64,000 nucleotides of DNA. Origin: Curtobacterium salicis (GTDB lineage Bacteria > Actinomycetota > Actinomycetes > Actinomycetales > Microbacteriaceae). The notes beneath the pieces are model-generated. The model was not told where the DNA came from. It made no database searches and saw only the letters and a list, made by a program, of their open reading frames with translations. Shown here piece after piece: positions 1 to 64,000 of the stretch. Location of the stretch: contig NZ_JAAOYO010000002.1 of NCBI RefSeq assembly GCF_011759505.1, positions 682,001 through 746,000 of the forward strand. Reading direction: 5' to 3'. The position numbers were made by a program, and so were the translations under genes. Each line of letters starts with the position of its first letter. The first letter of the stretch is position 1.

Positions 1-576
1 TCGCTGGCCGCCTGGATCGGCATGTACGCGCTGTTCCTCATCCTCAAGCCGATCTCGAAGCGGGCGATCACCGCCGTCCGCCGTCCGCTCCGGGTGGTGT
101 TCGGCGGCTGGCTGACCCCGGCGCTCCTCGGCGTGGTGCAGATGGCCGCACTGTTCCTCATCGTCCGGTACGCCCTGGACCTCGACGTGGTGCACGCCGG
201 CGGGACCGTCGGCATCATGATCCTGGCGTCGGCGACCTTCGCGGCGATCATCATGACGCTCAACGTGCTGCTCGGCTCCGTCGGACAGTTCCTCGGCCTG
301 GTGCTCATGCTCATCCAGCTCGTCACCGCGGGCGGCACCTTCCCGTGGCAGACCCTGCCGGGGCCGCTCGCCGCGCTGCACTTCGCCCTGCCGATGACGT
401 ACTCGGTCGATGCGATCCGGCAGACGATGTACGGCGGGTCACTGGCCACGGCCTGGAGCGACGCGGGCGTCCTGCTCTGCTGGCTGCTCGGGGCGCTGCT
501 CGTGTCGTACCTCGTCACGGCACGGCAGACGCGGACGCGGACGCTGCGCGACCTGCGGCCGAGCCTGATCGGCTGA
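1..576 (+). CDS. YhgE/Pip-family membrane protein, C-terminal part
   Basis: The reading frame is open from the first base, so the gene begins before the window and only about 191 C-terminal residues are seen. They contain five to six hydrophobic segments, including a long stretch around residues 65-105, and end in a short Arg-rich cytoplasmic tail. This pattern, with a conserved Pro/Trp-rich loop (GGTFPWQTLPGPLAALH region) before the last spans, matches the C-terminal membrane domain of YhgE/Pip (phage-infection-protein-like, ABC-2-type fold) proteins, which are thought to act in envelope export or ESX-type secretion. The function in this organism is not established. Family assignment is from recognition of the tail only. 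Confidence 0.7.
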   Translation, partial: SLAAWIGMYALFLILKPISKRAITAVRRPLRVVFGGWLTPALLGVVQMAALFLIVRYALDLDVVHAGGTVGIMILASATFAAIIMTLNVLLGSVGQFLGLVLMLIQLVTAGGTFPWQTLPGPLAALHFALPMTYSVDAIRQTMYGGSLATAWSDAGVLLCWLLGALLVSYLVTARQTRTRTLRDLRPSLIG

Positions 577-667
577 CCCGGGCCCGGGCCGGCGCCGGCG
601 CCCGGGCTGGCGGCTCCCAGGCTGGCGTGGGCTGCGCACCGGCTGCCGGCGTGGAGCGCGACAGCGC

Positions 668-698
668 TACGATCGTCGGGACGCACCCGGCGGGTGCG
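668..698 (+). promoter_or_regulatory. Possible promoter and operator of the LacI-type gene
   Basis: A TACGAT box (668-673) resembles a -10 hexamer. Nine bases downstream is an 8-bp inverted repeat, CGCACCCG-G-CGGGTGCG (682-698), that would lie over the transcription start. LacI-family regulators usually bind short palindromes and often repress themselves, so this is a candidate autoregulatory operator. The link is inference from position. Confidence 0.35.
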
Positions 699-714
699 CA
701 GCCGGAGGTCGAGG

Positions 715-1740
715 ATGACGATGGGGAACACCAAGCCCGCGACGATCTACGACGTCGCCGCTCGCGCGGGGGTGTCGAAGTCGCTCGTGTCCCTCGTGTT
801 GCAGCGGTCACCCCGGGTCAGCGAGCAGCGTCGGGCAGCCGTCCTCGCCGCGATCCAGGAGCTCGACTACCGTCCGTCGACCGCGGCGGTGTCGCTCGCC
901 GGCACCCGCTCCCGGACGATCGGCGTGGTGCTCGACGACTTCCGCAACCAGTGGTTCGTCGACCTGCTCACCGGCCTCCGCGAATCGCTCCAGGACCAGG
1001 GACACCGCCTCGTCGTCGCGGACCGTTTCCTCAACACCGGGCTCGACGTCTCCCCGGTCGAGGGGTTCCTGTCGATGCGGGTCGAGGGCCTCGTGATCGC
1101 CGGCGAACCGGACCCGGACCTCGTCGTCCCCGCCAGCACCCCGGTCGTCGTCGCGGGTGGGCGGGCAGCGCTGCCGCGGGCCGACACGGTGGCGAACGAC
1201 GACCTGGCCGGCGGCCGGATGGCGGCCGAGCACCTCATCGAGCTCGGGCACGTGCGGCTCGGGTTCGTCGGCGGGCAGTCGGCAGCGAGTGACGCCCGGC
1301 TCGAGGGCTGGCGTGCGGGCATCGCCGCCGAGCTGGCGACCGGCGGGACGACCGGCGCGTCGGTCAGTGGCGTCGCGGTCGTGCTGGCCGCCGACGTCAC
1401 CGAGGAGACCGGCGTCACCGGCACCCACCGCCTGCTGGACGAACACCCCGACGTGACGGCGGTGTTCGCCGCGAACGACGTCACCGCCCTCGGCGCGATG
1501 TCCGCGATCGCCGAACGGGGCCTCCGCGTCCCCGAGGACATCTCGGTGATCGGGTACGACGACACCCCGATCGCGGCCTCTCGCTACGTCGGTCTCACGA
1601 GCATCGACGACCGGAGCATCGACATCGGCCGTGGTGCCGGCGCGCGGTTGCTCGAGCGGATCGCGGACCCGGCGTTGCCCACCACCGAGGTGCTCGTCGA
1701 GCCGAGGCTCGTCGCCCGCCGCACCACCGCGCGGCGCTAG
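715..1740 (+). CDS. LacI-family transcriptional regulator
   Basis: The 341-residue product has the classical LacI layout: an N-terminal helix-turn-helix ([20 protein letters not shown], about residues 8-27) followed by a periplasmic-binding-protein-like effector domain with the expected motifs (GVVLDDF near 70, LGFVGG near 185, [12 protein letters not shown] near 255, GYDDTP near 285). Such proteins repress sugar-use genes until a sugar binds. A GGAGG at 704-708 sits 6 bases before ATG 715; ATG 721 (after GAGG 711-714) is an equally spaced alternative, while GTG 694 lacks a site. No sugar operon is adjacent, so the regulon is unknown; control of itself or of a distant locus is likely. Confidence 0.88.
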
Positions 1741-1790
1741 CCCGGCGCGACCCCGGGCGCAGCCCGGGCGCAGCCCGGCGCGAGCGGGGG

Positions 1791-1853
1791 CGCCGAGGTC
1801 GCAGAATCGTGCACCCTCGACGCCCGAGAACGCGACATTCTGCAACCTCGGCG
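1791..1853. repeat. Intergenic inverted repeat (REP/terminator-like)
   Basis: Arms at 1791-1807 and 1837-1853 (CGCCGAGGTCGCAGAAT against ATTCTGCAACCTCGGCG) match at 16 of 17 positions around a 29-base loop that itself contains CTCG-N5-CGAG. A further partial copy of the right arm (TGCGACCTCGGCGG) follows at about 1878. It lies between the convergent lacI-type and methyltransferase genes, so it could end transcription from both sides, or be a member of a dispersed REP-like family. Upstream of it, 1745-1780 is a run of near-repeated GGGCGCAGCCC units. Confidence 0.5.
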
Positions 1854-1929
1854 GGACGCACGCGGCGAGTCGTGCGACCTCGGCGGCCACCACGCGGCAC
1901 CACCCCGCCCCGCCGGCGCCCGCCAACCG

Positions 1930-2604
1930 TCAGGCGGGGAGCTCCGCGTGCCGGACGACCCAGCTGTGCATGACGATCGCCGCCGCAGCCGAGGCGTTGA
2001 TGCTCCGCGTCGACCCGAACTGCGTGATCTCGAGGTGCCCGTCCGCGCCCGCGACGGCCTCGTCGGTGAGCCCCGGCCCCTCCTGCCCGAACAGGAACAC
2101 GCACCGCTCCGGGATCTCCGCCGTCTCGATGCGCGAGGCCCCGGGTGTGTTGTCGATCGCGATGACGGGCCGCCCCTCGGCACGCATGACCTCGAGGAAC
2201 GTGGCCACGTCCTCGTGGTGCCGGACGTGCTGGTACCGGTCGGTGACCATCGCCCCGCGTCGGTTCCAGCGACGACGTCCGATGATGTGCACGGTGCCGG
2301 CGAGGAACGCGTTCGCCGTCCGGACGATCGACCCGATGTTCAGGTCGTGCTGCCAGTTCTCGATCGCCACGTCGAAGTCGTGCCGGCGGGTGTCCAGGTC
2401 GGCGACGATCGCCGCCATGCTCCAGTACCGGAAGCGGTCGACGACGTTGCGGGTGTCGCCGTGCTCGAGCAGTTCCGGGTCGTACCGGTCGCCTTCGGGC
2501 CACGGCCGCGGGTGCGGTCCGACGCCGTGCGTCGTCGCCTCGTGGGTGGGTGGGAGCGCCGGCGTCGGCTCCGGCAGGTCGCCGGACGGGAGGCCCTGGG
2601 TCAC
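1930..2604 (-). CDS. SpoU/TrmH-family RNA 2'-O-methyltransferase
   Basis: The 224-residue product shows the SPOUT (SpoU) signature set: motif 1 NIGSIVRTANAF, motif 2 VFLFGQEGPGL and motif 3 ITQFGSTRSINASAAAAI, forming the knotted SAM-binding site of rRNA/tRNA ribose 2'-O-methyltransferases. It lacks the N-terminal L30e-like RNA-binding domain seen in RlmB, having instead about 60 residues of its own. The exact target nucleotide cannot be told. The GTG start at 2604 was chosen because a TACGCT box (minus strand, 2611-2616) precedes it by 6 bases, the arrangement of a leaderless transcript, and no Shine-Dalgarno is present. It is divergent from the HAD phosphatase gene. Confidence 0.88.
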   Translation of the reverse strand: MTQGLPSGDLPEPTPALPPTHEATTHGVGPHPRPWPEGDRYDPELLEHGDTRNVVDRFRYWSMAAIVADLDTRRHDFDVAIENWQHDLNIGSIVRTANAFLAGTVHIIGRRRWNRRGAMVTDRYQHVRHHEDVATFLEVMRAEGRPVIAIDNTPGASRIETAEIPERCVFLFGQEGPGLTDEAVAGADGHLEITQFGSTRSINASAAAAIVMHSWVVRHAELPA

Positions 2605-2610
2605 GTGACC

Positions 2611-2670
2611 AGCGTACGGTGCGTCCGCCGCGCCTCCCGTCCGGCCGCCGGCGGCCGCCCGCACTACGCT
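2611..2670. promoter_or_regulatory. Divergent leaderless promoters (methyltransferase / HAD gene)
   Basis: Two identical TACGCT boxes face outward: minus strand 2611-2616, 6 bases before GTG 2604, and plus strand 2665-2670, 6 bases before ATG 2677. Neither gene has a ribosome binding site. This is the geometry of a -10 element whose transcript starts at or next to the start codon. No convincing -35 box is visible. Confidence 0.55.
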
Positions 2671-2676
2671 GACCCC

Positions 2677-3474
2677 ATGGCATCCCGCGACGAGGTCGAG
2701 TGCTGGCTGACCGACATGGACGGCGTGCTCGTCCACGAGAACCAGGCGCTCCCCGGCGCGCCGGAGCTGATCCGGCAGTGGCAGGACCAGGGCACCGAGT
2801 TCCTCGTCCTCACGAACAACTCGATCTTCACCCCGCGTGACCTCAGCGCGCGGCTCCGCTGGTCGGGGCTCGAGGTGCCCGAGGAACGCATCTGGACCTC
2901 CGCCCTCGCGACGGCTGACTTCTGCGCCTCGCAGATGCCGAACGGGTCGGCGTTCGTGATCGGCGAGGCCGGCATGACGACGGCGCTGCACGAGGCCGGT
3001 TTCATCATGACCGAGACCGCGCCGGACTACGTCGTCGTCGGCGAGACCCGCAACTACTCGTTCGAGGCGATCACGAAGGCGGTCCGGCTGATCCTCGGCG
3101 GCGCCCGGTTCATCGTGACGAACCCCGACGCGACCGGTCCGAGCGCCGAGGGCGTCCTGCCGGCGACGGGTGCGATCGCCGCGATGATCGAGAAGGCCAC
3201 CGGCAAGCAGCCCTACGTCGTGGGCAAGCCGAACCCGATGATGTTCCGCTCGGCGATGAACCGGATCGGCGCGCACTCCGAGAACACCGGCATGATCGGC
3301 GACCGGATGGACACCGACGTGCAGGCCGGCATCGAGGCGGGGCTCCACACCGTGCTCGTCATGACCGGCATCAGCGACCAGGCCGAGATCGACAAGTACC
3401 CGTTCCGCCCGAGCGAGGTCATCGCGGGCGTGCACGAACTCCTCCACACGGAGCCGTACGAGGTCGAGATCTAG
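2677..3474 (+). CDS. HAD-IIA family hydrolase (NagD-like)
   Basis: The 265-residue protein has all four HAD motifs: TDMDGVL (nucleophile Asp, about residues 12-18), LTNNS (motif II, near 48), the Lys of GKPNP (motif III, near 188) and GDRMDTDVQAG (motif IV, near 210), with the C2-type cap between motifs II and III that defines subfamily IIA. Relatives include NagD, phosphoglycolate and 4-nitrophenyl phosphatases, so it is a cytoplasmic phosphatase of small phosphorylated metabolites with unknown preferred substrate. The ATG at 2677 sits 6 bases after a TACGCT box. It ends 36 bases before the convergent glycosyltransferase. Confidence 0.9.
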   Translation: MASRDEVECWLTDMDGVLVHENQALPGAPELIRQWQDQGTEFLVLTNNSIFTPRDLSARLRWSGLEVPEERIWTSALATADFCASQMPNGSAFVIGEAGMTTALHEAGFIMTETAPDYVVVGETRNYSFEAITKAVRLILGGARFIVTNPDATGPSAEGVLPATGAIAAMIEKATGKQPYVVGKPNPMMFRSAMNRIGAHSENTGMIGDRMDTDVQAGIEAGLHTVLVMTGISDQAEIDKYPFRPSEVIAGVHELLHTEPYEVEI

Positions 3475-3487
3475 CGCGGCCTGCTCC

Positions 3488-3504
3488 CGGGCGTCCCTCG
3501 CCCG
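3488..3504. terminator. Short hairpin between convergent genes
   Basis: CGGGCG-TCCCT-CGCCCG forms a 6-bp GC stem in the 36-base gap between the convergent HAD and glycosyltransferase genes. It could serve as a weak bidirectional terminator; it has no T-tract. Confidence 0.4.
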
Positions 3505-3510
3505 TCGGGG

Positions 3511-4707
3511 TCAGAGGGACTCGAGCACGTCGAGCGCCCGCTGCACCCCGTGCTCCCGACGGACGAGTCGACCGACCTCGGCCGCCCGCTCCCGACGGGA
3601 CAGGGCGTCGTGCATCGCGGGCACGAGGGTGCGGGCCGACAGGCGGCGCAGCGGGACCGGGGCCGCGGCCACCCCCTGCCGATGCAACTGTGCGGCCCAG
3701 AACGGCTGGTCAGCGGTGACGGGCACGACGACGGCGGGCACGCCGGCCCGTGCGACGGCGTGCGAGGTCCCGGCCCCACCGTGGTGCACGACGAGCCTCG
3801 CACCGGGCAACACCGTGTCGAACGGCACCGACGGCACCGCGAGCACGTCGGGGCCGCGGCACTCCGCCGGGAGCGCGAGCCCGCCCCACCCGGTGACGAG
3901 CAGCACCCGCAGGCCGTGCGAGCGGGCGGCCGTGACGATCGCGCCGCCGCGGGCCGCCGCATCACCCCTCGCCATGGAGCCGAACGACGCGACGAGGAAC
4001 GGGCCGGTCGCCAGGAAGTCGCGGACGACGGGGTCGGGGGACGACACCGGCGTTCCCTCGTACCAGGCGCCGGTCTGGTGCACCCGTTCCGGCCAGTCGT
4101 CGGGCCGGGGCAGCAGCGCCGGACTCACGGCCATGAGGGTCGCGCGGGACGGGGACCGCCGGTCGGGACGACGACCGCTCGGCAGCTCGGCGGCGGCGCG
4201 TGCCACGTCGGCGTCGAAGAGGCGGGCGGCGGCGCGCGGCACGGCGTAGGTGACCCGGTTGCGGGCGCCGAGGTCGCGGGTGGCCGTGGGACCGCCGGCG
4301 GCGGGGAAGCGCTCGCTCGGGGTGGCGACCGGCTGGAACTCCACCAGCACGCGGGGCACGGCGAGCGAGTCCGCCACCATCGGCGCGCTGAGGACCAGCG
4401 GGTGGTGCACCACGACGTCGGGGGCGAAGGCGACGGTCTCCCGCACCGCGGCGGCGAGCATCCGTCGCATCCCGGGCCGCACCTCGGCGCGGACGTGGCG
4501 CGCGAGGCCCCAGGGGGTGCGACCGGCCGGGGAGAGCAGCCGCTGCACGTCCAGGCCGAGCGGCACGGTGTCCACCCCCTCGGGGACGTCCGCGTCGTCG
4601 GGCAGCGCCAGCCGTACCTCGTGACCGCGGGATGCGGCGTGCCGCGCCAGGGCGGCGAAGGGCTCCACGTCACCCCGGGTGCCGGCGGTGAGGAGCATCA
4701 TGCGCAT
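3511..4707 (-). CDS. GT1-family glycosyltransferase (CrtX/MGT-like)
   Basis: The 398-residue protein has the N-terminal acceptor half starting LLTAGTRGDVEPFAALARHAA (a typical GT1 G-D-x-x-P motif) and the C-terminal nucleotide-sugar half with the plant-secondary-product-like motif HHGGAGTSHAVARAGVP followed by VTADQPFWAAQL, near residues 300-335. Macrolide, sterol and carotenoid (CrtX) glycosyltransferases share this architecture, using UDP- or dTDP-sugars. It is divergent, 62 bases away, from a CrtEb-like prenyltransferase and a carotenoid desaturase-like gene, so glycosylation of a C50 carotenoid hydroxyl is the favoured role; this is inference. ATG 4707 was chosen as first of three nearby ATGs; 4701 and 4698 are possible. 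Confidence 0.85.
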   Translation of the reverse strand: MRMMLLTAGTRGDVEPFAALARHAASRGHEVRLALPDDADVPEGVDTVPLGLDVQRLLSPAGRTPWGLARHVRAEVRPGMRRMLAAAVRETVAFAPDVVVHHPLVLSAPMVADSLAVPRVLVEFQPVATPSERFPAAGGPTATRDLGARNRVTYAVPRAAARLFDADVARAAAELPSGRRPDRRSPSRATLMAVSPALLPRPDDWPERVHQTGAWYEGTPVSSPDPVVRDFLATGPFLVASFGSMARGDAAARGGAIVTAARSHGLRVLLVTGWGGLALPAECRGPDVLAVPSVPFDTVLPGARLVVHHGGAGTSHAVARAGVPAVVVPVTADQPFWAAQLHRQGVAAAPVPLRRLSARTLVPAMHDALSRRERAAEVGRLVRREHGVQRALDVLESL

Positions 4708-4756
4708 CCGCCCAGTGTGGCCCGGAAGCCGTCGCCCGGCGTCCATGCGGGCCGGG

Positions 4757-4762
4757 TACGCT
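4757..4762 (+). promoter_or_regulatory. Leaderless-type -10 box of the prenyltransferase operon
   Basis: TACGCT lies 7 bases before GTG 4770 and no Shine-Dalgarno is present, as at other leaderless-looking genes in this window. Confidence 0.5.
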
Positions 4763-4769
4763 CGGGCCC

Positions 4770-5666
4770 GTGGCTGACGGCAGTGAGCGGATACTGCGAA
4801 CCGCTCCGTCCGGAGTCGGTCTGGCCGTGCGCCGCCTGGTGCTCATCTCGCGACCGGTGCTGTGGATCAACACCATCGGCTCCGGTCTCGTCGCCGTGTG
4901 GCTCACCGGCACGCTGTTCGACCTCCGGGCCCTGCCGGTCATCCTGTGGCTCACGCTGCCGTTCAACCTGCTCATCTACGGCGTCAACGACATCTACGAC
5001 CAGGACACCGACGCGGCCAACCCCCGCAAGGGCTCCATCGAGGGTGCTCGGATCCGGCAGTCCGAGGTCCGACTCATCGCCTGGGCCGTCGCGATCGTCA
5101 ACGTCCCGTTCCTCGCGACCTTCGCCCTCACGCTGCCGCCCCTCGCGAACGCGGCGATCCTGCTCTACGTGGGCGTCTTCGTCTTCTACTCGGCACCGCC
5201 GCTGCGCTTCAAGGCGCGGCCCTTCCTCGACTCGCTGAGCAACGCGGCCTACGCCCTGCCACTGGTCATCGTGCCCGCGGCCCTCGCGGTGACGCCGGTC
5301 TGGCCCGCCGCCCTCGGCCTGATGGCCTGGAGCGTGGCCAAGCACGCCTTCGACGCGGTCCAGGACATCGCGGAGGACCGGGACGCGGGCATCACCACCA
5401 CCGCGGTGCTGCTCGGCTCCCGCGGGACGGCCCTGTGGAGCGGGTCCTGGTGGATCGTGTCCACCGCGCTGTTCGCCGTGGTGAGCGTGCCCGTGGCCGC
5501 GGTCAACCTCCTGATCGCCGGCGTCCTCGTGGTGAGCCTGCTGCGCGACCCGACGCCGGAGACCGGTCACCGGCTCTACCGGCTGTCGGTCGCGTTCCCG
5601 TACATCGCGGGGGCGTTCGCCGGGGTGCTCCTCATGGTCTCGATCGTGCTGGTGGGCGCCCCGTGA
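4770..5666 (+). CDS. crtEb: UbiA-family prenyltransferase, lycopene-elongase (CrtEb/LyeJ) type
   Basis: The 298-residue polytopic protein has the UbiA aspartate motif YGVNDIYDQDTDAANPRKG (about residues 70-88) and the second motif DAVQDIAEDRDAGI (near 196-209), plus YSAPPLRFKARPF. These stretches, with SRPVLWINT near residue 27, closely resemble CrtEb of Corynebacterium glutamicum as I remember it. CrtEb/LyeJ enzymes add dimethylallyl units from DMAPP to both ends of lycopene in the membrane, giving acyclic C50 carotenoids. The stop overlaps the next gene by GTGA, so the two are translationally coupled. No crtE, crtB or cyclase is in the window, so precursor supply must be encoded elsewhere. 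Confidence 0.8.
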   Translation: MADGSERILRTAPSGVGLAVRRLVLISRPVLWINTIGSGLVAVWLTGTLFDLRALPVILWLTLPFNLLIYGVNDIYDQDTDAANPRKGSIEGARIRQSEVRLIAWAVAIVNVPFLATFALTLPPLANAAILLYVGVFVFYSAPPLRFKARPFLDSLSNAAYALPLVIVPAALAVTPVWPAALGLMAWSVAKHAFDAVQDIAEDRDAGITTTAVLLGSRGTALWSGSWWIVSTALFAVVSVPVAAVNLLIAGVLVVSLLRDPTPETGHRLYRLSVAFPYIAGAFAGVLLMVSIVLVGAP

Positions 5667-7096
5667 GCCGCGTCGTCGTGGTCGGCGGCGGGATCGGTGG
5701 GCTCACCGCCGCCGCGCTGCTGGCGCACGCGGGCCACCGCGTCACCCTGCTCGAGGCCGCCCCCGAGCTCGGCGGCAAGAGCCGTCGCATCCAGCTCGGC
5801 GCGGACCGCATCGACACCGGGCCGTCGCTGGTGACCTTCCCGGCGGTGTGGGACGAGCTGCTGCGGCGGCTCGGCGACGGCGGGCGCACCTCCGACCGCA
5901 CCCGTGCCGACGGCCACCTCGACCTGGTGCGGATGCCCGAGGTGGGCCGCTACTACTACACGGGCGACGAGACCTCCCTGCCGGTGGCCCCCGACCACCC
6001 CTGGTACCCCGCCTGGCGACGGTTCTCGGACCTGCACGCGCCCCTCGCCGACGACGTCACCGAGCTGCTGCTCGCCGACCCCCTCGACCGAGCGGCCCTC
6101 CCGGCGCTCCGGAGACTGCTGGCGGTCTACGGCTCGCGCCTCACCACCCGTGCGTACCTCGACGGCCTGCCGTGGCTGCCGGACGGGCTGCGCGAGATCA
6201 TCGCGATCCACACCCTCAACGCGGGCGTCTCGCCCGCACGCACCCCCGCCCTCTACGCGAGCATGCCGGCGATCATGGCGGAGACCGGCGCCTGGGTACC
6301 GCGCGGCGGGGTGTACGAGATCGTGCTCGCGCTGGGCCGGCTGGCCGAGGCGGCCGGGGTCGACATCCGCACCGGCGAAGCGGTCACCCGCATCGAGCGC
6401 GGCTCGGTCACCACCGCCGCCGGGCACCATCCCGCCGACCTCGTCGTCAGTGCGCTGGACGCCGACCGGCTCGCCACGCTCACCGCTCCGTCGCGGCTCC
6501 CCACGCTCCCCCGACTGCGCCCCCGTACCCTCTCCTGCTCGGCGATCGCGGTCTACGGGGTGCTGCGGGAGGAGCTGCCGGCCGACTTCCCGACGCACAG
6601 CGTGGTGCTGCCGACGAAGCCGGCCGCGCTGCACCGCAGCCTCGAGGCGGGCGACGAGCCGGCGGACACCATGGTGTTCGTGAACCAGTACCGCGCGGGC
6701 GAGGTCTACCCGAACCCGCGCAGCACCGTGGGCATCCTGCTCACCGCGCCCGCCGACGGCGGTCACTACACGGCCGAGCACCCCTTCGTGCGGCGCGAGG
6801 TCGACCGCGTCTCGTCCGCGATGGGGCTCGACGGACCGCTCACCGACCTCCTCGACGAGCAGATGGTGCTCGATCCGCAGTACTACGCCGGGGGCGGCGA
6901 GCCCCACGGCGCGCTCTACGGGGCCGCGCGTCCGCCGTGGCTGAGCGGCCCGTTCCACCGCCCCTCGTACAACGACCCCTGGCGGCCCTGGCTGTGGCGG
7001 GTCGGCGCGTCGGTGCACCCCGGCGGCGGGATCCCGGCGGTGGTGGGCGGCGCGATGATCGCGGTGACCCGGCTGCTCAAGTCGACCCCGGCCTGA
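5663..7096 (+). CDS. FAD-dependent carotenoid desaturase-like protein (CrtI/CrtD family)
   Basis: The 477-residue product starts with a dinucleotide-binding fold [21 protein letters not shown] (residues 4-24) and [14 protein letters not shown], followed by [18 protein letters not shown]; the C-terminal [14 protein letters not shown] is the second FAD motif of the phytoene-desaturase family. It is shorter than typical CrtI (about 500-550), and the [13 protein letters not shown] stretch recalls CrtD-type 3,4-desaturases, which act with UbiA-type elongases in bacterioruberin synthesis. Start GTG 5663 overlaps the preceding stop. The product probably introduces double bases-conjugation (double bonds) into an elongated C50 carotenoid; whether it is a CrtI or a CrtD by function cannot be settled from sequence reading alone. 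Confidence 0.78.
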
Positions 7097-7119
7097 CGGC
7101 CCGTGTCACACCGGGTGCC

Positions 7120-8031
7120 TCAGCGCGCCAGGGCGACGGGGTCCGTGCCGGCCGGGAGGCTCGCCCCACCCCCGTCGACGACGGTCCGGTCCATCGACGG
7201 CACGGTCCGCCACCGGCGCCGGAGCCGCCAGGCGCGGTCGTCCCGCCAGGCGACGACCGCCCCGGCGACGACGCCGAGCAGCAGCACCGCGAACGACGCC
7301 AGACCGACCAGTCCGACGAGGAAGAAGTCGAGCCCAGCACCGCGCGAGGCGCTGACCGCGATCGCGCCGAAGTCCCAGAACGCGTGCAGCAGCACCGGGG
7401 CGAGCAGGGTGCCGGTGAGTCGTCGCGCCAGGTACAGCGTCGACCCGAACGACGCGGCGAACACCACCTGCACCACCGTCTGGGCGACCGGGGCGCCGGC
7501 CAGGACGTTCACGAAGTGCAGCAGTCCGAACAGCACGCACGACGCGATCCACACCCCGAACTCGGGCAGACGACGCCGGAGTCCCACGAGCAGGACACCG
7601 CGGGTGAGCAGCTCCTCGAACACCCCGACGAGCAGCACCCCGACGGTGAGCAGCAGGAAGTAGTCCAGCGACTTCCCCGCCCAGTCGATCAGCGGCAGCC
7701 GTGCGATGCACACCGCCGCGATGAGGACCGGCGCCAGCACCGCCCACCGCGGGCGGCCACGTGTCGGGTCGACGGTCGCGATCCGCCACCAGCCGAGTGC
7801 GGTGACGAGCACGACCATGACCCCGGCGACGATCGACTCCGGCACCACCAGGTCGTGCAGGACGCTGTCGGTCGTCAGTCCGAGCGAGTCGTAGTCGTCG
7901 CTCGGGCGGGAGCGGACGATGCTGTACGTGGCGAAGAGCACCAGCGGGGCGATGCCGACGAGCAGCGACGGCGGGACCGGCCACCACCGTCGGCGGCGGA
8001 CGGCGGGAGGCTGCACGGGGGTCACCCTCAC
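7120..8031 (-). CDS. CPBP-family intramembrane metalloprotease
   Basis: The 303-residue protein has about eight membrane spans and the Abi/CPBP motif set: EELLTRG (motif 1, near residue 165), LLHFVN (motif 2, near 198) and HAFWD (motif 3, near 243), which supply the glutamate and histidines of the Rce1-like active site. Bacterial members are linked to peptide maturation, bacteriocin self-immunity or anti-sigma turnover, but no partner is evident here. It converges on the desaturase gene with 23 bases between. The start is GTG 8031; GTG 8025 is two codons in. No Shine-Dalgarno is evident. Confidence 0.85.
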   Translation of the reverse strand: MRVTPVQPPAVRRRRWWPVPPSLLVGIAPLVLFATYSIVRSRPSDDYDSLGLTTDSVLHDLVVPESIVAGVMVVLVTALGWWRIATVDPTRGRPRWAVLAPVLIAAVCIARLPLIDWAGKSLDYFLLLTVGVLLVGVFEELLTRGVLLVGLRRRLPEFGVWIASCVLFGLLHFVNVLAGAPVAQTVVQVVFAASFGSTLYLARRLTGTLLAPVLLHAFWDFGAIAVSASRGAGLDFFLVGLVGLASFAVLLLGVVAGAVVAWRDDRAWRLRRRWRTVPSMDRTVVDGGGASLPAGTDPVALAR

Positions 8032-8066
8032 GGTTGTACCAGTGTCGGCCGTCCCGGTGTCGGTCG

Positions 8067-8072
8067 TAGCAT
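8067..8072 (+). promoter_or_regulatory. Leaderless-type -10 box of the DtxR-family gene
   Basis: TAGCAT ends 6 bases before ATG 8079, with no ribosome binding site between; same geometry as the other TANNNT boxes noted in this window. Confidence 0.45.
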
Positions 8073-8078
8073 TGGCCC

Positions 8079-8774
8079 ATGCGCCTGCCCTCCCTCAGCA
8101 CCATGGCGGAGGACTACGTCAAGCTCGTCTGGAAGGCGAGCGAACGCGGCGGCGAAGGGGGTCTCGCCACGCGGGACATCGCCGCGGCCCTGCACGTGTC
8201 CGCCTCGACGGTGTCCGGCAACCTCCGGAAGCTCGACCGCGACGGGCTCATCGAGCACACGCTGTACCGCGGGGTGGTCCTCACTCCGCTCGGGCAGCAG
8301 GCCGCCGTCGCGATGGTCCGTCGGCACCGCCTGATCGAGACGTTCCTGGTCGAACGGCTCGGCTACTCGTGGGACGAGGTGCACACCGAGGCCGAAGCGC
8401 TCGAGCACGCCGTGTCGGAGACGTTCCTCGACCGGGTCGACGCCGACCTCGGGCACCCGACGCACGACCCGCACGGCGACCCGATCCCGAACGCGGACGG
8501 CGTCGTGCCGGACTCCCCCGGTGCCCTCCTCGGCACGGTCGACCCCGGCGTCTGCGGGACGGTCGAGCGGGTGTCCGACGACGACCCCGCGCTCCTCCGG
8601 TACTTCGACGAGCTCGGTGTCGGGCTGGGGACGCACCTGCGGGTCGAGCAGGTGCGGGACTACGCGGGGGTGGTGGCGGTCGCGCGGCGTGACGCCGGCG
8701 GGGCGGAGGCGCTGGTGGACCTCCCGGCCGCCGCCGCGACCGCGATCTGGCTGACGCCGGACGCTCCGCACTGA
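8079..8774 (+). CDS. DtxR/MntR-family metal-dependent regulator
   Basis: The 231-residue protein has the DtxR layout: an N-terminal winged helix (TRDIAAALHVSASTVSGNLRKLDRDGLIEH, about residues 30-60), a metal-binding/dimerisation domain with HRLIETFLVERLGYSWDEVHTEAEALEHAVS (near 88-118) and a C-terminal FeoA/SH3-like domain from about 155. Such proteins repress iron or manganese uptake genes when loaded with Fe2+ or Mn2+. The residue after the domain-2 segment, HPTHDPHGDPIPN, is the usual linker. Metal preference is not decidable by eye, and no transporter is adjacent. The ATG is directly preceded by a TAGCAT box and no ribosome binding site. Confidence 0.88.
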   Translation: MRLPSLSTMAEDYVKLVWKASERGGEGGLATRDIAAALHVSASTVSGNLRKLDRDGLIEHTLYRGVVLTPLGQQAAVAMVRRHRLIETFLVERLGYSWDEVHTEAEALEHAVSETFLDRVDADLGHPTHDPHGDPIPNADGVVPDSPGALLGTVDPGVCGTVERVSDDDPALLRYFDELGVGLGTHLRVEQVRDYAGVVAVARRDAGGAEALVDLPAAAATAIWLTPDAPH

Positions 8775-8827
8775 CCCGCGCGCAACGCTGAACGCGCGCG
8801 CCACGCTGACCCGCGCCCGCGCCCGCG

Positions 8828-9472
8828 TCAGCCCTTGGCGGACCGCGTCCGCCCGAGGGCGACCTCGCGCCGTGCCCGCGCCGACGCCAACGCCGACCCC
8901 GCGTCCGGGTCTCCGAGCAGCCGCGCCGTCTCGGCCGCGTGCTCCCGTACGTCCGGGTTGCGGTGGTCCGCTGCCGCAGCCAGCACCGGCGACGCGATGT
9001 CCGGACCGAGTCCGGCGAGCGCACGGCTCAGGGCCAGCCGGGTCTCGGCGTCCCCGTGCCCGAGCTGCACCGCGAGGGTCCGTGCGAGTGCGGGCTTCGC
9101 CTCCTCGGACGCGAGCAGCACGGCGGCACGCCAGGCCGTCCGGGCGACGCCGGGGTCGACGTCGCCGAGCAGCCGCGCCACCTGCGGGTAGACCGACCCG
9201 TCGCGGATCTTCGAGAGGGTGTGCAGCGCCTGGCTCCGTGCCTGCGCCTCCGGACGGTCGAGTTCGTCGAGCAGCCGCGGGACCACGAGGTCGGCGGGGA
9301 GGCGCACCAACGCCCACGTGAGCATCTCCCGCACCTGCAGGTCCGGCTCCACGGCGCACTGCCCCACGAGGACGTCGAGCTCGTCGGTCGAGGGGGTGGT
9401 CCCGGCGGCCATCACCGCCCGGAGTCGGACGGCGGGGCGGGGGTCGGTGAGGTACGAGGCGAGCGTCGGCAT
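8828..9472 (-). CDS. HEAT-repeat protein
   Basis: The 214-residue product is a chain of about five helical-pair repeats with the HEAT pattern (for example PAVRLRAVMAAG, LQVREMLTWALVRL, PEAQARSQALHTLSKI, PGVARTAWRAAVLL, AETRLALSRALAGLG, PDVREHAAETARLLGD). There is no signal peptide or membrane span, so it is a cytoplasmic protein-binding solenoid with no assignable partner. A strong AGGTGGAGGAGCC ribosome binding site precedes ATG 9472. It is divergent from the aldo/keto reductase gene. Confidence 0.75.
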   Translation of the reverse strand: MPTLASYLTDPRPAVRLRAVMAAGTTPSTDELDVLVGQCAVEPDLQVREMLTWALVRLPADLVVPRLLDELDRPEAQARSQALHTLSKIRDGSVYPQVARLLGDVDPGVARTAWRAAVLLASEEAKPALARTLAVQLGHGDAETRLALSRALAGLGPDIASPVLAAAADHRNPDVREHAAETARLLGDPDAGSALASARARREVALGRTRSAKG

Positions 9473-9562
9473 GGCTCCTCCACCTCACCCCGCGCACCTG
9501 AGTGGCAGCCCGGCGAGGGGCATAGCGTGGACGGGATCGTACCGACCTGAAAGGACTGCAGC

Positions 9563-10516
9563 ATGCCCCGCATCGGCTCCAGTGACCTCACCGTCTTCCC
9601 CCTCGCCCTCGGCGGCAACGTCTTCGGCTGGACCGCGGACGAGGCCACCTCGCACCAGGTCCTCGACGCCTACACGGGTGCCGGCGGCGACTTCATCGAC
9701 ACCGCGGACGTGTACTCCGCCTGGGGTGACGGCAACTCCGGCGGTGAGTCCGAGACCGTGATCGGTTCGTGGTTCGCCGCATCCGGCAAGCGTGACGACG
9801 TGACGATCGCCACGAAGGTGTCACAGCACCCCGCGTTCCCCGGGCTGTCCGCGGGCAACGTCGCGAAGGCCGCCCGCGCGAGCCTGCAGCGGCTCGGCAC
9901 CGACCGGATCGACCTCTACTACGCGCACTTCGACGACCAGGACACCCCGCTCGAGGAGACCGTCCGCGCCTTCGACCAGCTCGTCCGCGAGGGCCTGGTC
10001 CGGTACACCGCGATCTCGAACTACTCGGACGAGCGCGCCGCGGAGTGGATCCGCATCGCGAAGGAGCACGACCTCGCCGTGCCGGTCGCGATCCAGCCGC
10101 ACTACAACCTCGTCACCCGCGAACCGTACGAATCGGACATCGCGCCGCTCGCCGCACGGGAGCACCTGGGCGTCGTGCCGTACTTCGCCCTCGCCGCGGG
10201 CTTCCTGACGGGCAAGTACCGGACGGAGCAGGACTTCGCCGGCAAGGACCGCGAGGGCCAGGTCTCCGGCTACTTCTCCGACCAGGGCCTCGCCGTCGTG
10301 GACGCCCTGTCCGAGATCGCGTCGGCGCACTCCGCGGAGATCGCCTCGGTCGCCCTCGCCTGGCTGCAGGCACAGCCGGACGTCGTCGCGCCGATCGCCT
10401 CGGCGCGCAACACCGAGCAGCTGCCGGCGCTCCTCGCCTCGGCCGAGCTCGACCTCAGCGCCGAGGAGCTGCAGACGCTCACCGACGTCTCGGCGGCGGT
10501 CCCCGCGGCGTCCTGA
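9563..10516 (+). CDS. Aldo/keto reductase
   Basis: The 317-residue protein has the (beta/alpha)8 aldo/keto reductase motifs: DTADVYSAWG (Asp and catalytic Tyr, near residues 48-56), ATKVSQ (catalytic Lys, near 80), IDLYYAHFDD (the usual catalytic His position), and the C-terminal NADPH-binding stretch IASARNTEQL. It would reduce aldehydes or ketones with NADPH in the cytoplasm; the substrate is unknown. GAAAGGA at 9550-9556 is a good ribosome binding site for ATG 9563. The upstream 90 bases between it and the HEAT gene hold a divergent promoter region. Confidence 0.88.
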   Translation: MPRIGSSDLTVFPLALGGNVFGWTADEATSHQVLDAYTGAGGDFIDTADVYSAWGDGNSGGESETVIGSWFAASGKRDDVTIATKVSQHPAFPGLSAGNVAKAARASLQRLGTDRIDLYYAHFDDQDTPLEETVRAFDQLVREGLVRYTAISNYSDERAAEWIRIAKEHDLAVPVAIQPHYNLVTREPYESDIAPLAAREHLGVVPYFALAAGFLTGKYRTEQDFAGKDREGQVSGYFSDQGLAVVDALSEIASAHSAEIASVALAWLQAQPDVVAPIASARNTEQLPALLASAELDLSAEELQTLTDVSAAVPAAS

Positions 10517-10544
10517 CCGGCCACGGTCGCGCTCCGCGACCGGA

Positions 10545-10594
10545 TGACGGACGGGAGGCTCCCCACCGGCGGGTGGGGAGCCTCCCGTCCGTCA
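10545..10594. terminator. Perfect 23-bp bidirectional hairpin terminator
   Basis: Arms 10545-10567 and 10572-10594 are perfectly complementary over 23 bp with a GGCG loop. The core is ACGGGAGGC/GCCTCCCGT. It sits between the convergent aldo/keto reductase and the 621-residue protein gene and belongs to the GGGAGGC hairpin family found at several gene ends in the window. There is no T-tract. Confidence 0.8.
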
Positions 10595-10664
10595 CTTGGC
10601 GGGTCGGACCGGTCGCGTCGGGCCGGCTGCGTCGGTCCGGCAGCGTCGGTCCGGCAGCGTCGGA

Positions 10665-12530
10665 TCAGCCGTCGGTCCCGATCCCGGCGGCGGAGGGCAG
10701 TACCGAGCGCGCCGCTGCCGGGCTGCTCGAGGGGGACCTGGGCTGGTCCTCGAGGCTGTTGCCGCGGATCCACGCCGTGATGAGGAGCACGAGGAGCAGG
10801 AGCACCACGATGATCGCGATCGACCCGTAGACCAGGAGCTGCTTGCCGCGACGCCCCTCGTTCTGCAGTCGTGCGAAGCCCTCGTTGATGAAGTTGTCGC
10901 GGTCCGTCCCCGACGTCGCCGGACCACCCGCGGCCGCCGCGGGCTGCTGGGGTGCGGCGACCGCGGGCATCATCCGGGTGCTGGTGTCCTCGGGGCGGTG
11001 GGCGTCGGCGTCGCGGAGCTGCTGGATCGCCTCGGTGCCGAACAGGTCCTTGATGACACCGGTGTCGCTCGTCTCGCGGCCCTGCCACTCGGACTGGTCG
11101 ATGTCCTCGAGGGCCAGGCCGCGCGGAGTGTCGACGTGGTCGTCCGCGTCTCGCGTCCGGTCCACCGGTGCGGGTGTCGGCCATGCCGGGGTCGGCGCGT
11201 TCCGGGGACCGCGCTCGGCGCTGCGCTCGGGGTGGCTCGCGGGCTGCACCAGCGGCGGGGCGTCCGGGGTCGGCAGCACCGAGGGCGGCGGGACCGCGGC
11301 GGCCGCACGGGGCGCGAACGCGGCGGTCGGGGCGCTGCCGGCGGCGAGGTCGTCGTCGACGTCATCGTCCTCATCGGCGTCGGCGCTGCGGTCGTCGATG
11401 TCGGCCGGGTCCTCGACGACGACCGGCTCTGCGACGACGACAGGCTCTGCGACGACCGGGTCGTCGACGTCGCCGGGGAACACCTCGCCGGTGCGTGCGG
11501 CTTCGTCGCTGAGGGACCAGCTCGACCCGGACGGCGTGGTGCGCTCGTCCGCGCGGTCGTCCTCCGGTGCGTCGGCGACCTCGGGAACGGGGTCCGGCGC
11601 ACTCGAGAGCCCGGCCACCGGTTCCTGGGCGAGCGGTGTGCCGCTCGCCCACGACTCGGCGGCGACCAGGTTCGTGTCGAACGCATCGCGGGTCAGCGCC
11701 GTCGGGACCTCGCCGGTGTGGTCGTCCAGCAGCGACCAGTCGAACGGACGGTCGGCCCGCGGAGCGCCCTCGACGTCGTCGCCGAGACGCAGGAGTTCGG
11801 TGAACGTCGGCGGTTCGGAGGTCGGCGGCAGGGCGTCCTGCACCCCGAGCGGCTGCGCGTCCGGACCACCGCGGAGGGCAGGCGGGACCGGCGCGGACTG
11901 CACGGCGTCGGGCGGCAGCGGAGTCGGCACCGCAGTGTCCGACAGGTCGCCCGGCGTCGCGGGACGGGCACGACCGAGCCAGTCGACGTCCGAGCGGCCC
12001 AGGCCGTCCGGGTCCGTGCGGCGACGCTCGTCCTCGATCGCACGGCTCTCGGCGGCGCGGACGTCCCGGTCGGAGCGGGCGGTGGGCAGCGAGATCGCGC
12101 GGGGGTCCGGCGCGTTCGACACCGGCGGCACGGCTGCGGGCGGCGGGACCCGGCCGGCGACCCCGCCGGGCAGCGCCAGCTCTTCCGGCATCGAGATCGC
12201 CTGCGTCGCACCGGGGTCGAGCTCCGGAGCGTGGTCCTCGGCGTCGGCGTCGGCCTGCGGTGCGGAGGCCGGCAGCGACGCGGGTGCGGTGAAGGGCTCC
12301 GGTTCGGGCTGCCCCGCCTGTCGGGCGGCCCGCTCGGCCTCTCGACGCTCGCGGCGCGAGGGCCACTCCTCCTCGGTGATCGGCGCACCGAAGATGTCCG
12401 CCGCACTGCGGAGACCGTGGAACGGAGCGTCCGGATCGGGACCGCGCTGAGCCTCCGGTCCGTCGCCCCCGTGCTCGGGCGCGACCGACGGGTCGGACTC
12501 GTCGCGCCCCTCCGGACGCTCCTCGGTCAC
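10665..12530 (-). CDS. Acidic, low-complexity single-span membrane protein of unknown function
   Basis: The 621-residue product is mostly Pro-, Ala-, Asp- and Glu-rich with no recognisable catalytic fold. A hydrophobic segment near residues 565-587 (LLVYGSIAIIVVLLLLVLL) is flanked on its N-side by RRGKQ, leaving a long cytoplasmic N-terminal part and a short outer tail of about 34 residues. Repeated AEPVVV units occur near residue 375, and an Asp/Glu run follows. The GTG start at 12530 overlaps the pyrE stop by GTGA, so it is translated together with pyrE. It resembles tail-anchored scaffold-type proteins, but I do not recognise a family. Confidence 0.7.
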   Translation of the reverse strand: MTEERPEGRDESDPSVAPEHGGDGPEAQRGPDPDAPFHGLRSAADIFGAPITEEEWPSRRERREAERAARQAGQPEPEPFTAPASLPASAPQADADAEDHAPELDPGATQAISMPEELALPGGVAGRVPPPAAVPPVSNAPDPRAISLPTARSDRDVRAAESRAIEDERRRTDPDGLGRSDVDWLGRARPATPGDLSDTAVPTPLPPDAVQSAPVPPALRGGPDAQPLGVQDALPPTSEPPTFTELLRLGDDVEGAPRADRPFDWSLLDDHTGEVPTALTRDAFDTNLVAAESWASGTPLAQEPVAGLSSAPDPVPEVADAPEDDRADERTTPSGSSWSLSDEAARTGEVFPGDVDDPVVAEPVVVAEPVVVEDPADIDDRSADADEDDDVDDDLAAGSAPTAAFAPRAAAAVPPPSVLPTPDAPPLVQPASHPERSAERGPRNAPTPAWPTPAPVDRTRDADDHVDTPRGLALEDIDQSEWQGRETSDTGVIKDLFGTEAIQQLRDADAHRPEDTSTRMMPAVAAPQQPAAAAGGPATSGTDRDNFINEGFARLQNEGRRGKQLLVYGSIAIIVVLLLLVLLITAWIRGNSLEDQPRSPSSSPAAARSVLPSAAGIGTDG

Positions 12531-13078
12531 GCGGACAGTCCCAGGTCGGCCAGCCCGATCGCCGCGAGGTACGGGTACCCGGCTGCCTCGATCTTCTCCT
12601 TGGCGCCGGTGTCCCGGTCGACGACGACGGCGACGGCGGCGATGACGGCGCCCTCACGCTCGAGCGCCTCGGCGGCCTTGAGCGGCGAGCCACCGGTGGT
12701 CGAGGTGTCCTCGAGCACGATGACCCGCTTGCCGCGGACGTCCGGACCCTCGACCTGGCGGCCGCGGCCGTGGTCCTTGGGCTCCTTGCGGACGACGAAC
12801 GCGTCGTACGTCCCCCCGCGGGCCGCGGACTGGTGCAGCACCGCGCTCGCGATCGGGTCGGCGCCCATCGTCAACCCGCCGACGGCGTCGACGTCCGGGA
12901 CGCTCGCGATCAGGTCGGTCATGACCTGTCCGATCAGGGGCGCGACGCGGTGGTCGAGGCTCACCTTGCGGAGGTCGATGTAGTAGGAGGCCTGCTTCCC
13001 GCTGGTCAGCGTGAAGTCGCCGTGGAAGACCGCATCGGCCTTGATGTGCTCGATCAACTGCTCGCGCGCGTGGGTCAC
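12527..13078 (-). CDS. pyrE: Orotate phosphoribosyltransferase
   Basis: The 183-residue enzyme joins orotate to PRPP, making OMP in de novo pyrimidine synthesis. The PRPP-binding motif RVIVLEDTSTTGGSPL (near residues 114-129), FTLTSGKQASYYIDLRKV at the N-terminus, GLTMGADPIA and the flexible-loop RKEPKDHGRGRQVEG are all present. GTG 13078 is preferred to the longer GTG 13117 because the longer form adds 13 unlike residues, and a TACCCT box (minus strand 13087-13092) lies 8 bases before 13078, fitting a leaderless start. The gene is divergent from the polytopic membrane protein gene and its stop overlaps the next start. Confidence 0.93.
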   Translation of the reverse strand: MTHAREQLIEHIKADAVFHGDFTLTSGKQASYYIDLRKVSLDHRVAPLIGQVMTDLIASVPDVDAVGGLTMGADPIASAVLHQSAARGGTYDAFVVRKEPKDHGRGRQVEGPDVRGKRVIVLEDTSTTGGSPLKAAEALEREGAVIAAVAVVVDRDTGAKEKIEAAGYPYLAAIGLADLGLSA

Positions 13079-13086
13079 GGTGGTCA

Positions 13087-13161
13087 AGGGTACCGGCGAC
13101 GGCCGTTCCGCGCTCACCCGGGCACACTGCCCGGCTGCTCCGATGCCGCCGCCGGTACGCT
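13087..13161. promoter_or_regulatory. Divergent leaderless-type -10 boxes (pyrE / membrane protein)
   Basis: TACCCT on the minus strand (13087-13092) is 8 bases before the pyrE GTG 13078; TACGCT on the plus strand (13156-13161) is 6 bases before ATG 13168. Neither gene has a Shine-Dalgarno sequence. Confidence 0.5.
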
Positions 13162-13167
13162 CCGGTC

Positions 13168-14853
13168 ATGCCCCTCGCCCGTCCGCGGGACGGCGTCCGA
13201 CCGATCGAGGCCGGCGACCGCCGCCCGCGATCCACCGTCGTCCGGGCGGTCGCGCACGAGGCACTCGGCGTGCTGCTCGCCCTGGTGCTCGCCGTCCTCG
13301 CGCTGCGCCACGTGCTCGCCACCGCCCGGGTCGCACTGCTCTGGTACGACGGGGACTCGGTGCTCCTGCCGCTGGTGGCACGGTCGATCGCGCTCGGGCA
13401 GCCGTTCGAGTGGGCGATGTCCCCGGCGCTGTTCTTCTTCCCGGAGCTGCCCGTCTACCTGGCGACCGCGGCGGTGACCTCGACGCCCCAGCAGGCCCTG
13501 GCGCTGAACGGCGTGCTCGTGCTGCTCGCCGTGTACGCCCTCGTGCGCGCGGCGGCGAACGAGCTCATGCCGTCCGCCGGCCGGTCGGCGCGGGTCGCCG
13601 TGTCGGTGATCGCCGTCGTCCTGCTCACCATGCTCGTGCTGACGGAGTCCTCCGCGACCGCGACCTCGCTCGAGTTGGCGTCGCTCCTCCTCACCACCAC
13701 CTACTACTACGGGGCGGTGCTCGCGATGCTCGGCACCGCCGTGCTGGTGCTCCGGACCGTCCGCACCGGGCGCTCCTCGATCCCGGTCCTCGTGACGCTG
13801 GGGCTGGTGGCGGCGCTGAGCACGGCCTCCAACCCGCTGTACGTGCCGTGGTCGGCGGCACCGGTCGTCGTGACGCTCGCGGTGCTCGCCGCTGCCCGGC
13901 GTCTGCCCTGGCGTCCGGCCGCGTGGGTCGCGGCGACGCTGACGGTCGGCGCCGTCGTGGGGTACCTGCTGCGGATCCCCCTGCGCCCGTTCGTCTCACT
14001 CGACCCCTCGACCTACGTCCACCCGGAACGGGCCGGTGCGACGGCTGCGTTCTTCGCGTCGCTCACGGACGACCGGGCGGCGTCGGCGGCCGGGGACGCC
14101 GGGCTGCTGCTCATGCTGGTCGGGGTGCTGCTCAGCGCCGGCGGGACGGTGTGGGCCTGGCGGGCGCGGACCTCCCGGACGGTGCTCGTGGCGACCGCGT
14201 TGCCCCTCGTGACGATCGTGGCCGTGTCGGTCGGTGTGGTCGTCGCCGGGTCGGAGACCCCGCGCTACCTCGAGCCGGTGGTGGCGATGCCGCTCCTCGC
14301 CGTGGTGGCCGTCTGCGAGCTCACCCGGACCGCGGTCCGACGGACCCGCCTGCACCGGCCGGTACGGGGACTCCGGACGGCGCTCGCGGTCGCGGCCGCC
14401 GCCGTCCTGGTCGTCGGCGTCGCGGTGACCCCCGGCACCCTCGGGGCCGTCGCAGCGGCGCGGTACGGCCCGGTGACCTGCCTCGACCGGTGGGTGGACG
14501 CGCAACGGAGTGACGGACGCGACCCGGTCGGGGTCGGGCAGTTCTGGACGATCCGCCCGCTCGCGGCCTACGCGGAACAGGACGTCCGCCTGCTGCAGGT
14601 CCGCGACTCCTTCGACACGTACCCCTGGCTCGTCGACCTCGGCGCCTACCGCGACGCACGGCCGGACTACGTCGTGATCGGGTCGGGCGACGTCTGGACG
14701 ACCCCGGTGGAGGACTCGCTCGGCCGTCCCGCGACCATCACGCACTGCACGGGGTACGACGTGTACGACTACGCGGGCACCCGCGGGGCCGACGTGCTGC
14801 GGCAGCGCGTGGTCGGGTCGGCCGAGCAGATCCTCCGCGACCGCGGGTTCTGA
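13168..14853 (+). CDS. Polytopic membrane protein, possibly GT-C-type glycosyltransferase
   Basis: The 561-residue product has roughly 11 hydrophobic spans between residues 30 and 425, then a soluble C-terminal domain of about 125 residues beginning near TCLDRWVDAQRSDG. The first extracytoplasmic loop carries WYDGDS, an acidic loop like those of GT-C (lipid-phosphosugar-dependent) glycosyltransferases, but no defining motif beyond that is seen. A cell-envelope glycan or lipid role is inferred from topology and from the M23 peptidase gene that follows 121 bases downstream. ATG 13168 follows a TACGCT box by 6 bases. Confidence 0.65.
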   Translation: MPLARPRDGVRPIEAGDRRPRSTVVRAVAHEALGVLLALVLAVLALRHVLATARVALLWYDGDSVLLPLVARSIALGQPFEWAMSPALFFFPELPVYLATAAVTSTPQQALALNGVLVLLAVYALVRAAANELMPSAGRSARVAVSVIAVVLLTMLVLTESSATATSLELASLLLTTTYYYGAVLAMLGTAVLVLRTVRTGRSSIPVLVTLGLVAALSTASNPLYVPWSAAPVVVTLAVLAAARRLPWRPAAWVAATLTVGAVVGYLLRIPLRPFVSLDPSTYVHPERAGATAAFFASLTDDRAASAAGDAGLLLMLVGVLLSAGGTVWAWRARTSRTVLVATALPLVTIVAVSVGVVVAGSETPRYLEPVVAMPLLAVVAVCELTRTAVRRTRLHRPVRGLRTALAVAAAAVLVVGVAVTPGTLGAVAAARYGPVTCLDRWVDAQRSDGRDPVGVGQFWTIRPLAAYAEQDVRLLQVRDSFDTYPWLVDLGAYRDARPDYVVIGSGDVWTTPVEDSLGRPATITHCTGYDVYDYAGTRGADVLRQRVVGSAEQILRDRGF

Positions 14854-14958
14854 GCCCGCGAGGACCACCGGGGCGGGGTACTCCCCCTCCACAGGGCGAT
14901 CTCCCCGCCCGAGTCCTCCCCAGCGGAGCGTCGCCGCAGGGTTCGACCTGTGTGGATG

Positions 14959-14966
14959 TATAGGCT
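14959..14966 (+). promoter_or_regulatory. Likely -10 box of the M23 peptidase gene
   Basis: TATAGGCT (TATAGG 14959-14964 or TAGGCT 14961-14966) ends 8-10 bases before ATG 14975, and no ribosome binding site lies between, so the mRNA is probably leaderless. TTCGAC at 14942-14947 may be a weak -35 element, but spacing is short. Confidence 0.45.
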
Positions 14967-14974
14967 CCGTTCCG

Positions 14975-16339
14975 ATGTCTCGCTCCGTGGTCCCCGCTCC
15001 CCGTCCCCGCTCCGCTCCGGCGGGCCGACGACACCTGCTCGCAACCGCGCTCGCGATCGCCGGCCTGGTCGGGTCACTCGTCCTCGACGCTCCGGCCGCA
15101 CAGGCCGCGTCGTACCCGTCGTGGGACGACGTCGTCGCCGCGCGGGGCAAGGAGTCCGCCAAGCAGTCGCAGATCGTCGAGATCCGCGGGATCATCACCG
15201 GCCTGGCGGCCGAGGCGGACGCTGCGAAGGCCGAGGCCGAGCGTCTGGGTGCCGCGTTCGAAGCCGCGCAGCGCAAGGCCCTCCGCGCCGCCGAGAAGGA
15301 ACAGGCCCTCCGTGAGGACGCCGACGAGCACACCGAGGTCGCCGAGGCCAGTGCGGCGCAGGCCGGCCGCTTCGCCGCGCAGATGGCCCGCTCCGGCGGA
15401 GCCGACGTCACCACGAGCGTCATCGCCGGGGGCGAGGACGCCCGCGACCTCCTCTACGACCTCGGAGCACTGAGCAAGCTCTCCGAGCAGGCCGAACGCG
15501 TCGAGACCGCCGCGACCACCGACGCCTCCGTCGCCCGGTCGCTCACCGACCAGGCCGACCGGGCAGCACTCGCGCTCCAGGAGCTCGCCGCGGCCGCGCA
15601 GGACCGGATGGGCGAAGCGCAGGCGGCGTCCGACCGCGCGCAGGCCGCGTACGACGAGCAAGAGGCGAACAAGGCCCGGCTGCAGGCGCAGCTCGCGTCA
15701 CTGACGTCCGGTCGCGCGACGACCGAGGCGCAGTTCGAGAAGGGCGAGCGGATCCGCAAGGCGGAGGAAGAGCGCAAGCGCCGCGCGCTCGAGGCCGCGC
15801 TCGCGCGCCAGCTCCAGCAGCAGCAGGCAGCGGCAGCCGCGGCCGCGGCCGCGAACCAGGGTGGCGGCGCGTCGGCGGGCGCCGGTGCGGCGGCCGGCTC
15901 CGGCACACCGGCACCCGGCGCCGGTTCCGGCTCCGGGTGGGTCCGCCCCGCGGGTGGCTGGATCACCAGCGGGTACGGGGTCCGCGTGAACCCGTACACC
16001 GGCGCGGTCGCCATGCACGACGGCCTCGACCTGGGCAGTGGTTGCTCCACCGCCATCGTCGCCGCGTCCGCGGGCACCGTCGAGTACGTCGGCCCGTACG
16101 GCGGGTACGGCAACTACGTCCGCATCGACCACGGCGGCGGCATCAAGACCGCCTACGGGCACATCGTCGCCGGCGGCTTCCGGGTCGCCCCCGGGCAGCA
16201 GGTCGCCGCAGGCACCCTGGTCGCCCTCGTCGGCTCCACCGGCAACTCGACCGGCTGCCACCTGCACTTCGAGACGCACGTCGGCGGCGGCACCGTCGAC
16301 CCCGTCGGCTTCATGGCGGCACGCGGGGTCGGCTTCTAG
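14975..16339 (+). CDS. Secreted M23-family peptidoglycan endopeptidase with coiled coil
   Basis: The 454-residue protein has an N-terminal signal peptide (hydrophobic stretch about residues 22-38, ending near APAAQAA), a long Ala/Glu/Gln-rich coiled coil (about 50-295), a Gly/Ala/Pro linker, and a C-terminal LytM/M23 domain from about 325. The zinc ligands are visible: H348 and D352 in MHDGLDLG and H431 in CHLHFE (with catalytic H429). It resembles NlpC/EnvC-like division hydrolases: the coiled coil usually controls the peptidase through an FtsEX-type partner. It cleaves peptide cross-links in the wall. Its stop overlaps the convergent kinase-like gene by four bases. Confidence 0.9.
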   Translation: MSRSVVPAPRPRSAPAGRRHLLATALAIAGLVGSLVLDAPAAQAASYPSWDDVVAARGKESAKQSQIVEIRGIITGLAAEADAAKAEAERLGAAFEAAQRKALRAAEKEQALREDADEHTEVAEASAAQAGRFAAQMARSGGADVTTSVIAGGEDARDLLYDLGALSKLSEQAERVETAATTDASVARSLTDQADRAALALQELAAAAQDRMGEAQAASDRAQAAYDEQEANKARLQAQLASLTSGRATTEAQFEKGERIRKAEEERKRRALEAALARQLQQQQAAAAAAAAANQGGGASAGAGAAAGSGTPAPGAGSGSGWVRPAGGWITSGYGVRVNPYTGAVAMHDGLDLGSGCSTAIVAASAGTVEYVGPYGGYGNYVRIDHGGGIKTAYGHIVAGGFRVAPGQQVAAGTLVALVGSTGNSTGCHLHFETHVGGGTVDPVGFMAARGVGF

Positions 16340-17160
16340 TCCGATCCCGTCCCGCAGGCCCCTTCCGGACCACGCGGGTCGTCGACGTCGTCGACGTCCA
16401 GCTCCCACAGCATCCGGTACCAGGCGGTCCGCTCAGCGTCCTGCGGCAGTCCGTAGGCCTCGTGGAAGAGCCCGTCCCAGCCGGGGCCGTGGTTCCACCC
16501 GAGGCTCATCGACGCGACGGCGAGGTCCGCCCACCGGTCGGCGACCCCGAGTGCGCCGAGGTCCACGTGACCGATCCAGCGACCGTCGTCCCCGATCAGC
16601 GTGTTCGGGGTGCAGGCGTCGCCGTGGCAGACGACGAGCTGGTCCGTCTCCGGCTGTGGCCCCATCGCGTCGACGGCACGACCAGCTGCGCGCGCACGGT
16701 CCAGTCGCTCCTCGGTCGACCACACGAACGAGCAGGACGCCACCGGGAGCGTCTCGTGCATCGCCCGGAGCCCCTCGCCCACCGCGATCACCGCGGTCCG
16801 TGGGTCGTCGTGCCACCGCGGGTCGACGGCGCTCCAGCCCGCGACCGGCCGCGTCGTCATCCAGGCACCGGACCCGTCCGCACCGTGGTCGACGACCTCG
16901 GGCACGGTGAGCCACCCGCCGGCCCACTGCAGTCGGGCGACCTCGGCGGCGATCCACGGCGCGTAGTGCGGTGGCACCCACTTCACGTACCCCTCAGCCC
17001 GGTCGGGCGACGGTCCGAGGCGGAAGGTCCTGCCGCCGGCGGAGTTCACCCACACCGGCACGAGCACGCGGCCGCCGGCGAGTTCGGCGACCGCGTCCGG
17101 GACGGTCACCGGCTCGTCCGGCTGACCACCGCGCCCGGCCAGGTCGTCGGTCGGTGCCAC
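16336..17160 (-). CDS. APH-family phosphotransferase (aminoglycoside 3'-phosphotransferase-like)
   Basis: The 274-residue cytoplasmic protein has the kinase-like APH motifs VVCHGDACTPNTLIGDDGRWIGHVDLGALG (catalytic HGD-x4-N near residue 180 and metal-binding D of HVDLG near 200). Homologues phosphorylate aminoglycosides or other small alcohols with ATP, but the family is broad and drug resistance cannot be assumed. Its GTG start lies 2 bases after the stop of the AmaP-like gene, making it the last gene of the Asp23-type envelope operon, which suggests a housekeeping rather than an acquired resistance role. Confidence 0.8.
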   Translation of the reverse strand: MAPTDDLAGRGGQPDEPVTVPDAVAELAGGRVLVPVWVNSAGGRTFRLGPSPDRAEGYVKWVPPHYAPWIAAEVARLQWAGGWLTVPEVVDHGADGSGAWMTTRPVAGWSAVDPRWHDDPRTAVIAVGEGLRAMHETLPVASCSFVWSTEERLDRARAAGRAVDAMGPQPETDQLVVCHGDACTPNTLIGDDGRWIGHVDLGALGVADRWADLAVASMSLGWNHGPGWDGLFHEAYGLPQDAERTAWYRMLWELDVDDVDDPRGPEGACGTGSD

Positions 17161-17162
17161 GG

Positions 17163-17744
17163 TCAGCGCACGCGGTCGGGACGCGACGAGCCACCGCGGA
17201 CGATCCGCAGCAGGACGGGCAGCTGCTCACCGAGCAGCGCGTCGAGGTCGCGGACGACCTCCTCGACCCGCTCGACGACCTCCCGCGGCGGGGCCCCACG
17301 GCGGGTGCGGACGATGATCCGGACGGCGACCTGGCCGCGTACCCGGCGGACGTCCACGGCGAGCGAAGCCACCTGCGGCAGGGTCGCGACGGCCGTGGAG
17401 AGCGCGTGCTCGACGGCGGCGGCCTCGATCCGGACCTGGCCCGGGACGCCACCCTCGGGGCCGTCGTCCTGCAGGACCGTGCCGGTACGACCGCCACCGA
17501 TCGAACCGAGGACCAGGAGCGCCAGGACGCCGAGGACGACGGCGCCGCCCAGCGCCCACCACCACGCGGAGGTGTCCGCAGCGCCGGACCGGAGACCGCC
17601 GAGTGCCCGGTCCGCCGCGGTGTGCCAGACGTCGGCGGCGGCGGGCAGCGTCTGCACGAGCACGACGGCGGCTCCGAGCGCCAGGAAGAGCAACCCGACC
17701 AGGACCAGGACGGCCCGGCCCAGTGACCGGTTCGTGCCGTTCAT
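17163..17744 (-). CDS. AmaP-like alkaline-shock membrane anchor protein
   Basis: The 193-residue product has two membrane spans (about residues 10-32 and 62-82) followed by a cytoplasmic domain with an Asp23-like pattern (VRIEAAAVEHALSTAVATLPQV ... VRVIVRTRRGAPPREVVERVEEVV). This is the layout of AmaP, the membrane anchor that recruits Asp23 to the cell envelope in Gram-positive bacteria. It overlaps the upstream gene by ATGA and belongs to a tightly packed operon of two Asp23-type proteins, a DUF2273 protein and a DUF6286-like protein. It is probably needed for envelope stress tolerance. Confidence 0.72.
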   Translation of the reverse strand: MNGTNRSLGRAVLVLVGLLFLALGAAVVLVQTLPAAADVWHTAADRALGGLRSGAADTSAWWWALGGAVVLGVLALLVLGSIGGGRTGTVLQDDGPEGGVPGQVRIEAAAVEHALSTAVATLPQVASLAVDVRRVRGQVAVRIIVRTRRGAPPREVVERVEEVVRDLDALLGEQLPVLLRIVRGGSSRPDRVR

Positions 17745-18364
17745 CCGTCGATCCGTCCGGTCGGACGCACCCGGACGCGGGCGGTCAGCGGCGGCACGGT
17801 GTCCGCGTCGGCGAGTTCACGGTCGACGGCCTCGGTCGCGGCGAGCGCGGCGACGTCCACCCCCGCGGCCGGCAGCAGGACCACGTCGAGGGTGCGGCGT
17901 CCGACCGAACCGACGGCCGCGTCCGGTGCCAGACGGGTGGCCGAGCGGGCAGCACGGGCCGCGGCGGAGGCCAGGACCTCGTCATCGACGACGACCCCGA
18001 GGCGTGTGGAGCGGACGGCGTGCCGCGGGCGCCGGGACGGCAGGAGCCCGTGCAGCAGGAACCAGAGCCCGAGCAGGGCGAGGGCGGCTCCCACCGTGAT
18101 GACGAGCGCGTCGACGAGACCGTCCGGAGCGCGGACGGCGGCGTCCACGATCGACCGCGGGTCGACGCCGGCGATGCGCTCGTCGAGCAGCACGACGACC
18201 GCGGCGGTCCCGACGGCGGCGGCGAGCACGAGGAGCAGGACCATCGCGACGACGACGGAGGGCGTGCGGGACGCCGAGGTCTCACGGCGCACCAGACGTC
18301 GGACGAAGCGGTCGTCGTCCGCTGGCGGGGTCTTCCGGACGGGGTCGACGCGGTCCGGGCTCAC
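17741..18364 (-). CDS. DUF6286-like membrane protein of the Asp23 operon
   Basis: The 207-residue product has two spans (about residues 32-56 and 83-107) and a C-terminal domain of about 90 residues with the VVVDDEVLASAAARAARSATRL pattern. It is known only as a companion of Asp23 genes in actinobacteria (DUF6286-type); no activity is established. GTG 18364 was chosen because it overlaps the upstream stop by GTGA, the rule in this operon; the frame stays open much further upstream but without coupling. Confidence 0.7.
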   Translation of the reverse strand: MSPDRVDPVRKTPPADDDRFVRRLVRRETSASRTPSVVVAMVLLLVLAAAVGTAAVVVLLDERIAGVDPRSIVDAAVRAPDGLVDALVITVGAALALLGLWFLLHGLLPSRRPRHAVRSTRLGVVVDDEVLASAAARAARSATRLAPDAAVGSVGRRTLDVVLLPAAGVDVAALAATEAVDRELADADTVPPLTARVRVRPTGRIDG

Positions 18365-18702
18365 CGGACCCTCCGCGGCACGTCGAGGACGGCGGAGGCG
18401 AAGGTCACTGAGACACGCTCGACCTTGCGACCCGTGATCGACCGGAACCGTTCGGCGATGGTGGCGCGTGCCCGGTGTGCTGACGCGAGGACGGGTTCGC
18501 CCGGGACCGTGTGCGTTCCGAGCGCCGGCAGGGTGAGCGGGCTCGTGATCTCGACCACCAGCGCGCCGCGGCCGTCGTCGACGACCCGGGCACGGACCTC
18601 CCGGAGTGGTGCGCGGAGCGCTTCGGCGGCGACGGCCTGCGCGGTGTGCACGAGCGCCGGGGACGCGATCCGGTCGGTCCCGGGCAGCACGGCTGGGCTC
18701 AC
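18361..18702 (-). CDS. Small Asp23/Gls24-like protein
   Basis: The 113-residue protein is a compact alpha/beta unit with the Asp23/Gls24 pattern (hydrophobic strands VRARVVDDGRGALVVEITSP, then RARATIAERFRSITGRKVERVSVTFAS). It has no membrane segment, so it likely binds the membrane through the AmaP-like or DUF6286-like partners encoded just downstream. GTG starts and GTGA overlaps on both sides show strict translational coupling. Confidence 0.65.
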   Translation of the reverse strand: MSPAVLPGTDRIASPALVHTAQAVAAEALRAPLREVRARVVDDGRGALVVEITSPLTLPALGTHTVPGEPVLASAHRARATIAERFRSITGRKVERVSVTFASAVLDVPRRVR

Positions 18703-18890
18703 GAGGAACTCCGACGACCGCGGAGCACGTCGAGCAGTCGGCGGAGGTCGACGTCACCGCTGACGATGCGGCCGATCAGCCCGCCGAGCGCGATCGCGAC
18801 GGCCACCACGACGAACGCCCAGAAGCCCAGCGTCAGGGCGACGATCGCCAGGACCGCCCCGACGGCCATGCCGACGACGGTGGTGTTCAC
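18699..18890 (-). CDS. DUF2273-type small membrane protein
   Basis: The 63-residue product has two hydrophobic segments (about residues 5-22 and 24-45) separated by a turn, then a basic tail (RRLLDVLRGRRSSS). This size, topology and position directly behind an Asp23 gene match DUF2273 proteins, which accompany Asp23/AmaP in Gram-positive bacteria. The gene overlaps neighbours by GTGA on both sides. Confidence 0.72.
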   Translation of the reverse strand: MNTTVVGMAVGAVLAIVALTLGFWAFVVVAVAIALGGLIGRIVSGDVDLRRLLDVLRGRRSSS

Positions 18891-19333
18891 CGGACGCGCG
18901 TCTCGGTCACGACGGGAGCGTCGAGCGCGGGGATGTCCACGTCGACGATGGCGATGTTGACCTCGGTGACCTGGAGGCCCACCAGGTCGGTGACGGCGTC
19001 CGTGACGGCCTGGCGGACCGCGGCGGCGACCTCCTGCATCGGCATCGGGTAGGCGACGACGAGCGTCAGGTCGACGGCGGCCTGGGTCTCACCGACCTCG
19101 ACGCGGACGCCCTGTCCCAGGTCGCTCGAGCCGATGGCGTCGCGGATGGCCCCGAAGGCCCGCGCGGTGTTGCCGCCGAGCGCGACCACGCCGGGGACGT
19201 CGCGGGCGGCGATGCCGGCGACCTTCGCGACGACCGCGTCGTCGATGATCGTGCGTCCGGTCGAGGTGACCTGGGTGGTGGTGCTGCCGGTGGTCGTGCC
19301 GTCCACGCGGTCGGAGTTCGCCGTCGTTGCCAT
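18887..19333 (-). CDS. Asp23/Gls24-family envelope stress protein
   Basis: The 148-residue first gene of the operon has the Asp23 domain from about residue 28: ISDDAV-type start IIDDAVVAKVAGIAARDVPGVVAL, then DLTLVVAYPMPMQEVAAAVRQAVTDAVTDLVGLQVTEVNIAIVDV. Asp23 proteins form a membrane-linked layer and protect the envelope under alkaline or antibiotic stress. A strong AGGAGG (minus strand) lies 7 bases before ATG 19333, the only strong ribosome binding site in the operon, consistent with the rest being translated by coupling. Confidence 0.85.
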   Translation of the reverse strand: MATTANSDRVDGTTTGSTTTQVTSTGRTIIDDAVVAKVAGIAARDVPGVVALGGNTARAFGAIRDAIGSSDLGQGVRVEVGETQAAVDLTLVVAYPMPMQEVAAAVRQAVTDAVTDLVGLQVTEVNIAIVDVDIPALDAPVVTETRVR

Positions 19334-19457
19334 GAGTGCCTCCTGTGGTGCTGGTCGGATGTGCGTCCAGCGAACACCCTGCCACCGGAGCGCGCCCGTG
19401 GACAGGGGTGGCGGTCCGGCTGTGGATCGAGGTCGATGGTCGGGGCCGGCGGTCCGG

Positions 19458-19509
19458 GCCGGTCGGCCGGGCCGGTCGGCCGGGCCGGTCGGCCGGGCCG
19501 GTCGTCGGG
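19458..19509. repeat. Tandem 13-bp repeat before xthA
   Basis: Three exact copies of GCCGGTCGGCCGG (19458-19496) and a fourth degenerate copy (19497-19509) stand between the divergent Asp23 operon and xthA, ending 10 bases before the xthA -10 box. Each unit contains CGGCCG and can pair with itself or its neighbours. It could alter promoter geometry if copy number varies. Confidence 0.7.
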
Positions 19510-19518
19510 CGCTCCCGG

Positions 19519-19524
19519 TAGGTT
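19519..19524 (+). promoter_or_regulatory. Leaderless-type -10 box of xthA
   Basis: TAGGTT ends 7 bases before ATG 19532; no ribosome binding site lies between. Confidence 0.45.
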
Positions 19525-19531
19525 CGAACGC

Positions 19532-20368
19532 ATGCGCGTCGCGACCTGGAACGTCAACTCCGTCCGCACCCGAGTCGGTCGGGTCGTCGACTGGTTGGTG
19601 CGTGAGGACGTCGACGTCCTCGGCATGCAGGAGATCAAGTGCAAGCCGGAGCAGTTCCCGGTGGAGGCGTTCGAGGCCGCGGGTTACACGGTCGAGGCCC
19701 ACGGCCTCAACCAGTGGAACGGCGTCGCGTTCGCCAGTCGCCTGCCGATGGAGGACGTCACGCGGGACTTCCCCGGGCAGCCCGGCTTCCTCAAGGGGCA
19801 GGAGGGCCCGGACCTGCCGGTGGAGGCGCGAGCGATCGGCGTCACGGTCGAGGGCGTCCGACTGTGGAGCCTGTACGTGCCGAACGGCCGCGAGCTCGGC
19901 GACCCGCACTACACGTACAAGCTCGACTGGCTGGCGCAGCTGGCCGACCGGACGACCGGGTGGCTGCAGGCGGAGCCCGACCTGCCGCTGGCGCTGATGG
20001 GCGACTGGAACGTCGCGCCGCTCGACGAGGACGTCTGGGACGCGCGGGCCTTCGAGGGCTCCACGCATGTCAGCGACCCGGAGCGGGCGGCCTTCCGCGC
20101 GTTCGAGGAGCGCGGGCTGCAGGACGTCGTCCGTCCCCTCGTGCCGACCGGGTACACCTACTGGGACTACAAGCAGCTCCGGTTCCCCCGCAACGAGGGC
20201 ATGCGCATCGACTTCGTGATGGGCTCGCAGGCGTTCGCGGACGTCACCGTCGGCGCGACGATCCACCGCGACGAGCGCAAGGGCGACGCCCCGAGCGACC
20301 ACGTGCCGGTGTCCGTCGACCTGGACCTCGACACCGTGCTGGACGACGACCGCCCGATGATCTTCTGA
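19532..20368 (+). CDS. xthA: Exodeoxyribonuclease III (AP endonuclease)
   Basis: The 278-residue enzyme has the complete EEP-fold motif series: MRVATWNVNSVRTR at the start (metal-binding Asn), MQEIKC (catalytic Glu near residue 34), YVPNGRE (Tyr near 114), MGDWNVAP (Asp/Asn near 155), RIDFVMGS and SDHVPVSV (catalytic Asp-His near 258). It cuts the backbone 5' of abasic sites and removes 3'-blocked ends in base-excision repair. The frame is open upstream to 19361, but the conserved N-terminus begins at ATG 19532. Confidence 0.94.
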   Translation: MRVATWNVNSVRTRVGRVVDWLVREDVDVLGMQEIKCKPEQFPVEAFEAAGYTVEAHGLNQWNGVAFASRLPMEDVTRDFPGQPGFLKGQEGPDLPVEARAIGVTVEGVRLWSLYVPNGRELGDPHYTYKLDWLAQLADRTTGWLQAEPDLPLALMGDWNVAPLDEDVWDARAFEGSTHVSDPERAAFRAFEERGLQDVVRPLVPTGYTYWDYKQLRFPRNEGMRIDFVMGSQAFADVTVGATIHRDERKGDAPSDHVPVSVDLDLDTVLDDDRPMIF

Positions 20369-20398
20369 TCGGACGGCTCGCGCAATCCCTCACAGTCG

Positions 20399-20417
20399 AT
20401 GTATTTTACATTTGACA
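20399..20417 (+). promoter_or_regulatory. AT-rich promoter element A of the secreted-protein pair
   Basis: A strikingly AT-rich patch in a region of over 70% GC. It reads ATGT-N7-ATTTG (20399-20414) and contains a consensus TTGACA (20412-20417). Equivalent ATGT-N(3-5)-ATTTG patches precede the third secreted protein gene (60401-60414) and the polysaccharide gene at the window end (63865-63876). A common regulator or AT-binding nucleoid protein is inferred. Confidence 0.5.
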
Positions 20418-20470
20418 TGAGAGAGTTGTGATCCTGACGAGCAGCACTCCGCTGTTCGGGAAGGACCACA

Positions 20471-22324
20471 GTGCACAACCGACCCACCCTCGCGGGCGCC
20501 ACCGCCCTCGTCGCGACCATCGCCTCCGGACTCGCGCTGGCCGGTACCGCGGACGCCGCCCCCGCCGACACCGCCGCGACGAAGGCGGCGACGGCCACCG
20601 CAGCGCACGACTCTCGAGCCCAGCGCGAGATCATCCCCGAGTACCCCGACCTCCCCGGCTCCGCGACCCTGCTCCTCACCGTCAACGGCGAGTGGGAGAC
20701 GGACTACGGGCAGGACCTGCCGCTCTGGGTCGTGGTGGACGACGACGATAACATCGACAACGACGTCCCGATCGACCTCTCGCTGCGCTCCAGCCACGAC
20801 GGCACCCTGACGGTCGTCGAACACGGTGACCCGTACGACCCCACCGACGACGCGGTCGTCCTCGAGACCCCGGTCGAGGCCGGCACGAGCAACGTCTCCT
20901 TCGCCGTGCCGGACAGCAACTGGGACTACTCGGCGTACGTCGTCACGGCGGACGGGCAGCGCACCCGGCCCGAGCGGTTCACGCTCGCCGTCGGCGGCCA
21001 GGACGTCCAGGACCTCGCCGGAACCTCCTCGGACGTGGCAGGGAGCACGGACGAGCGGATCACCGTCACCGGGTCGACCTACGCGAACGAGCGCGTCGAG
21101 ATCGTGACCGGCGACGGCGACCGGTACTCCACCCGATCCCGAGGGGACGGCCGGTTCGGCATCAGCTACTTCGGGTCGACCGGGCGCACGCAGGTCGTCG
21201 TCGAGCACAACGAGCTCACCAACGGCACCCAGGTCGTCCCGTTCGAACAGGTCGAGCCGGGCGAGGGCGACCCGTCCCTGGTGTGGCCGATCGTGGACCT
21301 CGGAGACCTCCGCTCCCTGTTCGGTCTCTTCGTCGGCGGCGAAGGAGGTCGTGAGAGCGCGTACCTCACCTCCGCGACGAGTGCGGGGCTGCAGTGGCGT
21401 CTCGGCCCGGAAGACGTCGCGGGCAACAACGCCGTCGGCTGGTCGATACCGAACGTCGACGTGTCCGGGCCGATCATCCTCGAGGGCAACACCTGCGTCA
21501 CCGCCGGCGGCGACGGCTCACTCCGGTCCGCGACCTGCATCCGCGACGAGGACGGCGACCCGAGCCAGACCTTCACCGCGGTGCTGCGCGACGGCGACAC
21601 ACTGCTGCGCCTGGCATCGGACGAGTCCCGCTACCTGACCCTCGGGGCAGACGGCACGGTGGTCATGGGTGACGAGGCCGATGCCGCCGTCCTCGCCTAC
21701 GTCGACCAGTACGAGTCCTCGTGGTCGGTCGCCGAGCCCACGCCGTCCGTCGTGGATCGGTCCGTGCGCCTGTCCGGCACCGCGATCCCCGGCGCCCTCG
21801 TCACGGTCGACGGCGTCCCCGTGGAGAACGGCACCAGCACGAGCGCGGGTACGGGCAGCGCGAAGGGTGTTCGTACCGTCACCGCGGGTGGGTCGTGGAG
21901 CACGACGCTGCACGACCTGCCGGTCCGGCAGGACCGCACGGTCGAGGTGCAGCAGCTCATCGACGGCGTCGTCGTCGCCCGCAGCGAGCAGACCGTCCGT
22001 CTCGACGCCGGGAACCTGTCGGACGTCACCAGCTCGTTCCGTGACGACGTCACCCTGCCGGCCCAGATCACCGGTGACGCCGAACCGGGCGCGACGATCC
22101 AGCTCCTCGACGCCGGGGTCCCGGTCGAGGACGCCACGACGACGGCTGCGAGCGACGGCGATGCCGCAGGGTCCTTCGCCCTCGACGTGCCGGCACCCAA
22201 CGCGGCCGGTGCGCACGAGTTCGCCGTCGTGCAGGTCCTCGGTGGCGCCGTGGTCGGGACGCCCGCCGAGGTCACCATCGACTACGGCGCCGGCATCAGC
22301 ATCGACGACGTCGCAGCCCCCTGA
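20471..22324 (+). CDS. Secreted modular Ig-like/beta-rich protein, paralogue 1
   Basis: The 617-residue product has a signal peptide (about residues 1-30, ending near TADAAPA) and no LPXTG or other wall-anchor motif. Seen modules: a beta domain near 45-175, a first Ig-like unit near 178-255 (ITVTGSTYANERVEIV), a beta-trefoil-like part near 285-415 with paired Cys and YLTLGADGTVVMGDEADAA, then two Ig-like units opening LSGTAIPGALVTVDG and ITGDAEPGATIQLLD. It is paralogous along its whole length to the next gene. A role in adhesion, biofilm matrix or plant attachment is inference. The start GTG 20471 has GGAAGGA just upstream. Confidence 0.75.
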   Translation: MHNRPTLAGATALVATIASGLALAGTADAAPADTAATKAATATAAHDSRAQREIIPEYPDLPGSATLLLTVNGEWETDYGQDLPLWVVVDDDDNIDNDVPIDLSLRSSHDGTLTVVEHGDPYDPTDDAVVLETPVEAGTSNVSFAVPDSNWDYSAYVVTADGQRTRPERFTLAVGGQDVQDLAGTSSDVAGSTDERITVTGSTYANERVEIVTGDGDRYSTRSRGDGRFGISYFGSTGRTQVVVEHNELTNGTQVVPFEQVEPGEGDPSLVWPIVDLGDLRSLFGLFVGGEGGRESAYLTSATSAGLQWRLGPEDVAGNNAVGWSIPNVDVSGPIILEGNTCVTAGGDGSLRSATCIRDEDGDPSQTFTAVLRDGDTLLRLASDESRYLTLGADGTVVMGDEADAAVLAYVDQYESSWSVAEPTPSVVDRSVRLSGTAIPGALVTVDGVPVENGTSTSAGTGSAKGVRTVTAGGSWSTTLHDLPVRQDRTVEVQQLIDGVVVARSEQTVRLDAGNLSDVTSSFRDDVTLPAQITGDAEPGATIQLLDAGVPVEDATTTAASDGDAAGSFALDVPAPNAAGAHEFAVVQVLGGAVVGTPAEVTIDYGAGISIDDVAAP

Positions 22325-22379
22325 CCGCGCGACCGCACGACCGCTACCGTCCCCCCCTCTCCGCTCTGAAAGGCCACTC

Positions 22380-24158
22380 GTGAAGTACCACCCGTTCCTC
22401 CTCGGCACCGCCGTGCTGACCGCCGCGCTCTGCGCCGGTACCGCCACGGCGCCGGAGACGGCATCCGCCACACGTGGAGCCGACGTCGCCAGCGCACCCG
22501 GTGCCCGCACCACCGCCACGGTCCCCCAGCTCCCGGTCATCCCGGGCAGCAGCACCACGATCACCGCCGTGGACGGTGCCGCGCCCGCGAGCACCGACGG
22601 CACCCGACCCCGCTTCGAGGTCGACCGCAACGACGTGACGGCCTCGGTCGAGTCCAGCGCCGACGGCACGCTCACCGTGGTCGACCGCAACGACCCGTGG
22701 AACGCCGACGACGACGAGGTGATCGCCACGACCACGGTCGCCGCCGGCACCACCGACGTCGACTTCACCGTCGACGACGGCCTCTGGGAGATCGACGCCT
22801 TCGTCGTGACCGATGACGACCGTCAGACCAGCCCCGCTGCCATCACGGTCCGCAAGGCCCTGACCGCGCCGGACGACGTCACCCTCTGGGACAAGAACCC
22901 GTCGATCCGCCAGCTGACGGTGGTCGGCACGACCTACCCGGGCGCGGACGTCCGCGTCGTCGACGTCCGCGGGGACGAGCACCGCACGACCGCACGAGCG
23001 GACGGGGCCTTCGGGATCTCCTTCGCCGGGACCTTCCCCCGGGCGACGGTCGCCATCACGCACAACAACGACGAGGTCACCGTCCAGCCGAAGGGAGGCG
23101 GCAAGCCCCCGGTCGGTCCGGCCGACCCGACGCTCGACTGGCCGATCATCGAGCAGAAGGACCTCCGCGGCGGTCGCGCCCTGTTCACGAGTCCCGTGGC
23201 CGGCGAGTCCGTGGCGTTGACCCCGGTCCGCGCCGGCACGGGGCTCCTGCAGGACATCACCTGGGCGTCGAAGCCGACCGAGCAGGCCACGGCCGAGACG
23301 GTGTCGTGGGCGATCCCGAAGACCGGCGGGACCGCTCAGGTCGTCGTCAACGGCAACCGGTGCGTCCAGCCGAGCAGCAACGCCGCCGCGGACGGACGGG
23401 TGATCCTCTCGACCTGCCGTACCTCCACGACGGCACAGCAGTTCACCGCCGTCGAACGAGCCGGGGGCACGGTCCTGCAGTCGCGGTCGAACCGCGATCG
23501 GTACCTCACGCTCGGCGAGGACGGTCGTGTCGCGCTCGGTTCGTCCGACGACGCGGCACAGCTCGCGGCCGAGGACGACTACTCCGACTCGTGGTCCGTC
23601 GAGGAGCCCGTCGCTGACGTCGCCGACCGGAGCGTCACCCTGGCCGGAACGAAGATCCCCGGGGCGACCGTGACCATCAACGGAGCACCGATCGAGACCG
23701 CCGCCACCCGGGCTGCCGGCGACGACTCGACGTGGACGACCACGCTGCGCCACCTGCCGGTCGGCGTGGCGCAGACGCTCGTCGTCGAACAGCTCGTCGG
23801 CAGTTCGATCGTCGGCCAGGAGGAGCGCACCGTCCAGCTCGACGCCGCCGCACTCGCCGACGTGGACCAGCACTTCGACGACGACGTGACCCGGCCCGCC
23901 CAGGTCACCGGTACCGCCGTGCCCGGCGCCACCGTCCAGCTCCTCCGCGACGGCGCCCCGGTCGGCACGCCGGTCACCGCTGGCGGCGACCGAGCGGGCG
24001 GCGCGTTCGCCGTGGACGTCCCGGCCCCGAACGCGGGCGGTGTCCACGACTACACGGTCGAGCAGCTCCTGGACGGGATCGCCGTCGGCGCGGACCAGTC
24101 CGTCAGCCTCGACTACGGTGCCGCGGTCAGCATCGACGGCGTCGAGGGCGGTCGCTGA
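22380..24158 (+). CDS. Secreted modular Ig-like/beta-rich protein, paralogue 2
   Basis: The 592-residue product repeats the plan of its neighbour: signal peptide (about 1-30), N-terminal beta domain (RNDVTASVESSADGTLTVVD), Ig-like unit LTVVGTTYPGADVRVVD, beta-trefoil-like part with NGNRCVQPSS and YLTLGEDGRVALGSSDDAA, and two Ig-like units (LAGTKIPGATVTING, VTGTAVPGATVQLLR). The two proteins differ in many positions, so this is an old duplication rather than a recent copy. GAAAGG at 22368-22373 precedes GTG 22380 by 6 bases. The 55-base gap lacks an AT-rich promoter, so it is probably transcribed with paralogue 1. Confidence 0.75.
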   Translation: MKYHPFLLGTAVLTAALCAGTATAPETASATRGADVASAPGARTTATVPQLPVIPGSSTTITAVDGAAPASTDGTRPRFEVDRNDVTASVESSADGTLTVVDRNDPWNADDDEVIATTTVAAGTTDVDFTVDDGLWEIDAFVVTDDDRQTSPAAITVRKALTAPDDVTLWDKNPSIRQLTVVGTTYPGADVRVVDVRGDEHRTTARADGAFGISFAGTFPRATVAITHNNDEVTVQPKGGGKPPVGPADPTLDWPIIEQKDLRGGRALFTSPVAGESVALTPVRAGTGLLQDITWASKPTEQATAETVSWAIPKTGGTAQVVVNGNRCVQPSSNAAADGRVILSTCRTSTTAQQFTAVERAGGTVLQSRSNRDRYLTLGEDGRVALGSSDDAAQLAAEDDYSDSWSVEEPVADVADRSVTLAGTKIPGATVTINGAPIETAATRAAGDDSTWTTTLRHLPVGVAQTLVVEQLVGSSIVGQEERTVQLDAAALADVDQHFDDDVTRPAQVTGTAVPGATVQLLRDGAPVGTPVTAGGDRAGGAFAVDVPAPNAGGVHDYTVEQLLDGIAVGADQSVSLDYGAAVSIDGVEGGR

Positions 24159-24172
24159 GCGCAGCCCGCCGC

Positions 24173-24216
24173 CGGACGGGAGGCGCGTGGCGGCCCCGCC
24201 CCGCGCCTTCCGCCCT
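24173..24216. terminator. Degenerate GGGAGGC-family hairpin
   Basis: CGGACGGGAGGCGCG (24173-24187) pairs with CGCGCCTTCCGCCCT downstream (from 24202) at 12 of 15 positions. It lies between the convergent secreted-protein and AEC-permease genes and is likely a bidirectional terminator. Confidence 0.5.
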
Positions 24217-25138
24217 ACGGGTGCAGCAGCGCCGCGATCCCCACCAGGACCGGCACCGATCCGACCGTGGTGAGGAGCACGACGTCCCGCGCGACCGGCA
24301 CCGCCGCCCCGTACCGCTGCGCGTAGTTGAAGACGTTCTGGGCCGCCGGCAGTCCGCCGAGGACGGTGAGCACGAACACGTGCTCGGCGTCGAGCCCGAA
24401 CACGTACCGGGCGAGCAGGAAGGCGACCGCCGGCATCACGAGGAGCTTCACGCCGCTCGCCAGCAGCACGTCGACCCGGGTGGCGGCATCGCGCAGCGGG
24501 GCGGCACCGTGCAGGCTCATGCCGAACGAGAGCAGCACGACGGGGACCGCGGCACCGCCCACCAGGACGAAGGGCTCGAGCACGGGATCCGGCAGGTGCA
24601 CGCCGGTCACCGAGCAGAGCAGCCCGAGCAGCGACGCGATGATGAGCGGGTTCGACAGCGGTCCGAGGACGCGGCGCCGCCACCCGCCGCCGGAGGCCGT
24701 GGCCGCGTCCAGGACGGTCAGCGCGATCGGCGCCATCACGATGAGCTGCAGCATGATCACCGGCACCACCGCGGTCGCCTGTCCGAGGACGTAGACGGCG
24801 ACGGGCAGCCCGATGTTGTTCGCGTTCGAGTACGAGGCGGCGAGGGCGCCGACGGTCGTGGTCGTGAGCGGTCGGCGGAGCACGAGCGCGAAGACCAGGG
24901 CGGTGCCGGCCGCGACGGACAGCGCGGTGATCGCGGAGACGGCGAGCATCGGGGAGAACAGCGTCCGGACGTCCGCGGTGGCGATCGTGTGGAACAGCAG
25001 GCACGGCATGAGGACGAAGAACGCCAGCCGACTCAGCACGAACTGCGCGTGCGGCCCGAGGAGTCCGGCGCGACCGACACCGTAGCCGGTGGCGATGACG
25101 ACGCCGATGATCGCGAAGCCGATCAGGACACCACTCAT
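24215..25138 (-). CDS. AEC-family (auxin efflux carrier) transporter
   Basis: The 307-residue protein has about ten spans and the AEC family features: GVVIATGYGVGRAGLLGP near the N-terminus, SYSNANNIGLPVAVYVLG (conserved Asn-rich motif near residue 108), LSNPLIIASLLGLL and the C-terminal LGGLPAAQNVFNYAQRYGA. Bacterial members carry malate, malonate or other organic acids; plant PIN-type auxin transport should not be assumed. ATG 25138 gives the normal N-terminus; ATG 25147 with GCGAGG just before it is an alternative. Divergent from the nitroreductase gene. Confidence 0.87.
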   Translation of the reverse strand: MSGVLIGFAIIGVVIATGYGVGRAGLLGPHAQFVLSRLAFFVLMPCLLFHTIATADVRTLFSPMLAVSAITALSVAAGTALVFALVLRRPLTTTTVGALAASYSNANNIGLPVAVYVLGQATAVVPVIMLQLIVMAPIALTVLDAATASGGGWRRRVLGPLSNPLIIASLLGLLCSVTGVHLPDPVLEPFVLVGGAAVPVVLLSFGMSLHGAAPLRDAATRVDVLLASGVKLLVMPAVAFLLARYVFGLDAEHVFVLTVLGGLPAAQNVFNYAQRYGAAVPVARDVVLLTTVGSVPVLVGIAALLHP

Positions 25139-25199
25139 CCTGCCCATCCTCGCAGGCCCGGACGGAAATAGTGACGCCCGGGCGGTTGTTCGGGCAACC

Positions 25200-25790
25200 A
25201 TGACCACGCAGACGACGCTCTCCCGCTCCACGGACTCCAGCCAGCCCCTCGTGCCCCTGCTCGAGGAACGGTGGAGCCCGCGCTCCTACGACGAGACCGC
25301 GACGATCTCGGACGACCAGCTCGACGCGCTCCTCGAGGCCGCTCGCTGGGCGCCGTCCGCCGCGAACACGCAGCCCCGCCGGTTCATCGTCGGTCGCCGC
25401 GGCACCCGCACCTTCGACGCGATCCACGCGACGCTGATGGGCTTCAACGGTGCCTGGGCGCACCGCGCCGGCGCACTCCTGGTCGCGATCGCCGAGCCGG
25501 TGACCGCCGACGGCGACGAGCGACGCTGGGCGGAGTACGACCTCGGCCAGTCCATCGCAGCGCTCGCCGTCCAGGCGCACGCCGAGGGTCTGCACCTGCA
25601 CCAGATGGGCGGCTTCGAGGTCGACGCCGTCCGCGCCGCCTTCGACCTGCCGGAGCACCTCGTCCCGGTGACGGTCACCGCGATCGGCCACGTCGCCGAC
25701 GCCGCGCAGCTCGACGAGAAGGCGGCCGAGCGTGAGGTCGCCCCGCGCACCCGCCTCCCCCTCGACGAGGTCGTCCTCGTCAAGGAGTAG
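25200..25790 (+). CDS. Nitroreductase-family protein
   Basis: The 196-residue protein carries the flavin-binding nitroreductase motifs: RWSPRSYDE (FMN phosphate site near residue 25), LLEAARWAPSAANTQPRRFIVGRR (near 44-67), and the late GQSIAALAVQAHAEGLHLHQMGGF plus AIGHVADA. Family members reduce nitro compounds, quinones or enones with NAD(P)H, or act in flavin metabolism. The annotated start ATG 25200 follows the AEC divergent region; no clear Shine-Dalgarno is seen. The next gene begins only 9 bases after the stop. Confidence 0.88.
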   Translation: MTTQTTLSRSTDSSQPLVPLLEERWSPRSYDETATISDDQLDALLEAARWAPSAANTQPRRFIVGRRGTRTFDAIHATLMGFNGAWAHRAGALLVAIAEPVTADGDERRWAEYDLGQSIAALAVQAHAEGLHLHQMGGFEVDAVRAAFDLPEHLVPVTVTAIGHVADAAQLDEKAAEREVAPRTRLPLDEVVLVKE

Positions 25791-25799
25791 ACGCCTGGC

Positions 25800-26576
25800 A
25801 TGATCGACGGTATGCCTGCACCTCGCCTCGTCGCCTTCGACCTCGACGACACGCTCGCCCCGTCGAAGTCCCCGCTCGATCCGCAGATGCTCGAGACCTT
25901 CGCGTCCCTGCTCGAGGTCGTTCCCGTCGCCGTCATCAGCGGCGGGAACTTCCAGCAGTTCGAGCAGCAGCTCGTCTCCCCGCTGCGGAGGCGCGACGGC
26001 CTGCGGCTCGACGAGCTGCACCTCATGCCGACGTGCGGCACGCGCTACTACCGGTGGGACGCCGACGACTGGGCGCTGCAGTACGCCGAGGACCTCACCG
26101 ACGACGAGAAGGTGCGTGCCCTGGCCGCGGTCGAGGCCCAGGCGAAGGCCGCCGGCTACTGGGAGTCCGAGACCTGGGGCGCGATCCTCGAGGACCGCGG
26201 TTCGCAGATCACGTTCTCCGCCCTGGGTCAGTCGGCTCCCGTGGACGTGAAGAAGCTCTGGGACCCGACCGGTGCGAAGAAGGACGACCTGCGTCGACTC
26301 GTGCAGGCCGAGCTCCCCGACCTCGAGGTCCGCTCCGGCGGTTCCACGAGCATCGACATCACCCGGAAGGGCATCGACAAGGCGTACGGCATGCAGCGCC
26401 TCGCCGAGCTGACCGGCGTCGCCCTGCAGGACATGCTGTTCGTCGGCGACCGCCTCGACCCGGAGGGCAACGACTACCCGGTCAAGGCCCTCGGCGTGCC
26501 CACGCACGCCGTCGAGGGCTGGGAGGACACCGACGTGTTCCTCCGCGCGCTCATCCCGACGCTCCGCACCGTCTGA
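25800..26576 (+). CDS. HAD-IIB hydrolase, phosphomannomutase/sucrose-phosphatase-like
   Basis: The 258-residue protein has FDLDDTLAPSK (HAD motif I, nucleophile Asp near residue 14), VAVISGGNFQQFEQQL (motif II), MPTCGTRYYRW, SIDITRKGIDKAYGM (motif III Lys) and LFVGDRLDPEGNDYPVKA (motif IV). The cap and the GGN-x-QFE stretch resemble eukaryotic-type phosphomannomutase and sucrose-phosphatase members of HAD-IIB. It is a cytoplasmic phosphatase or phosphomutase of unknown substrate. AAGGAG at 25782-25787 is 12 bases before ATG 25800; ATG 25812 is possible but more distant. Confidence 0.82.
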   Translation: MIDGMPAPRLVAFDLDDTLAPSKSPLDPQMLETFASLLEVVPVAVISGGNFQQFEQQLVSPLRRRDGLRLDELHLMPTCGTRYYRWDADDWALQYAEDLTDDEKVRALAAVEAQAKAAGYWESETWGAILEDRGSQITFSALGQSAPVDVKKLWDPTGAKKDDLRRLVQAELPDLEVRSGGSTSIDITRKGIDKAYGMQRLAELTGVALQDMLFVGDRLDPEGNDYPVKALGVPTHAVEGWEDTDVFLRALIPTLRTV

Positions 26577-26620
26577 CCGGCCTGACCGAACCGGCCGGGA
26601 GGCGCGCCCCACGTCTCGGA

Positions 26621-26668
26621 GTTCCCCTGCCTCAGGGATCCCCCGCCTCAGAGTTCCCCCACCTCAGG
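26621..26668. repeat. Three tandem 16-bp units over the trpF stop codon
   Basis: Three consecutive units, GTTCCCCTGCCTCAGG, GATCCCCCGCCTCAGA and GTTCCCCCACCTCAGG (26621-26668). The last supplies the trpF stop (minus strand, 26664-26666). It lies between the convergent HAD and trpF genes, beside a half copy of the GGGAGGC hairpin arm near 26595. Confidence 0.7.
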
Positions 26669-27287
26669 GGATGCTGCGGACCGCCTCGACGAACGCCCGG
26701 ATCGCGCGCACGTCCTTGACGCCGCGTGCCGACTCGACGCCGCTCGACACGTCCACGCCGTCGGGGTCGAGGCGCTGCACGAGACCCGCGACGTTCTCGG
26801 GGGTGAGCCCACCGGCGAGGATCCACGCTTCGTCGACGGTGCCGGTGAGGGTCGCCGGGTCGACGAGGTGCCCGCTGCCGGGGACGGCCGCGTCGAGCAG
26901 CAGCAGGTCGTGGTCGAACGAGGCACGTCGTTCGGGCGTCTCGGCCAGGTAGTCCGCGGCGGCGAGAGCGCGGATCGTGAAGAACCCGGCGTCACGGGCG
27001 CGGGCGAAGTCCGACGCTGACTCGCGGCCGTGCAGCTGCAGGGTCGTGAGCCCGACGGCGGAGGCGATGCCCACCACCTCGTCGATCGGCTGGTCGCGGA
27101 ACACCCCGACGGCGTCGATGCCGTCCGGCAGGCGCTCGGCGAGCTCCTTCGCGGTGTCGGCGGTCACCGTGCGGGGGCTGCCGGCGGCGAAGACGAAGCC
27201 GACGGCGTCCGCGCCGGCCTCGACGGCGGCGTCCACCGTCTCCGGGGTGGAGAGGCCGCAGATCTTGATCCATCGCTGGTCGCTCAT
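26664..27287 (-). CDS. trpF: Phosphoribosylanthranilate isomerase
   Basis: The 207-residue (beta/alpha)8 enzyme performs the Amadori rearrangement of PRA to CdRP in tryptophan synthesis. It shows WIKICGLSTPETVDAAVEAGADAVGF (catalytic Cys near residue 8), VGVFRD, LQLHGRES, and WILAGGLTPENVAGL followed by GVDVSSGVES (catalytic Asp near 181 and phosphate site). The frame is open 28 codons upstream, but conservation begins at ATG 27287. It stands alone here, without other trp genes. Confidence 0.94.
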   Translation of the reverse strand: MSDQRWIKICGLSTPETVDAAVEAGADAVGFVFAAGSPRTVTADTAKELAERLPDGIDAVGVFRDQPIDEVVGIASAVGLTTLQLHGRESASDFARARDAGFFTIRALAAADYLAETPERRASFDHDLLLLDAAVPGSGHLVDPATLTGTVDEAWILAGGLTPENVAGLVQRLDPDGVDVSSGVESARGVKDVRAIRAFVEAVRSIP

Positions 27288-27336
27288 GCACCCATCCTGC
27301 CTGATCGCCTGCCGCGGGCGATGAGTCCGAGCCTGC

Positions 27337-28392
27337 TCAGTGCAGTGCGCCGACGACGTAGGAGCCGACACACGCCGCTGCGACCGCGACCGCGGTGGCC
27401 GACGCCGCCAGGACGTTCCGTCGGCGCCAGCGCCGCACCACGTCGAACGTGCCGCGCCGGGCGTGCCGGTGGGCGGCCCGGTGCATGCGGTGCTCCCGGC
27501 GGCGGACCTCCCGGTCGGGGCCGAGCGGCACCGGACCGGTGACCTGCGTCGACCCGCCGCGGAGTGCCCGCGCGACCGCGACGGCCGTTGGCCGGCGGGC
27601 CGGGTCGCGTGCCGTCATCAGGATGAGCAGCTCTCGCCACTCGGAGGCGACCGAGTCGGGGACGTGCGGGTCGCGTCGGAGCCGGGCGAGGGCCGCCTCG
27701 ATGACGGTGCCGGAGTACTCCTGGTCGCCCGTCAGCGCCTCGAGCAGCACGAGCCCGAGCGAGTAGACGTCGGTGGCGTAGCTGATCGGCTCACCGGCGA
27801 CCTGCTCGGGCGACAGGTAGGCGGCGGTGCCGATGATCGTGCCGTCGTTGGTCAGGCGCGAGCCGTCGACGAAGTGCGCGACGCCGAAGTCGGTGAGCTT
27901 GACGGTGCGGACGAACCCGGAGGCGCCCTCGTCGCTCAGCAGGATGTTGGCGGGCTTCACGTCCCGGTGCACGATGCCGCGGGAGTGCACGTAGGCCAGG
28001 GCGTCGGCGAGCTGGGCGCCGAGGTCCGCGACCTCGTAGTTGTGCAACGCCCCCTCGGCCAGTCGGCGCAGGAGCGTGGCGTCCGCGATCAGCTCCATCA
28101 CGATGTACCGGTGTGGGCCGTCCTCGAAGTCGTGCGTGCCGGCGTCGTACAGCGGGATGAGCCCCGGGTGCGAGAGCATGCTGAGCAGGCGGATCTCGCG
28201 CTCCTGGCGGACCCGGTCGGCGGTGGTCATGCGCTCCGGCGTCGCGAACATCTTCACCGCGACGGCCCGGTAGGTGTGCTCGTCACGGGCCTCGTAGACC
28301 GAGCCCATGCCGCCCGTGCCGATCAGTTTGACGAGGCGGTACCGTCCAGCCAGGACGGTGTCCGCTCGCGCACTGCCGGTGGCCAAGCTCAT
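27337..28392 (-). CDS. PknB-type Ser/Thr protein kinase without PASTA domains
   Basis: The 351-residue protein has a full Hanks kinase domain: glycine loop GTGGMGSVY (25-33), K47 in VAVKMF, HRDVKPAN with D144, DFG at 168-170, and GTAAYLSPEQ. A single membrane span lies at about 326-350 and only a few residues follow, so there is no extracellular sensor; this differs from PknB, whose PASTA repeats bind wall fragments. An Arg/His-rich stretch (RRREHRMHRAAHRHARR) precedes the span. It may be activated by another kinase or by membrane partners. The upstream 221 bases are shared with a divergent small gene. Confidence 0.9.
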   Translation of the reverse strand: MSLATGSARADTVLAGRYRLVKLIGTGGMGSVYEARDEHTYRAVAVKMFATPERMTTADRVRQEREIRLLSMLSHPGLIPLYDAGTHDFEDGPHRYIVMELIADATLLRRLAEGALHNYEVADLGAQLADALAYVHSRGIVHRDVKPANILLSDEGASGFVRTVKLTDFGVAHFVDGSRLTNDGTIIGTAAYLSPEQVAGEPISYATDVYSLGLVLLEALTGDQEYSGTVIEAALARLRRDPHVPDSVASEWRELLILMTARDPARRPTAVAVARALRGGSTQVTGPVPLGPDREVRRREHRMHRAAHRHARRGTFDVVRRWRRRNVLAASATAVAVAAACVGSYVVGALH

Positions 28393-28498
28393 GGTGTCGA
28401 TCGATCCCTCGGGAGTCCGGATCCGCCTCGGTCCTGGCGGTGTGACTCCTCGACAACGGTACGCGCGGGCCCGGCGGACCGAGGCGGGGTTACCCGAA

Positions 28499-28520
28499 TG
28501 TGACCCGCCTCCGGGTCACA
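28499..28520. repeat. Perfect 9-bp inverted repeat between kinase and small-protein genes
   Basis: TGTGACCCG-CCTC-CGGGTCACA (28499-28520), preceded by a partial repeat TTACCCG (28490-28496). It lies in the divergent 221-base intergenic region, 107 bases from the kinase start and 94 from the DUF2945 start. It could be a regulator site or a small hairpin. The remainder of this region shows no other structure. Confidence 0.5.
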
Positions 28521-28613
28521 ACTGCGCATCAGGGATGGTGTCGGCGTCCGCCGGTGCCGCCCGGGTACCGTCCAGGCTCCGGACAGCCGGTCCGGACGAG
28601 GCGGGAGGCCGAC

Positions 28614-28811
28614 ATGCGCAAGGGCGACGAAGTGCACTGGAACACGTCCCAGGGGAAGACGACGGGCAAGCTCGTCGAGAAGAAGACGTCCGACTTCGAG
28701 TTCGACGGGCAGTCCTTCAAGCCGACCGACGACGACCCCTACTGGATCATCGAGTCGGAGAAGTCCGGCAAGAAGGCCGCCCACAAGGAGTCGGCGCTGA
28801 CGAAGGCGTAG
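28614..28811 (+). CDS. DUF2945 (hypervirulence-associated TUDOR domain) protein
   Basis: The 65-residue protein is a small beta-rich domain: MRKGDEVHWNTSQGKTTGKL, then FDGQSFKPTDDDPYWIIESEKSGKKAAHKESAL. The G-D-x-V-x-W-N-x-x-x-G-x-x-x-G-x-V opening is the DUF2945 signature, a TUDOR/SH3-like fold with no defined bacterial role. GGGAGG at 28603-28608 precedes ATG 28614. Its small size makes its annotation easy to miss. Confidence 0.82.
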   Translation: MRKGDEVHWNTSQGKTTGKLVEKKTSDFEFDGQSFKPTDDDPYWIIESEKSGKKAAHKESALTKA

Positions 28812-28839
28812 GGCTCGTTCCCGCGACGCGGTCGGTCCG

Positions 28840-29553
28840 CTACTCCGACGCGGTCGACCGCGCTGCGGCCCGGCCTCGTCGGACCCGGCGGACGACGAAC
28901 GCCACCACGATGACGACGACCGCCGCGTACACGGCCCGGTCGATCCAGTCGGTGTAGGCCTCGATGCGCTCGTACTGGGTGCCGAGGGCCGCGCCGCCGA
29001 GGACCAGGATCGTGTTCCACAGTCCGCTGCCGAGCACGGTGAAGAGGGTGAACGTGCCGAGGTGCATCCGGTCGGCGCCCGCGGGCAGTGAGATCAGGCT
29101 GCGGACGACGGGCACCAGGCGGCCGAAGAAGACCGCGCTCTTGCCGTGCCGGTGGAACCAGGACGCGGCCTTCCGGAAGTCGTCCTCGTCGACGAGCGGC
29201 AGCTTGCCGAACCAGCGGACGGTCCGGTGGAAGCCGATCGCCGCGCCGAGCCAGTAGAGCACGAGTGCGCCGACGGTCGACCCGGCGGTGGCCAGGACCA
29301 GCACGAGGGTCAGGTCCATCCGGCCGGCGCCGCCGAGGAACCCGGCGAGGGGCAGGATCACCTCGGACGGGATCGGCGGGAACACCGTCTCGATGAAGAG
29401 CATGAGGGCGACGCCCCACTCCCCCATCGCGTCGATGACCTGCAGGACCAGACCGGTCAGCCCGCCGATGTCGGGGTCCGGGCCACCCCCTGATCCGGAG
29501 GACGCGGTCGGGACGCCGACGTGGGCGACGGTCGAGGGCACGGCAGTCGTCAT
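28840..29553 (-). CDS. DedA-family membrane protein
   Basis: The 237-residue protein has the DedA/VTT pattern: FIETVFPPIPSEVILPLAGFLGG (near residues 53-75), GSTVGALVLYWLGAAIG, then FHRHGKSAVFFGRLVPVVRSLISLPAGADRMHLGTF (re-entrant loop with conserved F-x-R-x-x-P-x-x-R) and a final span. DedA proteins act in membrane homeostasis, probably as undecaprenyl-phosphate or phospholipid flippases. A Gly/Ser/Pro-rich head of about 35 residues precedes the first span. Confidence 0.9.
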   Translation of the reverse strand: MTTAVPSTVAHVGVPTASSGSGGGPDPDIGGLTGLVLQVIDAMGEWGVALMLFIETVFPPIPSEVILPLAGFLGGAGRMDLTLVLVLATAGSTVGALVLYWLGAAIGFHRTVRWFGKLPLVDEDDFRKAASWFHRHGKSAVFFGRLVPVVRSLISLPAGADRMHLGTFTLFTVLGSGLWNTILVLGGAALGTQYERIEAYTDWIDRAVYAAVVVIVVAFVVRRVRRGRAAARSTASE

Positions 29554-29610
29554 CCCGTCACCCTGCCTGAGTGGGCTGACAGACTCCGGTGTGCGTCGGC
29601 GAGCGCTGCG

Positions 29611-30789
29611 TCAGGCCACGCCGGCGTGCTGCCCCGCTCCGAGCCCGAGCCGCTCGGCCCGGGCGGTCGCCAGGGACCGCGCCACCGCGCCCCGCGACAC
29701 GGCGTCGCGCCCGAGCCCGGACGGCACCACCGCCACCCCGGGCGTCCCCGGCAGCCCGAGGCCCGGCATGCGTTCGAGCTCCCCGGCCAGGGCGGTGCAG
29801 AACTCCTCGCCGTCCGGCAGCACCTCACCGCCGACGACCACGACCTCGGGGTCGACCGCCGCCACGAGCTGCGCGACGCCCGGAGCGACGTCGGCCGCGA
29901 GCGCCCGCACCGCGGCACGGCCGTCGTCACCTGCGGACGGGACGGCCGCGCCGGGACCGGTCCGTGCCTCCAGGGCGCGCGCCGCGGCCGGCCACCCGGT
30001 CGCGACGAGTCCGCCGACCTCGCCCGCCGCGCCGTGTGCGCCCTGCGCGACGGCACCGCCGACGACGAGGGCGGCGCCGATCTGTCGGCCCATCACCAGG
30101 AGCAGGCCGTCGTGGACGCCGTGCAGCCGCCCCCAGGCGGCCTCGGCGCGGGCGGCGGCCTTCGCGTCGTTCTCGAACACGGTGACCGCGTCCGGCACGA
30201 GGGCGGCGATGCGGTCGGTGATGCCGCCGCTCTGCCACTCGGGCGCGGCGACGGTGTGCACGATCCGTCCGGCGCGGTCGATGACGGCGGGCACGCAGAC
30301 GGTGACGGCGAGCAGGCGCCCGGGTGGCAGGTTCCCGACCAGGCGGTCGACGACCTCACGGACGGCGGCCACGGCCTGGTCGATCGGGGCCAGGGTCGGG
30401 GCGAACTGCTCGGTGCGGGCGACCGCGTCGCCGTGCAGGTCGGCGAGCACGCCGACGACGGCGTGCAGGCCCAGGTCGATGCCGAGCACGAGCCCGGCTC
30501 GCGCGTCGATCCGGAAGCGTCGGGCGCGTCGCCCGGCGCGGTTCGGCGTCGCGACGGCCTTGAGTTCCTCGACCCAGCCCTCGGCGACCAGGTCGGTCAG
30601 GGCGGCCTCGACGGTGGGGCGCGTGAGGCCGACCGCGGCGACGAGTTCGGTGACCGTCCGGGAGGCGCGGCCCGGGTCCCCGGCGTCGGGTCCGGCCCGG
30701 AACAGTTCGGCCAGGACCGCGCGGGAGTTCATCCTGCGGAGCAGGGCCGGGGAACTGCCGACCGTTGACATGCTCGAGTGCGTCGCCAT
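29611..30789 (-). CDS. ROK-family regulator without the zinc motif
   Basis: The 392-residue protein has an N-terminal winged helix (TVTELVAAVGLTRPTVEAALTDLVAEGW, near 45-72) and a ROK domain (VLGIDLGLHAVVGVLADLHGD near 103, FENDAKAAARAEAAWG near 205, GAHGAAGEVG, and VVVVGGEVL). In NagC/Mlc-type ROK proteins the GEVG stretch leads into a CxCGxxGCxE zinc site; here it is followed by GLVATGWPAAA with no cysteines. It is divergent from a GH20 hexosaminidase, so it probably represses that gene and responds to N-acetylglucosamine or a relative. ATG 30789 is preceded by GGAG. Confidence 0.85.
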   Translation of the reverse strand: MATHSSMSTVGSSPALLRRMNSRAVLAELFRAGPDAGDPGRASRTVTELVAAVGLTRPTVEAALTDLVAEGWVEELKAVATPNRAGRRARRFRIDARAGLVLGIDLGLHAVVGVLADLHGDAVARTEQFAPTLAPIDQAVAAVREVVDRLVGNLPPGRLLAVTVCVPAVIDRAGRIVHTVAAPEWQSGGITDRIAALVPDAVTVFENDAKAAARAEAAWGRLHGVHDGLLLVMGRQIGAALVVGGAVAQGAHGAAGEVGGLVATGWPAAARALEARTGPGAAVPSAGDDGRAAVRALAADVAPGVAQLVAAVDPEVVVVGGEVLPDGEEFCTALAGELERMPGLGLPGTPGVAVVPSGLGRDAVSRGAVARSLATARAERLGLGAGQHAGVA

Positions 30790-30832
30790 AATCTCCACAT
30801 TACGAAAGACCGTTGAGGAATGGTGAACCGAC

Positions 30833-32518
30833 ATGCTGATCCCCCGACCGCGATCCCGGAACGACTCGTCCGGCACCTTCACCATCGACGGGCGCACGCG
30901 CATCAGCGCCGAGCCCGCCACCGAGTCGACCGCACAGTACCTGCAGCAGGTGCTCCGAGCCTCCACCCGACTGCCCCTCTCCGGCACCGGTGACTCCGAC
31001 GCCCCCGCGATCGCCCTGCGGATCGCCGCGGCGCCGGAGGGGCTGCCGGCCGGACCGGGCGGCAGCCGCGACGAGTCGTTCCGCCTCTCCGTCACGCCGG
31101 ACGGCGTGACGGTCGAGGGCGGCGGCGCTGCCGGGGTCTTCTACGGCGTCCAGGCCCTGCTGCAGCTGCTGCCGACCGACGTGTACCGCCGAGGACAGGT
31201 GCGGACGGCCGCGTGGACTCTGCCGGCGACGGTCGTCGAGGACGCCCCCGCGTTCGCCTGGCGGGGCGTCATGCTCGACGTGGCCCGGCACTTCCGCACG
31301 AAGGCGGAGGTCCTGCGGGTCATCGACCAGCTCGCGGCGCACCGGATCAACCGGATGCACTTCCACCTCACCGAGGACCAGGGCTGGCGGATCGAGATCA
31401 AGAAGTACCCCCGGCTCACCGAGGTCGGTTCGTGGCGACGCGAGTCCCAGGTCGGCGCGCACGTCCCGGACGCCGACGGGGAGCTGCGTGTCGCCGGGTA
31501 CGACGGCCGCCCGCACGGCGGCTTCTACACGCAGGACGACATCCGCGAGATCGTCGCCTACGCCGAGGACCGCTTCGTCACCGTCGTGCCGGAGATCGAG
31601 ACGCCCGGGCACGTCCGTGCCGCCCTCGCCGCCTACCCGGAGCTCGGCGTGCACCCGGAGCGCCGGGTCGAGGTGTGGACCGAGTGGGGCGTGGCACACG
31701 ACGTCCTCAACGCCGACGACAGCACCGTGCAGTTCTTCCGGGACGTGTTCGACGAGGTCATCGCGCTCTTCCCGTCGGCGTACATCGGCCTCGGCGGCGA
31801 CGAGTGCCCGAAGGACCAGTGGAAGGACGACCCGCGGACGCAGGAGCGGATCCGGCAGCTCGGGCTCGAGGACGAGGAGCAGCTGCAGGCCTGGATCGTC
31901 GGACAGCTCGCGGCACACATCGAGTCGCACGGGCGACGGGCGTTCGGCTGGGACGAGATCCTCGAGGGCGGCACGCTCTCGCAGTCCGCGACCGTCGTCT
32001 CGTGGCGGGGCATGCGCGGTGCGGTCACGGCGGCGCGCCGGGGGCACGACGTCATCTCCACCCCGGACGACCAGGTGTACCTGGACTACCGGCAGAGCGA
32101 CCTGCCGAACGAGCCGATCCCGGTGTCGATCGTGCTGACCGTGGACGACGTGTACGCGTTCGACCCGGTGCCCGAGTCCCTGACCGAGGACGAGCGGGCG
32201 CACGTGATCGGCGGGCAGGCGAACATGTGGACCGAGCACGTGGACACCGTCCGACGCCTCGACTACCAGCTGTTCCCGCGCGTGGTCGCCCTGTCCGAGG
32301 CGCTGTGGTCGGCGGACGTGGCAGGACCCCGGGACGTCGCGGACTTCCGCGAGCGTCTCGCGGAGCACCTGGGCCGCCTGGACGCCCTCGGCATCGAGTA
32401 CCGCCACGAGTCCGGGCCGCTGCCGTGGGAGGAGCGGCCGGGCGTGCCGGGTCGTCCGAGCTCCCGGGAGGAGCGCGCCGCCCACATCGACGCGGTGACG
32501 GCGAACATCGCCGAGTAG
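30833..32518 (+). CDS. GH20 beta-N-acetylhexosaminidase, cytoplasmic
   Basis: The 561-residue enzyme has the N-terminal GH20b domain (about 1-135) and a catalytic barrel with GLGGDECPK, where D323 and E324 are the substrate-assisted catalytic pair, plus MLDVARHF, MHFHLTEDQGWRIEIKKYP and PEIETPGHV upstream and GGQANMWTEH near 463. It removes terminal beta-linked GlcNAc or GalNAc from chitin or glycoprotein oligosaccharides. No signal peptide is present, so imported oligosaccharides are the likely substrate. GAGG at 30815-30818 lies before ATG 30833. The divergent ROK gene is the probable regulator. Confidence 0.92.
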   Translation: MLIPRPRSRNDSSGTFTIDGRTRISAEPATESTAQYLQQVLRASTRLPLSGTGDSDAPAIALRIAAAPEGLPAGPGGSRDESFRLSVTPDGVTVEGGGAAGVFYGVQALLQLLPTDVYRRGQVRTAAWTLPATVVEDAPAFAWRGVMLDVARHFRTKAEVLRVIDQLAAHRINRMHFHLTEDQGWRIEIKKYPRLTEVGSWRRESQVGAHVPDADGELRVAGYDGRPHGGFYTQDDIREIVAYAEDRFVTVVPEIETPGHVRAALAAYPELGVHPERRVEVWTEWGVAHDVLNADDSTVQFFRDVFDEVIALFPSAYIGLGGDECPKDQWKDDPRTQERIRQLGLEDEEQLQAWIVGQLAAHIESHGRRAFGWDEILEGGTLSQSATVVSWRGMRGAVTAARRGHDVISTPDDQVYLDYRQSDLPNEPIPVSIVLTVDDVYAFDPVPESLTEDERAHVIGGQANMWTEHVDTVRRLDYQLFPRVVALSEALWSADVAGPRDVADFRERLAEHLGRLDALGIEYRHESGPLPWEERPGVPGRPSSREERAAHIDAVTANIAE

Positions 32519-32639
32519 CGCGCGTCGCGCGGTCGCGACATCCCGCTCGGTTCCGCCGAGCGGTCAGGTTCCGACGTGTGGGCGCCACGCCAGCGACGTG
32601 ACGTGACCGCCCGACGCGCGGCCGGCGGTGCGTCGCGAC

Positions 32640-32697
32640 CACACGACGGACGGGAGGCCCGGTGCCAGCTGGCACCGGGCCTCCCGTCCGTCGTGTG
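32640..32697. terminator. Perfect 58-bp palindromic terminator (GGGAGGC family)
   Basis: Arms 32640-32666 and 32671-32697 pair perfectly over 27 bp, and the central AGCT is itself palindromic. It stands 122 bases after the GH20 stop and 8 bases after the DUF262 gene stop, which reads toward it, so it can end both transcripts. The inner 32 bases (32654-32685) match the hairpin at 34567-34598 at 30 positions; the pair brackets the low-GC insertion. The intervening 32519-32639 is featureless. Confidence 0.85.
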
Positions 32698-32704
32698 TTT
32701 CCGT

Positions 32705-34504
32705 CTATGCCGTGAAGGCCCCAAAAACCCGCGCGTAGTCCGCCTGCTGCACCAGCACAGTCTGCGAACCGGCGCGCTCCCAGAGTTGTCCCTCGAAAAA
32801 GATGGGAGCGGCTAGTGCGCTGACCTTGAAGAGCAGGACGACTCGGCCTTCGTAGGGAACTAGCCGCGCGTTAGCAAGAACTTGGCTAAGAAGCGCGGGA
32901 TCAAGCCCCACTCCGGCCAATTTTTGAGTGATCCAATGCCAGTAGTCATTAAGCGGCTTTCCCGCTAGCAGCGCCTCTCGCTCCACTCCAACAACCAAAA
33001 ACTTTCGGTATTCGATAGCGTTCACACCGTCGAGTTCTTCCACTCGCTCGGCGTCTTTTTTATCGTCTGCAATCCCGACCGCTACGTAGCCAACAGCGCC
33101 TTTGCCCATGTTAGCCATCGCAGCCAGAGTCCGAGCAATGGTTGCCAAAGCGCCCGGGTCAAACTTTCTATCATTACTGGCCAGCGTGAAAAGCCCTTGC
33201 TTACAATCAAAGAGCTGCTGCTCGACCCGAGCATTTCCAAGCAAGACCTCGAGCTGACTCGCATAGCCAAAGGAGCCTAAATCATCCCCATCCACAGGCC
33301 CTTCGAACGACGATCGCAACACCCCTTTAACTGCATCTACGGTCGCGCGCTTGGACTTTGCAGTCCAGTCCCCACCGCCCCCCGGCACGTTGAGTGCGGC
33401 TCCTCCAATTTTCGTCAACGCCTTGACCGCTTTATCGACGTCGTTAAGTCGCAGGCGATCGACGTTAATCAACTCATAAAATGCAAGGAAAGTGATGTGG
33501 AAGTATCGCGGATTGCGCCCTCCCGGGCCCGCTCCAACGAGGTTCGAGAATTTCTTGTCGCTTTTTCTCACGACGGTCCGAACCGCATCATAGGCTCGCT
33601 TGAAGGCGATCTTGATTGCTCCTGCCCCCTTGAGATCGATAGACGCGGCAATCGCAACTGCTTCTGCAGACTCAGCGGAGTCGATGTCTCCATAGCTATA
33701 GTAAGCATCGCGCACACGGGTGCCAGAACTTGGAGTTGGCTCAATCGTGACGTCGATTAACAGATCAAGAATGAGTTGCTCGTCAAGGGATTCGCGCACG
33801 TCCTCGCGACGAAGGATGCCGTTCTCGACCCAGAAGATCTCATCTACCACGACTCCATAGTCGAGGTCGTAGTTGCTGATGCTCAGTTGAGGCATTCGAC
33901 GGAGCGGCACGGAATCGGTGGGAGAAGTGTCGCCTCGAATCTCGGAAGACAAAACGCGTACGAGATCTGCAAGCGACGATACTGTACCCGCCTGCCGAAG
34001 AGACTGCCGTGAAAGGCGGCGGCCGCCGGAATTGATCCTCCGGAAGACTTCTTCAATGCTCGCCTGATCCGCCGCCCGGTAGACCGACAATGCGACCGTG
34101 TAATTTACAAAGTCAGTTGATGCCTCGCGTTCGAGTTTAGGCTCTTTCTGCTCGAGCCTTCCCTCGTCTTTCATCAGTTTGGTATCAGCGAGCGCGTCAA
34201 GATCAAAGTACTTGCCATTGATCGGGTATTCGTTCTCCAAGAACGCAAAGATTGCGTTGAGCCTCTGGAGGCCATCAATCAGCTCCAAAGAGGCATCTGT
34301 ACCCGTCGTGAGTTCCGCTACGAGAAAGAGTGGTAAGGGGAGATCACGCAACATCGAGTCGACAAGCTTCTGTTTCTCCTCGACGCTCCAAACTAATTTT
34401 CTTTGGTAGCGGCGGTTGACTTCGAATCGATCTGCAATATATAGACCATACAGCCGTTGAACGCTTTCACTCCGAACCGCAAGGTCCTGCTCTACTCGTG
34501 CCAT
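32705..34504 (-). CDS. DUF262-AlbA_2 (Schlafen-like) fusion, putative defence protein, acquired
   Basis: The 599-residue protein begins with a DUF262 (ParB/GmrS-fold) domain: RRYQRKLVWS (31-40), ELIDGLQRLNAIFAF (74-88, DGLQR replacing the usual DGQQR) and FRRINSGGRRLS (154-165). A middle region of unknown fold (about 200-420) follows. From about 425 it looks like a Schlafen/AlbA_2 domain: EQQLFDCKQG (428-437), RTLAAMANMG (458-467), VAVGIADD (474-481), FKVSALAAPIFFEGQLWERAG near 570. DUF262 occurs in GmrSD-type restriction and AlbA_2 in Schlafen-like nucleases. Base composition is close to 50% GC against about 70% around it, and codons with A or T third bases are common. No partner gene is adjacent. 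TAGTCT lies 6 bases before ATG 34504. Confidence 0.8.
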   Translation of the reverse strand: MARVEQDLAVRSESVQRLYGLYIADRFEVNRRYQRKLVWSVEEKQKLVDSMLRDLPLPLFLVAELTTGTDASLELIDGLQRLNAIFAFLENEYPINGKYFDLDALADTKLMKDEGRLEQKEPKLEREASTDFVNYTVALSVYRAADQASIEEVFRRINSGGRRLSRQSLRQAGTVSSLADLVRVLSSEIRGDTSPTDSVPLRRMPQLSISNYDLDYGVVVDEIFWVENGILRREDVRESLDEQLILDLLIDVTIEPTPSSGTRVRDAYYSYGDIDSAESAEAVAIAASIDLKGAGAIKIAFKRAYDAVRTVVRKSDKKFSNLVGAGPGGRNPRYFHITFLAFYELINVDRLRLNDVDKAVKALTKIGGAALNVPGGGGDWTAKSKRATVDAVKGVLRSSFEGPVDGDDLGSFGYASQLEVLLGNARVEQQLFDCKQGLFTLASNDRKFDPGALATIARTLAAMANMGKGAVGYVAVGIADDKKDAERVEELDGVNAIEYRKFLVVGVEREALLAGKPLNDYWHWITQKLAGVGLDPALLSQVLANARLVPYEGRVVLLFKVSALAAPIFFEGQLWERAGSQTVLVQQADYARVFGAFTA

Positions 34505-34510
34505 GAGGAG

Positions 34511-34516
34511 AGACTA
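34511..34516 (-). promoter_or_regulatory. Leaderless-type -10 box of the DUF262 gene
   Basis: On the minus strand TAGTCT ends 6 bases before ATG 34504, with no ribosome binding site between. This matches the host-type pattern seen at other genes of the window and suggests the acquired gene is expressed. TTCGAA further upstream may act as a -35 element. Confidence 0.4.
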
Positions 34517-34565
34517 TTGGCACGTCACGGTTTCGAACACCCGGTTTGTTCACCCCCAAACGGGG

Positions 34566-34599
34566 TGGAGGCCCGGTGCTACCTGGCACCGGGCCTCCA
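34566..34599. terminator. 14-bp hairpin nearly identical to the one at 32640-32697
   Basis: TGGAGGCCCGGTGC (34566-34579) pairs with GCACCGGGCCTCCA (34586-34599) around TACCTG. It is 66 bases downstream of fruA (minus strand) and is its likely terminator. Both this hairpin and 32654-32685 are followed at equal distance by TTCCGTC, so the similarity extends beyond the stem as an imperfect direct repeat of about 53 bp flanking the DUF262 gene. Confidence 0.75.
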
Positions 34600-34665
34600 A
34601 TTCGTTGCGCGGTTCCGTCACCGGCACACCGGCGTCAACACGGGACGCGAGCGTCTCGTATCTGA

Positions 34666-36834
34666 CTATGCGGCGACCGGCGCGCGCTGGCCCACCGTCT
34701 CGCCGGCCAGGGCAGCCTCGCTGCCCGCAGCGGCCTCGTCGACGGGGCGACGACGGACCCACTTCTTCAGGGCGACGAGCACCAGCGCGGACACCACGGT
34801 CCCTGCCAGGATCGCGACGACGAACATCAGGACGTCACCGATCGCGAAGAAGACGAAGATCCCGCCGTGCGGTGCCCGCGAGGTCACGCCGGCGGCCATC
34901 GAGATCGCTCCCGTCACCGCGGCGCCGACCATCGAGGCCGGGATGACCCGCAGCGGGTCGGCGGCGGCGAACGGGATCGCACCCTCGGAGATGAACGAGG
35001 CGCCGAGGAGCCAGGCGGCCTTGCCGTTCTCCCGCTCGGGCTTCGTGAAGCCGTTGCGGTACAGGACGGTGGAGGCGAGGGCCAGGGCGAGCGGCGGGAC
35101 CATGCCGGCCGCCATCACCGCGGCCATGATCTCGAACGGCACCACGTTCGTCGCGGTGCCGGCTCCGAGGCCGGCGACGGCGAACGCGTACGCCACCTTG
35201 TTGACCGGCCCGCCGAGGTCGAACGCCATCATCAGCCCGAGGATGATCCCGAGCAGCACCGCGGAGGCACCGGACAGCGAGTTGAGGAACCCGGTCAGCT
35301 GCGTCATCAGCCACGCGATGGGCCCACCGAGCACCAGCAGCATGAGGCCGGAGGCGATGATCGACGCGAACAGCGGGATGATCACGACCGGCATCAGCCC
35401 GCGCAGCCAGCGCCACGTCGGGATGCGGCCGATCCAGTACGCGGCGGCACCGGCGATGAGACCGCCGACCAGGCCACCGAGGAACCCGGCGTTCATGAAG
35501 ACGGCGATGGACCCGGCGACGAAGCCCGGCGCGATGCCCGGGCGGTCGGCGATGGCGTAGGCGATGTACCCGGCGAGGGCCGCCACGAGGAACCCGAGCG
35601 AGACCGAGCCGATCTCGAACGCGGCCGCGCCGAGGTAGTAGCCGAGCCCCTGCGGCGGCAGGTCGATGAGCGTGGAGTGCTGCAGAGCCCAGACCGCGTT
35701 GTTCACGCCGTCGTCGCCGTGGGTGAGCGCGATGCCGTAGCCCGACAGCAGGAAGCCGAGCGCGATGAGCAACCCGCCGCCCGCGACGAAGGGGATCATG
35801 TAGGAGACGCCCGTCAGCAGCCAGCGCTTGAGCGACTGTCCGAAGTGTTCGTCCTTCGCGGTGCTCGTGCCGGCTTCCGCCGCGGAACCGGAGACCCGCG
35901 CGGCCGTCGGGTCGTCGGCGGCGCGGAGGGCCTCGGCGATCATCGCGTCGGGCTCGTCGACGCCGCGCTTGACCGGTCCGGAGACCAGGGGCTTGCCGGC
36001 GAAGCGGCTGCGGTCACGGACGTCGACGTCGACCGCGAAGACGACGGCGTCGGCGCGGGCGATGAGCGCCGGGTCGAGGGGCTCGACCTGCGAGGACCCC
36101 TGCGTCTCGACGTGCATCTCGGCACCGGCGCGCTGCGCGGCGGCGACGAGGGCGTCTGCGGCCATGTAGGTGTGCGCGATGCCGGTCGGGCAGGCGGTGA
36201 CGCCGACGATGACCTTCCGGCGACCGGCGGCGCCGTCGCCACCTGCGGGGGTCGACGAGGCGGCAGCGGCTGACGCGGTGGTCGGCTCGCTCGTCGACGG
36301 TCCGGGGGCTCGTCCCCCGGTCCCGACGCCGGCTGCGGCGACCTCGCCGCTGACCTCGCGGTCGACCAGGTCGACGATCTCCTGCGGGCTCGCAGCGGCA
36401 CGGAGGGCGGCGGTGAAGTCGTCGCGGATCAGCGCACGGGCCAGGGTGGAGAGGACGGTGAGGTGGTCCTTGTCGGCACCCTCCGGCACGGCGATCATGA
36501 ACACGACGTCGGCGTCGCCGTCCGGGGCGCCGAACGGCACCGTGCGGGCGAGGCGCGTGAACGCCAGCGTCGGTGTGGTGACCGAGGTCGACCGTGCGTG
36601 CGGGATGGCGATGCCGCCCGGGACGCCGGTGCCGACACTCGCCTCGCGGGCGATCGCATCGGCGGCGAGGGTGTCACCGGAGGCGGCTCGACCGGTCGCG
36701 GCGATCCGGTCGGCCAGGACGCGGATGACGTCGGCCGAGGTGGCACCGAGGTCCTCGTCGAGGCCGACGAGGTCGACGCCGATCAGGTCGGCACCGTTGC
36801 CGGCGCTGGTGCCGGTGCTGTGCGCAGCGGACAT
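34666..36834 (-). CDS. fruA: Fructose-specific PTS enzyme IIABC
   Basis: The 722-residue fusion carries EIIA (about 15-165, phospho-His H79 in GIAIPHARS), an Ala/Thr/Pro linker, EIIB (about 205-305, phospho-Cys C215 in VGVTACPTGIAHTYMAADAL), a second linker, and the EIIC membrane channel (about 355-690, with AFDLGGPVNKVAYAF and APHGGIFV). It imports fructose with phosphorylation to fructose 1-phosphate, using phosphoenolpyruvate via EI and HPr. The gene has its own AAGGAG before ATG 36834 and follows fruK by 106 bases in the fruR-fruK-fruA operon. No EI or HPr is fused or adjacent. Confidence 0.95.
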   Translation of the reverse strand: MSAAHSTGTSAGNGADLIGVDLVGLDEDLGATSADVIRVLADRIAATGRAASGDTLAADAIAREASVGTGVPGGIAIPHARSTSVTTPTLAFTRLARTVPFGAPDGDADVVFMIAVPEGADKDHLTVLSTLARALIRDDFTAALRAAASPQEIVDLVDREVSGEVAAAGVGTGGRAPGPSTSEPTTASAAAASSTPAGGDGAAGRRKVIVGVTACPTGIAHTYMAADALVAAAQRAGAEMHVETQGSSQVEPLDPALIARADAVVFAVDVDVRDRSRFAGKPLVSGPVKRGVDEPDAMIAEALRAADDPTAARVSGSAAEAGTSTAKDEHFGQSLKRWLLTGVSYMIPFVAGGGLLIALGFLLSGYGIALTHGDDGVNNAVWALQHSTLIDLPPQGLGYYLGAAAFEIGSVSLGFLVAALAGYIAYAIADRPGIAPGFVAGSIAVFMNAGFLGGLVGGLIAGAAAYWIGRIPTWRWLRGLMPVVIIPLFASIIASGLMLLVLGGPIAWLMTQLTGFLNSLSGASAVLLGIILGLMMAFDLGGPVNKVAYAFAVAGLGAGTATNVVPFEIMAAVMAAGMVPPLALALASTVLYRNGFTKPERENGKAAWLLGASFISEGAIPFAAADPLRVIPASMVGAAVTGAISMAAGVTSRAPHGGIFVFFAIGDVLMFVVAILAGTVVSALVLVALKKWVRRRPVDEAAAGSEAALAGETVGQRAPVAA

Positions 36835-36940
36835 GGGTTGCTCCTTCGCAAGTGGCGCGGGGCGCCGGGGGCTGTGCTGGTGGGGGCGGTCGGACCGGAC
36901 GGGTGGCCGGGACGACCGGGAGGGACGACGGACCGGGTGG

Positions 36941-38035
36941 TCAGGCGCCGTGCGGGACGGGGACGGACGCATCGACCGGTGCCGTCGCGCCGGTGGGGGC
37001 CGGCGGCGAGCCGACCGGGCTCGCCGGTGGGCCGAGGCGGTGGACGACGATCGCGTCCGGATCGGTGGCGTCGAGGGCCGGGACGTCGCTGCCGGGCAGT
37101 CCGGCGGCGGCGGCTCCGGTGGCGACCGCCTGGGCCAGTCGACGCTCGGGCGGGCCGCCGGCGACCTCCGCGAGCAGGTACCCGGCCAGCGCGGAGTCGC
37201 CCGCACCGACGGTCGAGCGGGCCGTGATCCGGGGTGCTGCTGCGGTCCACGAGCCGGTGCCGTCGACCAGGACGGCTCCGGCGCTGCCGAGGGTCAGCAG
37301 GACGGTGTCGACGCCGCGCTCCCGCAGGCGTGCGGCTGCGGCGGCGGCGCGCTCCGGGTCCTGCTCGTACTGCTCCGGGTCGCCGCCGACGACCTCGGCC
37401 AGTTCCTCGGCGTTCGGCTTGACCAGGTCGATCCGTTCGCCGGACTGCAGCAGCGCGGTGAACGGGACACCGGACGAGTCGACGGCGATCCGGACCTCGT
37501 CGCCGTGGCGCTGCCGGACGGCCCGGACGAGCACCGCGAGGGCGTCGTCGGGGAGTCCGGGCGGCAGGGACCCGGCGAACACGACCCAGCGCGCGGCGGG
37601 TCCGGTCGGGGTCGGCCCGGCGGTCGTCGCCACCAGGTCGGCGAGGGCGTCGAGGCGGCCGGCGAGCGAGGGGCCCGGCTCGTTGAGCTTCGTGGTGGTG
37701 CCGGTCGGCTCGGTCACGGTGACGTTCGAGCGGAGTGCGGTACCGATCGGCAACGCGGCGGTCGGGATGCCCCGGGTGGTCAGGCCGACGAGCACCGGGT
37801 CGAGCTCGTCGCCGGGCAGCACCGCGACGGTGTCCCCACCGCTGGCGACGACGACCCGGGAGACGTTCACGCCCTTGCCACCGGGCTCGGCCGTGGACCG
37901 GGTGGCCCGCTGGACCGCGCCGCGCTGCAGTTCACCCGCGAGTTCGATCGTGCGGTCGAGCGACGGGTTCGGCGTGACGGTGACGATGCGGCCGCCGATC
38001 GGGCGACCGGGCTGCTGCGCGGTCGGGGTGCTCAT
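36941..38035 (-). CDS. fruK: 1-phosphofructokinase (PfkB family)
   Basis: The 364-residue kinase phosphorylates fructose 1-phosphate at carbon 6. It has the 1-PFK opening VTVTPNPSLDRTIEL, the GGKGVNVSRVVVASGGDTVAV motif (near 53-73), FAGSLPPGLPDD, KPNAEELAEVVG and the PfkB signature RSTVGAGDSALAGYLLA with catalytic Asp (near 292). The C-terminus has an extra Pro/Ala-rich tail of about 35 residues. It overlaps fruR by ATGA (start 38035), placing it second in the operon. Confidence 0.94.
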   Translation of the reverse strand: MSTPTAQQPGRPIGGRIVTVTPNPSLDRTIELAGELQRGAVQRATRSTAEPGGKGVNVSRVVVASGGDTVAVLPGDELDPVLVGLTTRGIPTAALPIGTALRSNVTVTEPTGTTTKLNEPGPSLAGRLDALADLVATTAGPTPTGPAARWVVFAGSLPPGLPDDALAVLVRAVRQRHGDEVRIAVDSSGVPFTALLQSGERIDLVKPNAEELAEVVGGDPEQYEQDPERAAAAAARLRERGVDTVLLTLGSAGAVLVDGTGSWTAAAPRITARSTVGAGDSALAGYLLAEVAGGPPERRLAQAVATGAAAAGLPGSDVPALDATDPDAIVVHRLGPPASPVGSPPAPTGATAPVDASVPVPHGA

Positions 38036-38820
38036 GCGACGATCACCTCGACGTCGGCGTCGGCGAGCGCTCCGCCGAGGTCGGCCGGCGGCGTCTGGTC
38101 CGTGACGAGCGTGTCGATCTCGTCGAGCCGGGCGAACCGCATGAGGGCCTCGACCCCGTGCTTCGCGGCGTCGGCGAGCACCACGCTGCGGCGAGCGGCC
38201 AGGACGTAGGCGGCCTTGACGGCGGCCTCGTACTCGTCCGGCGTGCTCAGTCCGAACCCGGCGGACAGGCCGTTCGTACCGATGAAGGCGACGTCGGGGC
38301 GGAGGGCGCCGATCTGGTCGACCGTCGCGGTGCCGACGGCGGCGCTCGTGACCCCGCGCACCCGGCCGCCGAGCAGGTGCAGTTCGACGTGCTCGCTGTG
38401 CTGCAGGGTCGCGGCGATCGGCACCGAGTTCGTGATGACCGTGATGGTGGCGCCCGCGGTGGACGGCTCCCACCGGGCGAGTTCGGTGGCGACGGCGCCG
38501 CTGGTGGTGCCGGCGTCGAGGGCGATCGAACCGGTGAACGTCGGCGGCACCAGGCGCATCGCGGCCCGCGCGATCGCGGTCTTCTCCGGACCGTGCTGCC
38601 CCTCGCGCTCGGCGACGGTGAGTTCGACCAGGCTGGAGCGTTCGACGGGGACCGCCCCGCCGTGCACGCGCCGCAGCAGGCCGGCGGTCTCGAGGGCGTC
38701 GAGGTCGCGTCGGACGGTCTCGGTCGTGACGTCGAAGTGGTCGGCCAGGTCGGCGACGGAGACGCGGCCCGCGGACTGCAGGGCGGCGGCGATGGCCTCG
38801 TGCCGCTCGGTTGCGTACAT
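38032..38820 (-). CDS. fruR: DeoR-family fructose operon regulator
   Basis: The 262-residue protein has a DeoR winged helix (MYATERHEAIAAALQSAGRVSVADLADHFDVTTETVRRDL spanning about 1-40) and a DeoR sensor domain (ALDAGTTSGAVATEL, VITNSVPIAATL, GTNGLSAGFGLSTPDEYEAAVKAA, LADAAKHG). It heads the fru operon and most likely represses it until fructose 1-phosphate binds. AAGGAG is 8 bases before ATG 38820. Candidate operators lie just upstream. Confidence 0.92.
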   Translation of the reverse strand: MYATERHEAIAAALQSAGRVSVADLADHFDVTTETVRRDLDALETAGLLRRVHGGAVPVERSSLVELTVAEREGQHGPEKTAIARAAMRLVPPTFTGSIALDAGTTSGAVATELARWEPSTAGATITVITNSVPIAATLQHSEHVELHLLGGRVRGVTSAAVGTATVDQIGALRPDVAFIGTNGLSAGFGLSTPDEYEAAVKAAYVLAARRSVVLADAAKHGVEALMRFARLDEIDTLVTDQTPPADLGGALADADVEVIVA

Positions 38821-38862
38821 GCCCGAACTCCTTCGTTCGCGTGGGATTCGAGAACTGTACGT

Positions 38863-38913
38863 CCGAACCCAACACGAACGCAACTGTTCCGCACCCGAAC
38901 CAACACGATCGCA
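38863..38913 (-). promoter_or_regulatory. Candidate FruR operators (direct repeats)
   Basis: Two near-identical 19-20-base units, CCGAACCCAACACGAACGCA (38863-38882) and CCGAACCAACACGATCGCA (38895-38913), are spaced about 31 bases (three helical turns) apart, 43-93 bases upstream of fruR. A further CGTTCGCGTGGGATTCG lies at 38834-38850. DeoR-type repressors bind such spaced direct repeats. Assignment to FruR is by position. Confidence 0.5.
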
Positions 38914-38934
38914 GGAGCGGCCGCGCTGGCGGCG

Positions 38935-38989
38935 ACGGATGGGAGGCCCGCCACCGGCCCGCCGGACCGGTGACGGGCCTCCCGTCCGT
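38935..38989. terminator. GGGAGGC-family hairpin downstream of the ABC permease
   Basis: ACGGATGGGAGGCCCG (38935-38950) pairs with CGGGCCTCCCGTCCGT (38974-38989) with one G-T pair, and an inner CACCGG/CCGGTG lengthens the stem. It follows the permease (minus strand, stop at 39022) and insulates it from fruR upstream sequence. Confidence 0.7.
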
Positions 38990-39021
38990 GCGACGCACAC
39001 CGGGCCGAGCGCACTCGCCCC

Positions 39022-40209
39022 TCACACCGCCGCGAGCGCGCTCGTGGGTGGGATGCGCGCCGCCCGGCTCGCCGGGTAGAGCCCGGAGACGCCACCGATC
39101 ACCACGGTCGCGCCGAGCCCCCCGGCGACCGCCCAGAGCGGTGTGGCCACCGGCCACCCCTGGCTGAGGGCGAAGGCGATCGTCACGCCGAGGCCGATCA
39201 CCACGCCGGCGACCCCGCCGAGGAACGACAGCAGCAGCGACTCGACCAGGAACTGGTTGCGGACGTCGGCTCGACGCGCACCGAGGGCCCGTCGGACGCC
39301 CACCTCGGCCCGGCGTTCGAGCACGGTGATGACCATCGTGTTCGCGACGCCGATGCCGCCGACCAGCAGGGCGACCCCGCCGATGCCGACGAGCAGGCCG
39401 GTGAACGAGTCGTCGGTGGCGTTCTTCGCGGCCAGGGCATCCGACGGCCGCGTCACTCCGACGTCCTGGGGCGCGCCGGGGCTGATCGCGTCGGCCAGGA
39501 CGGTCCGGGCGCGTGCCACGTCGTCCGGGTCGACCCGTGTGTAGACCGCTGTCGGGTGCCCGTCGAAGCCGAGTTCGGTGGCGAGGCCCCGCGGGACGAA
39601 GACCTGGTTGTCCAGGTCCTCCGCCAGACCGAACGGCTCGAGCACCCCGACGACCTGCACCCAGCGGTCGCCCGTCCACACCCGGGTCGCGGCGTCGACG
39701 CGCTCGATGCCCAGGTTCCGGGCCGCGGCGGAGCCGAGCACGACCTGCGCCGGCGCGTCCGCGGTCGTGTCGAGCCAGCGGCCCGAGGCGACAGCGCCGC
39801 CGAGGACCGCGGGGACGTCGCCCCAGGCCGCGAGCATCCCGATGCCCTTCGACTCCGCCGCCGGGATGAACGGGTTCCGGTAGGCCCGGCCGTCCGTGAC
39901 CGTGCCGACTCCGGCGGCGTCGAGGACCGCGTCCTGCCGGAGTGCGGAGGAGACCGCCGTCGCCGGCAGTGGCGGGACGTCCGCGAAGCCCTGCGCCTGC
40001 GTCGCCGTGAGCACGTTCGTGCCGAGCGTGTCGAGGACGCGGTCGAGGGCGGCCTTGCTCGAGGACGAGATCCCGACCACCGCGATCATCGCGGCGATGC
40101 CGATCGCGATGCCCAGCGCCGACAGGACGACACGGGTCGGGCGGGTGCGGAGGCCGAACACGCCCAGGCGGAGCAGGTCACCCGGGCCGAGGGTGCGTCG
40201 GGCGGTCAT
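39022..40209 (-). CDS. MacB/FtsX-type ABC transporter permease
   Basis: The 395-residue protein has one N-terminal span ([20 protein letters not shown], near 27-46), a large extracytoplasmic MacB-type domain (about 50-270) and three C-terminal spans (from about 275), the layout of MacB/LolC permeases. The motif [27 protein letters not shown] couples the permease to its ATPase. It overlaps the ATPase gene by ATGA and is the last gene of a six-gene operon with a two-component system. The complex probably exports an antimicrobial peptide or lipid or works mechanically on the envelope. Confidence 0.88.
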
Positions 40210-40931
40210 CGGGTGGCCCCGGTGCGTGCGGTGGGCGCGGCCCCCGTCACGCCGGCGGTGTCCGCGGTGTCGCTCTCCAGCCGGCCGTCGCGCATCCGCA
40301 CCCGGCGGGGCAGCGAGGCCGCCAGGTCCAGGTCGTGCGTGATGACGAGCACGGTCGTCCCCGCTGCGTTGAGTTCCCGGAGCAGTGCGACGACCGCCGC
40401 GCCGGACGTGGTGTCGAGCGCACCGGTCGGCTCGTCCGCCAGCAGCACGGTCGGCTCCCCGACCAGGGCCCGGGCGATGGCGACCCGCTGCTTCTCGCCG
40501 CCGGACAGCTGTCCGGGCCGGTGGTCCACGCGGTGGTCCAGACCGACGCGGCCGAGCGCGGCGACAGCCCGGTCGCGCCGCTCCCGACGCGGGACCCCCG
40601 AGTAGAGCAGGCCGTCGGCCACGTTCTCCCAGGCCGTGGCGCCGGCCTGCAGGTGGAAGTGCTGGAAGACGAACCCGATGTGCTCGGCGCGGAGGGCGGA
40701 GAGGTCGTCGTCACGCATCGCACCGACGTCCTGGCCGGTGATCGCGATCGTGCCCGAGCTCGGTCGGTCGAGCGTGCCGACGATGTTGAGCATCGTGGAC
40801 TTGCCCGAGCCGGACGGTCCGACGACGGCGACGAGTTCCCCGCGGCGGACCTCGAGCGAGACCCCGCGGAGCGCCTGGACGTCCCCGTACCGCCGCGAGA
40901 CGTCGTCGAGGGAGAGCACCACGTCGCTCAC
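40206..40931 (-). CDS. MacB/LolD-type ABC transporter ATPase
   Basis: The 241-residue protein has Walker [10 protein letters not shown] (38-46), Q-loop [18 protein letters not shown], signature [15 protein letters not shown], Walker [13 protein letters not shown] and switch His in [11 protein letters not shown]. It powers the adjacent FtsX-type permease. It overlaps genes on both sides by ATGA-type junctions. It has the usual 220-240 length of LolD/MacB-like ATPases. Confidence 0.92.
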
Positions 40932-42103
40932 GAGGGCACCACGACCTCGTCGCCCTCGTGGACGTCGCCGGTGACCTGCGCGCGGCCGTCGGCGACGAAG
41001 CCGACCTCGACCCGGACGCGCCGGGTCTCGCCCGACCCGCGGAGCACATCGACCGCGTAGTGCCCGTCGCCGTCGCCGGTCACCACGAGTGCCGACACCG
41101 GCACGGAGAGCACGTCGTGCTCTGTCTCGCTCCGTGCGATCACCTGCGCGGACCCGGCCGAGGGCAACGTCCGGTCCCCCGCGTCGAACGCGACCGTGAC
41201 CGCCACGTCCTGGGAGCCGTCGTCGGACTCGGTCGGGACCGCGTCCACGACCTCGCCGGGGAGCGCGCCGCCGGCACCGTTCACGACGACCTCGACCGTG
41301 GTGCCCACCGCCACCTGCTCGGCGTCGCGTTGGGCGACGGTCGCGGTGACCACACGCTCGGTACTCGTGATCTGCAGCACCTCGGTCTCACCCTGGGCCG
41401 GACGGCCGAGCTGCCCGGTGACCGCTGCCACCCGGACGTCCCCGTCGACGAAGGCGATCTGGTCCGCCGTGATCCGACCGGTGACCGGCAGCCCGCGGTC
41501 TGCCTGCCACCGTCGCACCGCTGCCAGGGTGCGGCGCCCGAAGGCATCGTCCTGGGCCACGTCGTAGCCGAGGGCGGCCAGGTTCTCGTTGAGCTGCTGC
41601 ACGTCGGCACCCGTCGTCCCGGTCACGAGCGGGCGCCAGAGCGGGGTCGTGCCGTGCATCGCCCGCACCGGACGCTCGTCCACCGCGTAGAGGGGCTCGT
41701 CGCGGTGGACGACCTGCCCGGGCTTCGGCAGCCAGGTGATGGTGCCGGCCGCCGCACCGGGCAGGGCGACCGGGGTGCCGTACCCGAGCGTGCCGGCGAT
41801 GGTCGTCGACGCGACGAGGTCACCCTTCGTCACCGTGCCGATCGACGTCGGCGTGCCGGTCGTGGTCGCAGTGCCGGTCGTGGTCGAGCCGGTGTCCGTC
41901 TCGGCGGCCTGGCTGGACGTCGGCAGGTCGAGGAGCGCCCACGTGGCCGCTCCGGCACCCAGCACGGCGACCAGGCAGGTCGCGGCGACGACGACGCGGG
42001 CAGGTCGCGTGCGCCTCGGGGTCGTTCCTCTGGTCATGGTCTGTTCCTCGGGGTCGGTGCCGTGGCCGTGGCCGTGGCTGTGGCTGTGGCTGTGGGCGGT
42101 CAT
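40928..42103 (-). CDS. Membrane-fusion-like protein with peptidoglycan-binding domain
   Basis: The product is 391 residues from ATG 42103 (ATGA overlap with the lipoprotein gene) or 369 from ATG 42037 (GAGGAA 6 bases upstream); both are plausible. The longer form begins with a His-rich head, [20 protein letters not shown], encoded by a hexanucleotide repeat. Then come a signal anchor, a Thr-rich stretch, a PG_binding_1 domain ([20 protein letters not shown] ... [19 protein letters not shown]) and MacA-like beta-barrel parts. It sits where MacA stands in MacAB systems, so it likely links the permease to the cell wall. The His run could bind a metal; that is inference. Confidence 0.78.
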
Positions 42104-42609
42104 CCGGCGGTCTGGCTCCGGGTGTCCGGGGAGTACTTCCGGAGGCACTCGTCGGCGCGCTCCTGGAAGCCGTCCTCCAGCGCGCGGGGGTACTCCTCCG
42201 GTCCGAGTGCCAGGCCGCCGGGCTCCTGCTCGGGGTAGTCCGGGAACTCGTCCCGGATGCACGAGGCCACCCGGGCGTACTCCCGCGTCCACCTGTCCTT
42301 CTCGGCGGAGTCGATCTGCTCGATGCCCAGGTCCGAGGAGCACGCCGCGGCCGCGGTCCCGAAGGCCTGCTGGTGGCCACCCTGCGGAGCGAGGACGGTC
42401 CCTGAGCGCACCTGGTCGTCGCTCGGGTCCTCGACCGCGAAACCGGCGGCGCGCATGCAGGAGCCCCACTGCGCGCCGAGACCGGACGCGTCCGTGGCTC
42501 CGGCGGCCCGGCCGGCGGTCGATGCGTCGGATCCGGAACACCCGGTCAGGCCGGCGACGAGCAGGGCGGCGGTCGTGGCGGCGAGCAGCACCCGTGAGAG
42601 GCCTCGCAT
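42100..42609 (-). CDS. Small secreted lipoprotein of the export operon
   Basis: From ATG 42609 the 169-residue protein has a lipoprotein signal (MRGLSRVLLAATTAALLVAGLTGC with lipobox LTGC). Mature region has conserved Cys pairs (WGSCMRAAGF, ACSSDLG, ASCIRDEF, ADECLRKY) and acidic stretches. ATG 42636 would add nine residues; neither has a strong ribosome binding site. It lies between the sensor kinase and the fusion-like protein in the operon and may be the substrate-binding or sensing part. I do not recognise its family. Confidence 0.7.
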   Translation of the reverse strand: MRGLSRVLLAATTAALLVAGLTGCSGSDASTAGRAAGATDASGLGAQWGSCMRAAGFAVEDPSDDQVRSGTVLAPQGGHQQAFGTAAAACSSDLGIEQIDSAEKDRWTREYARVASCIRDEFPDYPEQEPGGLALGPEEYPRALEDGFQERADECLRKYSPDTRSQTAG

Positions 42610-42683
42610 GTCGTGGTTCAGTGTCGTGTTCTGCATGACCCCAGGACACCGGAGTCCGTGTTTCGCGAGCCGTACCCGGCAGG

Positions 42684-43925
42684 TCACATCGGCGAAACAC
42701 CCACCGGCGGAACACGCACCGCGACGACCAGGCCGCCGCCGGCCCGCGGAGCCAGGGTCACCTGCCAGCCGTGGGCCTGCGCGACGGCCTCGACGATGGA
42801 CAGCCCGAGGCCGCTGTGCCGCCGTCCGGACGGTCTCGGACCGCCCGGACTGCCAGGACCACCGGGGCCGGCGTCCGCAGCGACGGCCCGTCGGAACGGC
42901 TGCGTCAACGTCGCCACGACCGCGGCGTCGAGCTCCGGCCCGGTGTTGTCGACGCGGACCACGCAGCCGCCGGCGTCGCCCTCGACCGCGACGCCGACGA
43001 CGCCACCAGGCACGTTGTACTCGATCGCGTTGTCGAGCAGGTTCCGCAGCAGCTGGCGGGTGAGGACGGGCTCGCACCGGAGCCGCACCGGGTCGGCACC
43101 GGTCGAGCTCCGCACACGGACGCCGGCCCCGTGCGCGGTCGACGCCGTCCCTGCCACGGCCTCGTCGACGAGTGCGCGGAGGTCAACGTCGCTCGTCCGC
43201 CCGTCGAGTCCGCGTTCGGCCTCGGCCAGGACGAGCAACGACTCCACGAGGTGCTCCGTCCGCCGGTTCTGCTCGAGGAGTTCCGCCCGGGCTGCGGCGA
43301 GGTCCCGCCCGTCGGCGTCGTCCTGCAGACCGATCTGGATCGTCGCCCGCTGGACCGCCAGCGGGGTCCGGAGTTCGTGGGACGCCTGCGCGACGAACCG
43401 CCGCTGACTGGCGAACGCCGTGTCGAGCCGGTCGAGCAGACCGTCGATCGTCCGCGACAGCCGGCGGAGTTCGTCGTCGGGCCCGGCGAGCGCGATCCGC
43501 TCGTGCAGGGTCGAGGCGGAGATCCGTTCGGCCGTCGCGGCGATCCGGTCGAGCGGCGCGAGCATCCGTCGGCTCAGCAGCCACCCGGTACCCCCGGCGA
43601 CCACGCCGGCTACGGCGATGCCGAGTGCCGACCACTGCCACTGCAGCGCGGCGACGGCCGACACCACGGCCACGCGGCCGACCTCGGACGTCCCCCCGAC
43701 GTCGGGCGCATCCGCGGAGCGACGGTCCGGCGCGGCGGACGGTTCCGTTGCCGGTCCGGCCGCCGGGGTCACCGCCACCCGCCCGTCCCCGTCGCCGACG
43801 ACGAGCTCCGTGATCGCATGCTGGGACCCCAGCGTGACGAACACGATCGCCGCCGCGGTCAGCGCCATCGACGTCAGTGCGAACGCCAGGGCCGTGCGGG
43901 TCCGGAGGCTCCAGCCCCGTCTCAC
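42684..43925 (-). CDS. Sensor histidine kinase
   Basis: The 413-residue protein has two spans (about 11-31 and 85-117) framing a short extracytoplasmic loop with a Thr/Pro/Asp-rich patch, HAMP (about 118-168), HisKA with H183 in SHELRTPLA, and an HATPase domain with N box NLLDNAIEYN and G boxes (including SGLGLSIVEAVAQAHG). A Gly/Pro insertion (DAGPGGPGSPGGPRPSGRR) precedes the G2 box. The GTG start overlaps the response regulator stop. It probably senses the compound exported by the downstream ABC system. Confidence 0.92.
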   Translation of the reverse strand: MRRGWSLRTRTALAFALTSMALTAAAIVFVTLGSQHAITELVVGDGDGRVAVTPAAGPATEPSAAPDRRSADAPDVGGTSEVGRVAVVSAVAALQWQWSALGIAVAGVVAGGTGWLLSRRMLAPLDRIAATAERISASTLHERIALAGPDDELRRLSRTIDGLLDRLDTAFASQRRFVAQASHELRTPLAVQRATIQIGLQDDADGRDLAAARAELLEQNRRTEHLVESLLVLAEAERGLDGRTSDVDLRALVDEAVAGTASTAHGAGVRVRSSTGADPVRLRCEPVLTRQLLRNLLDNAIEYNVPGGVVGVAVEGDAGGCVVRVDNTGPELDAAVVATLTQPFRRAVAADAGPGGPGSPGGPRPSGRRHSGLGLSIVEAVAQAHGWQVTLAPRAGGGLVVAVRVPPVGVSPM

Positions 43926-44575
43926 AGCGCGTACCCCTGGCCGGGGACGGTCCGGATCGGGTCCGGCGAGCCGAGCTTCCGTCGCAGCTTCGACATCGTC
44001 ACCCGGACTGCGGTCGTGAACGGGTCGACGTTCATGTCCCAGACCTTCTCGAGCAGTTCCTCCGCCGAGACGACGCGGCCGTCCGCCCGGAGGAGCACCT
44101 CGAGGACGCCGAGCTCCTTCGCGGTCAGGTCGAGCGGCCGGCCGTCGCGTGTCGCCATGCGCCGGTTCGTGTCGACGACCAGTCCGTCGCGTCCGAGGAC
44201 GGGCGCGACCGGGGCCACCGCGCGACGCCCGAGTGCCCGCACGCGCGCGACGAGTTCCGGGTACTCGAACGGCTTCGTGAGGTAGTCGTCCGCGCCGAGT
44301 TCGAGTCCGTTGACCCGGTCGGTGAGCGACGTGGCGGCGGTCAGCAGCAGGATCCGGGTCGACGAGCCGCGGGCGGAGAGCCGTCGGGCGACCTCGTCCC
44401 CGTGCAGGCCGGGCAGGTCGCGGTCGAGCACCACCACGTCGTAGTCGTTGACGCTCAGCAGCTCGTCGGCCGAGTCGCCGCGGTAGGCGACGTCGACCGC
44501 CATCTCCTGCCGTCGCAACCCCCGCACCACCAGGTCCGCGAGGGGTCGTTCATCATCCACCACCAGTACACGCAT
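43922..44575 (-). CDS. OmpR-family response regulator
   Basis: The 217-residue protein has a receiver domain with D51 as phospho-acceptor (VVVLDRDLPG), acidic pair DD at 7-8 and K101 in LTKPFEY, then an OmpR winged helix (LTAKELGVLEVLLRADGRVVSAEELLEKVW ... VTMSKLRRKLG ... GQGYAL). It is first in the six-gene operon and probably activates it. Upstream, on the minus strand, CACTGG-N11-CACTGG occurs between about 44583 and 44606, a direct repeat of the type these regulators bind. Confidence 0.93.
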   Translation of the reverse strand: MRVLVVDDERPLADLVVRGLRRQEMAVDVAYRGDSADELLSVNDYDVVVLDRDLPGLHGDEVARRLSARGSSTRILLLTAATSLTDRVNGLELGADDYLTKPFEYPELVARVRALGRRAVAPVAPVLGRDGLVVDTNRRMATRDGRPLDLTAKELGVLEVLLRADGRVVSAEELLEKVWDMNVDPFTTAVRVTMSKLRRKLGSPDPIRTVPGQGYAL

Positions 44576-44631
44576 GCATCCAGTGCATGTGATGTACCAG
44601 TGGATCGGCTGGGAACGTCAGCCGAGGGCGG

Positions 44632-45186
44632 TCACTTGTCGAACGGCACCTCGCCGGCCTGGCTGACACCGGCGCGCTGGCGGTAGGCGAGGTGGCCACC
44701 GAGGTACCCGCCGACGCTGACGACGCTCAGACCGGCGAAGGCCAGGAGCTTGCCGGACGCCTGGTTCCCGCGCTTCCGCTGCAGCCAGGACAGCCCGTAC
44801 AGGCTGATGCCGACCCAGTTCACGGCCTGGTGCACCCACCCGGTGCGGAGCTGTTCGCGGTTCAGCTCGGACCAGTCGACGTACCCGGCGACGCTCGCGC
44901 TGCCCGCCGAGACGAGACCGACTCCGATGAGGGTCTTGGCGGCCTTCCGGTTGCCCTTGCCACCGATCAGGTCCAGGACCGCGGCGGAGATCCAGGCGCC
45001 GAGTGGCACCTGCACCATGAGCGGGTGGATCGGGTGGCCGAACGGCACCCCGTGGAGCAGTTGCCGCACGGCCCGCGGGCGGGCGAACGCGTTGACGACC
45101 TTCCGGTCGAGGTCGACGGCTGCATCGAGCACGCTGGCGTGCTCGATGGCTTCGGTCACGCGGCTCAGGGCCTTGATCTCGGGCAT
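44632..45186 (-). CDS. DUF2231 membrane protein
   Basis: The 184-residue protein has four spans and the DUF2231 motif HPIHPLMVQVPLGAWISAAVLDLIGG near residues 49-74, with a second conserved Asp-Trp pair (GYVDWSEL). The family is found in heme-, copper- or redox-linked contexts, but the role is unknown. ATG 45186 starts the MPEIKALSRVTEAIEHAS head. It lies downstream of a long GGGAGGC hairpin that separates it from clpB. Confidence 0.82.
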   Translation of the reverse strand: MPEIKALSRVTEAIEHASVLDAAVDLDRKVVNAFARPRAVRQLLHGVPFGHPIHPLMVQVPLGAWISAAVLDLIGGKGNRKAAKTLIGVGLVSAGSASVAGYVDWSELNREQLRTGWVHQAVNWVGISLYGLSWLQRKRGNQASGKLLAFAGLSVVSVGGYLGGHLAYRQRAGVSQAGEVPFDK

Positions 45187-45256
45187 GTCGCCGACGGTAG
45201 CCGGGAGGCCCGTGGCCGGTCCCCAGGAACCGGCCACGGGCCTCCCGGTCGGCGAC
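45187..45256. terminator. Long GGGAGGC-family hairpin, clpB terminator
   Basis: Left arm 45187-45195 plus 45200-45220 pairs with 45229-45256, giving about 28 bp interrupted by a bulge of about 5 bases (GGTAG, 45196-45200), loop CCCCAGGA. It follows clpB (minus strand) and abuts the start of the DUF2231 gene, so it also lies in that gene's 5' region. Confidence 0.75.
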
Positions 45257-45263
45257 CTCCGGA

Positions 45264-47438
<2,175 letters not shown>

Positions 47439-47483
47439 GCGTTGTCCTTTCCGTTGCGTCGGTCGTGTGGTCACGAAGTCATC

Positions 47484-47512
47484 GGACTCACATTGAGTCC
47501 GTCTGGCTCAAC
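47484..47512 (-). promoter_or_regulatory. HAIR-like HspR operator and -10 box of clpB
   Basis: TTGAGT-CCGTCTG-GCTCAA (47493-47511) fits the HAIR consensus CTTGAGT-N7-ACTCAAG with few mismatches, and an overlapping GGACTCA-CAT-TGAGTCC (47484-47500) adds a perfect 7-bp inverted repeat. On the minus strand a TAAAGT (-10-like) overlaps the upstream edge and includes the stop codon of the MFS gene (47514-47516). HspR bound here would block clpB transcription; the regulator gene is in this window (56820). Confidence 0.7.
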
Positions 47513-47513
47513 T

Positions 47514-48947
47514 TTACAACGGGCTGGTTTCTTCCGCTTCCGGTGATCGTACGTTCACGATGCCGATGGCACTCACCACGGCGCCGGCCAGGAGCAGGAC
47601 CGCCATCACCACCATCGCCCGGTGGACGCCGGCGACGCTCACCTCACCACCGAGGACGACGCCGGCGAGTGCGACCGTCACCAGGCCGGCGATCCGGGCG
47701 ACCGCGTTGTTCACCGCGGACCCGACCCCGGCCTCCTGCTGCGGCACCGAACCGAGCACCGCGCTCGTCAGCGGGGAGACCATGAGGGTGATCCCGAACC
47801 CGACGAGCACCAGCCCGGGGAGCACACCGGTCCAGTAGCCACTCGGGTCCTCGCCGACCGTGAGCATGAGGAGCGCACCGACGGCGGCCACCGCGGGGCC
47901 CGCGGCCATGAACCACCGCGGCCCGAACCGACCGGCCAGTCCCCCGACGGTCGTCGAGAGCAGCAGGAGCACCACGGTCGGCGGCAGCGTCGCGAGCCCC
48001 GCCACCCAGGCCGGGAAGGACCAGACCTCCTGCAGGAAGAGCGTGACGACGAAGAAGACCATCCCGAGGGCGCCGTAGATCGACAGCGTCGCGAGGTTGC
48101 CGACCGCGAAGTTCCGGACCCGGAAGAGCGCGAGCGGCACGAGCGGCGACCCGGAGGCCCGCGTCACCCGGAGCTCCCACGGCACGAAGGCGACGAGGGC
48201 CAGCGCACCGACGACCAGCGCCGCGACGACGACCGGCGCCCCCCAGCCCAGGCGCTCCTGCTCGATCAGCCCGAGCACCACCCCGCCGACCCCGACGACG
48301 GCGAGGACCGCCCCGACGACGTCGACCCGCGGCCGGTCCCCCGCCACGACGTCGCCCGAGATCCGCCGGACCAGCGGGATCGTCACCGCGATCGGCACCG
48401 CGGTGACGACGAAGATCCACCGCCACCCGATGCCGTCCACGATCAGTCCGCCCACGACGGGGCCGAGGATCGACGCGGCACTCGACCACGCCGTCCACGT
48501 GCCGATCGCCTTCGCCTGCACGGCTCCGCGGAACGCCGCCACGATGAGGGCGAGCGCGCTCGGGGTGACGAGCGCCCCGCCGACGCCCTGGAACGCCCGG
48601 GCGACGATGAGCACCTCGCCGGTGGGGGCGATCGCACACACGACGGAGGCGATCCCGAACACGACGAGGCCCCACGTGATGATGCGCACCCGGCCGAACA
48701 GGTCCGACAGCGAGCCGGCGACGAGGATCAGCGACCCGAGGGTCACGAGGTACGCGTCGACCGTCCACTGCTGCACGACGAGCCCGCCGCCGAGCTCGGT
48801 CCGGATGGCGGGCAACGCGACGTTGACGACGCTGGAGTCCAGACCGACCACGAACGAGGACAGGATCGCGACCACGAGCACGAGTCGGCGGTCGTCGTGG
48901 AGGGGTGCCGTGCCTCCCGGCCGGTCGGCGGCGGGGGCAGACGTCAT
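47514..48947 (-). CDS. MFS drug exporter, DHA2 (EmrB/QacA) type
   Basis: The 477-residue protein has 14 predicted spans, motif A GSLSDLFGRVRI (near 78-89), antiporter motif C-like ILGPVVGGLIVDGIGWRWIF (near 160-180) and D at 37 in VGLDSSVVNVALPAI, typical of DHA2 proton-drug antiporters. It exports hydrophobic cations or similar compounds. Its stop codon is part of the clpB promoter, so the two transcription units run head to tail in the same direction with little space. ATG 48947 is the first codon. Confidence 0.9.
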   Translation of the reverse strand: MTSAPAADRPGGTAPLHDDRRLVLVVAILSSFVVGLDSSVVNVALPAIRTELGGGLVVQQWTVDAYLVTLGSLILVAGSLSDLFGRVRIITWGLVVFGIASVVCAIAPTGEVLIVARAFQGVGGALVTPSALALIVAAFRGAVQAKAIGTWTAWSSAASILGPVVGGLIVDGIGWRWIFVVTAVPIAVTIPLVRRISGDVVAGDRPRVDVVGAVLAVVGVGGVVLGLIEQERLGWGAPVVVAALVVGALALVAFVPWELRVTRASGSPLVPLALFRVRNFAVGNLATLSIYGALGMVFFVVTLFLQEVWSFPAWVAGLATLPPTVVLLLLSTTVGGLAGRFGPRWFMAAGPAVAAVGALLMLTVGEDPSGYWTGVLPGLVLVGFGITLMVSPLTSAVLGSVPQQEAGVGSAVNNAVARIAGLVTVALAGVVLGGEVSVAGVHRAMVVMAVLLLAGAVVSAIGIVNVRSPEAEETSPL

Positions 48948-49010
48948 GCTGCCATCATGCGCCGCGTGCGGACGGCGTGGTGGCGGAGGTGGTGGCGGAC
49001 CGTAGGACGA

Positions 49011-49059
49011 CGACAGCCCCCGTGCCGTCTGCGCGATGGCAGATGCAGGAGGGCTGTCG
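49011..49059. terminator. Hairpin downstream of tatA
   Basis: CGACAGCCC (49011-49019) pairs with GGGCTGTCG (49051-49059), with an inner TCTGC-N6-GCAGA. It lies 44 bases after the tatA stop (minus strand) in the 155-base gap before the MFS start, and probably ends tatA transcription. The rest of the gap shows nothing else. Confidence 0.55.
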
Positions 49060-49102
49060 GTCCCGGGGCCGGGATGCCGATGGGTCGGCGGTCTGAGGGG
49101 CC

Positions 49103-49384
49103 TTACTGGGCGCGCGAGTCGTTGTTCGGCGGGACCGAGGGTCCGGGGTTCACGACCGGCTGCTGGACCGGAGCGGCCTGCTGGGCGGTCGCACCGTAGG
49201 ACGTCGTGTCGGTGACGTCCGGCGTCGTCGGCTTCTTGCGGTCGTCGCTGTCCATCTCCTTCTTGAAGATGTTGATCGACTGGCCGAGGCCCTTCGCGAG
49301 TGCCGGCAGCTTCGTCGCACCGAACAGCAGCAGCACGATGCCCAGGATGATCACCAGGTGGAGTCCGGTGAGGCCTTGCAACAT
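49103..49384 (-). CDS. tatA: Sec-independent protein translocase TatA
   Basis: The 93-residue protein has one N-terminal span (LHLVIILGIVLLLFGATKLPALA, about 8-30), the TatA FG-x-x-K-L-P hinge, an amphipathic helix (KGLGQSINIFKKEMDSD) and an acidic/Pro-rich C-tail. TatA forms the translocation pore for folded, twin-arginine proteins. AAGGAG (minus strand) is 7 bases before ATG 49384. tatB and tatC are not in this window. Bases 49385-49581 hold its promoter region and show no other gene. Confidence 0.93.
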   Translation of the reverse strand: MLQGLTGLHLVIILGIVLLLFGATKLPALAKGLGQSINIFKKEMDSDDRKKPTTPDVTDTTSYGATAQQAAPVQQPVVNPGPSVPPNNDSRAQ

Positions 49385-49581
49385 GATGACTCCTTCGGTA
49401 CTGGGACTGGTCGCCGTTCGATCAGGCTGCTGATCGTGCGGCCCGGTCGTCGTCGACCGGTTCGGCGGTGTCCCGCTCTCCGTCCATGCTAACTCCCGGG
49501 GGCGGAGAAACCCAGACGGGCGACCCAACGGACACCGTTCGCCCAGGGTCACCGGGCGGGACCTGCCCGCCGACGGTCAGG

Positions 49582-52269
49582 TCAGTCGGCGAGCACGCGG
49601 TCGAGCGTCCAGAGCACCGGCGCCGCCGTCAGCGCAGCCGCATCGGCTTCGCTGACACCCGTCACGCGGTACTCGACCCGCTCGCCGGGCAGCAGGGTCA
49701 TGAACCCCCGGTCGACGGCACCCGTCGGGGACACCCGGTCGGGCTGCACGAGCAGGTCCCGGACGAGCGAGTCCGCCTCGACGACCATCCGGACCCCGGA
49801 ACGGTCCGCCTCGTCCGACACGGTGACGCGGTAGTGCGCGGGCTGCCAGCGCATGTCCTGGTCCGGGGCCGGGGTCCAGACGGCGCGACGCCAGTCCATG
49901 TCCGCGACGACGAGTTCACCGCGTTCGTCCGAGACGACCCCGACGGAGGCCGGCAGGGGCACCACGGCGACCCCGGGGCCGTCGAGGACCACCGGCAGGT
50001 ACTCCTCGGCCAGGATCTGCCCGGCGAGGTCGATGCGACGCACCCGCACCACGGAGTCGATGCCGTTCCGTGCCGAGCGGACCGCGACCTCGATCGGCGA
50101 GACAGCCCCGTCCGCATCCTGCGACAGCGCGTCCGGCGACTGCCCGTCCTGCGGCTGCGCGTCCGGCGACTGCGCGACCGGCAGCTGCGCGGTCGGCGGG
50201 TGCGCGCCTCCCGTCGGGTCCTCGCGCTCCGTGTCAGGCGCGACCGGCGTGACCGTGGTGCCCACGGTCGAGACCGGCCGGACCGCCACCAGGACGTCGT
50301 CGTACAGCCGGCGCAACTCGTGCGCCAGCGGCTTGCGGCGCCCGGCGGAATCGATCGCGGACCACGACGACACCGGCCACAGGTCGTTCAGCTGCCACAC
50401 GACGACACCGGTGTTGCGCGGCCAGTGCGTCCGCCAGTGCTCGACGCCGGTCGCGATCGCGCGCGCCTGCTGCAGCTGCGTCAGCCAGTGCCAGCGGTCG
50501 AAGTCGGTGTCCCAGCCGTCGCCGAACCGGGGCTCCAGACCACGGGCGAGCTTGGCCATGCCGTCGTCGGCCTTCTGGTGGTGCACCACCCCCGGCGAGG
50601 TCGGCGTCATCGGGTCGTCGGTCACGGCCTCGCGGAGGGTCCGCCACGCGGGCGGCGCCTGCCAGCCGAACTCCGACACGAAGCGCGGCACCGAGTCCCG
50701 GTAGTGCTCGTCGGACACCCGGTTCCAGACGTCCCACGAGTGGTGCGTCTCGTGGTCGACGTCGTTGGGTGCCAGCGACTCGGCGCCCGACCACGGTGAC
50801 GCCACCGTGTAGAAGCGGGACGGGTCGACGGCGTCCACGATCGTCGGCAGCAGGTCGAGGTAGTAGTCGAGCCCCCAGCCGCGGTCGCCGAGCTCCTCGC
50901 CCCAGCCGTCGGCGTCGTGCAGCCAGATGTTCTCGTTGTTGCCGTTCCACACCACCAGGGAGGGGTGCCGGGCCAACCGGCCGACGTTGTCCCGCGCCTC
51001 GGCGATGACCTCGCTGCGGATCGGCTCGATCTCCGGGTAGGCGGCGCAGGCGAACAGGAAGTCCTGCCAGACCAGCAGCCCGAGCTCGTCGCAGCGCTGG
51101 TAGAAGTCGTGCGACTCGTAGACGCCACCGCCCCAGACCCGCACCAGGTTCGTGTTGAGCGCGACGGCGGCGTCGAGCCGCTCGGCGTAGCGCTCCTTCG
51201 TGACCCGGGACACGATCACGTCGTCCGGGATCCAGTTCACGCCGCGCACGTCGATCAGCGCGCTGTTCACCCGGATCGCGAACGGCCGGCCGATCGAGTC
51301 CTCGGCCGTGTCCACGACCACCGAGCGGAAGCCGGTCCGGAAGGTCGTGCGGTCGAGGACGTCGCCGTCGACCGTCTGCAGGTGCACCTCGACGTCGTAC
51401 AGCGGCTGCGGGCCGTAGCCGCGCGGCCACCACAGTTCGGCGTCCGGGATCCGGACCGTCACGACGGCCTCGTCCTCCTTCGGCGTCACGTTGACGCGCG
51501 AGCGCTGCTTCGTCCCGTGGCCGGACACGGTGACCACGAGCACGAGGTCGTCGTCCTCGCCGTCCTGGTCCAGGTCGTTCATGCCGGATCGCTCGAAGGC
51601 GATGTGGGCGTCGAGCACGCCCTCGCCCGCCTCGACGTCGACGAGCGGACGGACGTCCCGCAGTCGGGCGGTCGACCAGCGCTCGATCGCGACCGGACGC
51701 CAGGGTCCGCTCGTGACGGCGGTCAGGCCCCAGTCCCAGCCGAAGTTCGACGCGGACTTCCGGATGTAGGGGAACGGCTCGTCGTAGGGCCCGGGCATCG
51801 TGCCGGCTCGGGCGGCGACCCGTTCGGCCTCGCGGTACGGCGACTCGAACAGGACCTCGAGCTCGCGGTCGGTGCTCGCGTTCGTCCCGTCGGTCATGTC
51901 GAGCAGGTCGAAGCGGTAGCGGCGGTGCATGTTCCGGGTCGTGCCCACCTGGACGCCGTCGAGGGTCAGGGTCGCGACGGTGTCGAGTCCGTCGCACACC
52001 AGGTCGACCCGCTCGAAGCCGCGCGGGTCGATGTCGACGGTCCGCCGGTAGACCCAGTCAGTCTGTCCGACCCACGCGGTCGCGGGCTCGTTGCGGTCGA
52101 ACGCCGGGTCCGGCAACAGCCCCTCGCGCTCCAGGTCGATGTGCACCTGGCCGGGGACCGTCGCGGTGAGCGTCCGGCCGCGCAGGGCGTCCGGCAGGTC
52201 GGCACGCGCGCCCTCCTCGGCCGCGGACACGGTCCAGTCGTCGCGGAGTTCCTCGCGTTCGAGGGTCAT
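49582..52269 (-). CDS. GH2 beta-mannosidase
   Basis: The 895-residue enzyme has a sugar-binding jelly roll, Ig-like domains and a catalytic barrel. The acid/base Glu lies in VVWNGNNENIWLHD (near residue 440) and the nucleophile Glu in FVSEFGWQAP (near 535), as in beta-mannosidases, whose opening motifs (NASNFGWDWG, WIPDDVI, VRVWGGGVYE) are present. It cleaves beta-mannosides from mannan oligosaccharides in the cytoplasm (no signal peptide). A Gln/Ser/Asp-rich low-complexity insert near residues 685-720 has a 30-bp DNA repeat. GAAGGA lies before ATG 52269. Confidence 0.9.
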   Translation of the reverse strand: MTLEREELRDDWTVSAAEEGARADLPDALRGRTLTATVPGQVHIDLEREGLLPDPAFDRNEPATAWVGQTDWVYRRTVDIDPRGFERVDLVCDGLDTVATLTLDGVQVGTTRNMHRRYRFDLLDMTDGTNASTDRELEVLFESPYREAERVAARAGTMPGPYDEPFPYIRKSASNFGWDWGLTAVTSGPWRPVAIERWSTARLRDVRPLVDVEAGEGVLDAHIAFERSGMNDLDQDGEDDDLVLVVTVSGHGTKQRSRVNVTPKEDEAVVTVRIPDAELWWPRGYGPQPLYDVEVHLQTVDGDVLDRTTFRTGFRSVVVDTAEDSIGRPFAIRVNSALIDVRGVNWIPDDVIVSRVTKERYAERLDAAVALNTNLVRVWGGGVYESHDFYQRCDELGLLVWQDFLFACAAYPEIEPIRSEVIAEARDNVGRLARHPSLVVWNGNNENIWLHDADGWGEELGDRGWGLDYYLDLLPTIVDAVDPSRFYTVASPWSGAESLAPNDVDHETHHSWDVWNRVSDEHYRDSVPRFVSEFGWQAPPAWRTLREAVTDDPMTPTSPGVVHHQKADDGMAKLARGLEPRFGDGWDTDFDRWHWLTQLQQARAIATGVEHWRTHWPRNTGVVVWQLNDLWPVSSWSAIDSAGRRKPLAHELRRLYDDVLVAVRPVSTVGTTVTPVAPDTEREDPTGGAHPPTAQLPVAQSPDAQPQDGQSPDALSQDADGAVSPIEVAVRSARNGIDSVVRVRRIDLAGQILAEEYLPVVLDGPGVAVVPLPASVGVVSDERGELVVADMDWRRAVWTPAPDQDMRWQPAHYRVTVSDEADRSGVRMVVEADSLVRDLLVQPDRVSPTGAVDRGFMTLLPGERVEYRVTGVSEADAAALTAAPVLWTLDRVLAD

Positions 52270-52583
52270 GCGGGTCCTTCTCTGCTGGCGGATCGGTCCG
52301 CGTCGACCACGGCCCGACGGCGTCGTCCGACCCGCCGCCGCCTCGTCGGCCACGGCCGGGAGGCACGGCACCGGTCGCCCGGGGTCGTCACGTCGCGCAC
52401 GCGGACCGGCGGGCGATCGCACGTGGGGATGCTCGGTGATGCTAGTACGGCTGCCCTGCGCCCAGGTCCGAGGCACGGGCGCGCGATCCGGCGGGCGCGA
52501 GTTCCGGCGGCCGCGAGGTGCGCGGGTGACGCCGCCACGTGCCTCCCGGCCGGTCCCGACCTCCGAGTGCCAGGCTGGAGCGC
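52270..52583. other. 314-base intergenic region with a widely spaced inverted repeat
   Basis: This gap between the divergent GH2 and 140-residue protein genes holds CGGCCGGGAGGCACG (52353-52367) and its perfect complement CGTGCCTCCCGGCCG (52538-52552), 15-bp arms 170 bases apart. They are the same GGGAGGC family as the terminators, but here split. TGATGCTAGTACGG near 52437-52450 is the most AT-rich stretch and may hold the GH2 promoter on the minus strand. I see no coding sequence. Confidence 0.55.
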
Positions 52584-53006
52584 ATGATCAGCGTCGAACT
52601 CGCCCGGTCCCTGCGTGACGCCGGACTCCGCTGGCACCCGGACACCGGCGATCGCTTCGTCATCGACAAGCCGGGCGTCGAGGAGGACGTCTACACGGTC
52701 TCGGAGATGACCGTCGAACGGCACGACCACCCGACCGGCACCGTGCTCGGGTTCAACGGGACGACGGAGTGGGCGCTCGACTCGGTCACGGCCGAGGAGT
52801 CGCTCTGGCTCCCGCGTGAGGACCAGCTGCGCGAGCTCCTCGGTCCCGCGTTCGTCGGCCTGACCCGGACGACGTCGGCCGCCGGGGACGTCGTGCACAC
52901 GGTCACCGCCCGGATCGACGACGTCGAACGGTCCTTCGCCGCGGCGGATGCAGCGATGGCGTACGGGGCGGCCCTGGCGGCGTACATCACCGCGGCGCTG
53001 GACTGA
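52584..53006 (+). CDS. Conserved-looking small protein of unknown function
   Basis: The 140-residue protein has no signal peptide or span. It has the pattern LARSLRDAGLRWHPDTGDRF, then DVYTVSEMTVERH and TLWLP-type stretch SLWLPREDQLRELLG, ending in an Ala-rich helix (FAAADAAMAYGAALAAYITAAL). Homologues in related actinobacteria are, to my memory, labelled as pilus-assembly proteins without good support. CTGGAG precedes ATG 52584. It lies just upstream of the dnaK promoter, in the same direction. Confidence 0.7.
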   Translation: MISVELARSLRDAGLRWHPDTGDRFVIDKPGVEEDVYTVSEMTVERHDHPTGTVLGFNGTTEWALDSVTAEESLWLPREDQLRELLGPAFVGLTRTTSAAGDVVHTVTARIDDVERSFAAADAAMAYGAALAAYITAALD

Positions 53007-53032
53007 GGCGTCGCTCCGGCCGGTCCCGGTGA

Positions 53033-53116
53033 CTTGAGTCGATCCGGCGCAACTCCTGGCCCACCCACCTTGACGTCCAGCCGAGGCGGAGTAGAGTTGA
53101 GTCCATCGGACGCAAG
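53033..53116 (+). promoter_or_regulatory. dnaK operon promoter with HAIR operators
   Basis: A TTGACG box (53070-53075) is 16 bases from TAGAGT (53092-53097), a sigma-70-type promoter. Overlapping the -10 is HAIR site GTTGAGT-CCATCGG-ACGCAAG (53096-53116), 12 of 14 matches to CTTGAGT-N7-ACTCAAG. A weaker second site begins at CTTGAGT (53033-53039), its right half GCGCAAC. HspR bound at 53096-53116 would block the polymerase; release on heat shock follows when DnaK is titrated. Confidence 0.78.
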
Positions 53117-53154
53117 TCCGAGCAGACTTTGCTCCACTACCGAAAGGGAGTCCC

Positions 53155-55020
53155 ATGGGACGCGCAGTAGGAATCGACCTCGGAACCACCAACTCGGTCG
53201 TCGCCGTGCTCGAGGGTGGCGAGCCCACCGTCATCGCCAACGCCGAGGGCCTCCGGACGACCCCGTCCATCGTCGCCTTCACGAAGGACGGCGAAGTCCT
53301 GGTCGGCGAGACCGCCAAGCGCCAGGCCGTGACGAACGTCGACCGCACCATCGCCTCGGTCAAGCGCCACATCGGCACCGACTGGACGACCGACATCGAC
53401 GGCAAGAAGTACACGCCGCAGGAGATCTCGGCCCGTACCCTCGGCAAGCTCAAGCGCGACGCCGAGCAGTACCTCGGTGAAGACGTCACCGACGCGGTCA
53501 TCACCGTCCCGGCGTACTTCAACGACGCCGAGCGCCAGGCCACGAAGGACGCCGGTGAGATCGCCGGCCTCAACGTCCTCCGCATCATCAACGAGCCGAC
53601 CGCCGCAGCACTGGCGTACGGCCTCGACAAGGGCAAGGAAGACGAGCTCATCCTGGTCTTCGACCTCGGTGGCGGCACGTTCGACGTCTCCCTGCTCGAG
53701 GTGGGCAAGGACGACGACTTCTCCACCATCCAGGTCCGCGCGACCTCCGGCGACAACCGCCTCGGCGGCGACGACTGGGACCAGCGCATCGTCGACCACC
53801 TGGTGAAGAAGTTCAAGGCCGACCACGGTGTCGACCTGTCCACGGACAAGATCGCGAAGCAGCGCCTCAAGGAAGCCGCCGAGCAGGCGAAGAAGGAGCT
53901 GTCGAGCCAGCTCAGCGCCAACATCCAGCTGCCCTACCTCACGCTCACCAGCGAGGGCCCGCTGAACCTCGACGAGACCATCTCGCGCGCACAGTTCGAG
54001 CAGATGACCTCCGACCTGCTCGACCGCACCAAGAAGCCCTTCAACGACGTCATCAAGGAAGCGGGCGTGTCCGTCAACGACATCGCGCACGTGGTCCTCG
54101 TCGGCGGCTCGACCCGTATGCCCGCCGTGGCCGAGGTCGTCAAGTCGCTGACCGGTGGCAAGTCCCCGAACCAGGGTGTCAACCCGGACGAGGTCGTCGC
54201 CGTCGGTGCCGCACTGCAGGCCGGTGTCCTCAAGGGCGAGCGCAAGGACGTCCTGCTCATCGACGTCACCCCGCTCTCGCTCGGCATCGAGACCAAGGGC
54301 GGCCTGATGACGAAGCTCATCGACCGCAACACCGCGATCCCGACCAAGCGCAGCGAGACCTTCACCACCGCCGACTCGAACCAGCCGTCGGTCGCGATCC
54401 AGGTCTTCCAGGGCGAGCGCGAGTTCACCCGCGACAACAAGCCGCTCGGCACCTTCGAGCTCACCGGCATCGCCCCGGCACCCGCGGGCATCCCGCAGAT
54501 CGAGGTCACGTTCGACATCGACGCCAACGGCATCGTGCACGTGTCCGCGAAGGACAAGGGCACCGGCAAGGAGCAGTCGATGGTCATCTCCGGCGGCTCG
54601 TCGCTGCCGAAGGAGGACATCGAGCGCATGGTCCGCGAAGCCGAGGAGCACGCGGCCGAGGACAAGGCCCGTCGCGAAGCCAGCGAGCGTCGCAACCAGG
54701 CCGAGCAGCTCGCCTACTCGATCGAGAAGCTCATCAAGGAGAACGACGAGAAGCTCCCCGCGGACGTCAAGTCCGAGGTGCAGGCCGATGTCGACGCGCT
54801 GAAGTCGGCCCTCGCGGGTGACGACGACGACGCGGTGAAGACCGCGTTCGACAAGCTCAACGAGTCGCAGGGCAAGATCGGCCAGGCCATCTACGCCCAG
54901 GACCAGTCCGCTGCCGCAGCCGGTCCGGACGCCGGTGCCGAGGGCCAGACCGCCGGTGACGACGAGGACATCGTCGACGCCGAGGTCGTGGACGACGAGG
55001 ACGACAAGGACAAGAAGTAA
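53155..55020 (+). CDS. dnaK: Chaperone DnaK (Hsp70)
   Basis: The 621-residue Hsp70 has nucleotide-binding signatures [17 protein letters not shown] (near 6-22), [17 protein letters not shown] (near 168-184) and [13 protein letters not shown] (near 312-324), a substrate-binding domain from about 370, and a helical lid with an acidic Gly/Ala tail ending DEDDKDKK. It folds or unfolds client proteins with ATP, with DnaJ and GrpE encoded next. The start ATG 53155 has GAAAGGGAG upstream. It is the first gene of dnaK-grpE-dnaJ-hspR, controlled by HAIR sites. Confidence 0.97.
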
Positions 55021-55023
55021 CCG

Positions 55024-55674
55024 ATGGCTGACCCGAACAACGACAACGTCGACGACGCCCAGGACCCGCAGGTCGAGGGCGACGCCACGAACGCGACCGA
55101 GCCCGACGACCTGATCGAGGCCGAGGGTCCCGACGTCGAGGTCCCGGTCGACGGTCCCGCCGCCGGTGGCCCCGCCGACGACCTCAGCCCGGAGGACGAG
55201 GCCCTGCTCGCCGATGCCGCGTCCGGCATCGCCGAGGACCGGCTCTCGCCGTCCGACCGCGACCTGGTCGCCGAGATGCGGACGGACATGCTCCGTGCGC
55301 AGGCCGAGCTCGTGAACTTCCGGAAGCGCGTCGAGCGCGACCGGGACGCCAACCGCGAGGTCGTCATCGCCGAGGTCGTCCGGGCCCTGCTCCCCGCCCT
55401 CGACGACCTGAACCGTGCCGAGGCGCACGGTGACCTGACCGACGGACCGATGCACGTCATCGCGCAGAAGATCCGCGGCGGGTTCGACCGGTTCAAGCTC
55501 GTGCAGATCGGTGAGAAGGGCGAGTCCTTCGACCCCAACGTGCACGAGGCCATCGTCCAGCTGCCCACGCCGGGCGCCACCAGCCAGACCGTGGCGGACG
55601 TCGTGGAGCCGGGCTACAAGCTCGGCGACCGCGTCATCCGTGCCGCCAAGGTCGCGGTGGCGGTCCCGGCCTGA
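55024..55674 (+). CDS. grpE: Nucleotide exchange factor GrpE
   Basis: The 216-residue protein has a long acidic, low-complexity N-terminal stretch (about 1-85), a coiled coil (AELVNFRKRVERDRDANREV, near 97-116) and the C-terminal beta wing with the GrpE signature FDPNVHEAIVQLPTPGATSQTVADVVEPGYKLGDRVIRAAKVAV (near 161-205). It accelerates ADP release from DnaK. It follows dnaK by 3 bases, within one operon. The acidic N-terminus is typical of actinobacterial GrpE. Confidence 0.96.
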   Translation: MADPNNDNVDDAQDPQVEGDATNATEPDDLIEAEGPDVEVPVDGPAAGGPADDLSPEDEALLADAASGIAEDRLSPSDRDLVAEMRTDMLRAQAELVNFRKRVERDRDANREVVIAEVVRALLPALDDLNRAEAHGDLTDGPMHVIAQKIRGGFDRFKLVQIGEKGESFDPNVHEAIVQLPTPGATSQTVADVVEPGYKLGDRVIRAAKVAVAVPA

Positions 55675-55704
55675 GCGCCGACGACGGAAGAAGGGAGGTG
55701 AGCC

Positions 55705-56712
55705 GTGGCCAGTCAGGACTGGTTCGACAAGGACTTCTACGCCGTGCTCGGTGTGTCGAAGGACGCATCCGAAGCTGAGCTCAAGAAGACGTACCGGAAG
55801 CTCGCGCGGCAGTACCACCCGGACTCCAACCCGGGTGACGCAGCCGCCGAGTCGAAGTTCAAGGAGATCAGCGAGGCGTACTCGGTGCTCTCCGACAAGG
55901 AGCAGCGCGCCGAGTACGACCAGGTGCGTGCCATGGGCTCCGGCGCCCGCTTCACCGCGGGTGGCCCGGGCGGCCAGGGCGGCTTCGAGGACGTCTTCGG
56001 CGGCATGTTCGGCGGCGGCCAGGGCGGCGGCGGACAGCGCGTCCGCTTCGGTCAGGGCGGCGGCGGTGGTGCCGGCGGCTTCGAGGACATCCTCGGCGGC
56101 ATGTTCGGCGGCGGTGGCTTCGGCCAGAACACCGGCGGCTTCCGCGGCTTCGGCGGTCCGACGAAGGGGCGCGACGTCACCGCGACGACGACCCTGGACT
56201 TCGCCACCGCGATCGCCGGCGACACCGTCAAGCTCGCGCAGGGCAACGGTCGTCAGGTGAACGTCCGCATCCCCGCGGGCGTCGCCGACGGCCAGAAGAT
56301 CCGGCTGCGTGGGCGCGGTGAGCCGAGCCCCGACGGCGGTGACGCCGGTGACCTCGTGGTCACCGTCACCGTCCGGAAGCACCCGGTGTTCGAGCGTGAC
56401 GGGCTCAACCTGCGGATCGACGTCCCCGTGACGTTCGTCGAGGCGGCACTCGGCGCGACGATCGAGGTCCCGACGCTCGGCGGTCCGACCGTCAAGCTGC
56501 GGGTCGCCCCGGGCACGCCGTCCGGACGTGTCCTGCGTGTCAAGGGCCGCGGGGTCACGACCAAGAACGGCACCGGCGACCTGCTCGCCACCGTCCAGGT
56601 CGCGGTCCCGTCCCACCTGTCGGACAAGGCCCGCGAGGCGCTCGACGCCCTCGCGGCGGCCCTGCCCGACGAGGACCCCCGCGAGGACCTCCTCGCCAAG
56701 GCGCGCGGCTAG
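55705..56712 (+). CDS. dnaJ: DnaJ-type J-domain co-chaperone without zinc finger
   Basis: The 335-residue protein has a J domain with HPD (near residue 34, QYHPDSN), a Gly/Phe-rich stretch (about 78-150, GGMFGGG repeats) and two C-terminal peptide-binding beta domains. The CxxCxGxG zinc repeats of classical type-I DnaJ are missing, so it is a type-II or CbpA-like J protein. It stimulates DnaK ATPase and delivers substrates. The GTG start has GGGAGGTGAGCC upstream. The stop lies inside a 20-bp palindrome. Confidence 0.93.
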   Translation: MASQDWFDKDFYAVLGVSKDASEAELKKTYRKLARQYHPDSNPGDAAAESKFKEISEAYSVLSDKEQRAEYDQVRAMGSGARFTAGGPGGQGGFEDVFGGMFGGGQGGGGQRVRFGQGGGGGAGGFEDILGGMFGGGGFGQNTGGFRGFGGPTKGRDVTATTTLDFATAIAGDTVKLAQGNGRQVNVRIPAGVADGQKIRLRGRGEPSPDGGDAGDLVVTVTVRKHPVFERDGLNLRIDVPVTFVEAALGATIEVPTLGGPTVKLRVAPGTPSGRVLRVKGRGVTTKNGTGDLLATVQVAVPSHLSDKAREALDALAAALPDEDPREDLLAKARG

Positions 56713-56778
56713 CCGCGCGCCCCACACGGCCGGGAGGCTCGGTGCGGCTCCGTCAGGAACCGGCACCGCGCCTCCCGG
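56701..56778. terminator. Palindrome and GGGAGGC hairpin between dnaJ and hspR
   Basis: A perfect 20-bp palindrome (56701-56720) includes the dnaJ stop. It is followed by CCGGGAGGC (56730-56738) pairing with GCCTCCCGG (56770-56778), with inner CGGTGC/GCACCG. Placed between co-directional dnaJ and hspR, this pair may be a partial terminator or attenuator that lowers hspR expression relative to the chaperones. Confidence 0.65.
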
Positions 56779-56819
56779 TCGCCCCCATCCCACGCCACAC
56801 CCGACGGAAGGAGCGCCCG

Positions 56820-57239
56820 ATGGCCGATCTGGACGAGCACTCCCCCGTCTTCGCGATCGCGGTCGCCGCAGAGCTGGCGGAGATGCACCCGCAGACGCTC
56901 CGGCAGTACGACCGCCTCGGGCTCGTCGTCCCCGGTCGGACCCGCGGCGGCTCCCGCCGGTACTCGATGCGGGACATCACGCAGTTGCGGGAGATCGCCC
57001 GCCTCGGCTCCGAGGGCGTGTCCCTCGAGGGCATCCGCCGCGTGCTCGACCTCGAGAACGAGAACACGCTGCTGCGCGCTCGTGTCCGGGACCTGGAGCG
57101 CGCCCTCGCCGACCAGCTCATCAGCCGGCCGGGCGCCCGGGTCTTCGCGGCGACCGCGACCGGTGCCGCCGTCTCCCTCCGCGCGGGCGCACGACCGCAG
57201 CGCAACAACGCGGTCGTGCTCTACCGCCCGCAGCGCTGA
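56820..57239 (+). CDS. hspR: Heat-shock repressor HspR (MerR family)
   Basis: The 139-residue protein has a MerR-type winged helix: VFAIAVAAELAEMHPQTLRQYDRLGLVVPGRTRGGSRRYSMRDI, then the HspR helix LREIARLGSEGVSLEGIRRVLDLENE. HspR binds HAIR sites with DnaK as co-repressor, and loses DNA when DnaK is busy with unfolded protein. It heads no separate operon but lies behind a hairpin after dnaJ. Sites at 47493 and 53096 are its likely targets. The C-terminal Arg-rich stretch (LRAGARPQRNN) is unlike the conserved part and is probably flexible. Confidence 0.92.
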   Translation: MADLDEHSPVFAIAVAAELAEMHPQTLRQYDRLGLVVPGRTRGGSRRYSMRDITQLREIARLGSEGVSLEGIRRVLDLENENTLLRARVRDLERALADQLISRPGARVFAATATGAAVSLRAGARPQRNNAVVLYRPQR

Positions 57240-57265
57240 CGCCGCCCGCCGCACACATCGCCGGC

Positions 57266-57442
57266 TCAGGGGGCCGAGTCGTCGAACAGGGCGTCGAAGT
57301 CCCCGCCAGCGGCGCTGCAGGTGGGCGGTGGTCGGAGCCGGTCGTCGCCAGCGGTCGCCGGCGCCCCGGACGCCGCGGCCCGGTGACGCCGTGCCTGCCG
57401 TCGGAGGTGCGCGAGCACGTCCCGGACACACCGCTCACACAT
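57266..57442 (-). CDS. Small ORF with a CxxC head, coupled to the GntR gene
   Basis: A 58-codon frame, ATG 57442 to TGA 57266-57268, gives MCERCVRDVLAHLRRQARRH then an Ala/Pro-rich part and an acidic end FDALFDDSAP. Its ATG overlaps the last codons of the GntR regulator gene (ATGTGTGA), so it would be translated by coupling. Third-position GC is about 80%, in line with coding use. The lone CxxC near the N-terminus could bind a metal if dimeric. There is no known homologue by recognition, and it may be non-coding. Confidence 0.45.
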   Translation of the reverse strand: MCERCVRDVLAHLRRQARRHRAAASGAPATAGDDRLRPPPTCSAAGGDFDALFDDSAP

Positions 57443-58112
57443 GCGCGGGTCCGACGTCCTCCGGTCCCGCGTGGTCGGGGTCCGGGAGCAGGTGCGCGGA
57501 CCACGTCGCCCGCTCCGCCAGACGGCCGTCGCGCAGGTCGACCGCGACCCGCAGGGCGACGATGCCCGTCCGGATGTCCTGCCACGGCAGGGCGGCCTCG
57601 AGCTCGCGGTGCCGCAGCCGGAACGTCAGCCCGTCGAGGGCGCCCCGCAGCGCCGCGGTCAACATCGGGTTCCGGCACTCCTCGATGAACGTGCGGTAGA
57701 TCGGCGTCGCCGCGTCGGCCGAGGGTTGCCAGGACGGCGCTTCGAGACAGTCGAGCAGGAGCCCCAGCCGCCGGAAGACCGCGCTCCGACTCCGGTCGCC
57801 GAGTCGCGGCACCGTCACCCGCACGACGCCACCGAACAACAGTCCGAGTGCCTGCAGGGCCGGGACGACGTCCTCCCGCGCCGGGACCGCGACCCGCGTG
57901 TACCGGTTCGCGCGGAGTTCGACGAGCCCCAGGTGCGCCAGGTCCGCCAGGGCTTCGCGCACCGGCGTGCGCGAGCACCCGAGACGAGCGGCCAGCTCCT
58001 GGTCGTCCAACCGCTCACCCGGGCAGAGGGACCCGCGCATGATCTCGCTGCGGAGTCGGTCGCGCGCGATGTCGCGCAGCAGTGGCCTGGTCTCGGAAGG
58101 CTGAGCGAACAT
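57435..58112 (-). CDS. GntR-family regulator (FCD-like)
   Basis: The 225-residue protein begins with a GntR winged helix (LRDIARDRLRSEIMRGSLCPGERLDDQELAARLGCSRTPVREALADLAHLGLVEL, about 13-66), ending in an all-helical domain of FCD/FadR type (FIEECRNPMLTAALRGALDGLTFRLR near 147-172). Metal-ligand residues of FCD are only partly visible. Effector unknown. GAGAGGGG lies before ATG 58112. It overlaps the start of the following small ORF, and the divergent neighbour is a methyltransferase. Confidence 0.85.
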   Translation of the reverse strand: MFAQPSETRPLLRDIARDRLRSEIMRGSLCPGERLDDQELAARLGCSRTPVREALADLAHLGLVELRANRYTRVAVPAREDVVPALQALGLLFGGVVRVTVPRLGDRSRSAVFRRLGLLLDCLEAPSWQPSADAATPIYRTFIEECRNPMLTAALRGALDGLTFRLRHRELEAALPWQDIRTGIVALRVAVDLRDGRLAERATWSAHLLPDPDHAGPEDVGPAHV

Positions 58113-58243
58113 CGGCCCCTCTCGCTGCTCCGCTGGGGTCCGGACGATCCGGACGTCCTCCGAGCGTAGGGTCCGTGTCGCGGCCTGTCGCGTGTGACAT
58201 ACCACTGCGGATGGCCGTGCGCCTCCGGCCCAGCCCGCCCGGC

Positions 58244-58249
58244 TACCCT
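58244..58249 (+). promoter_or_regulatory. Leaderless-type -10 box of the methyltransferase gene
   Basis: TACCCT ends 6 bases before GTG 58256; there is no ribosome binding site between. Confidence 0.45.
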
Positions 58250-58255
58250 CAGCAG

Positions 58256-59407
58256 GTGCCGTCATTCGACTTCGCGGACCACTTCCGCCGCTCCCCCGCC
58301 GACCGCGGTCCGGACCTGATGACCATCGACGGCACGGACCGGTTCCTGCTCGACGAGGCACCCCACGTGCACAGCGACGCCCTCCGCCAGCCCGGCGAGG
58401 TCGCGGTCGTCGACGACCGGTACGGCGTGCTGACGCTCGGGCTCCTGGCGTTGCACGGTGCCGACGGCGTCCGCGTCGTGCAGGACTCCCTGACGAGCGA
58501 ACGCGCCCTCGGCGCCGCCGCCGGGACCTTCGGACGCCGCGGGTTCACGCATGCCCGGTCCCTCGAGGACGCCTTCCGGGACGTCCGGCTCGTGCTGCTC
58601 CGCCTGCCGAAGTCGCACGACCGGCTCGACGAGATCGCACGGGCCGTCGCACGCTGGGCCGCCCCCGACGTGGTACTCCTCTGCGGTGGCGTGAACAAGC
58701 ACATGACGCTGTCCCAGAACGATGTCCTGCGCCGGTACTTCGGCGACGTCACGGCATCCCGCGGCCGGGGCAAGAGCCGACTGCTCGTCGCGCAGGACCC
58801 CCTCGCCGCCGCCGCTGCCCGCGCTGCCGTCACCGCGCCGTGGCCCCGACGGGTGCACCTCGACGAGCTCGGCATGACCATCGTCGCGCACGGTGGGGTG
58901 TTCGCCGGCGCCTCGCTCGACCTCGGCACGCGGGTGCTGCTCGAGGCGATGGACGACGCGGTGCCCACCGCCCGGACCGCGGTCGACCTCGGCAGCGGCA
59001 ACGGCGTCATCGCCGTCGAGCTCGCCCGTCGACGACCGGCGATCCGGGTCATCGCGACCGACGTCACCTCGACCGCGGTCGCCTCGACCACCGCGACCGC
59101 CGAGGTGAACAGCGTCGCCGATCGGGTCCGGGTCCTCCGCAGTGACGCCGGCGACGAGATCGACTCCGGCAGCGCCCAGCTCGCGCTCTGCAACCCGCCG
59201 TTCCACGAGGGCACGACGGTGAGCACCGACGCGGCCGAGGCGATGTTCCGGAACGCGGCCACGATCCTCCAGGCCGGCGGGGAACTGTGGTGCGTCTGGA
59301 ACTCGCACCTGCGCTACCGGCCGGTGCTCGAGCGCCTGGTGGGGCCGACCCGACAGGTCGTGCGCACCGCGAAGTTCACGGTGACCGCCTCGGTCGCTCG
59401 CGGCTGA
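58256..59407 (+). CDS. RsmC/RlmG-type rRNA guanine N2-methyltransferase-like
   Basis: The 383-residue protein has two methyltransferase-like halves. The C-terminal one holds SAM motif I VDLGSGNGVIAVELA (near 243), acidic motif and the catalytic NPPFHEG (near 312-318), a signature of RsmC/RlmG enzymes that methylate guanine N2 in 16S or 23S rRNA. The N-terminal half is degenerate (VLLCGGVNKHMTLSQNDVLRR). Which rRNA site is hit cannot be read out. The GTG 58256 start follows a TACCCT box by 6 bases; the long frame upstream lacks conservation. Confidence 0.85.
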   Translation: MPSFDFADHFRRSPADRGPDLMTIDGTDRFLLDEAPHVHSDALRQPGEVAVVDDRYGVLTLGLLALHGADGVRVVQDSLTSERALGAAAGTFGRRGFTHARSLEDAFRDVRLVLLRLPKSHDRLDEIARAVARWAAPDVVLLCGGVNKHMTLSQNDVLRRYFGDVTASRGRGKSRLLVAQDPLAAAAARAAVTAPWPRRVHLDELGMTIVAHGGVFAGASLDLGTRVLLEAMDDAVPTARTAVDLGSGNGVIAVELARRRPAIRVIATDVTSTAVASTTATAEVNSVADRVRVLRSDAGDEIDSGSAQLALCNPPFHEGTTVSTDAAEAMFRNAATILQAGGELWCVWNSHLRYRPVLERLVGPTRQVVRTAKFTVTASVARG

Positions 59408-59423
59408 GCACCGCACCACCACG

Positions 59424-59466
59424 ACGACGACGCCCCCGCACCGGATCGGTGCGGGGGCGTCGTCGT
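59424..59466. terminator. 19-bp hairpin between convergent genes
   Basis: Arms 59424-59442 and 59448-59466 are perfectly complementary (ACGACGACGCCCCCGCACC against its complement), loop GGATC. It ends the methyltransferase gene and, on the other strand, the aldo/keto reductase gene (stop at 59478). It is of another sequence type than the GGGAGGC family. Confidence 0.82.
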
Positions 59467-59477
59467 GACGGATCGGA

Positions 59478-60320
59478 CTACGCCGGGACGTAGTCGAACG
59501 TGTCGGGGTCCGGGCCGGTGCGGTGGCCCTTGTCGAGGGTCGTGATGTCCGTCATGTCCTCGTCGGAGAGCTCGAAGTCGAAGATCGCGAAGTTCTCCTC
59601 GACGCGCGAGCGGGTGACCGACTTCGGGAAGACGACGTCACCGCGCTGGATGTGCCAGCGGAGGACGACCTGCGCCGGGGTCTTGCCCGTGGCGCCGGCG
59701 ATGCGGACGATCGTCTCGTCGTCGAGGACCAGACCCTGCGCGATCGGGGACCAGGCCTCGGTCACGATGCCGTGCTCGCGGCCGTAGGCGCGGAGCTCCT
59801 CCTGCGCGAGGTACGGGTGCACCTCGATCTGGTTGACGGCCGGGGTGACGGTCGTCTCCGCAGCGAGGCGGTTGAGGTGGTGCGCCTGGAAGTTGCTCAC
59901 ACCGATGCTGCGGCTGGTGCCGGCGTGGTAGAGCTCCTCGAGCGCCTTCCAGGTCGGGACGAAGTCGCTGACGGTCGGCAGCGGCCAGTGGATGAGGAAC
60001 AGGTCGGTGTAGCCACCGAGCAGGTCGGCCGACTTCTTGCCGTTCTCGGCAGCCGCCTCCGGGGCGTGGAAGCCGTTGTTGAGCTTCGAGGTGACGAAGA
60101 TCTCCTCACGCGGGATGCCGGACTCGGCGATCGCCTCGCCGACCTCTTTCTCGTTGCCGTACATCTCGGCGGTGTCGATGTGGCGGTAGCCGACCTCGAG
60201 CGCGGTCAGGGTGGCGGCCTTCGTCTCCGAGGGGTCGATCTGGAAGACGCCGAAGCCGAGCTGGGGGATCGTGCGGCCGTCGTTGAGCGTGATGTTCGGA
60301 ACGGTAGTCATGGTGTCCAT
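59478..60320 (-). CDS. Aldo/keto reductase (AKR5-like)
   Basis: The 280-residue protein has DTAEMYGNEKEVGEAI (Asp, catalytic Tyr near 56), VTSKLNNGF (Lys near 80), LFLIHWPLP (His near 113), SIGVSNFQ and the C-terminal FPKSVTRSRVEEN cofactor motif, the set of 2,5-diketo-gluconate/xylose reductase-type AKRs. It reduces aldehydes or sugars with NADPH. GAGGAG (minus strand) lies 5 bases before ATG 60320, deciding the start over ATG 60311. It is unlike the aldo/keto reductase at 9563 in length and motifs. Confidence 0.9.
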   Translation of the reverse strand: MDTMTTVPNITLNDGRTIPQLGFGVFQIDPSETKAATLTALEVGYRHIDTAEMYGNEKEVGEAIAESGIPREEIFVTSKLNNGFHAPEAAAENGKKSADLLGGYTDLFLIHWPLPTVSDFVPTWKALEELYHAGTSRSIGVSNFQAHHLNRLAAETTVTPAVNQIEVHPYLAQEELRAYGREHGIVTEAWSPIAQGLVLDDETIVRIAGATGKTPAQVVLRWHIQRGDVVFPKSVTRSRVEENFAIFDFELSDEDMTDITTLDKGHRTGPDPDTFDYVPA

Positions 60321-60400
60321 CCAACTCCTCGGTCCTCAGCGAGCGCTCCGGGAGCTCCCAGCGGGCCGTCGGCGGCACATCTGCGTCATGCCGTATTCGT

Positions 60401-60414
60401 ATGTGGTATATTTG
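60401..60414 (+). promoter_or_regulatory. AT-rich promoter element B
   Basis: ATGT-N5-ATTTG (60401-60414), in the patch GTATTCGTATGTGGTATATTTG, 93 bases before ATG 60507. It resembles elements A (20399) and C (63865). It lies in the 186-base region shared with the divergent aldo/keto reductase. Confidence 0.5.
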
Positions 60415-60506
60415 TTGCTCGCCGCATTGCCGCGGCTCGTTCCGCTCCCGGACCGCGTTCTCGCGCAGCCCGGGACGTCCCATCACGAACAGAGAGACAC
60501 ACACGG

Positions 60507-63296
60507 ATGTCCAAGAAGAACACCGTCGCGAAGCTGGGCGCTGGCGTCCTGGCCGCGGCGACCGTCATGAGCGGGTTGAGTTTCGGCGTCATGCCGGCCG
60601 GCGCCGCGACCGAGACGCAGGCGTCGTCGGCGCATCAGTACGAGGTCGGCGATAAGGGGGCAACACTCCAGCTCATCGCGAAGACCGACAGCGGCTACAG
60701 CTACCTGGCCGACGCGACTCCCGCCGATGAGGTCAGGGGCAACAGGTCGGCCGACACGCTCGAAGAAGCCAAGCAGAACGCAGCCGTCCTCACGGCGCAC
60801 TTCAGCAAGACAGTGGACGGTCGGGACTACTGGCAGCTTCGTACCACTTCTCCAGAAGCAGGTCCGAAGTGCCTCCTTGTCGGGATCATCGACGGAACGC
60901 CCGTGACGTCGCTCAACCGGTGCAGCACCAACCCGTGGTTCGACTTCACTGCAGAAAAGGGCACGATCCGGGCACGACAAGGAGTCTCGTACGGAGTCTA
61001 TGTGACGTCCGACCTCAACTGGACAAGGAGGGGTACGTTCTTCTCGAACGAGAGCTCTGCTCCTGAAGACAACACGTTCGTCGGGATGCCGACAACCCTT
61101 GAAGGCCTGACCGCCGACGTGCAGGACGTCAACGTCGAGGCCGGGACAGCGCGGCTCGACGGCGTCGCAACGAGCGAAACGACCAGCGTCGACATCTCCT
61201 ACACCGACAAGAACAAGCGCGACCGCGTCTTCACGGCCGACGCGGCTGACGGCAAGTGGACGCATCAGCTGACCGACCTCGCGCTCGGCAAGACGACGGT
61301 GCACCTCACCGCCTACAACGGCGCAGAGACCGTCGCCGAGAACGACATCGAGGTCGACCTGCCCGTCACCCCGCTCACGGTGGACGCGCAGTTGTCGACC
61401 ACGAACGTCGCGATGGACGCCGAGCTCGTCGGCACTGCGACCCGCGACACCACGGTCAACGCGTGGGACGGTGACCGGAAGGTCGCCTCGGGCATGAGCA
61501 AGGACGACGGCTCGTTCCGGATGGAGGTCGACGCGCCTAATCGCGCCGGCGACTGGGACCTCCGCGTGACGCAGGAGATCCGCAAGGAGCAGGCCACCGA
61601 GCAGGCCGTCACGATCGGGTACGGCGAGGGTGTCTCCATCGCCAGCCCCGCGGACGGCTCCGAACTCGACCCCGGCAGCCGGCTCGTCGTCTCGGGCAAG
61701 GCCCAGGCCGGATCGATCGTGCAGGTCTACGAGCGCGACAAGCCGAAGGTCGTCCTGGGGCAGATGACCGCGACGAACGGGTACCGGATCACGCTGAACG
61801 GCCTGGAGGACCGCGAGTACGACCTGGTGGTGAGCGCGCTCTCGAAGGGCAACAACGTCACCACCGCCGAGGTGACGATCAACCCGGGCAAGTCGGACGT
61901 GACCGCCCCGACCGCGACGGTGTCGTTCGACGAGGACGACCTCTCCGCGAAGGCCACCGTGTCGGGTACCGGTGCTGCCGGCGCCACGATCACGGTGAAG
62001 GACGAGCACGGCAAGACCCTCGGCACCACGACGGTCTCCGGCACCACGGGGACCGGCAACTGGTCCCTGCCGATCGACCCGATCGGCCCCGGCAAGCACA
62101 CCCTGACGATCGAGCAGACCGGCATCGAGGGGACGCAGACCGCCACCGCGGAGGCCGACTTCGGCGCAGCGGTGTCCTTGCACGACGCCGGGACGTTCGC
62201 CAACGGCTCGATGGACGTCACCGGCACCTCGTCGGAGGGCGCGCAGGTGTCGATCACGACCGGCGGCAAGACCATTGACACCTTCGAGGTCACGAACGAG
62301 GACGGCACCTTCGCCCGCACGCTCGAGGGTCTCGGGTCCGGTGCGATCCAGCTCACCGCGACCGCGAAGTCGAAGGGTGGTCTGGTCACCTCCGACTCCC
62401 TGACGGCGGAGTCCCCGGTGAAGGTCGAGGACCTCACCGTCGCATCCCACGTCCGCGGCGGCACCTTCGTCCCCGGCCCGCAGACCTTCACCGGTCACGC
62501 GACCGCGGGAACCACCGTCACCCTGAACCCCTTCGGGTTCGAGGACAAGTACGCGGCCTACAACCTGACCACCACGACCGACCAGTTCGGCGAGTGGACG
62601 ATCACCCGCGGACTCTCGGACACCCCCTACAAGCTGATCTCCTTCAAGCAGACCGCGCAGCGCGGTGTCGTGAACGAGATCCTCGACTACAACCTCAAGC
62701 CGTTCAAGGAGATCGGCGAGCCGGGCGACCTGCAGTTCACCAACTTCAAGGCCGGTGACTTCTTCAACCCGGGCGACCAGGTCTTCACGGGCCGGGCCAC
62801 CCCGGGCGCCACGGTCACGCTGAACCCCTTCGGCTTCGACCCGCGCTACGCCGCCTACGACCTCACCACCACCGCCGACCTCACGACCGGCGCGTGGGAG
62901 ATCCGTCGAGGCCTCGCCGACACGGTCTACCGCGAGCTCGCGGTGAAGCAGGACCCGGCGACCGACGGCAAGGTCAACAAGATCGAGCACGTCACGGTCG
63001 CCGCGAACGGCTGGGTCGGCGCTCCGGCGAACCTGGTCCTGAAGACCCCGGGCAACACCTTCACCCCGGGCGAGCAGACCTTCTCCGGCACCGCCACGGC
63101 AGGCACGACCGTCACGCTCTACCCCTTCGGCGACGACAAGTACGCCGAGATCAAGATGACCACCAAGGTCGACGCCACCGGCAAGTGGGAGATCAAGCGG
63201 AACCTGGGCAACCAGGTCTTCCCGACCGTGATCACCCAGACCGAACAGGACGGCAAGGTCAACCGCGTCACGCACACGATGACCCCCGCCTCCTAG
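60507..63296 (+). CDS. Large secreted Ig-like repeat protein with 99-residue repeats
   Basis: The 929-residue protein has a signal peptide (about 1-33, ending PAGAATETQ), an N-terminal domain of about 160 residues with a Cys pair (GPKCLLVG, LNRCSTN), then a chain of Ig-like units (for example GTATRDTTVNAWDGDRK, GAAGATITVKDEHGKT). The C-terminal part has three repeats starting near residues 653, 752 and 851 (TFVPGPQTF, FFNPGDQVF, TFTPGEQTF), exactly 99 residues apart, with PFG-F/D-KYA cores. No LPXTG or other anchor is seen, so it is secreted or held by other means. It is distantly related in plan to the pair at 20471-24158. A surface or matrix adhesin is the likely role. Confidence 0.75.
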   Translation: MSKKNTVAKLGAGVLAAATVMSGLSFGVMPAGAATETQASSAHQYEVGDKGATLQLIAKTDSGYSYLADATPADEVRGNRSADTLEEAKQNAAVLTAHFSKTVDGRDYWQLRTTSPEAGPKCLLVGIIDGTPVTSLNRCSTNPWFDFTAEKGTIRARQGVSYGVYVTSDLNWTRRGTFFSNESSAPEDNTFVGMPTTLEGLTADVQDVNVEAGTARLDGVATSETTSVDISYTDKNKRDRVFTADAADGKWTHQLTDLALGKTTVHLTAYNGAETVAENDIEVDLPVTPLTVDAQLSTTNVAMDAELVGTATRDTTVNAWDGDRKVASGMSKDDGSFRMEVDAPNRAGDWDLRVTQEIRKEQATEQAVTIGYGEGVSIASPADGSELDPGSRLVVSGKAQAGSIVQVYERDKPKVVLGQMTATNGYRITLNGLEDREYDLVVSALSKGNNVTTAEVTINPGKSDVTAPTATVSFDEDDLSAKATVSGTGAAGATITVKDEHGKTLGTTTVSGTTGTGNWSLPIDPIGPGKHTLTIEQTGIEGTQTATAEADFGAAVSLHDAGTFANGSMDVTGTSSEGAQVSITTGGKTIDTFEVTNEDGTFARTLEGLGSGAIQLTATAKSKGGLVTSDSLTAESPVKVEDLTVASHVRGGTFVPGPQTFTGHATAGTTVTLNPFGFEDKYAAYNLTTTTDQFGEWTITRGLSDTPYKLISFKQTAQRGVVNEILDYNLKPFKEIGEPGDLQFTNFKAGDFFNPGDQVFTGRATPGATVTLNPFGFDPRYAAYDLTTTADLTTGAWEIRRGLADTVYRELAVKQDPATDGKVNKIEHVTVAANGWVGAPANLVLKTPGNTFTPGEQTFSGTATAGTTVTLYPFGDDKYAEIKMTTKVDATGKWEIKRNLGNQVFPTVITQTEQDGKVNRVTHTMTPAS

Positions 63297-63391
63297 CGCC
63301 CATCCGCCGGACCGCCGGCACGGTGGCGGCGAGCCGCAACACGCTCGCCGCCACCCCTCCCTCTGTCTCGACCCGCTCAGAAGGGCACCCC

Positions 63392-63805
63392 ATGCGATCC
63401 CGAACCATCGCCGCGGTCATCGCCGTCGGCGTCAGCGCGACACTGCTCGCCGGCTGCTCGAGCACCTCGCCGAAGCCGGAACCCACCGCGACGAAGTCCA
63501 TCGCGGCCCCCGACGGCCAGACCCCGGCCCCCTACGAGAACGCCTGTGACGGCAAGCAGGCCGTCCTCAGCGGCGACGGCACGAAGCACGAACTCCCGAA
63601 GGGCTGCGACGCGGTGTCGGTCGTCAGCTCCGGCAGCACGATCACGCTCGGGGCCACGAAGTCGATCGTGGTCGAGGGCAGCAACAACGACATCACCGTC
63701 GAGTCCACGGACGACGTCACCCTCATGGGCAGCAACAACAAGGTCCACGTCGAGGGCGACAAGCCCGAGGTCAACGACACGGGGACGGGCAACACCGTCC
63801 AGTAG
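63392..63805 (+). CDS. DUF3060-type lipoprotein
   Basis: The 137-residue protein has a lipoprotein signal (MRSRTIAAVIAVGVSATLLAGC, lipobox LAGC) and a beta-helical-looking C-terminal domain of short repeats (ITLGATKSIVVEGSNNDITVES, then TLMGSNNKVHVEGD), as in DUF3060 proteins of actinobacteria. It is likely an outer-leaflet-anchored cell-surface protein of unknown role. AGAAGGG precedes ATG 63392. It lies 95 bases after the large secreted protein, probably in the same transcript. Confidence 0.78.
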   Translation: MRSRTIAAVIAVGVSATLLAGCSSTSPKPEPTATKSIAAPDGQTPAPYENACDGKQAVLSGDGTKHELPKGCDAVSVVSSGSTITLGATKSIVVEGSNNDITVESTDDVTLMGSNNKVHVEGDKPEVNDTGTGNTVQ

Positions 63806-63823
63806 CCGACACATCCACACGAG

Positions 63824-63855
63824 GAAGCCGCTCCAGGAACAGCTGGAGCGGCTTC
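63824..63855 (+). terminator. Classical intrinsic terminator with T-rich tail
   Basis: GAAGCCGCTCCAG (63824-63836) pairs with CTGGAGCGGCTTC (63843-63855), loop GAACAG, followed by TTCTTTC. It closes the secreted-protein/lipoprotein transcript before the next AT-rich promoter. Confidence 0.85.
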
Positions 63856-63864
63856 TTCTTTCGC

Positions 63865-63894
63865 ATGTCATATTTGCATATCACGTGCTAGTGT
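63865..63894 (+). promoter_or_regulatory. AT-rich promoter element C of the polysaccharide gene
   Basis: ATGT-N3-ATTTG (63865-63876) lies in the AT-rich patch GCATGTCATATTTGCATATC. TGTCAT (63866-63871) is 17 bases from TAGTGT (63889-63894), giving a plausible -35/-10 pair. Compare elements A and B. Confidence 0.5.
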
Positions 63895-63927
63895 TGTGGT
63901 ACCGACTCAGACAGGAAAGCGACAGCC

Positions 63928-64000
63928 ATGGACCTCCCCGACCTCCTGCACTCACTGCGCCGCCGCTGGCCGATCATCGCTGCCGGCGTGCTCATCGGAG
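63928..64000 (+). CDS. Start of a polysaccharide co-polymerase (Wzz/CapA-like) gene
   Basis: The first 24 residues, MDLPDLLHSLRRRWPIIAAGVLIG, match the N-terminus of Wzz/BY-kinase-type chain-length regulators (basic D-x-x-x-x-x-L-R-R-R-W head followed by a span), which start exopolysaccharide operons. AGGAAAG is just before ATG 63928. The gene runs off the window, so function is inferred from the N-terminus only. Confidence 0.6.
   Translation, partial: MDLPDLLHSLRRRWPIIAAGVLIG

What the first reader, a model, noticed from the sequence alone, without database searches (positions are those of the whole stretch)
32705..34504. Low-GC DUF262-Schlafen (AlbA_2) fusion as a possible single-gene defence system
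One 599-residue gene, near 50% GC in a 70% GC neighbourhood, joins a DUF262 domain (RRYQRKLVWS, DGLQR, FRRINSGG) to what looks like an AlbA_2 domain (EQQLFDCKQG, AAMANMG, VAVGIADD). DUF262 is known from GmrSD-type modification-dependent restriction and AlbA_2 from Schlafen-like nucleases; both occur in defence. The combination, with a diverged DGLQR in place of DGQQR and no partner gene, is unusual to me and may be undescribed. The foreign composition and lone position between metabolic operons fit a defence-island insertion.
Basis: partly seen in the sequence, partly recalled or inferred. Interest (0 to 1): 0.78.

Follow-up and report, generated by a model that had tools for sequence, protein, structure and literature searches.

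The report
Lone DUF262–Schlafen nuclease defence gene
A stand-alone bacterial gene joins a sensor domain known from DNA-restriction enzymes to a nuclease domain related to the Schlafen antiviral RNA-cutters of animals, and some of its relatives sit in viral spots where anti-virus genes collect, so it is probably a one-gene anti-virus system, as yet untested.

Summary
Window 32705-34504 (-) encodes 599 aa: an N-terminal DUF262/GmrSD_N domain (E 3.5e-20), a helical middle, and a C-terminal AlbA_2 (Schlafen) domain. For this protein alone the AlbA_2 match is sub-threshold (E 0.0014), but 25 of 27 intact family members match it, and the predicted fold's C-terminus aligns with AlbA_2 protein DIP2311, the SAMD9 tRNase domain and Schlafens. 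Acids at the presumed Schlafen catalytic positions (E428, D/E433, D/E480) are kept in 27 of 27; none of the 27 has a DUF1524/HNH match. The gene occurs in 1 of 66 genomes of its genus, between two copies of a terminator-like hairpin, at a site that is empty or holds another gene in some relatives.

The family is rare and mobile. Of 35 viral-contig copies, 10 lie at the gpA-gpQ locus of P2-like prophages, a published anti-phage hotspot; others lie on plasmids or beside a SIR2-HerA pair. Low GC is a family trait (26 of 26 loci), and DGLQR is a normal family motif.

Best reading: single-gene defence in which a DUF262 switch fires a Schlafen-type nuclease, probably an RNase. Substrate, trigger and activity are untested. 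A 2025 preprint on bacterial Schlafens, which I could not read, may already include it.

The parts
32705..34504 (-). DUF262-AlbA_2 gene, 599 aa, ATG start
   Evidence: one match at E<=0.001 in the whole genome, no stops inside
33989..34414 (-). DUF262 / GmrSD_N domain (residues 31-172), with NRRYQRKLVW (30-39), DGLQR (77-81; 34262-34276) and FRRIN (154-158)
   Evidence: Pfam PF03235 E 3.5e-20. Invariant in 27 members: N30, R31, Y33-L37, W39, D77, G78, Q80, R81, F154, R156-N158; R32, V38, L79 and R155 vary. Fold aligns with BrxU, SspE and ParB-family domains
33290..34009 (-). helical middle region (residues 166-405), candidate recognition or dimerisation part
   Evidence: AlphaFold2 of the part alone: pLDDT 85.0, pTM 0.86; no solved fold above Z 4.7 in a second look at Foldseek's 653 candidates, 650 of them aligned: inconclusive. 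The role is a guess
32708..33259 (-). C-terminal AlbA_2 / Schlafen-like nuclease domain (residues 416-599)
   Evidence: VIA-align Z 11.4 DIP2311, 10.0 SAMD9 tRNase domain, about 7 to 9.7 Schlafens; Pfam PF04326 in 25 of 27 members at E<=0.01
33065..33223 (-). predicted active site: E428 (33221-33223), D433 (33206-33208), K435 (33200-33202), D480 (33065-33067)
   Evidence: E428 27/27, D or E at 433 27/27, K435 27/27, D (23) or E (4) at 480; spacing as in SLFN13 E205/E210 and near SAMD9 E196/D241; equivalence is inferred from spacing and motif, not from a residue-level superposition
32640..32697 (.). perfect hairpin (29-nt arms), terminator-like, on the 3' side of the gene
34560..34613 (.). second, diverged copy of the hairpin on the 5' side of the gene (core 34568-34597)
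   Evidence: 60-nt direct repeat, 80% identical to 32646-32705; the only two places of this palindrome (up to 3 mismatches) in the 64-kb window

Best explanation
A mobile, single-gene anti-phage (or anti-mobile-element) system. Most likely steps: (1) the DUF262 domain binds and hydrolyses a nucleotide and, with the helical middle region, detects an infection cue; for several DUF262 relatives the cue is modified DNA. (2) Nucleotide turnover changes the protein's shape and releases the C-terminal AlbA_2 domain. (3) That domain cuts nucleic acid with an E428/D433/D480 carboxylate site; by analogy with Schlafen and SAMD9 domains the target is most likely tRNA or other RNA, which stops translation and aborts infection. 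Shown here: domain make-up, conserved motifs and acids, a fusion kept across the family without an HNH match, and a mobile or prophage-hotspot setting for many relatives. Inferred: steps 1 to 3, the substrate, the trigger and anti-phage activity.
For: Domains. Fold: residues 416-599 align with DIP2311 (Z 11.4, rmsd 3.1, 140 aligned), the SAMD9 tRNase domain (Z 10.0, 3.8, 144) and Schlafens 5, 14, 12, 11 and 13 (Z 9.7 to 7.0); the N-terminal part with BrxU (Z 8.7, 287 aligned, rmsd 12.6) and SspE (Z 8.0, 149, 4.5). Nucleotide-pocket and carboxylate positions kept in 27 of 27, with SLFN13-like and SAMD9-like spacing. Defence setting: gpA and portal genes on either side in 10 of 35 viral-contig loci, the hotspot of Rousset et al. 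2022 (passages); P2-like prophage site between tail-completion and baseplate-V genes in two E. coli chromosomes; SIR2-HerA pair about 3 kb from the homolog in L094. Patchiness: 1 of 66 genus genomes, 4 full-length of 398 family genomes, 2 full-length of 396 phylum genomes, own genome included each time. Empty sites in relatives.
Against: No experiment, and I found no reported phenotype for a member. AlbA_2 domains can also be plain nucleic-acid binders. The catalytic acids were not placed by superposition, and PDB sequence searches gave no significant match to Schlafens. Several fold matches lie at or below Z 8, which the tool says may mean only a common arrangement, and the BrxU match has a large rmsd. 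P2 hotspots also carry genes not shown to defend. The window copy has no defence neighbour that I could see. Of 10 neighbour proteins scanned from five other relatives' loci, 2 hit PADLOC (the SIR2 and HerA of L094) and 8 did not. Of 84 flanking ORFs of 20 non-P2 viral loci, PADLOC hits outside methyltransferases were single members for AriA, Old, PD-Lambda-5_B, capP, PDC-M03A and HNH. No enrichment test against random genes was made.
Confidence: 0.5

Rival explanations
1. A Type IV-like restriction enzyme in which AlbA_2 replaces HNH and cuts or nicks (modified) DNA rather than RNA.
For: The DUF262 proteins with known activity in the review passages I read (GmrSD, BrxU, SspE) act on DNA; the N-terminal fold aligns with BrxU, SspE and DndI; the SAMD9 AlbA_2 domain was solved with DNA (row 7ksp).
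Against: The studied AlbA_2 folds with such a carboxylate site are RNases or are named so (SLFN13; SAMD9 'tRNase domain').
Confidence: 0.25
2. AlbA_2 is only a nucleic-acid-binding or regulatory module; the protein acts by binding (for example as a plasmid or prophage regulator) and has no nuclease activity.
For: NCBI names split halves in E. coli 'AlbA family DNA-binding domain-containing protein' or 'RNA-binding domain-containing protein'; AlbA_2 proteins are often annotated as regulators (recalled).
Against: E428, D/E433, K435 and D/E480 are kept in all 27 members, which go down to 26% identity with the window protein; that is more than binding alone would seem to need.
Confidence: 0.15
3. 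A selfish or anti-plasmid gene with no real role against phages (for example one that raises the cost of rival plasmids).
For: Copies lie on IncF and other plasmids, and most E. coli plasmid copies seen are split, which suggests a cost or no benefit there; the DUF262-DUF1524 protein PFLU4242 causes plasmid fitness cost (passages).
Against: Presence at an anti-phage hotspot of P2-like prophages in at least four divergent lineages.
Confidence: 0.1

Closest known systems
GmrSD / BrxU Type IV restriction enzymes
   Same: DUF262 N-terminal domain with a DGxQR motif; mostly a single polypeptide; N-terminal fold aligns with BrxU.
   Different: No DUF1524/HNH Pfam match at E<=0.01 in any of 27 members; an AlbA_2 domain takes that place.
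SspE / DndI phosphorothioate-sensing nucleases
   Same: DUF262 module; SspE Z 8.0, DndI Z 5.9.
   Different: DUF1524 effector reported for SspE, no such match here; dependence on phosphorothioate genes not tested.
Schlafen and SAMD9/9L AlbA_2 domains (vertebrate antiviral)
   Same: AlbA_2 fold and three acidic positions at like spacing.
   Different: Fused to a DUF262 sensor; the other parts of the vertebrate proteins are absent; activity unknown.
Bacterial Schlafen defence proteins (Taboada et al., bioRxiv 2025, cited in PMC12839542)
   Same: Schlafen-type nuclease in bacterial anti-phage defence, by the cited title and passage.
   Different: Preprint not held; whether it includes DUF262 fusions is unknown to me.
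HEPN-DUF262-HNH fusion (VNG7073) listed by Anantharaman et al. 2013
   Same: A DUF262 (ParB-like) domain joined to an RNase-type (HEPN) domain was already listed from sequence analysis (passage, PMC3710099); the same paper lists a Schlafen-HEPN fusion.
   Different: HEPN in place of AlbA_2, and an HNH domain as well; the passages do not list DUF262 with Schlafen.
PD-T4-2 (A component) and PADLOC 'NsnA'
   Same: Best PADLOC hits, DUF262 part only: NsnA 7.8e-26, PD-T4-2_A 1.6e-18.
   Different: Only positions 49-214 of 385 and 40-192 of 363 are matched; no PADLOC model matched the C-terminal part of the window protein at E<=1.

Membership tests
GmrSD-type Type IV restriction enzyme | DUF262 (GmrSD_N) domain with NTPase motifs | tested here: met
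   PF03235 in 27 of 27 members; D77, G78, Q80, R81 in 27 of 27
GmrSD-type Type IV restriction enzyme | DUF1524 (HNH/His-Me) nuclease domain or a GmrD partner | tested here: not met
   no such Pfam hit at E<=0.01 in 27 members; no partner gene seen beside the window copy in the ORF list
GmrSD-type Type IV restriction enzyme | cuts modified DNA | not testable with these tools
   needs biochemistry
Schlafen / AlbA_2 nuclease | AlbA_2 fold | tested here: met
   Pfam PF04326 in 25 of 27 at E<=0.01; Z 7 to 11.4 with AlbA_2 structures; this protein alone is below Pfam's cut-off
Schlafen / AlbA_2 nuclease | three-carboxylate active site | tested here: inconclusive
   acidic in 27 of 27 at residues 428, 433 and 480, at spacings like those; no residue-level superposition was possible
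Schlafen / AlbA_2 nuclease | endoribonuclease activity | not testable with these tools
   needs biochemistry
PD-T4-2 defence system | A component matched over its whole length, with the B partner | tested here: not met
   PD-T4-2_A matched at positions 40-192 of 363 only; no other PD-T4-2 component among the hits of the 27 members
SspABCD-SspE / Dnd | phosphorothioate modification genes nearby | not tested
   no targeted search made
P2-like prophage defence-hotspot cargo | gene between gpA and gpQ (portal) near cos | tested here: not met
   not true of the window copy, which lies between a hexosaminidase-like and a PTS gene; true of 10 of 35 viral-contig relatives

The most novel reading that the evidence does not exclude
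A Type IV restriction sensor rewired to suicide: a DUF262 NTPase that recognises (modified) phage DNA and, in place of cutting it, switches on a fused Schlafen-type tRNase that shuts down translation. That would be a one-gene DNA-sensing, RNA-cutting abortive-infection system carried by P2-like prophages and plasmids and present in both actinobacteria and proteobacteria.
Probability: 0.35. Interest if true: 0.72.

Novelty: new variant of a known kind. Interest (0 to 1): 0.5.

Why it matters
The DUF262 proteins with known activity in the passages I read (GmrSD, BrxU, SspE) cut DNA; Schlafen domains are an RNA-cutting arm of vertebrate antiviral immunity. A fixed one-gene fusion of the two, carried by prophages and plasmids, would show that restriction-type sensing can be coupled to a Schlafen-type effector, give a small tractable model for how such domains are held off and fired, and explain a gene that 824 of 5,426 E. 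coli genomes match at DNA level, mostly broken, annotated as 'GmrSD restriction endonuclease domain-containing protein'.

Tried and rejected
NCBIfam gave no family. PDB sequence searches gave no significant relative; the weak hit 'CbCash' (E 0.12), aligned at the N465-D480 stretch, was not pursued. The phage collection had only partial matches, 0 of 58 matching records with 80% coverage, so the full fusion is known here from viral contigs, plasmids and genomes, not from named phage isolates. Genome contigs gave one relative, at 66% identity. The viral structure library gave 18 matches at E<=0.001, in the rows shown mostly DUF262/GmrSD N-terminal proteins of phages and giant viruses; none of the 50 rows shown is named as Schlafen or AlbA_2. 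The middle region alone gave no fold above Z 4.7: inconclusive, not evidence of a new fold. 'NsnA' could not be traced in the literature (three unrelated papers). A search for SIR2-HerA with Schlafen found 0 papers. 'Recent arrival from a low-GC donor' was rejected as the reading of the GC dip. A target-site duplication or a named transposon at the window copy was not established: the hairpin is a genome-wide motif (53 places at up to 3 mismatches, control 1), so recombination between terminators is only a guess. PADLOC scan of 84 flanking ORFs (120 aa or more, up to four on each side) of 20 of the 35 viral loci gave few defence hits other than methyltransferases; the alignment tool returns counts, so I do not say which locus holds which.

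A2 has 27 sequences: the window protein, L016 and 25 of the 35 viral-contig members. Left out: L026 (99.9% like L025), L040 and L057 (genes identical to L039), L036 and L059 (cut by a contig end), and L052, L053, L055, L056 and L058 (frame broken). The plasmid and E. coli relatives L017-L019 and the genome relatives L002-L004 are in A1 only; L021 is in neither.

One search shows that it lies inside that domain, at the codons equivalent to K435-G437. I also moved two membership rows to stricter verdicts and added the 2013 HEPN-DUF262 listing.

Full report
WHAT IS THERE. One ORF fills 32705-34504 on the minus strand, 599 aa with an ATG start. It is the only match in its genome, which is 3.49 Mb in 7 contigs. 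Its GC is 0.546; the rest of the window is 0.725, and no 1.8-kb window outside the gene falls below 0.655. It lies between a hexosaminidase-like gene (+, ends 32518) and a PTS gene (-, ends 34666); these neighbour names rest on recall from the translations.

DOMAINS. Pfam finds GmrSD_N/DUF262 at residues 31-172 (E 3.5e-20) and a sub-threshold SLFN_AlbA_2 match at 429-488 (E 0.0014, 19.5 bits, cut-off 25.3). PADLOC hits of this protein cover the DUF262 part only: NsnA 7.8e-26, PD-T4-2_A 1.6e-18. To test the weak half I built a family: a first set of 8 (A1) and then 27 intact members (A2), made of the window protein, the Mycolicibacterium komossense relative (66% identity) and 25 of 35 viral-contig members. 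At E<=0.01, GmrSD_N matches 27 of 27 and SLFN_AlbA_2 25 of 27, best 2e-10; the only other families are two single-member hits, and no DUF1524/HNH family appears.

FOLD. AlphaFold2 with A2 gives mean pLDDT 84.1 and pTM 0.79. In VIA-align, a second look at Foldseek's candidates, residues 416-599 align with DIP2311 (Z 11.4, rmsd 3.1, 140 aligned), SAMD9 with DNA (Z 10.1), the SAMD9 tRNase domain (Z 10.0, rmsd 3.8, 144) and Schlafens 5, 14, 12, 11 and 13 (Z 9.7, 9.5, 8.4, 7.2, 7.0). The N-terminal part aligns with BrxU (Z 8.7, 272-287 aligned, but rmsd about 13), SspE (Z 8.0), DndI (Z 5.9) and ParB and sulfiredoxin folds (Z about 4.6 to 6.7). The tool warns that Z under 8 may mean only a common arrangement. 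Foldseek itself reports E<=0.001 only for three DIP2311 chains, and BrxU at 1.4e-3. The viral structure library gives 18 matches at E<=0.001, mostly DUF262 proteins in the rows shown, none named as Schlafen. The helical middle (166-405) folded alone is confident (pLDDT 85.0, pTM 0.86) but has no match above Z 4.7, which is inconclusive.

RESIDUES. In 27 of 27 members: N30, R31, Y33, Q34, R35, K36, W39, D77, G78, Q80, R81, F154, R156, I157, N158, E428, K435, G437, N465, G477. R32, V38 and R155 vary. Position 79 is L in 20 and M in 7, so DGLQR is normal for this family. Position 433 is E in 19 and D in 8; 480 is D in 23 and E in 4. In SLFN13 the carboxylates E205, E210 and D248 are needed for nucleolytic activity (passages, PMC5862951); in SAMD9 the triad is E184, E196 and D241 (passages, PMC11221667). 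E428-D433 have the SLFN13 spacing of 5, and D433-D480 (47) is close to SAMD9's E196-D241 (45) and longer than SLFN13's E210-D248 (38). This is a match of spacing and motif; I had no residue-level superposition.

INSERTION. The gene is in 1 of 66 genomes of its genus. The neighbouring hexosaminidase gene was found in 49 of 60 genus genomes and 30 of these loci are held, 29 from other genomes. In 15 of these 29 the PTS gene lies convergent within the stretch held: in 10 the gap is 87-308 bp, and in 8 of those 10 the script detects one hairpin of the type described next; in 5 the gap is 499-1353 bp. In 14 of 29 the PTS gene was not found within the stretch held. I fetched longer stretches for 7 of the 29. 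In five (L098, L100-L103) the gap holds a different, GC-rich ORF of 342-363 aa (its type, an NAD-dependent sugar epimerase/dehydratase, is recalled); L099 and L104 hold 653 and 722 N and could not be read there. In the window the gene sits between two copies of a hairpin, 32640-32697 and 34560-34613, the only two in 64 kb. The hairpin is a genome-wide motif, 53 places at up to 3 mismatches against 1 for the reversed control, so terminator-to-terminator recombination is a plausible but unproven route in. This is a strain-specific insertion at a variable spot, not part of a defence island that I could see.

GC. In 26 of 26 family loci (L016 and 25 viral contigs) the gene is poorer in GC than its own flanks, by 12 points on average; the same holds in seven further loci. 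The dip is a trait of the family and does not date the transfer.

SPREAD. Full-length relatives: 4 of 398 family genomes, own included (11 more have only a DUF262-part match); 2 of 396 phylum genomes, own included (3 more DUF262-part only); 144 of 72,556 plasmid records at 80% coverage or more, at least one of which (NZ_CP141089.1) is a chromosome in RefSeq; 35 viral contigs, not all intact; 0 of 58 matching phage records at 80% coverage. In E. coli, 824 of 5,426 genomes match the IncF-plasmid copy at DNA level but only 133 hold 80% or more of it in one place. I saw 40 of 875 rows, taken at even steps: in 32 the match stops or starts at bases 1276-1284 of the gene, and of 5 full-length rows one holds IS elements inside. 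Those bases are the codons equivalent to K435-G437, inside the AlbA_2 domain and between the presumed catalytic acids. In the record that I opened, IS1 elements follow the break.

DEFENCE SETTING. Ten of the 35 viral-contig copies (L028, L033, L037, L038, L039, L040, L042, L051, L056, L057) lie between a P2-like gpA and a portal (gpQ) gene, not always as direct neighbours (identities by PHROGs on representatives). L037 shows only 89 matched residues of gpA; the copy in L056 is frame-broken; L059 has gpA on one side and is cut by the contig end. L039, L040 and L057 have identical genes, L042 is 97% like them at protein level, L038 and L051 are 95% alike, L033 and L037 73%, and L028 is about 31% from the rest, so at least four lineages occupy this locus. 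Rousset et al. [quoted passage not shown] Two E. coli chromosomes carry the same protein (one accession) at another P2-like site, between the tail-completion and baseplate-V genes; L027 has both of these flanks and L036 and L052 one each. In L094 a SIR2 gene and a HerA gene (PADLOC E 2.3e-101 and 1.8e-225) lie about 3 kb from the homolog, with a resolvase-like gene between. In L096 a phage integrase lies about 5 kb away, and in L016 a CHAT protein and a resolvase-like gene lie nearby.

AGAINST. Of 10 neighbour proteins from L093, L094, L016, L018 and L096, 8 had no PADLOC hit at E<=1e-5, and three from L093 had no Pfam hit either. A scan of 84 flanking ORFs of 20 non-P2 viral loci gave, outside methyltransferases, single hits to AriA, Old, PD-Lambda-5_B, capP, PDC-M03A and HNH, some possibly the same protein. 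No enrichment test against random genes was made. The window copy has no visible defence neighbour. No activity is known to me.

MECHANISM. From DUF262 relatives (GmrSD, BrxU, SspE; passages, PMC10952713): nucleotide-dependent change coupled to recognition of modified DNA. From AlbA_2 relatives: RNA cleavage or translation block. The simplest joint model is a sensor switch plus suicide RNase. DNA cleavage by AlbA_2 is the main rival. PFLU4242, a DUF262-DUF1524 protein, shows that such proteins can also make resident plasmids costly (passages, PMC8544851 and PMC11637435).

NOVELTY. Searches for DUF262 with Schlafen (1 paper), DUF262, AlbA_2 and defence in pairs (18: 28 papers, 20 listed), Schlafen with phage defence (36: 7), bacterial Schlafen terms (37: 3), Schlafen with abortive infection (78: 12), GmrSD, Schlafen, AlbA_2 or SLFN in pairs (79: 810, 15 listed) and Schlafen with ParB (107: 5) showed no paper that, from the listing or the passages I read, describes this fusion. 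The nearest in print is a 2013 listing of HEPN fused to DUF262 and HNH (passage, PMC3710099). The library lacks preprints and most subscription papers. PMC12839542 (passages) reports Schlafen RNases near BREX loci and cites a preprint on bacterial Schlafens that I could not read. I therefore rate it a new variant of a known kind.

Noticed in passing
E. coli plasmids, e.g. L092:3419-5478 (NZ_AP027171.1): The IncF-plasmid copy next to repA and pemIK is broken in 32 of the 40 rows seen, at bases 1276-1284 of the gene, inside the AlbA_2 domain; in the record opened, IS1 elements follow. Intact copies exist.
   Followed up: partly
window 32640-32697 and 34560-34613: Two copies of a genome-wide terminator-like palindrome bracket the gene; the empty site of several relatives carries one.
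   Followed up: yes
L098, L100, L101, L102, L103 (between the hexosaminidase and PTS genes): The same intergenic site holds a different ORF of 342-363 aa in other genomes of the genus, so it is a small variable spot.
   Followed up: partly
the 26 family loci counted: The gene is poorer in GC than its surroundings in every one, by 12 points on average, at flank GC from 0.30 to 0.64. Why is unexplained.
   Followed up: partly
L094:2551-5414: SIR2-HerA pair, with a resolvase-like gene, about 3 kb from the homolog.
   Followed up: yes
L091:9992-11767 and L090:9001-10776: A second P2-like prophage site, between the tail-completion and baseplate-V genes, holds the gene; in L091 the portal gene is followed by a RES-family gene.
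   Followed up: partly
L016:6513-9092: CHAT-domain protein of 860 aa and a resolvase-like gene beside the Mycolicibacterium relative.
   Followed up: no
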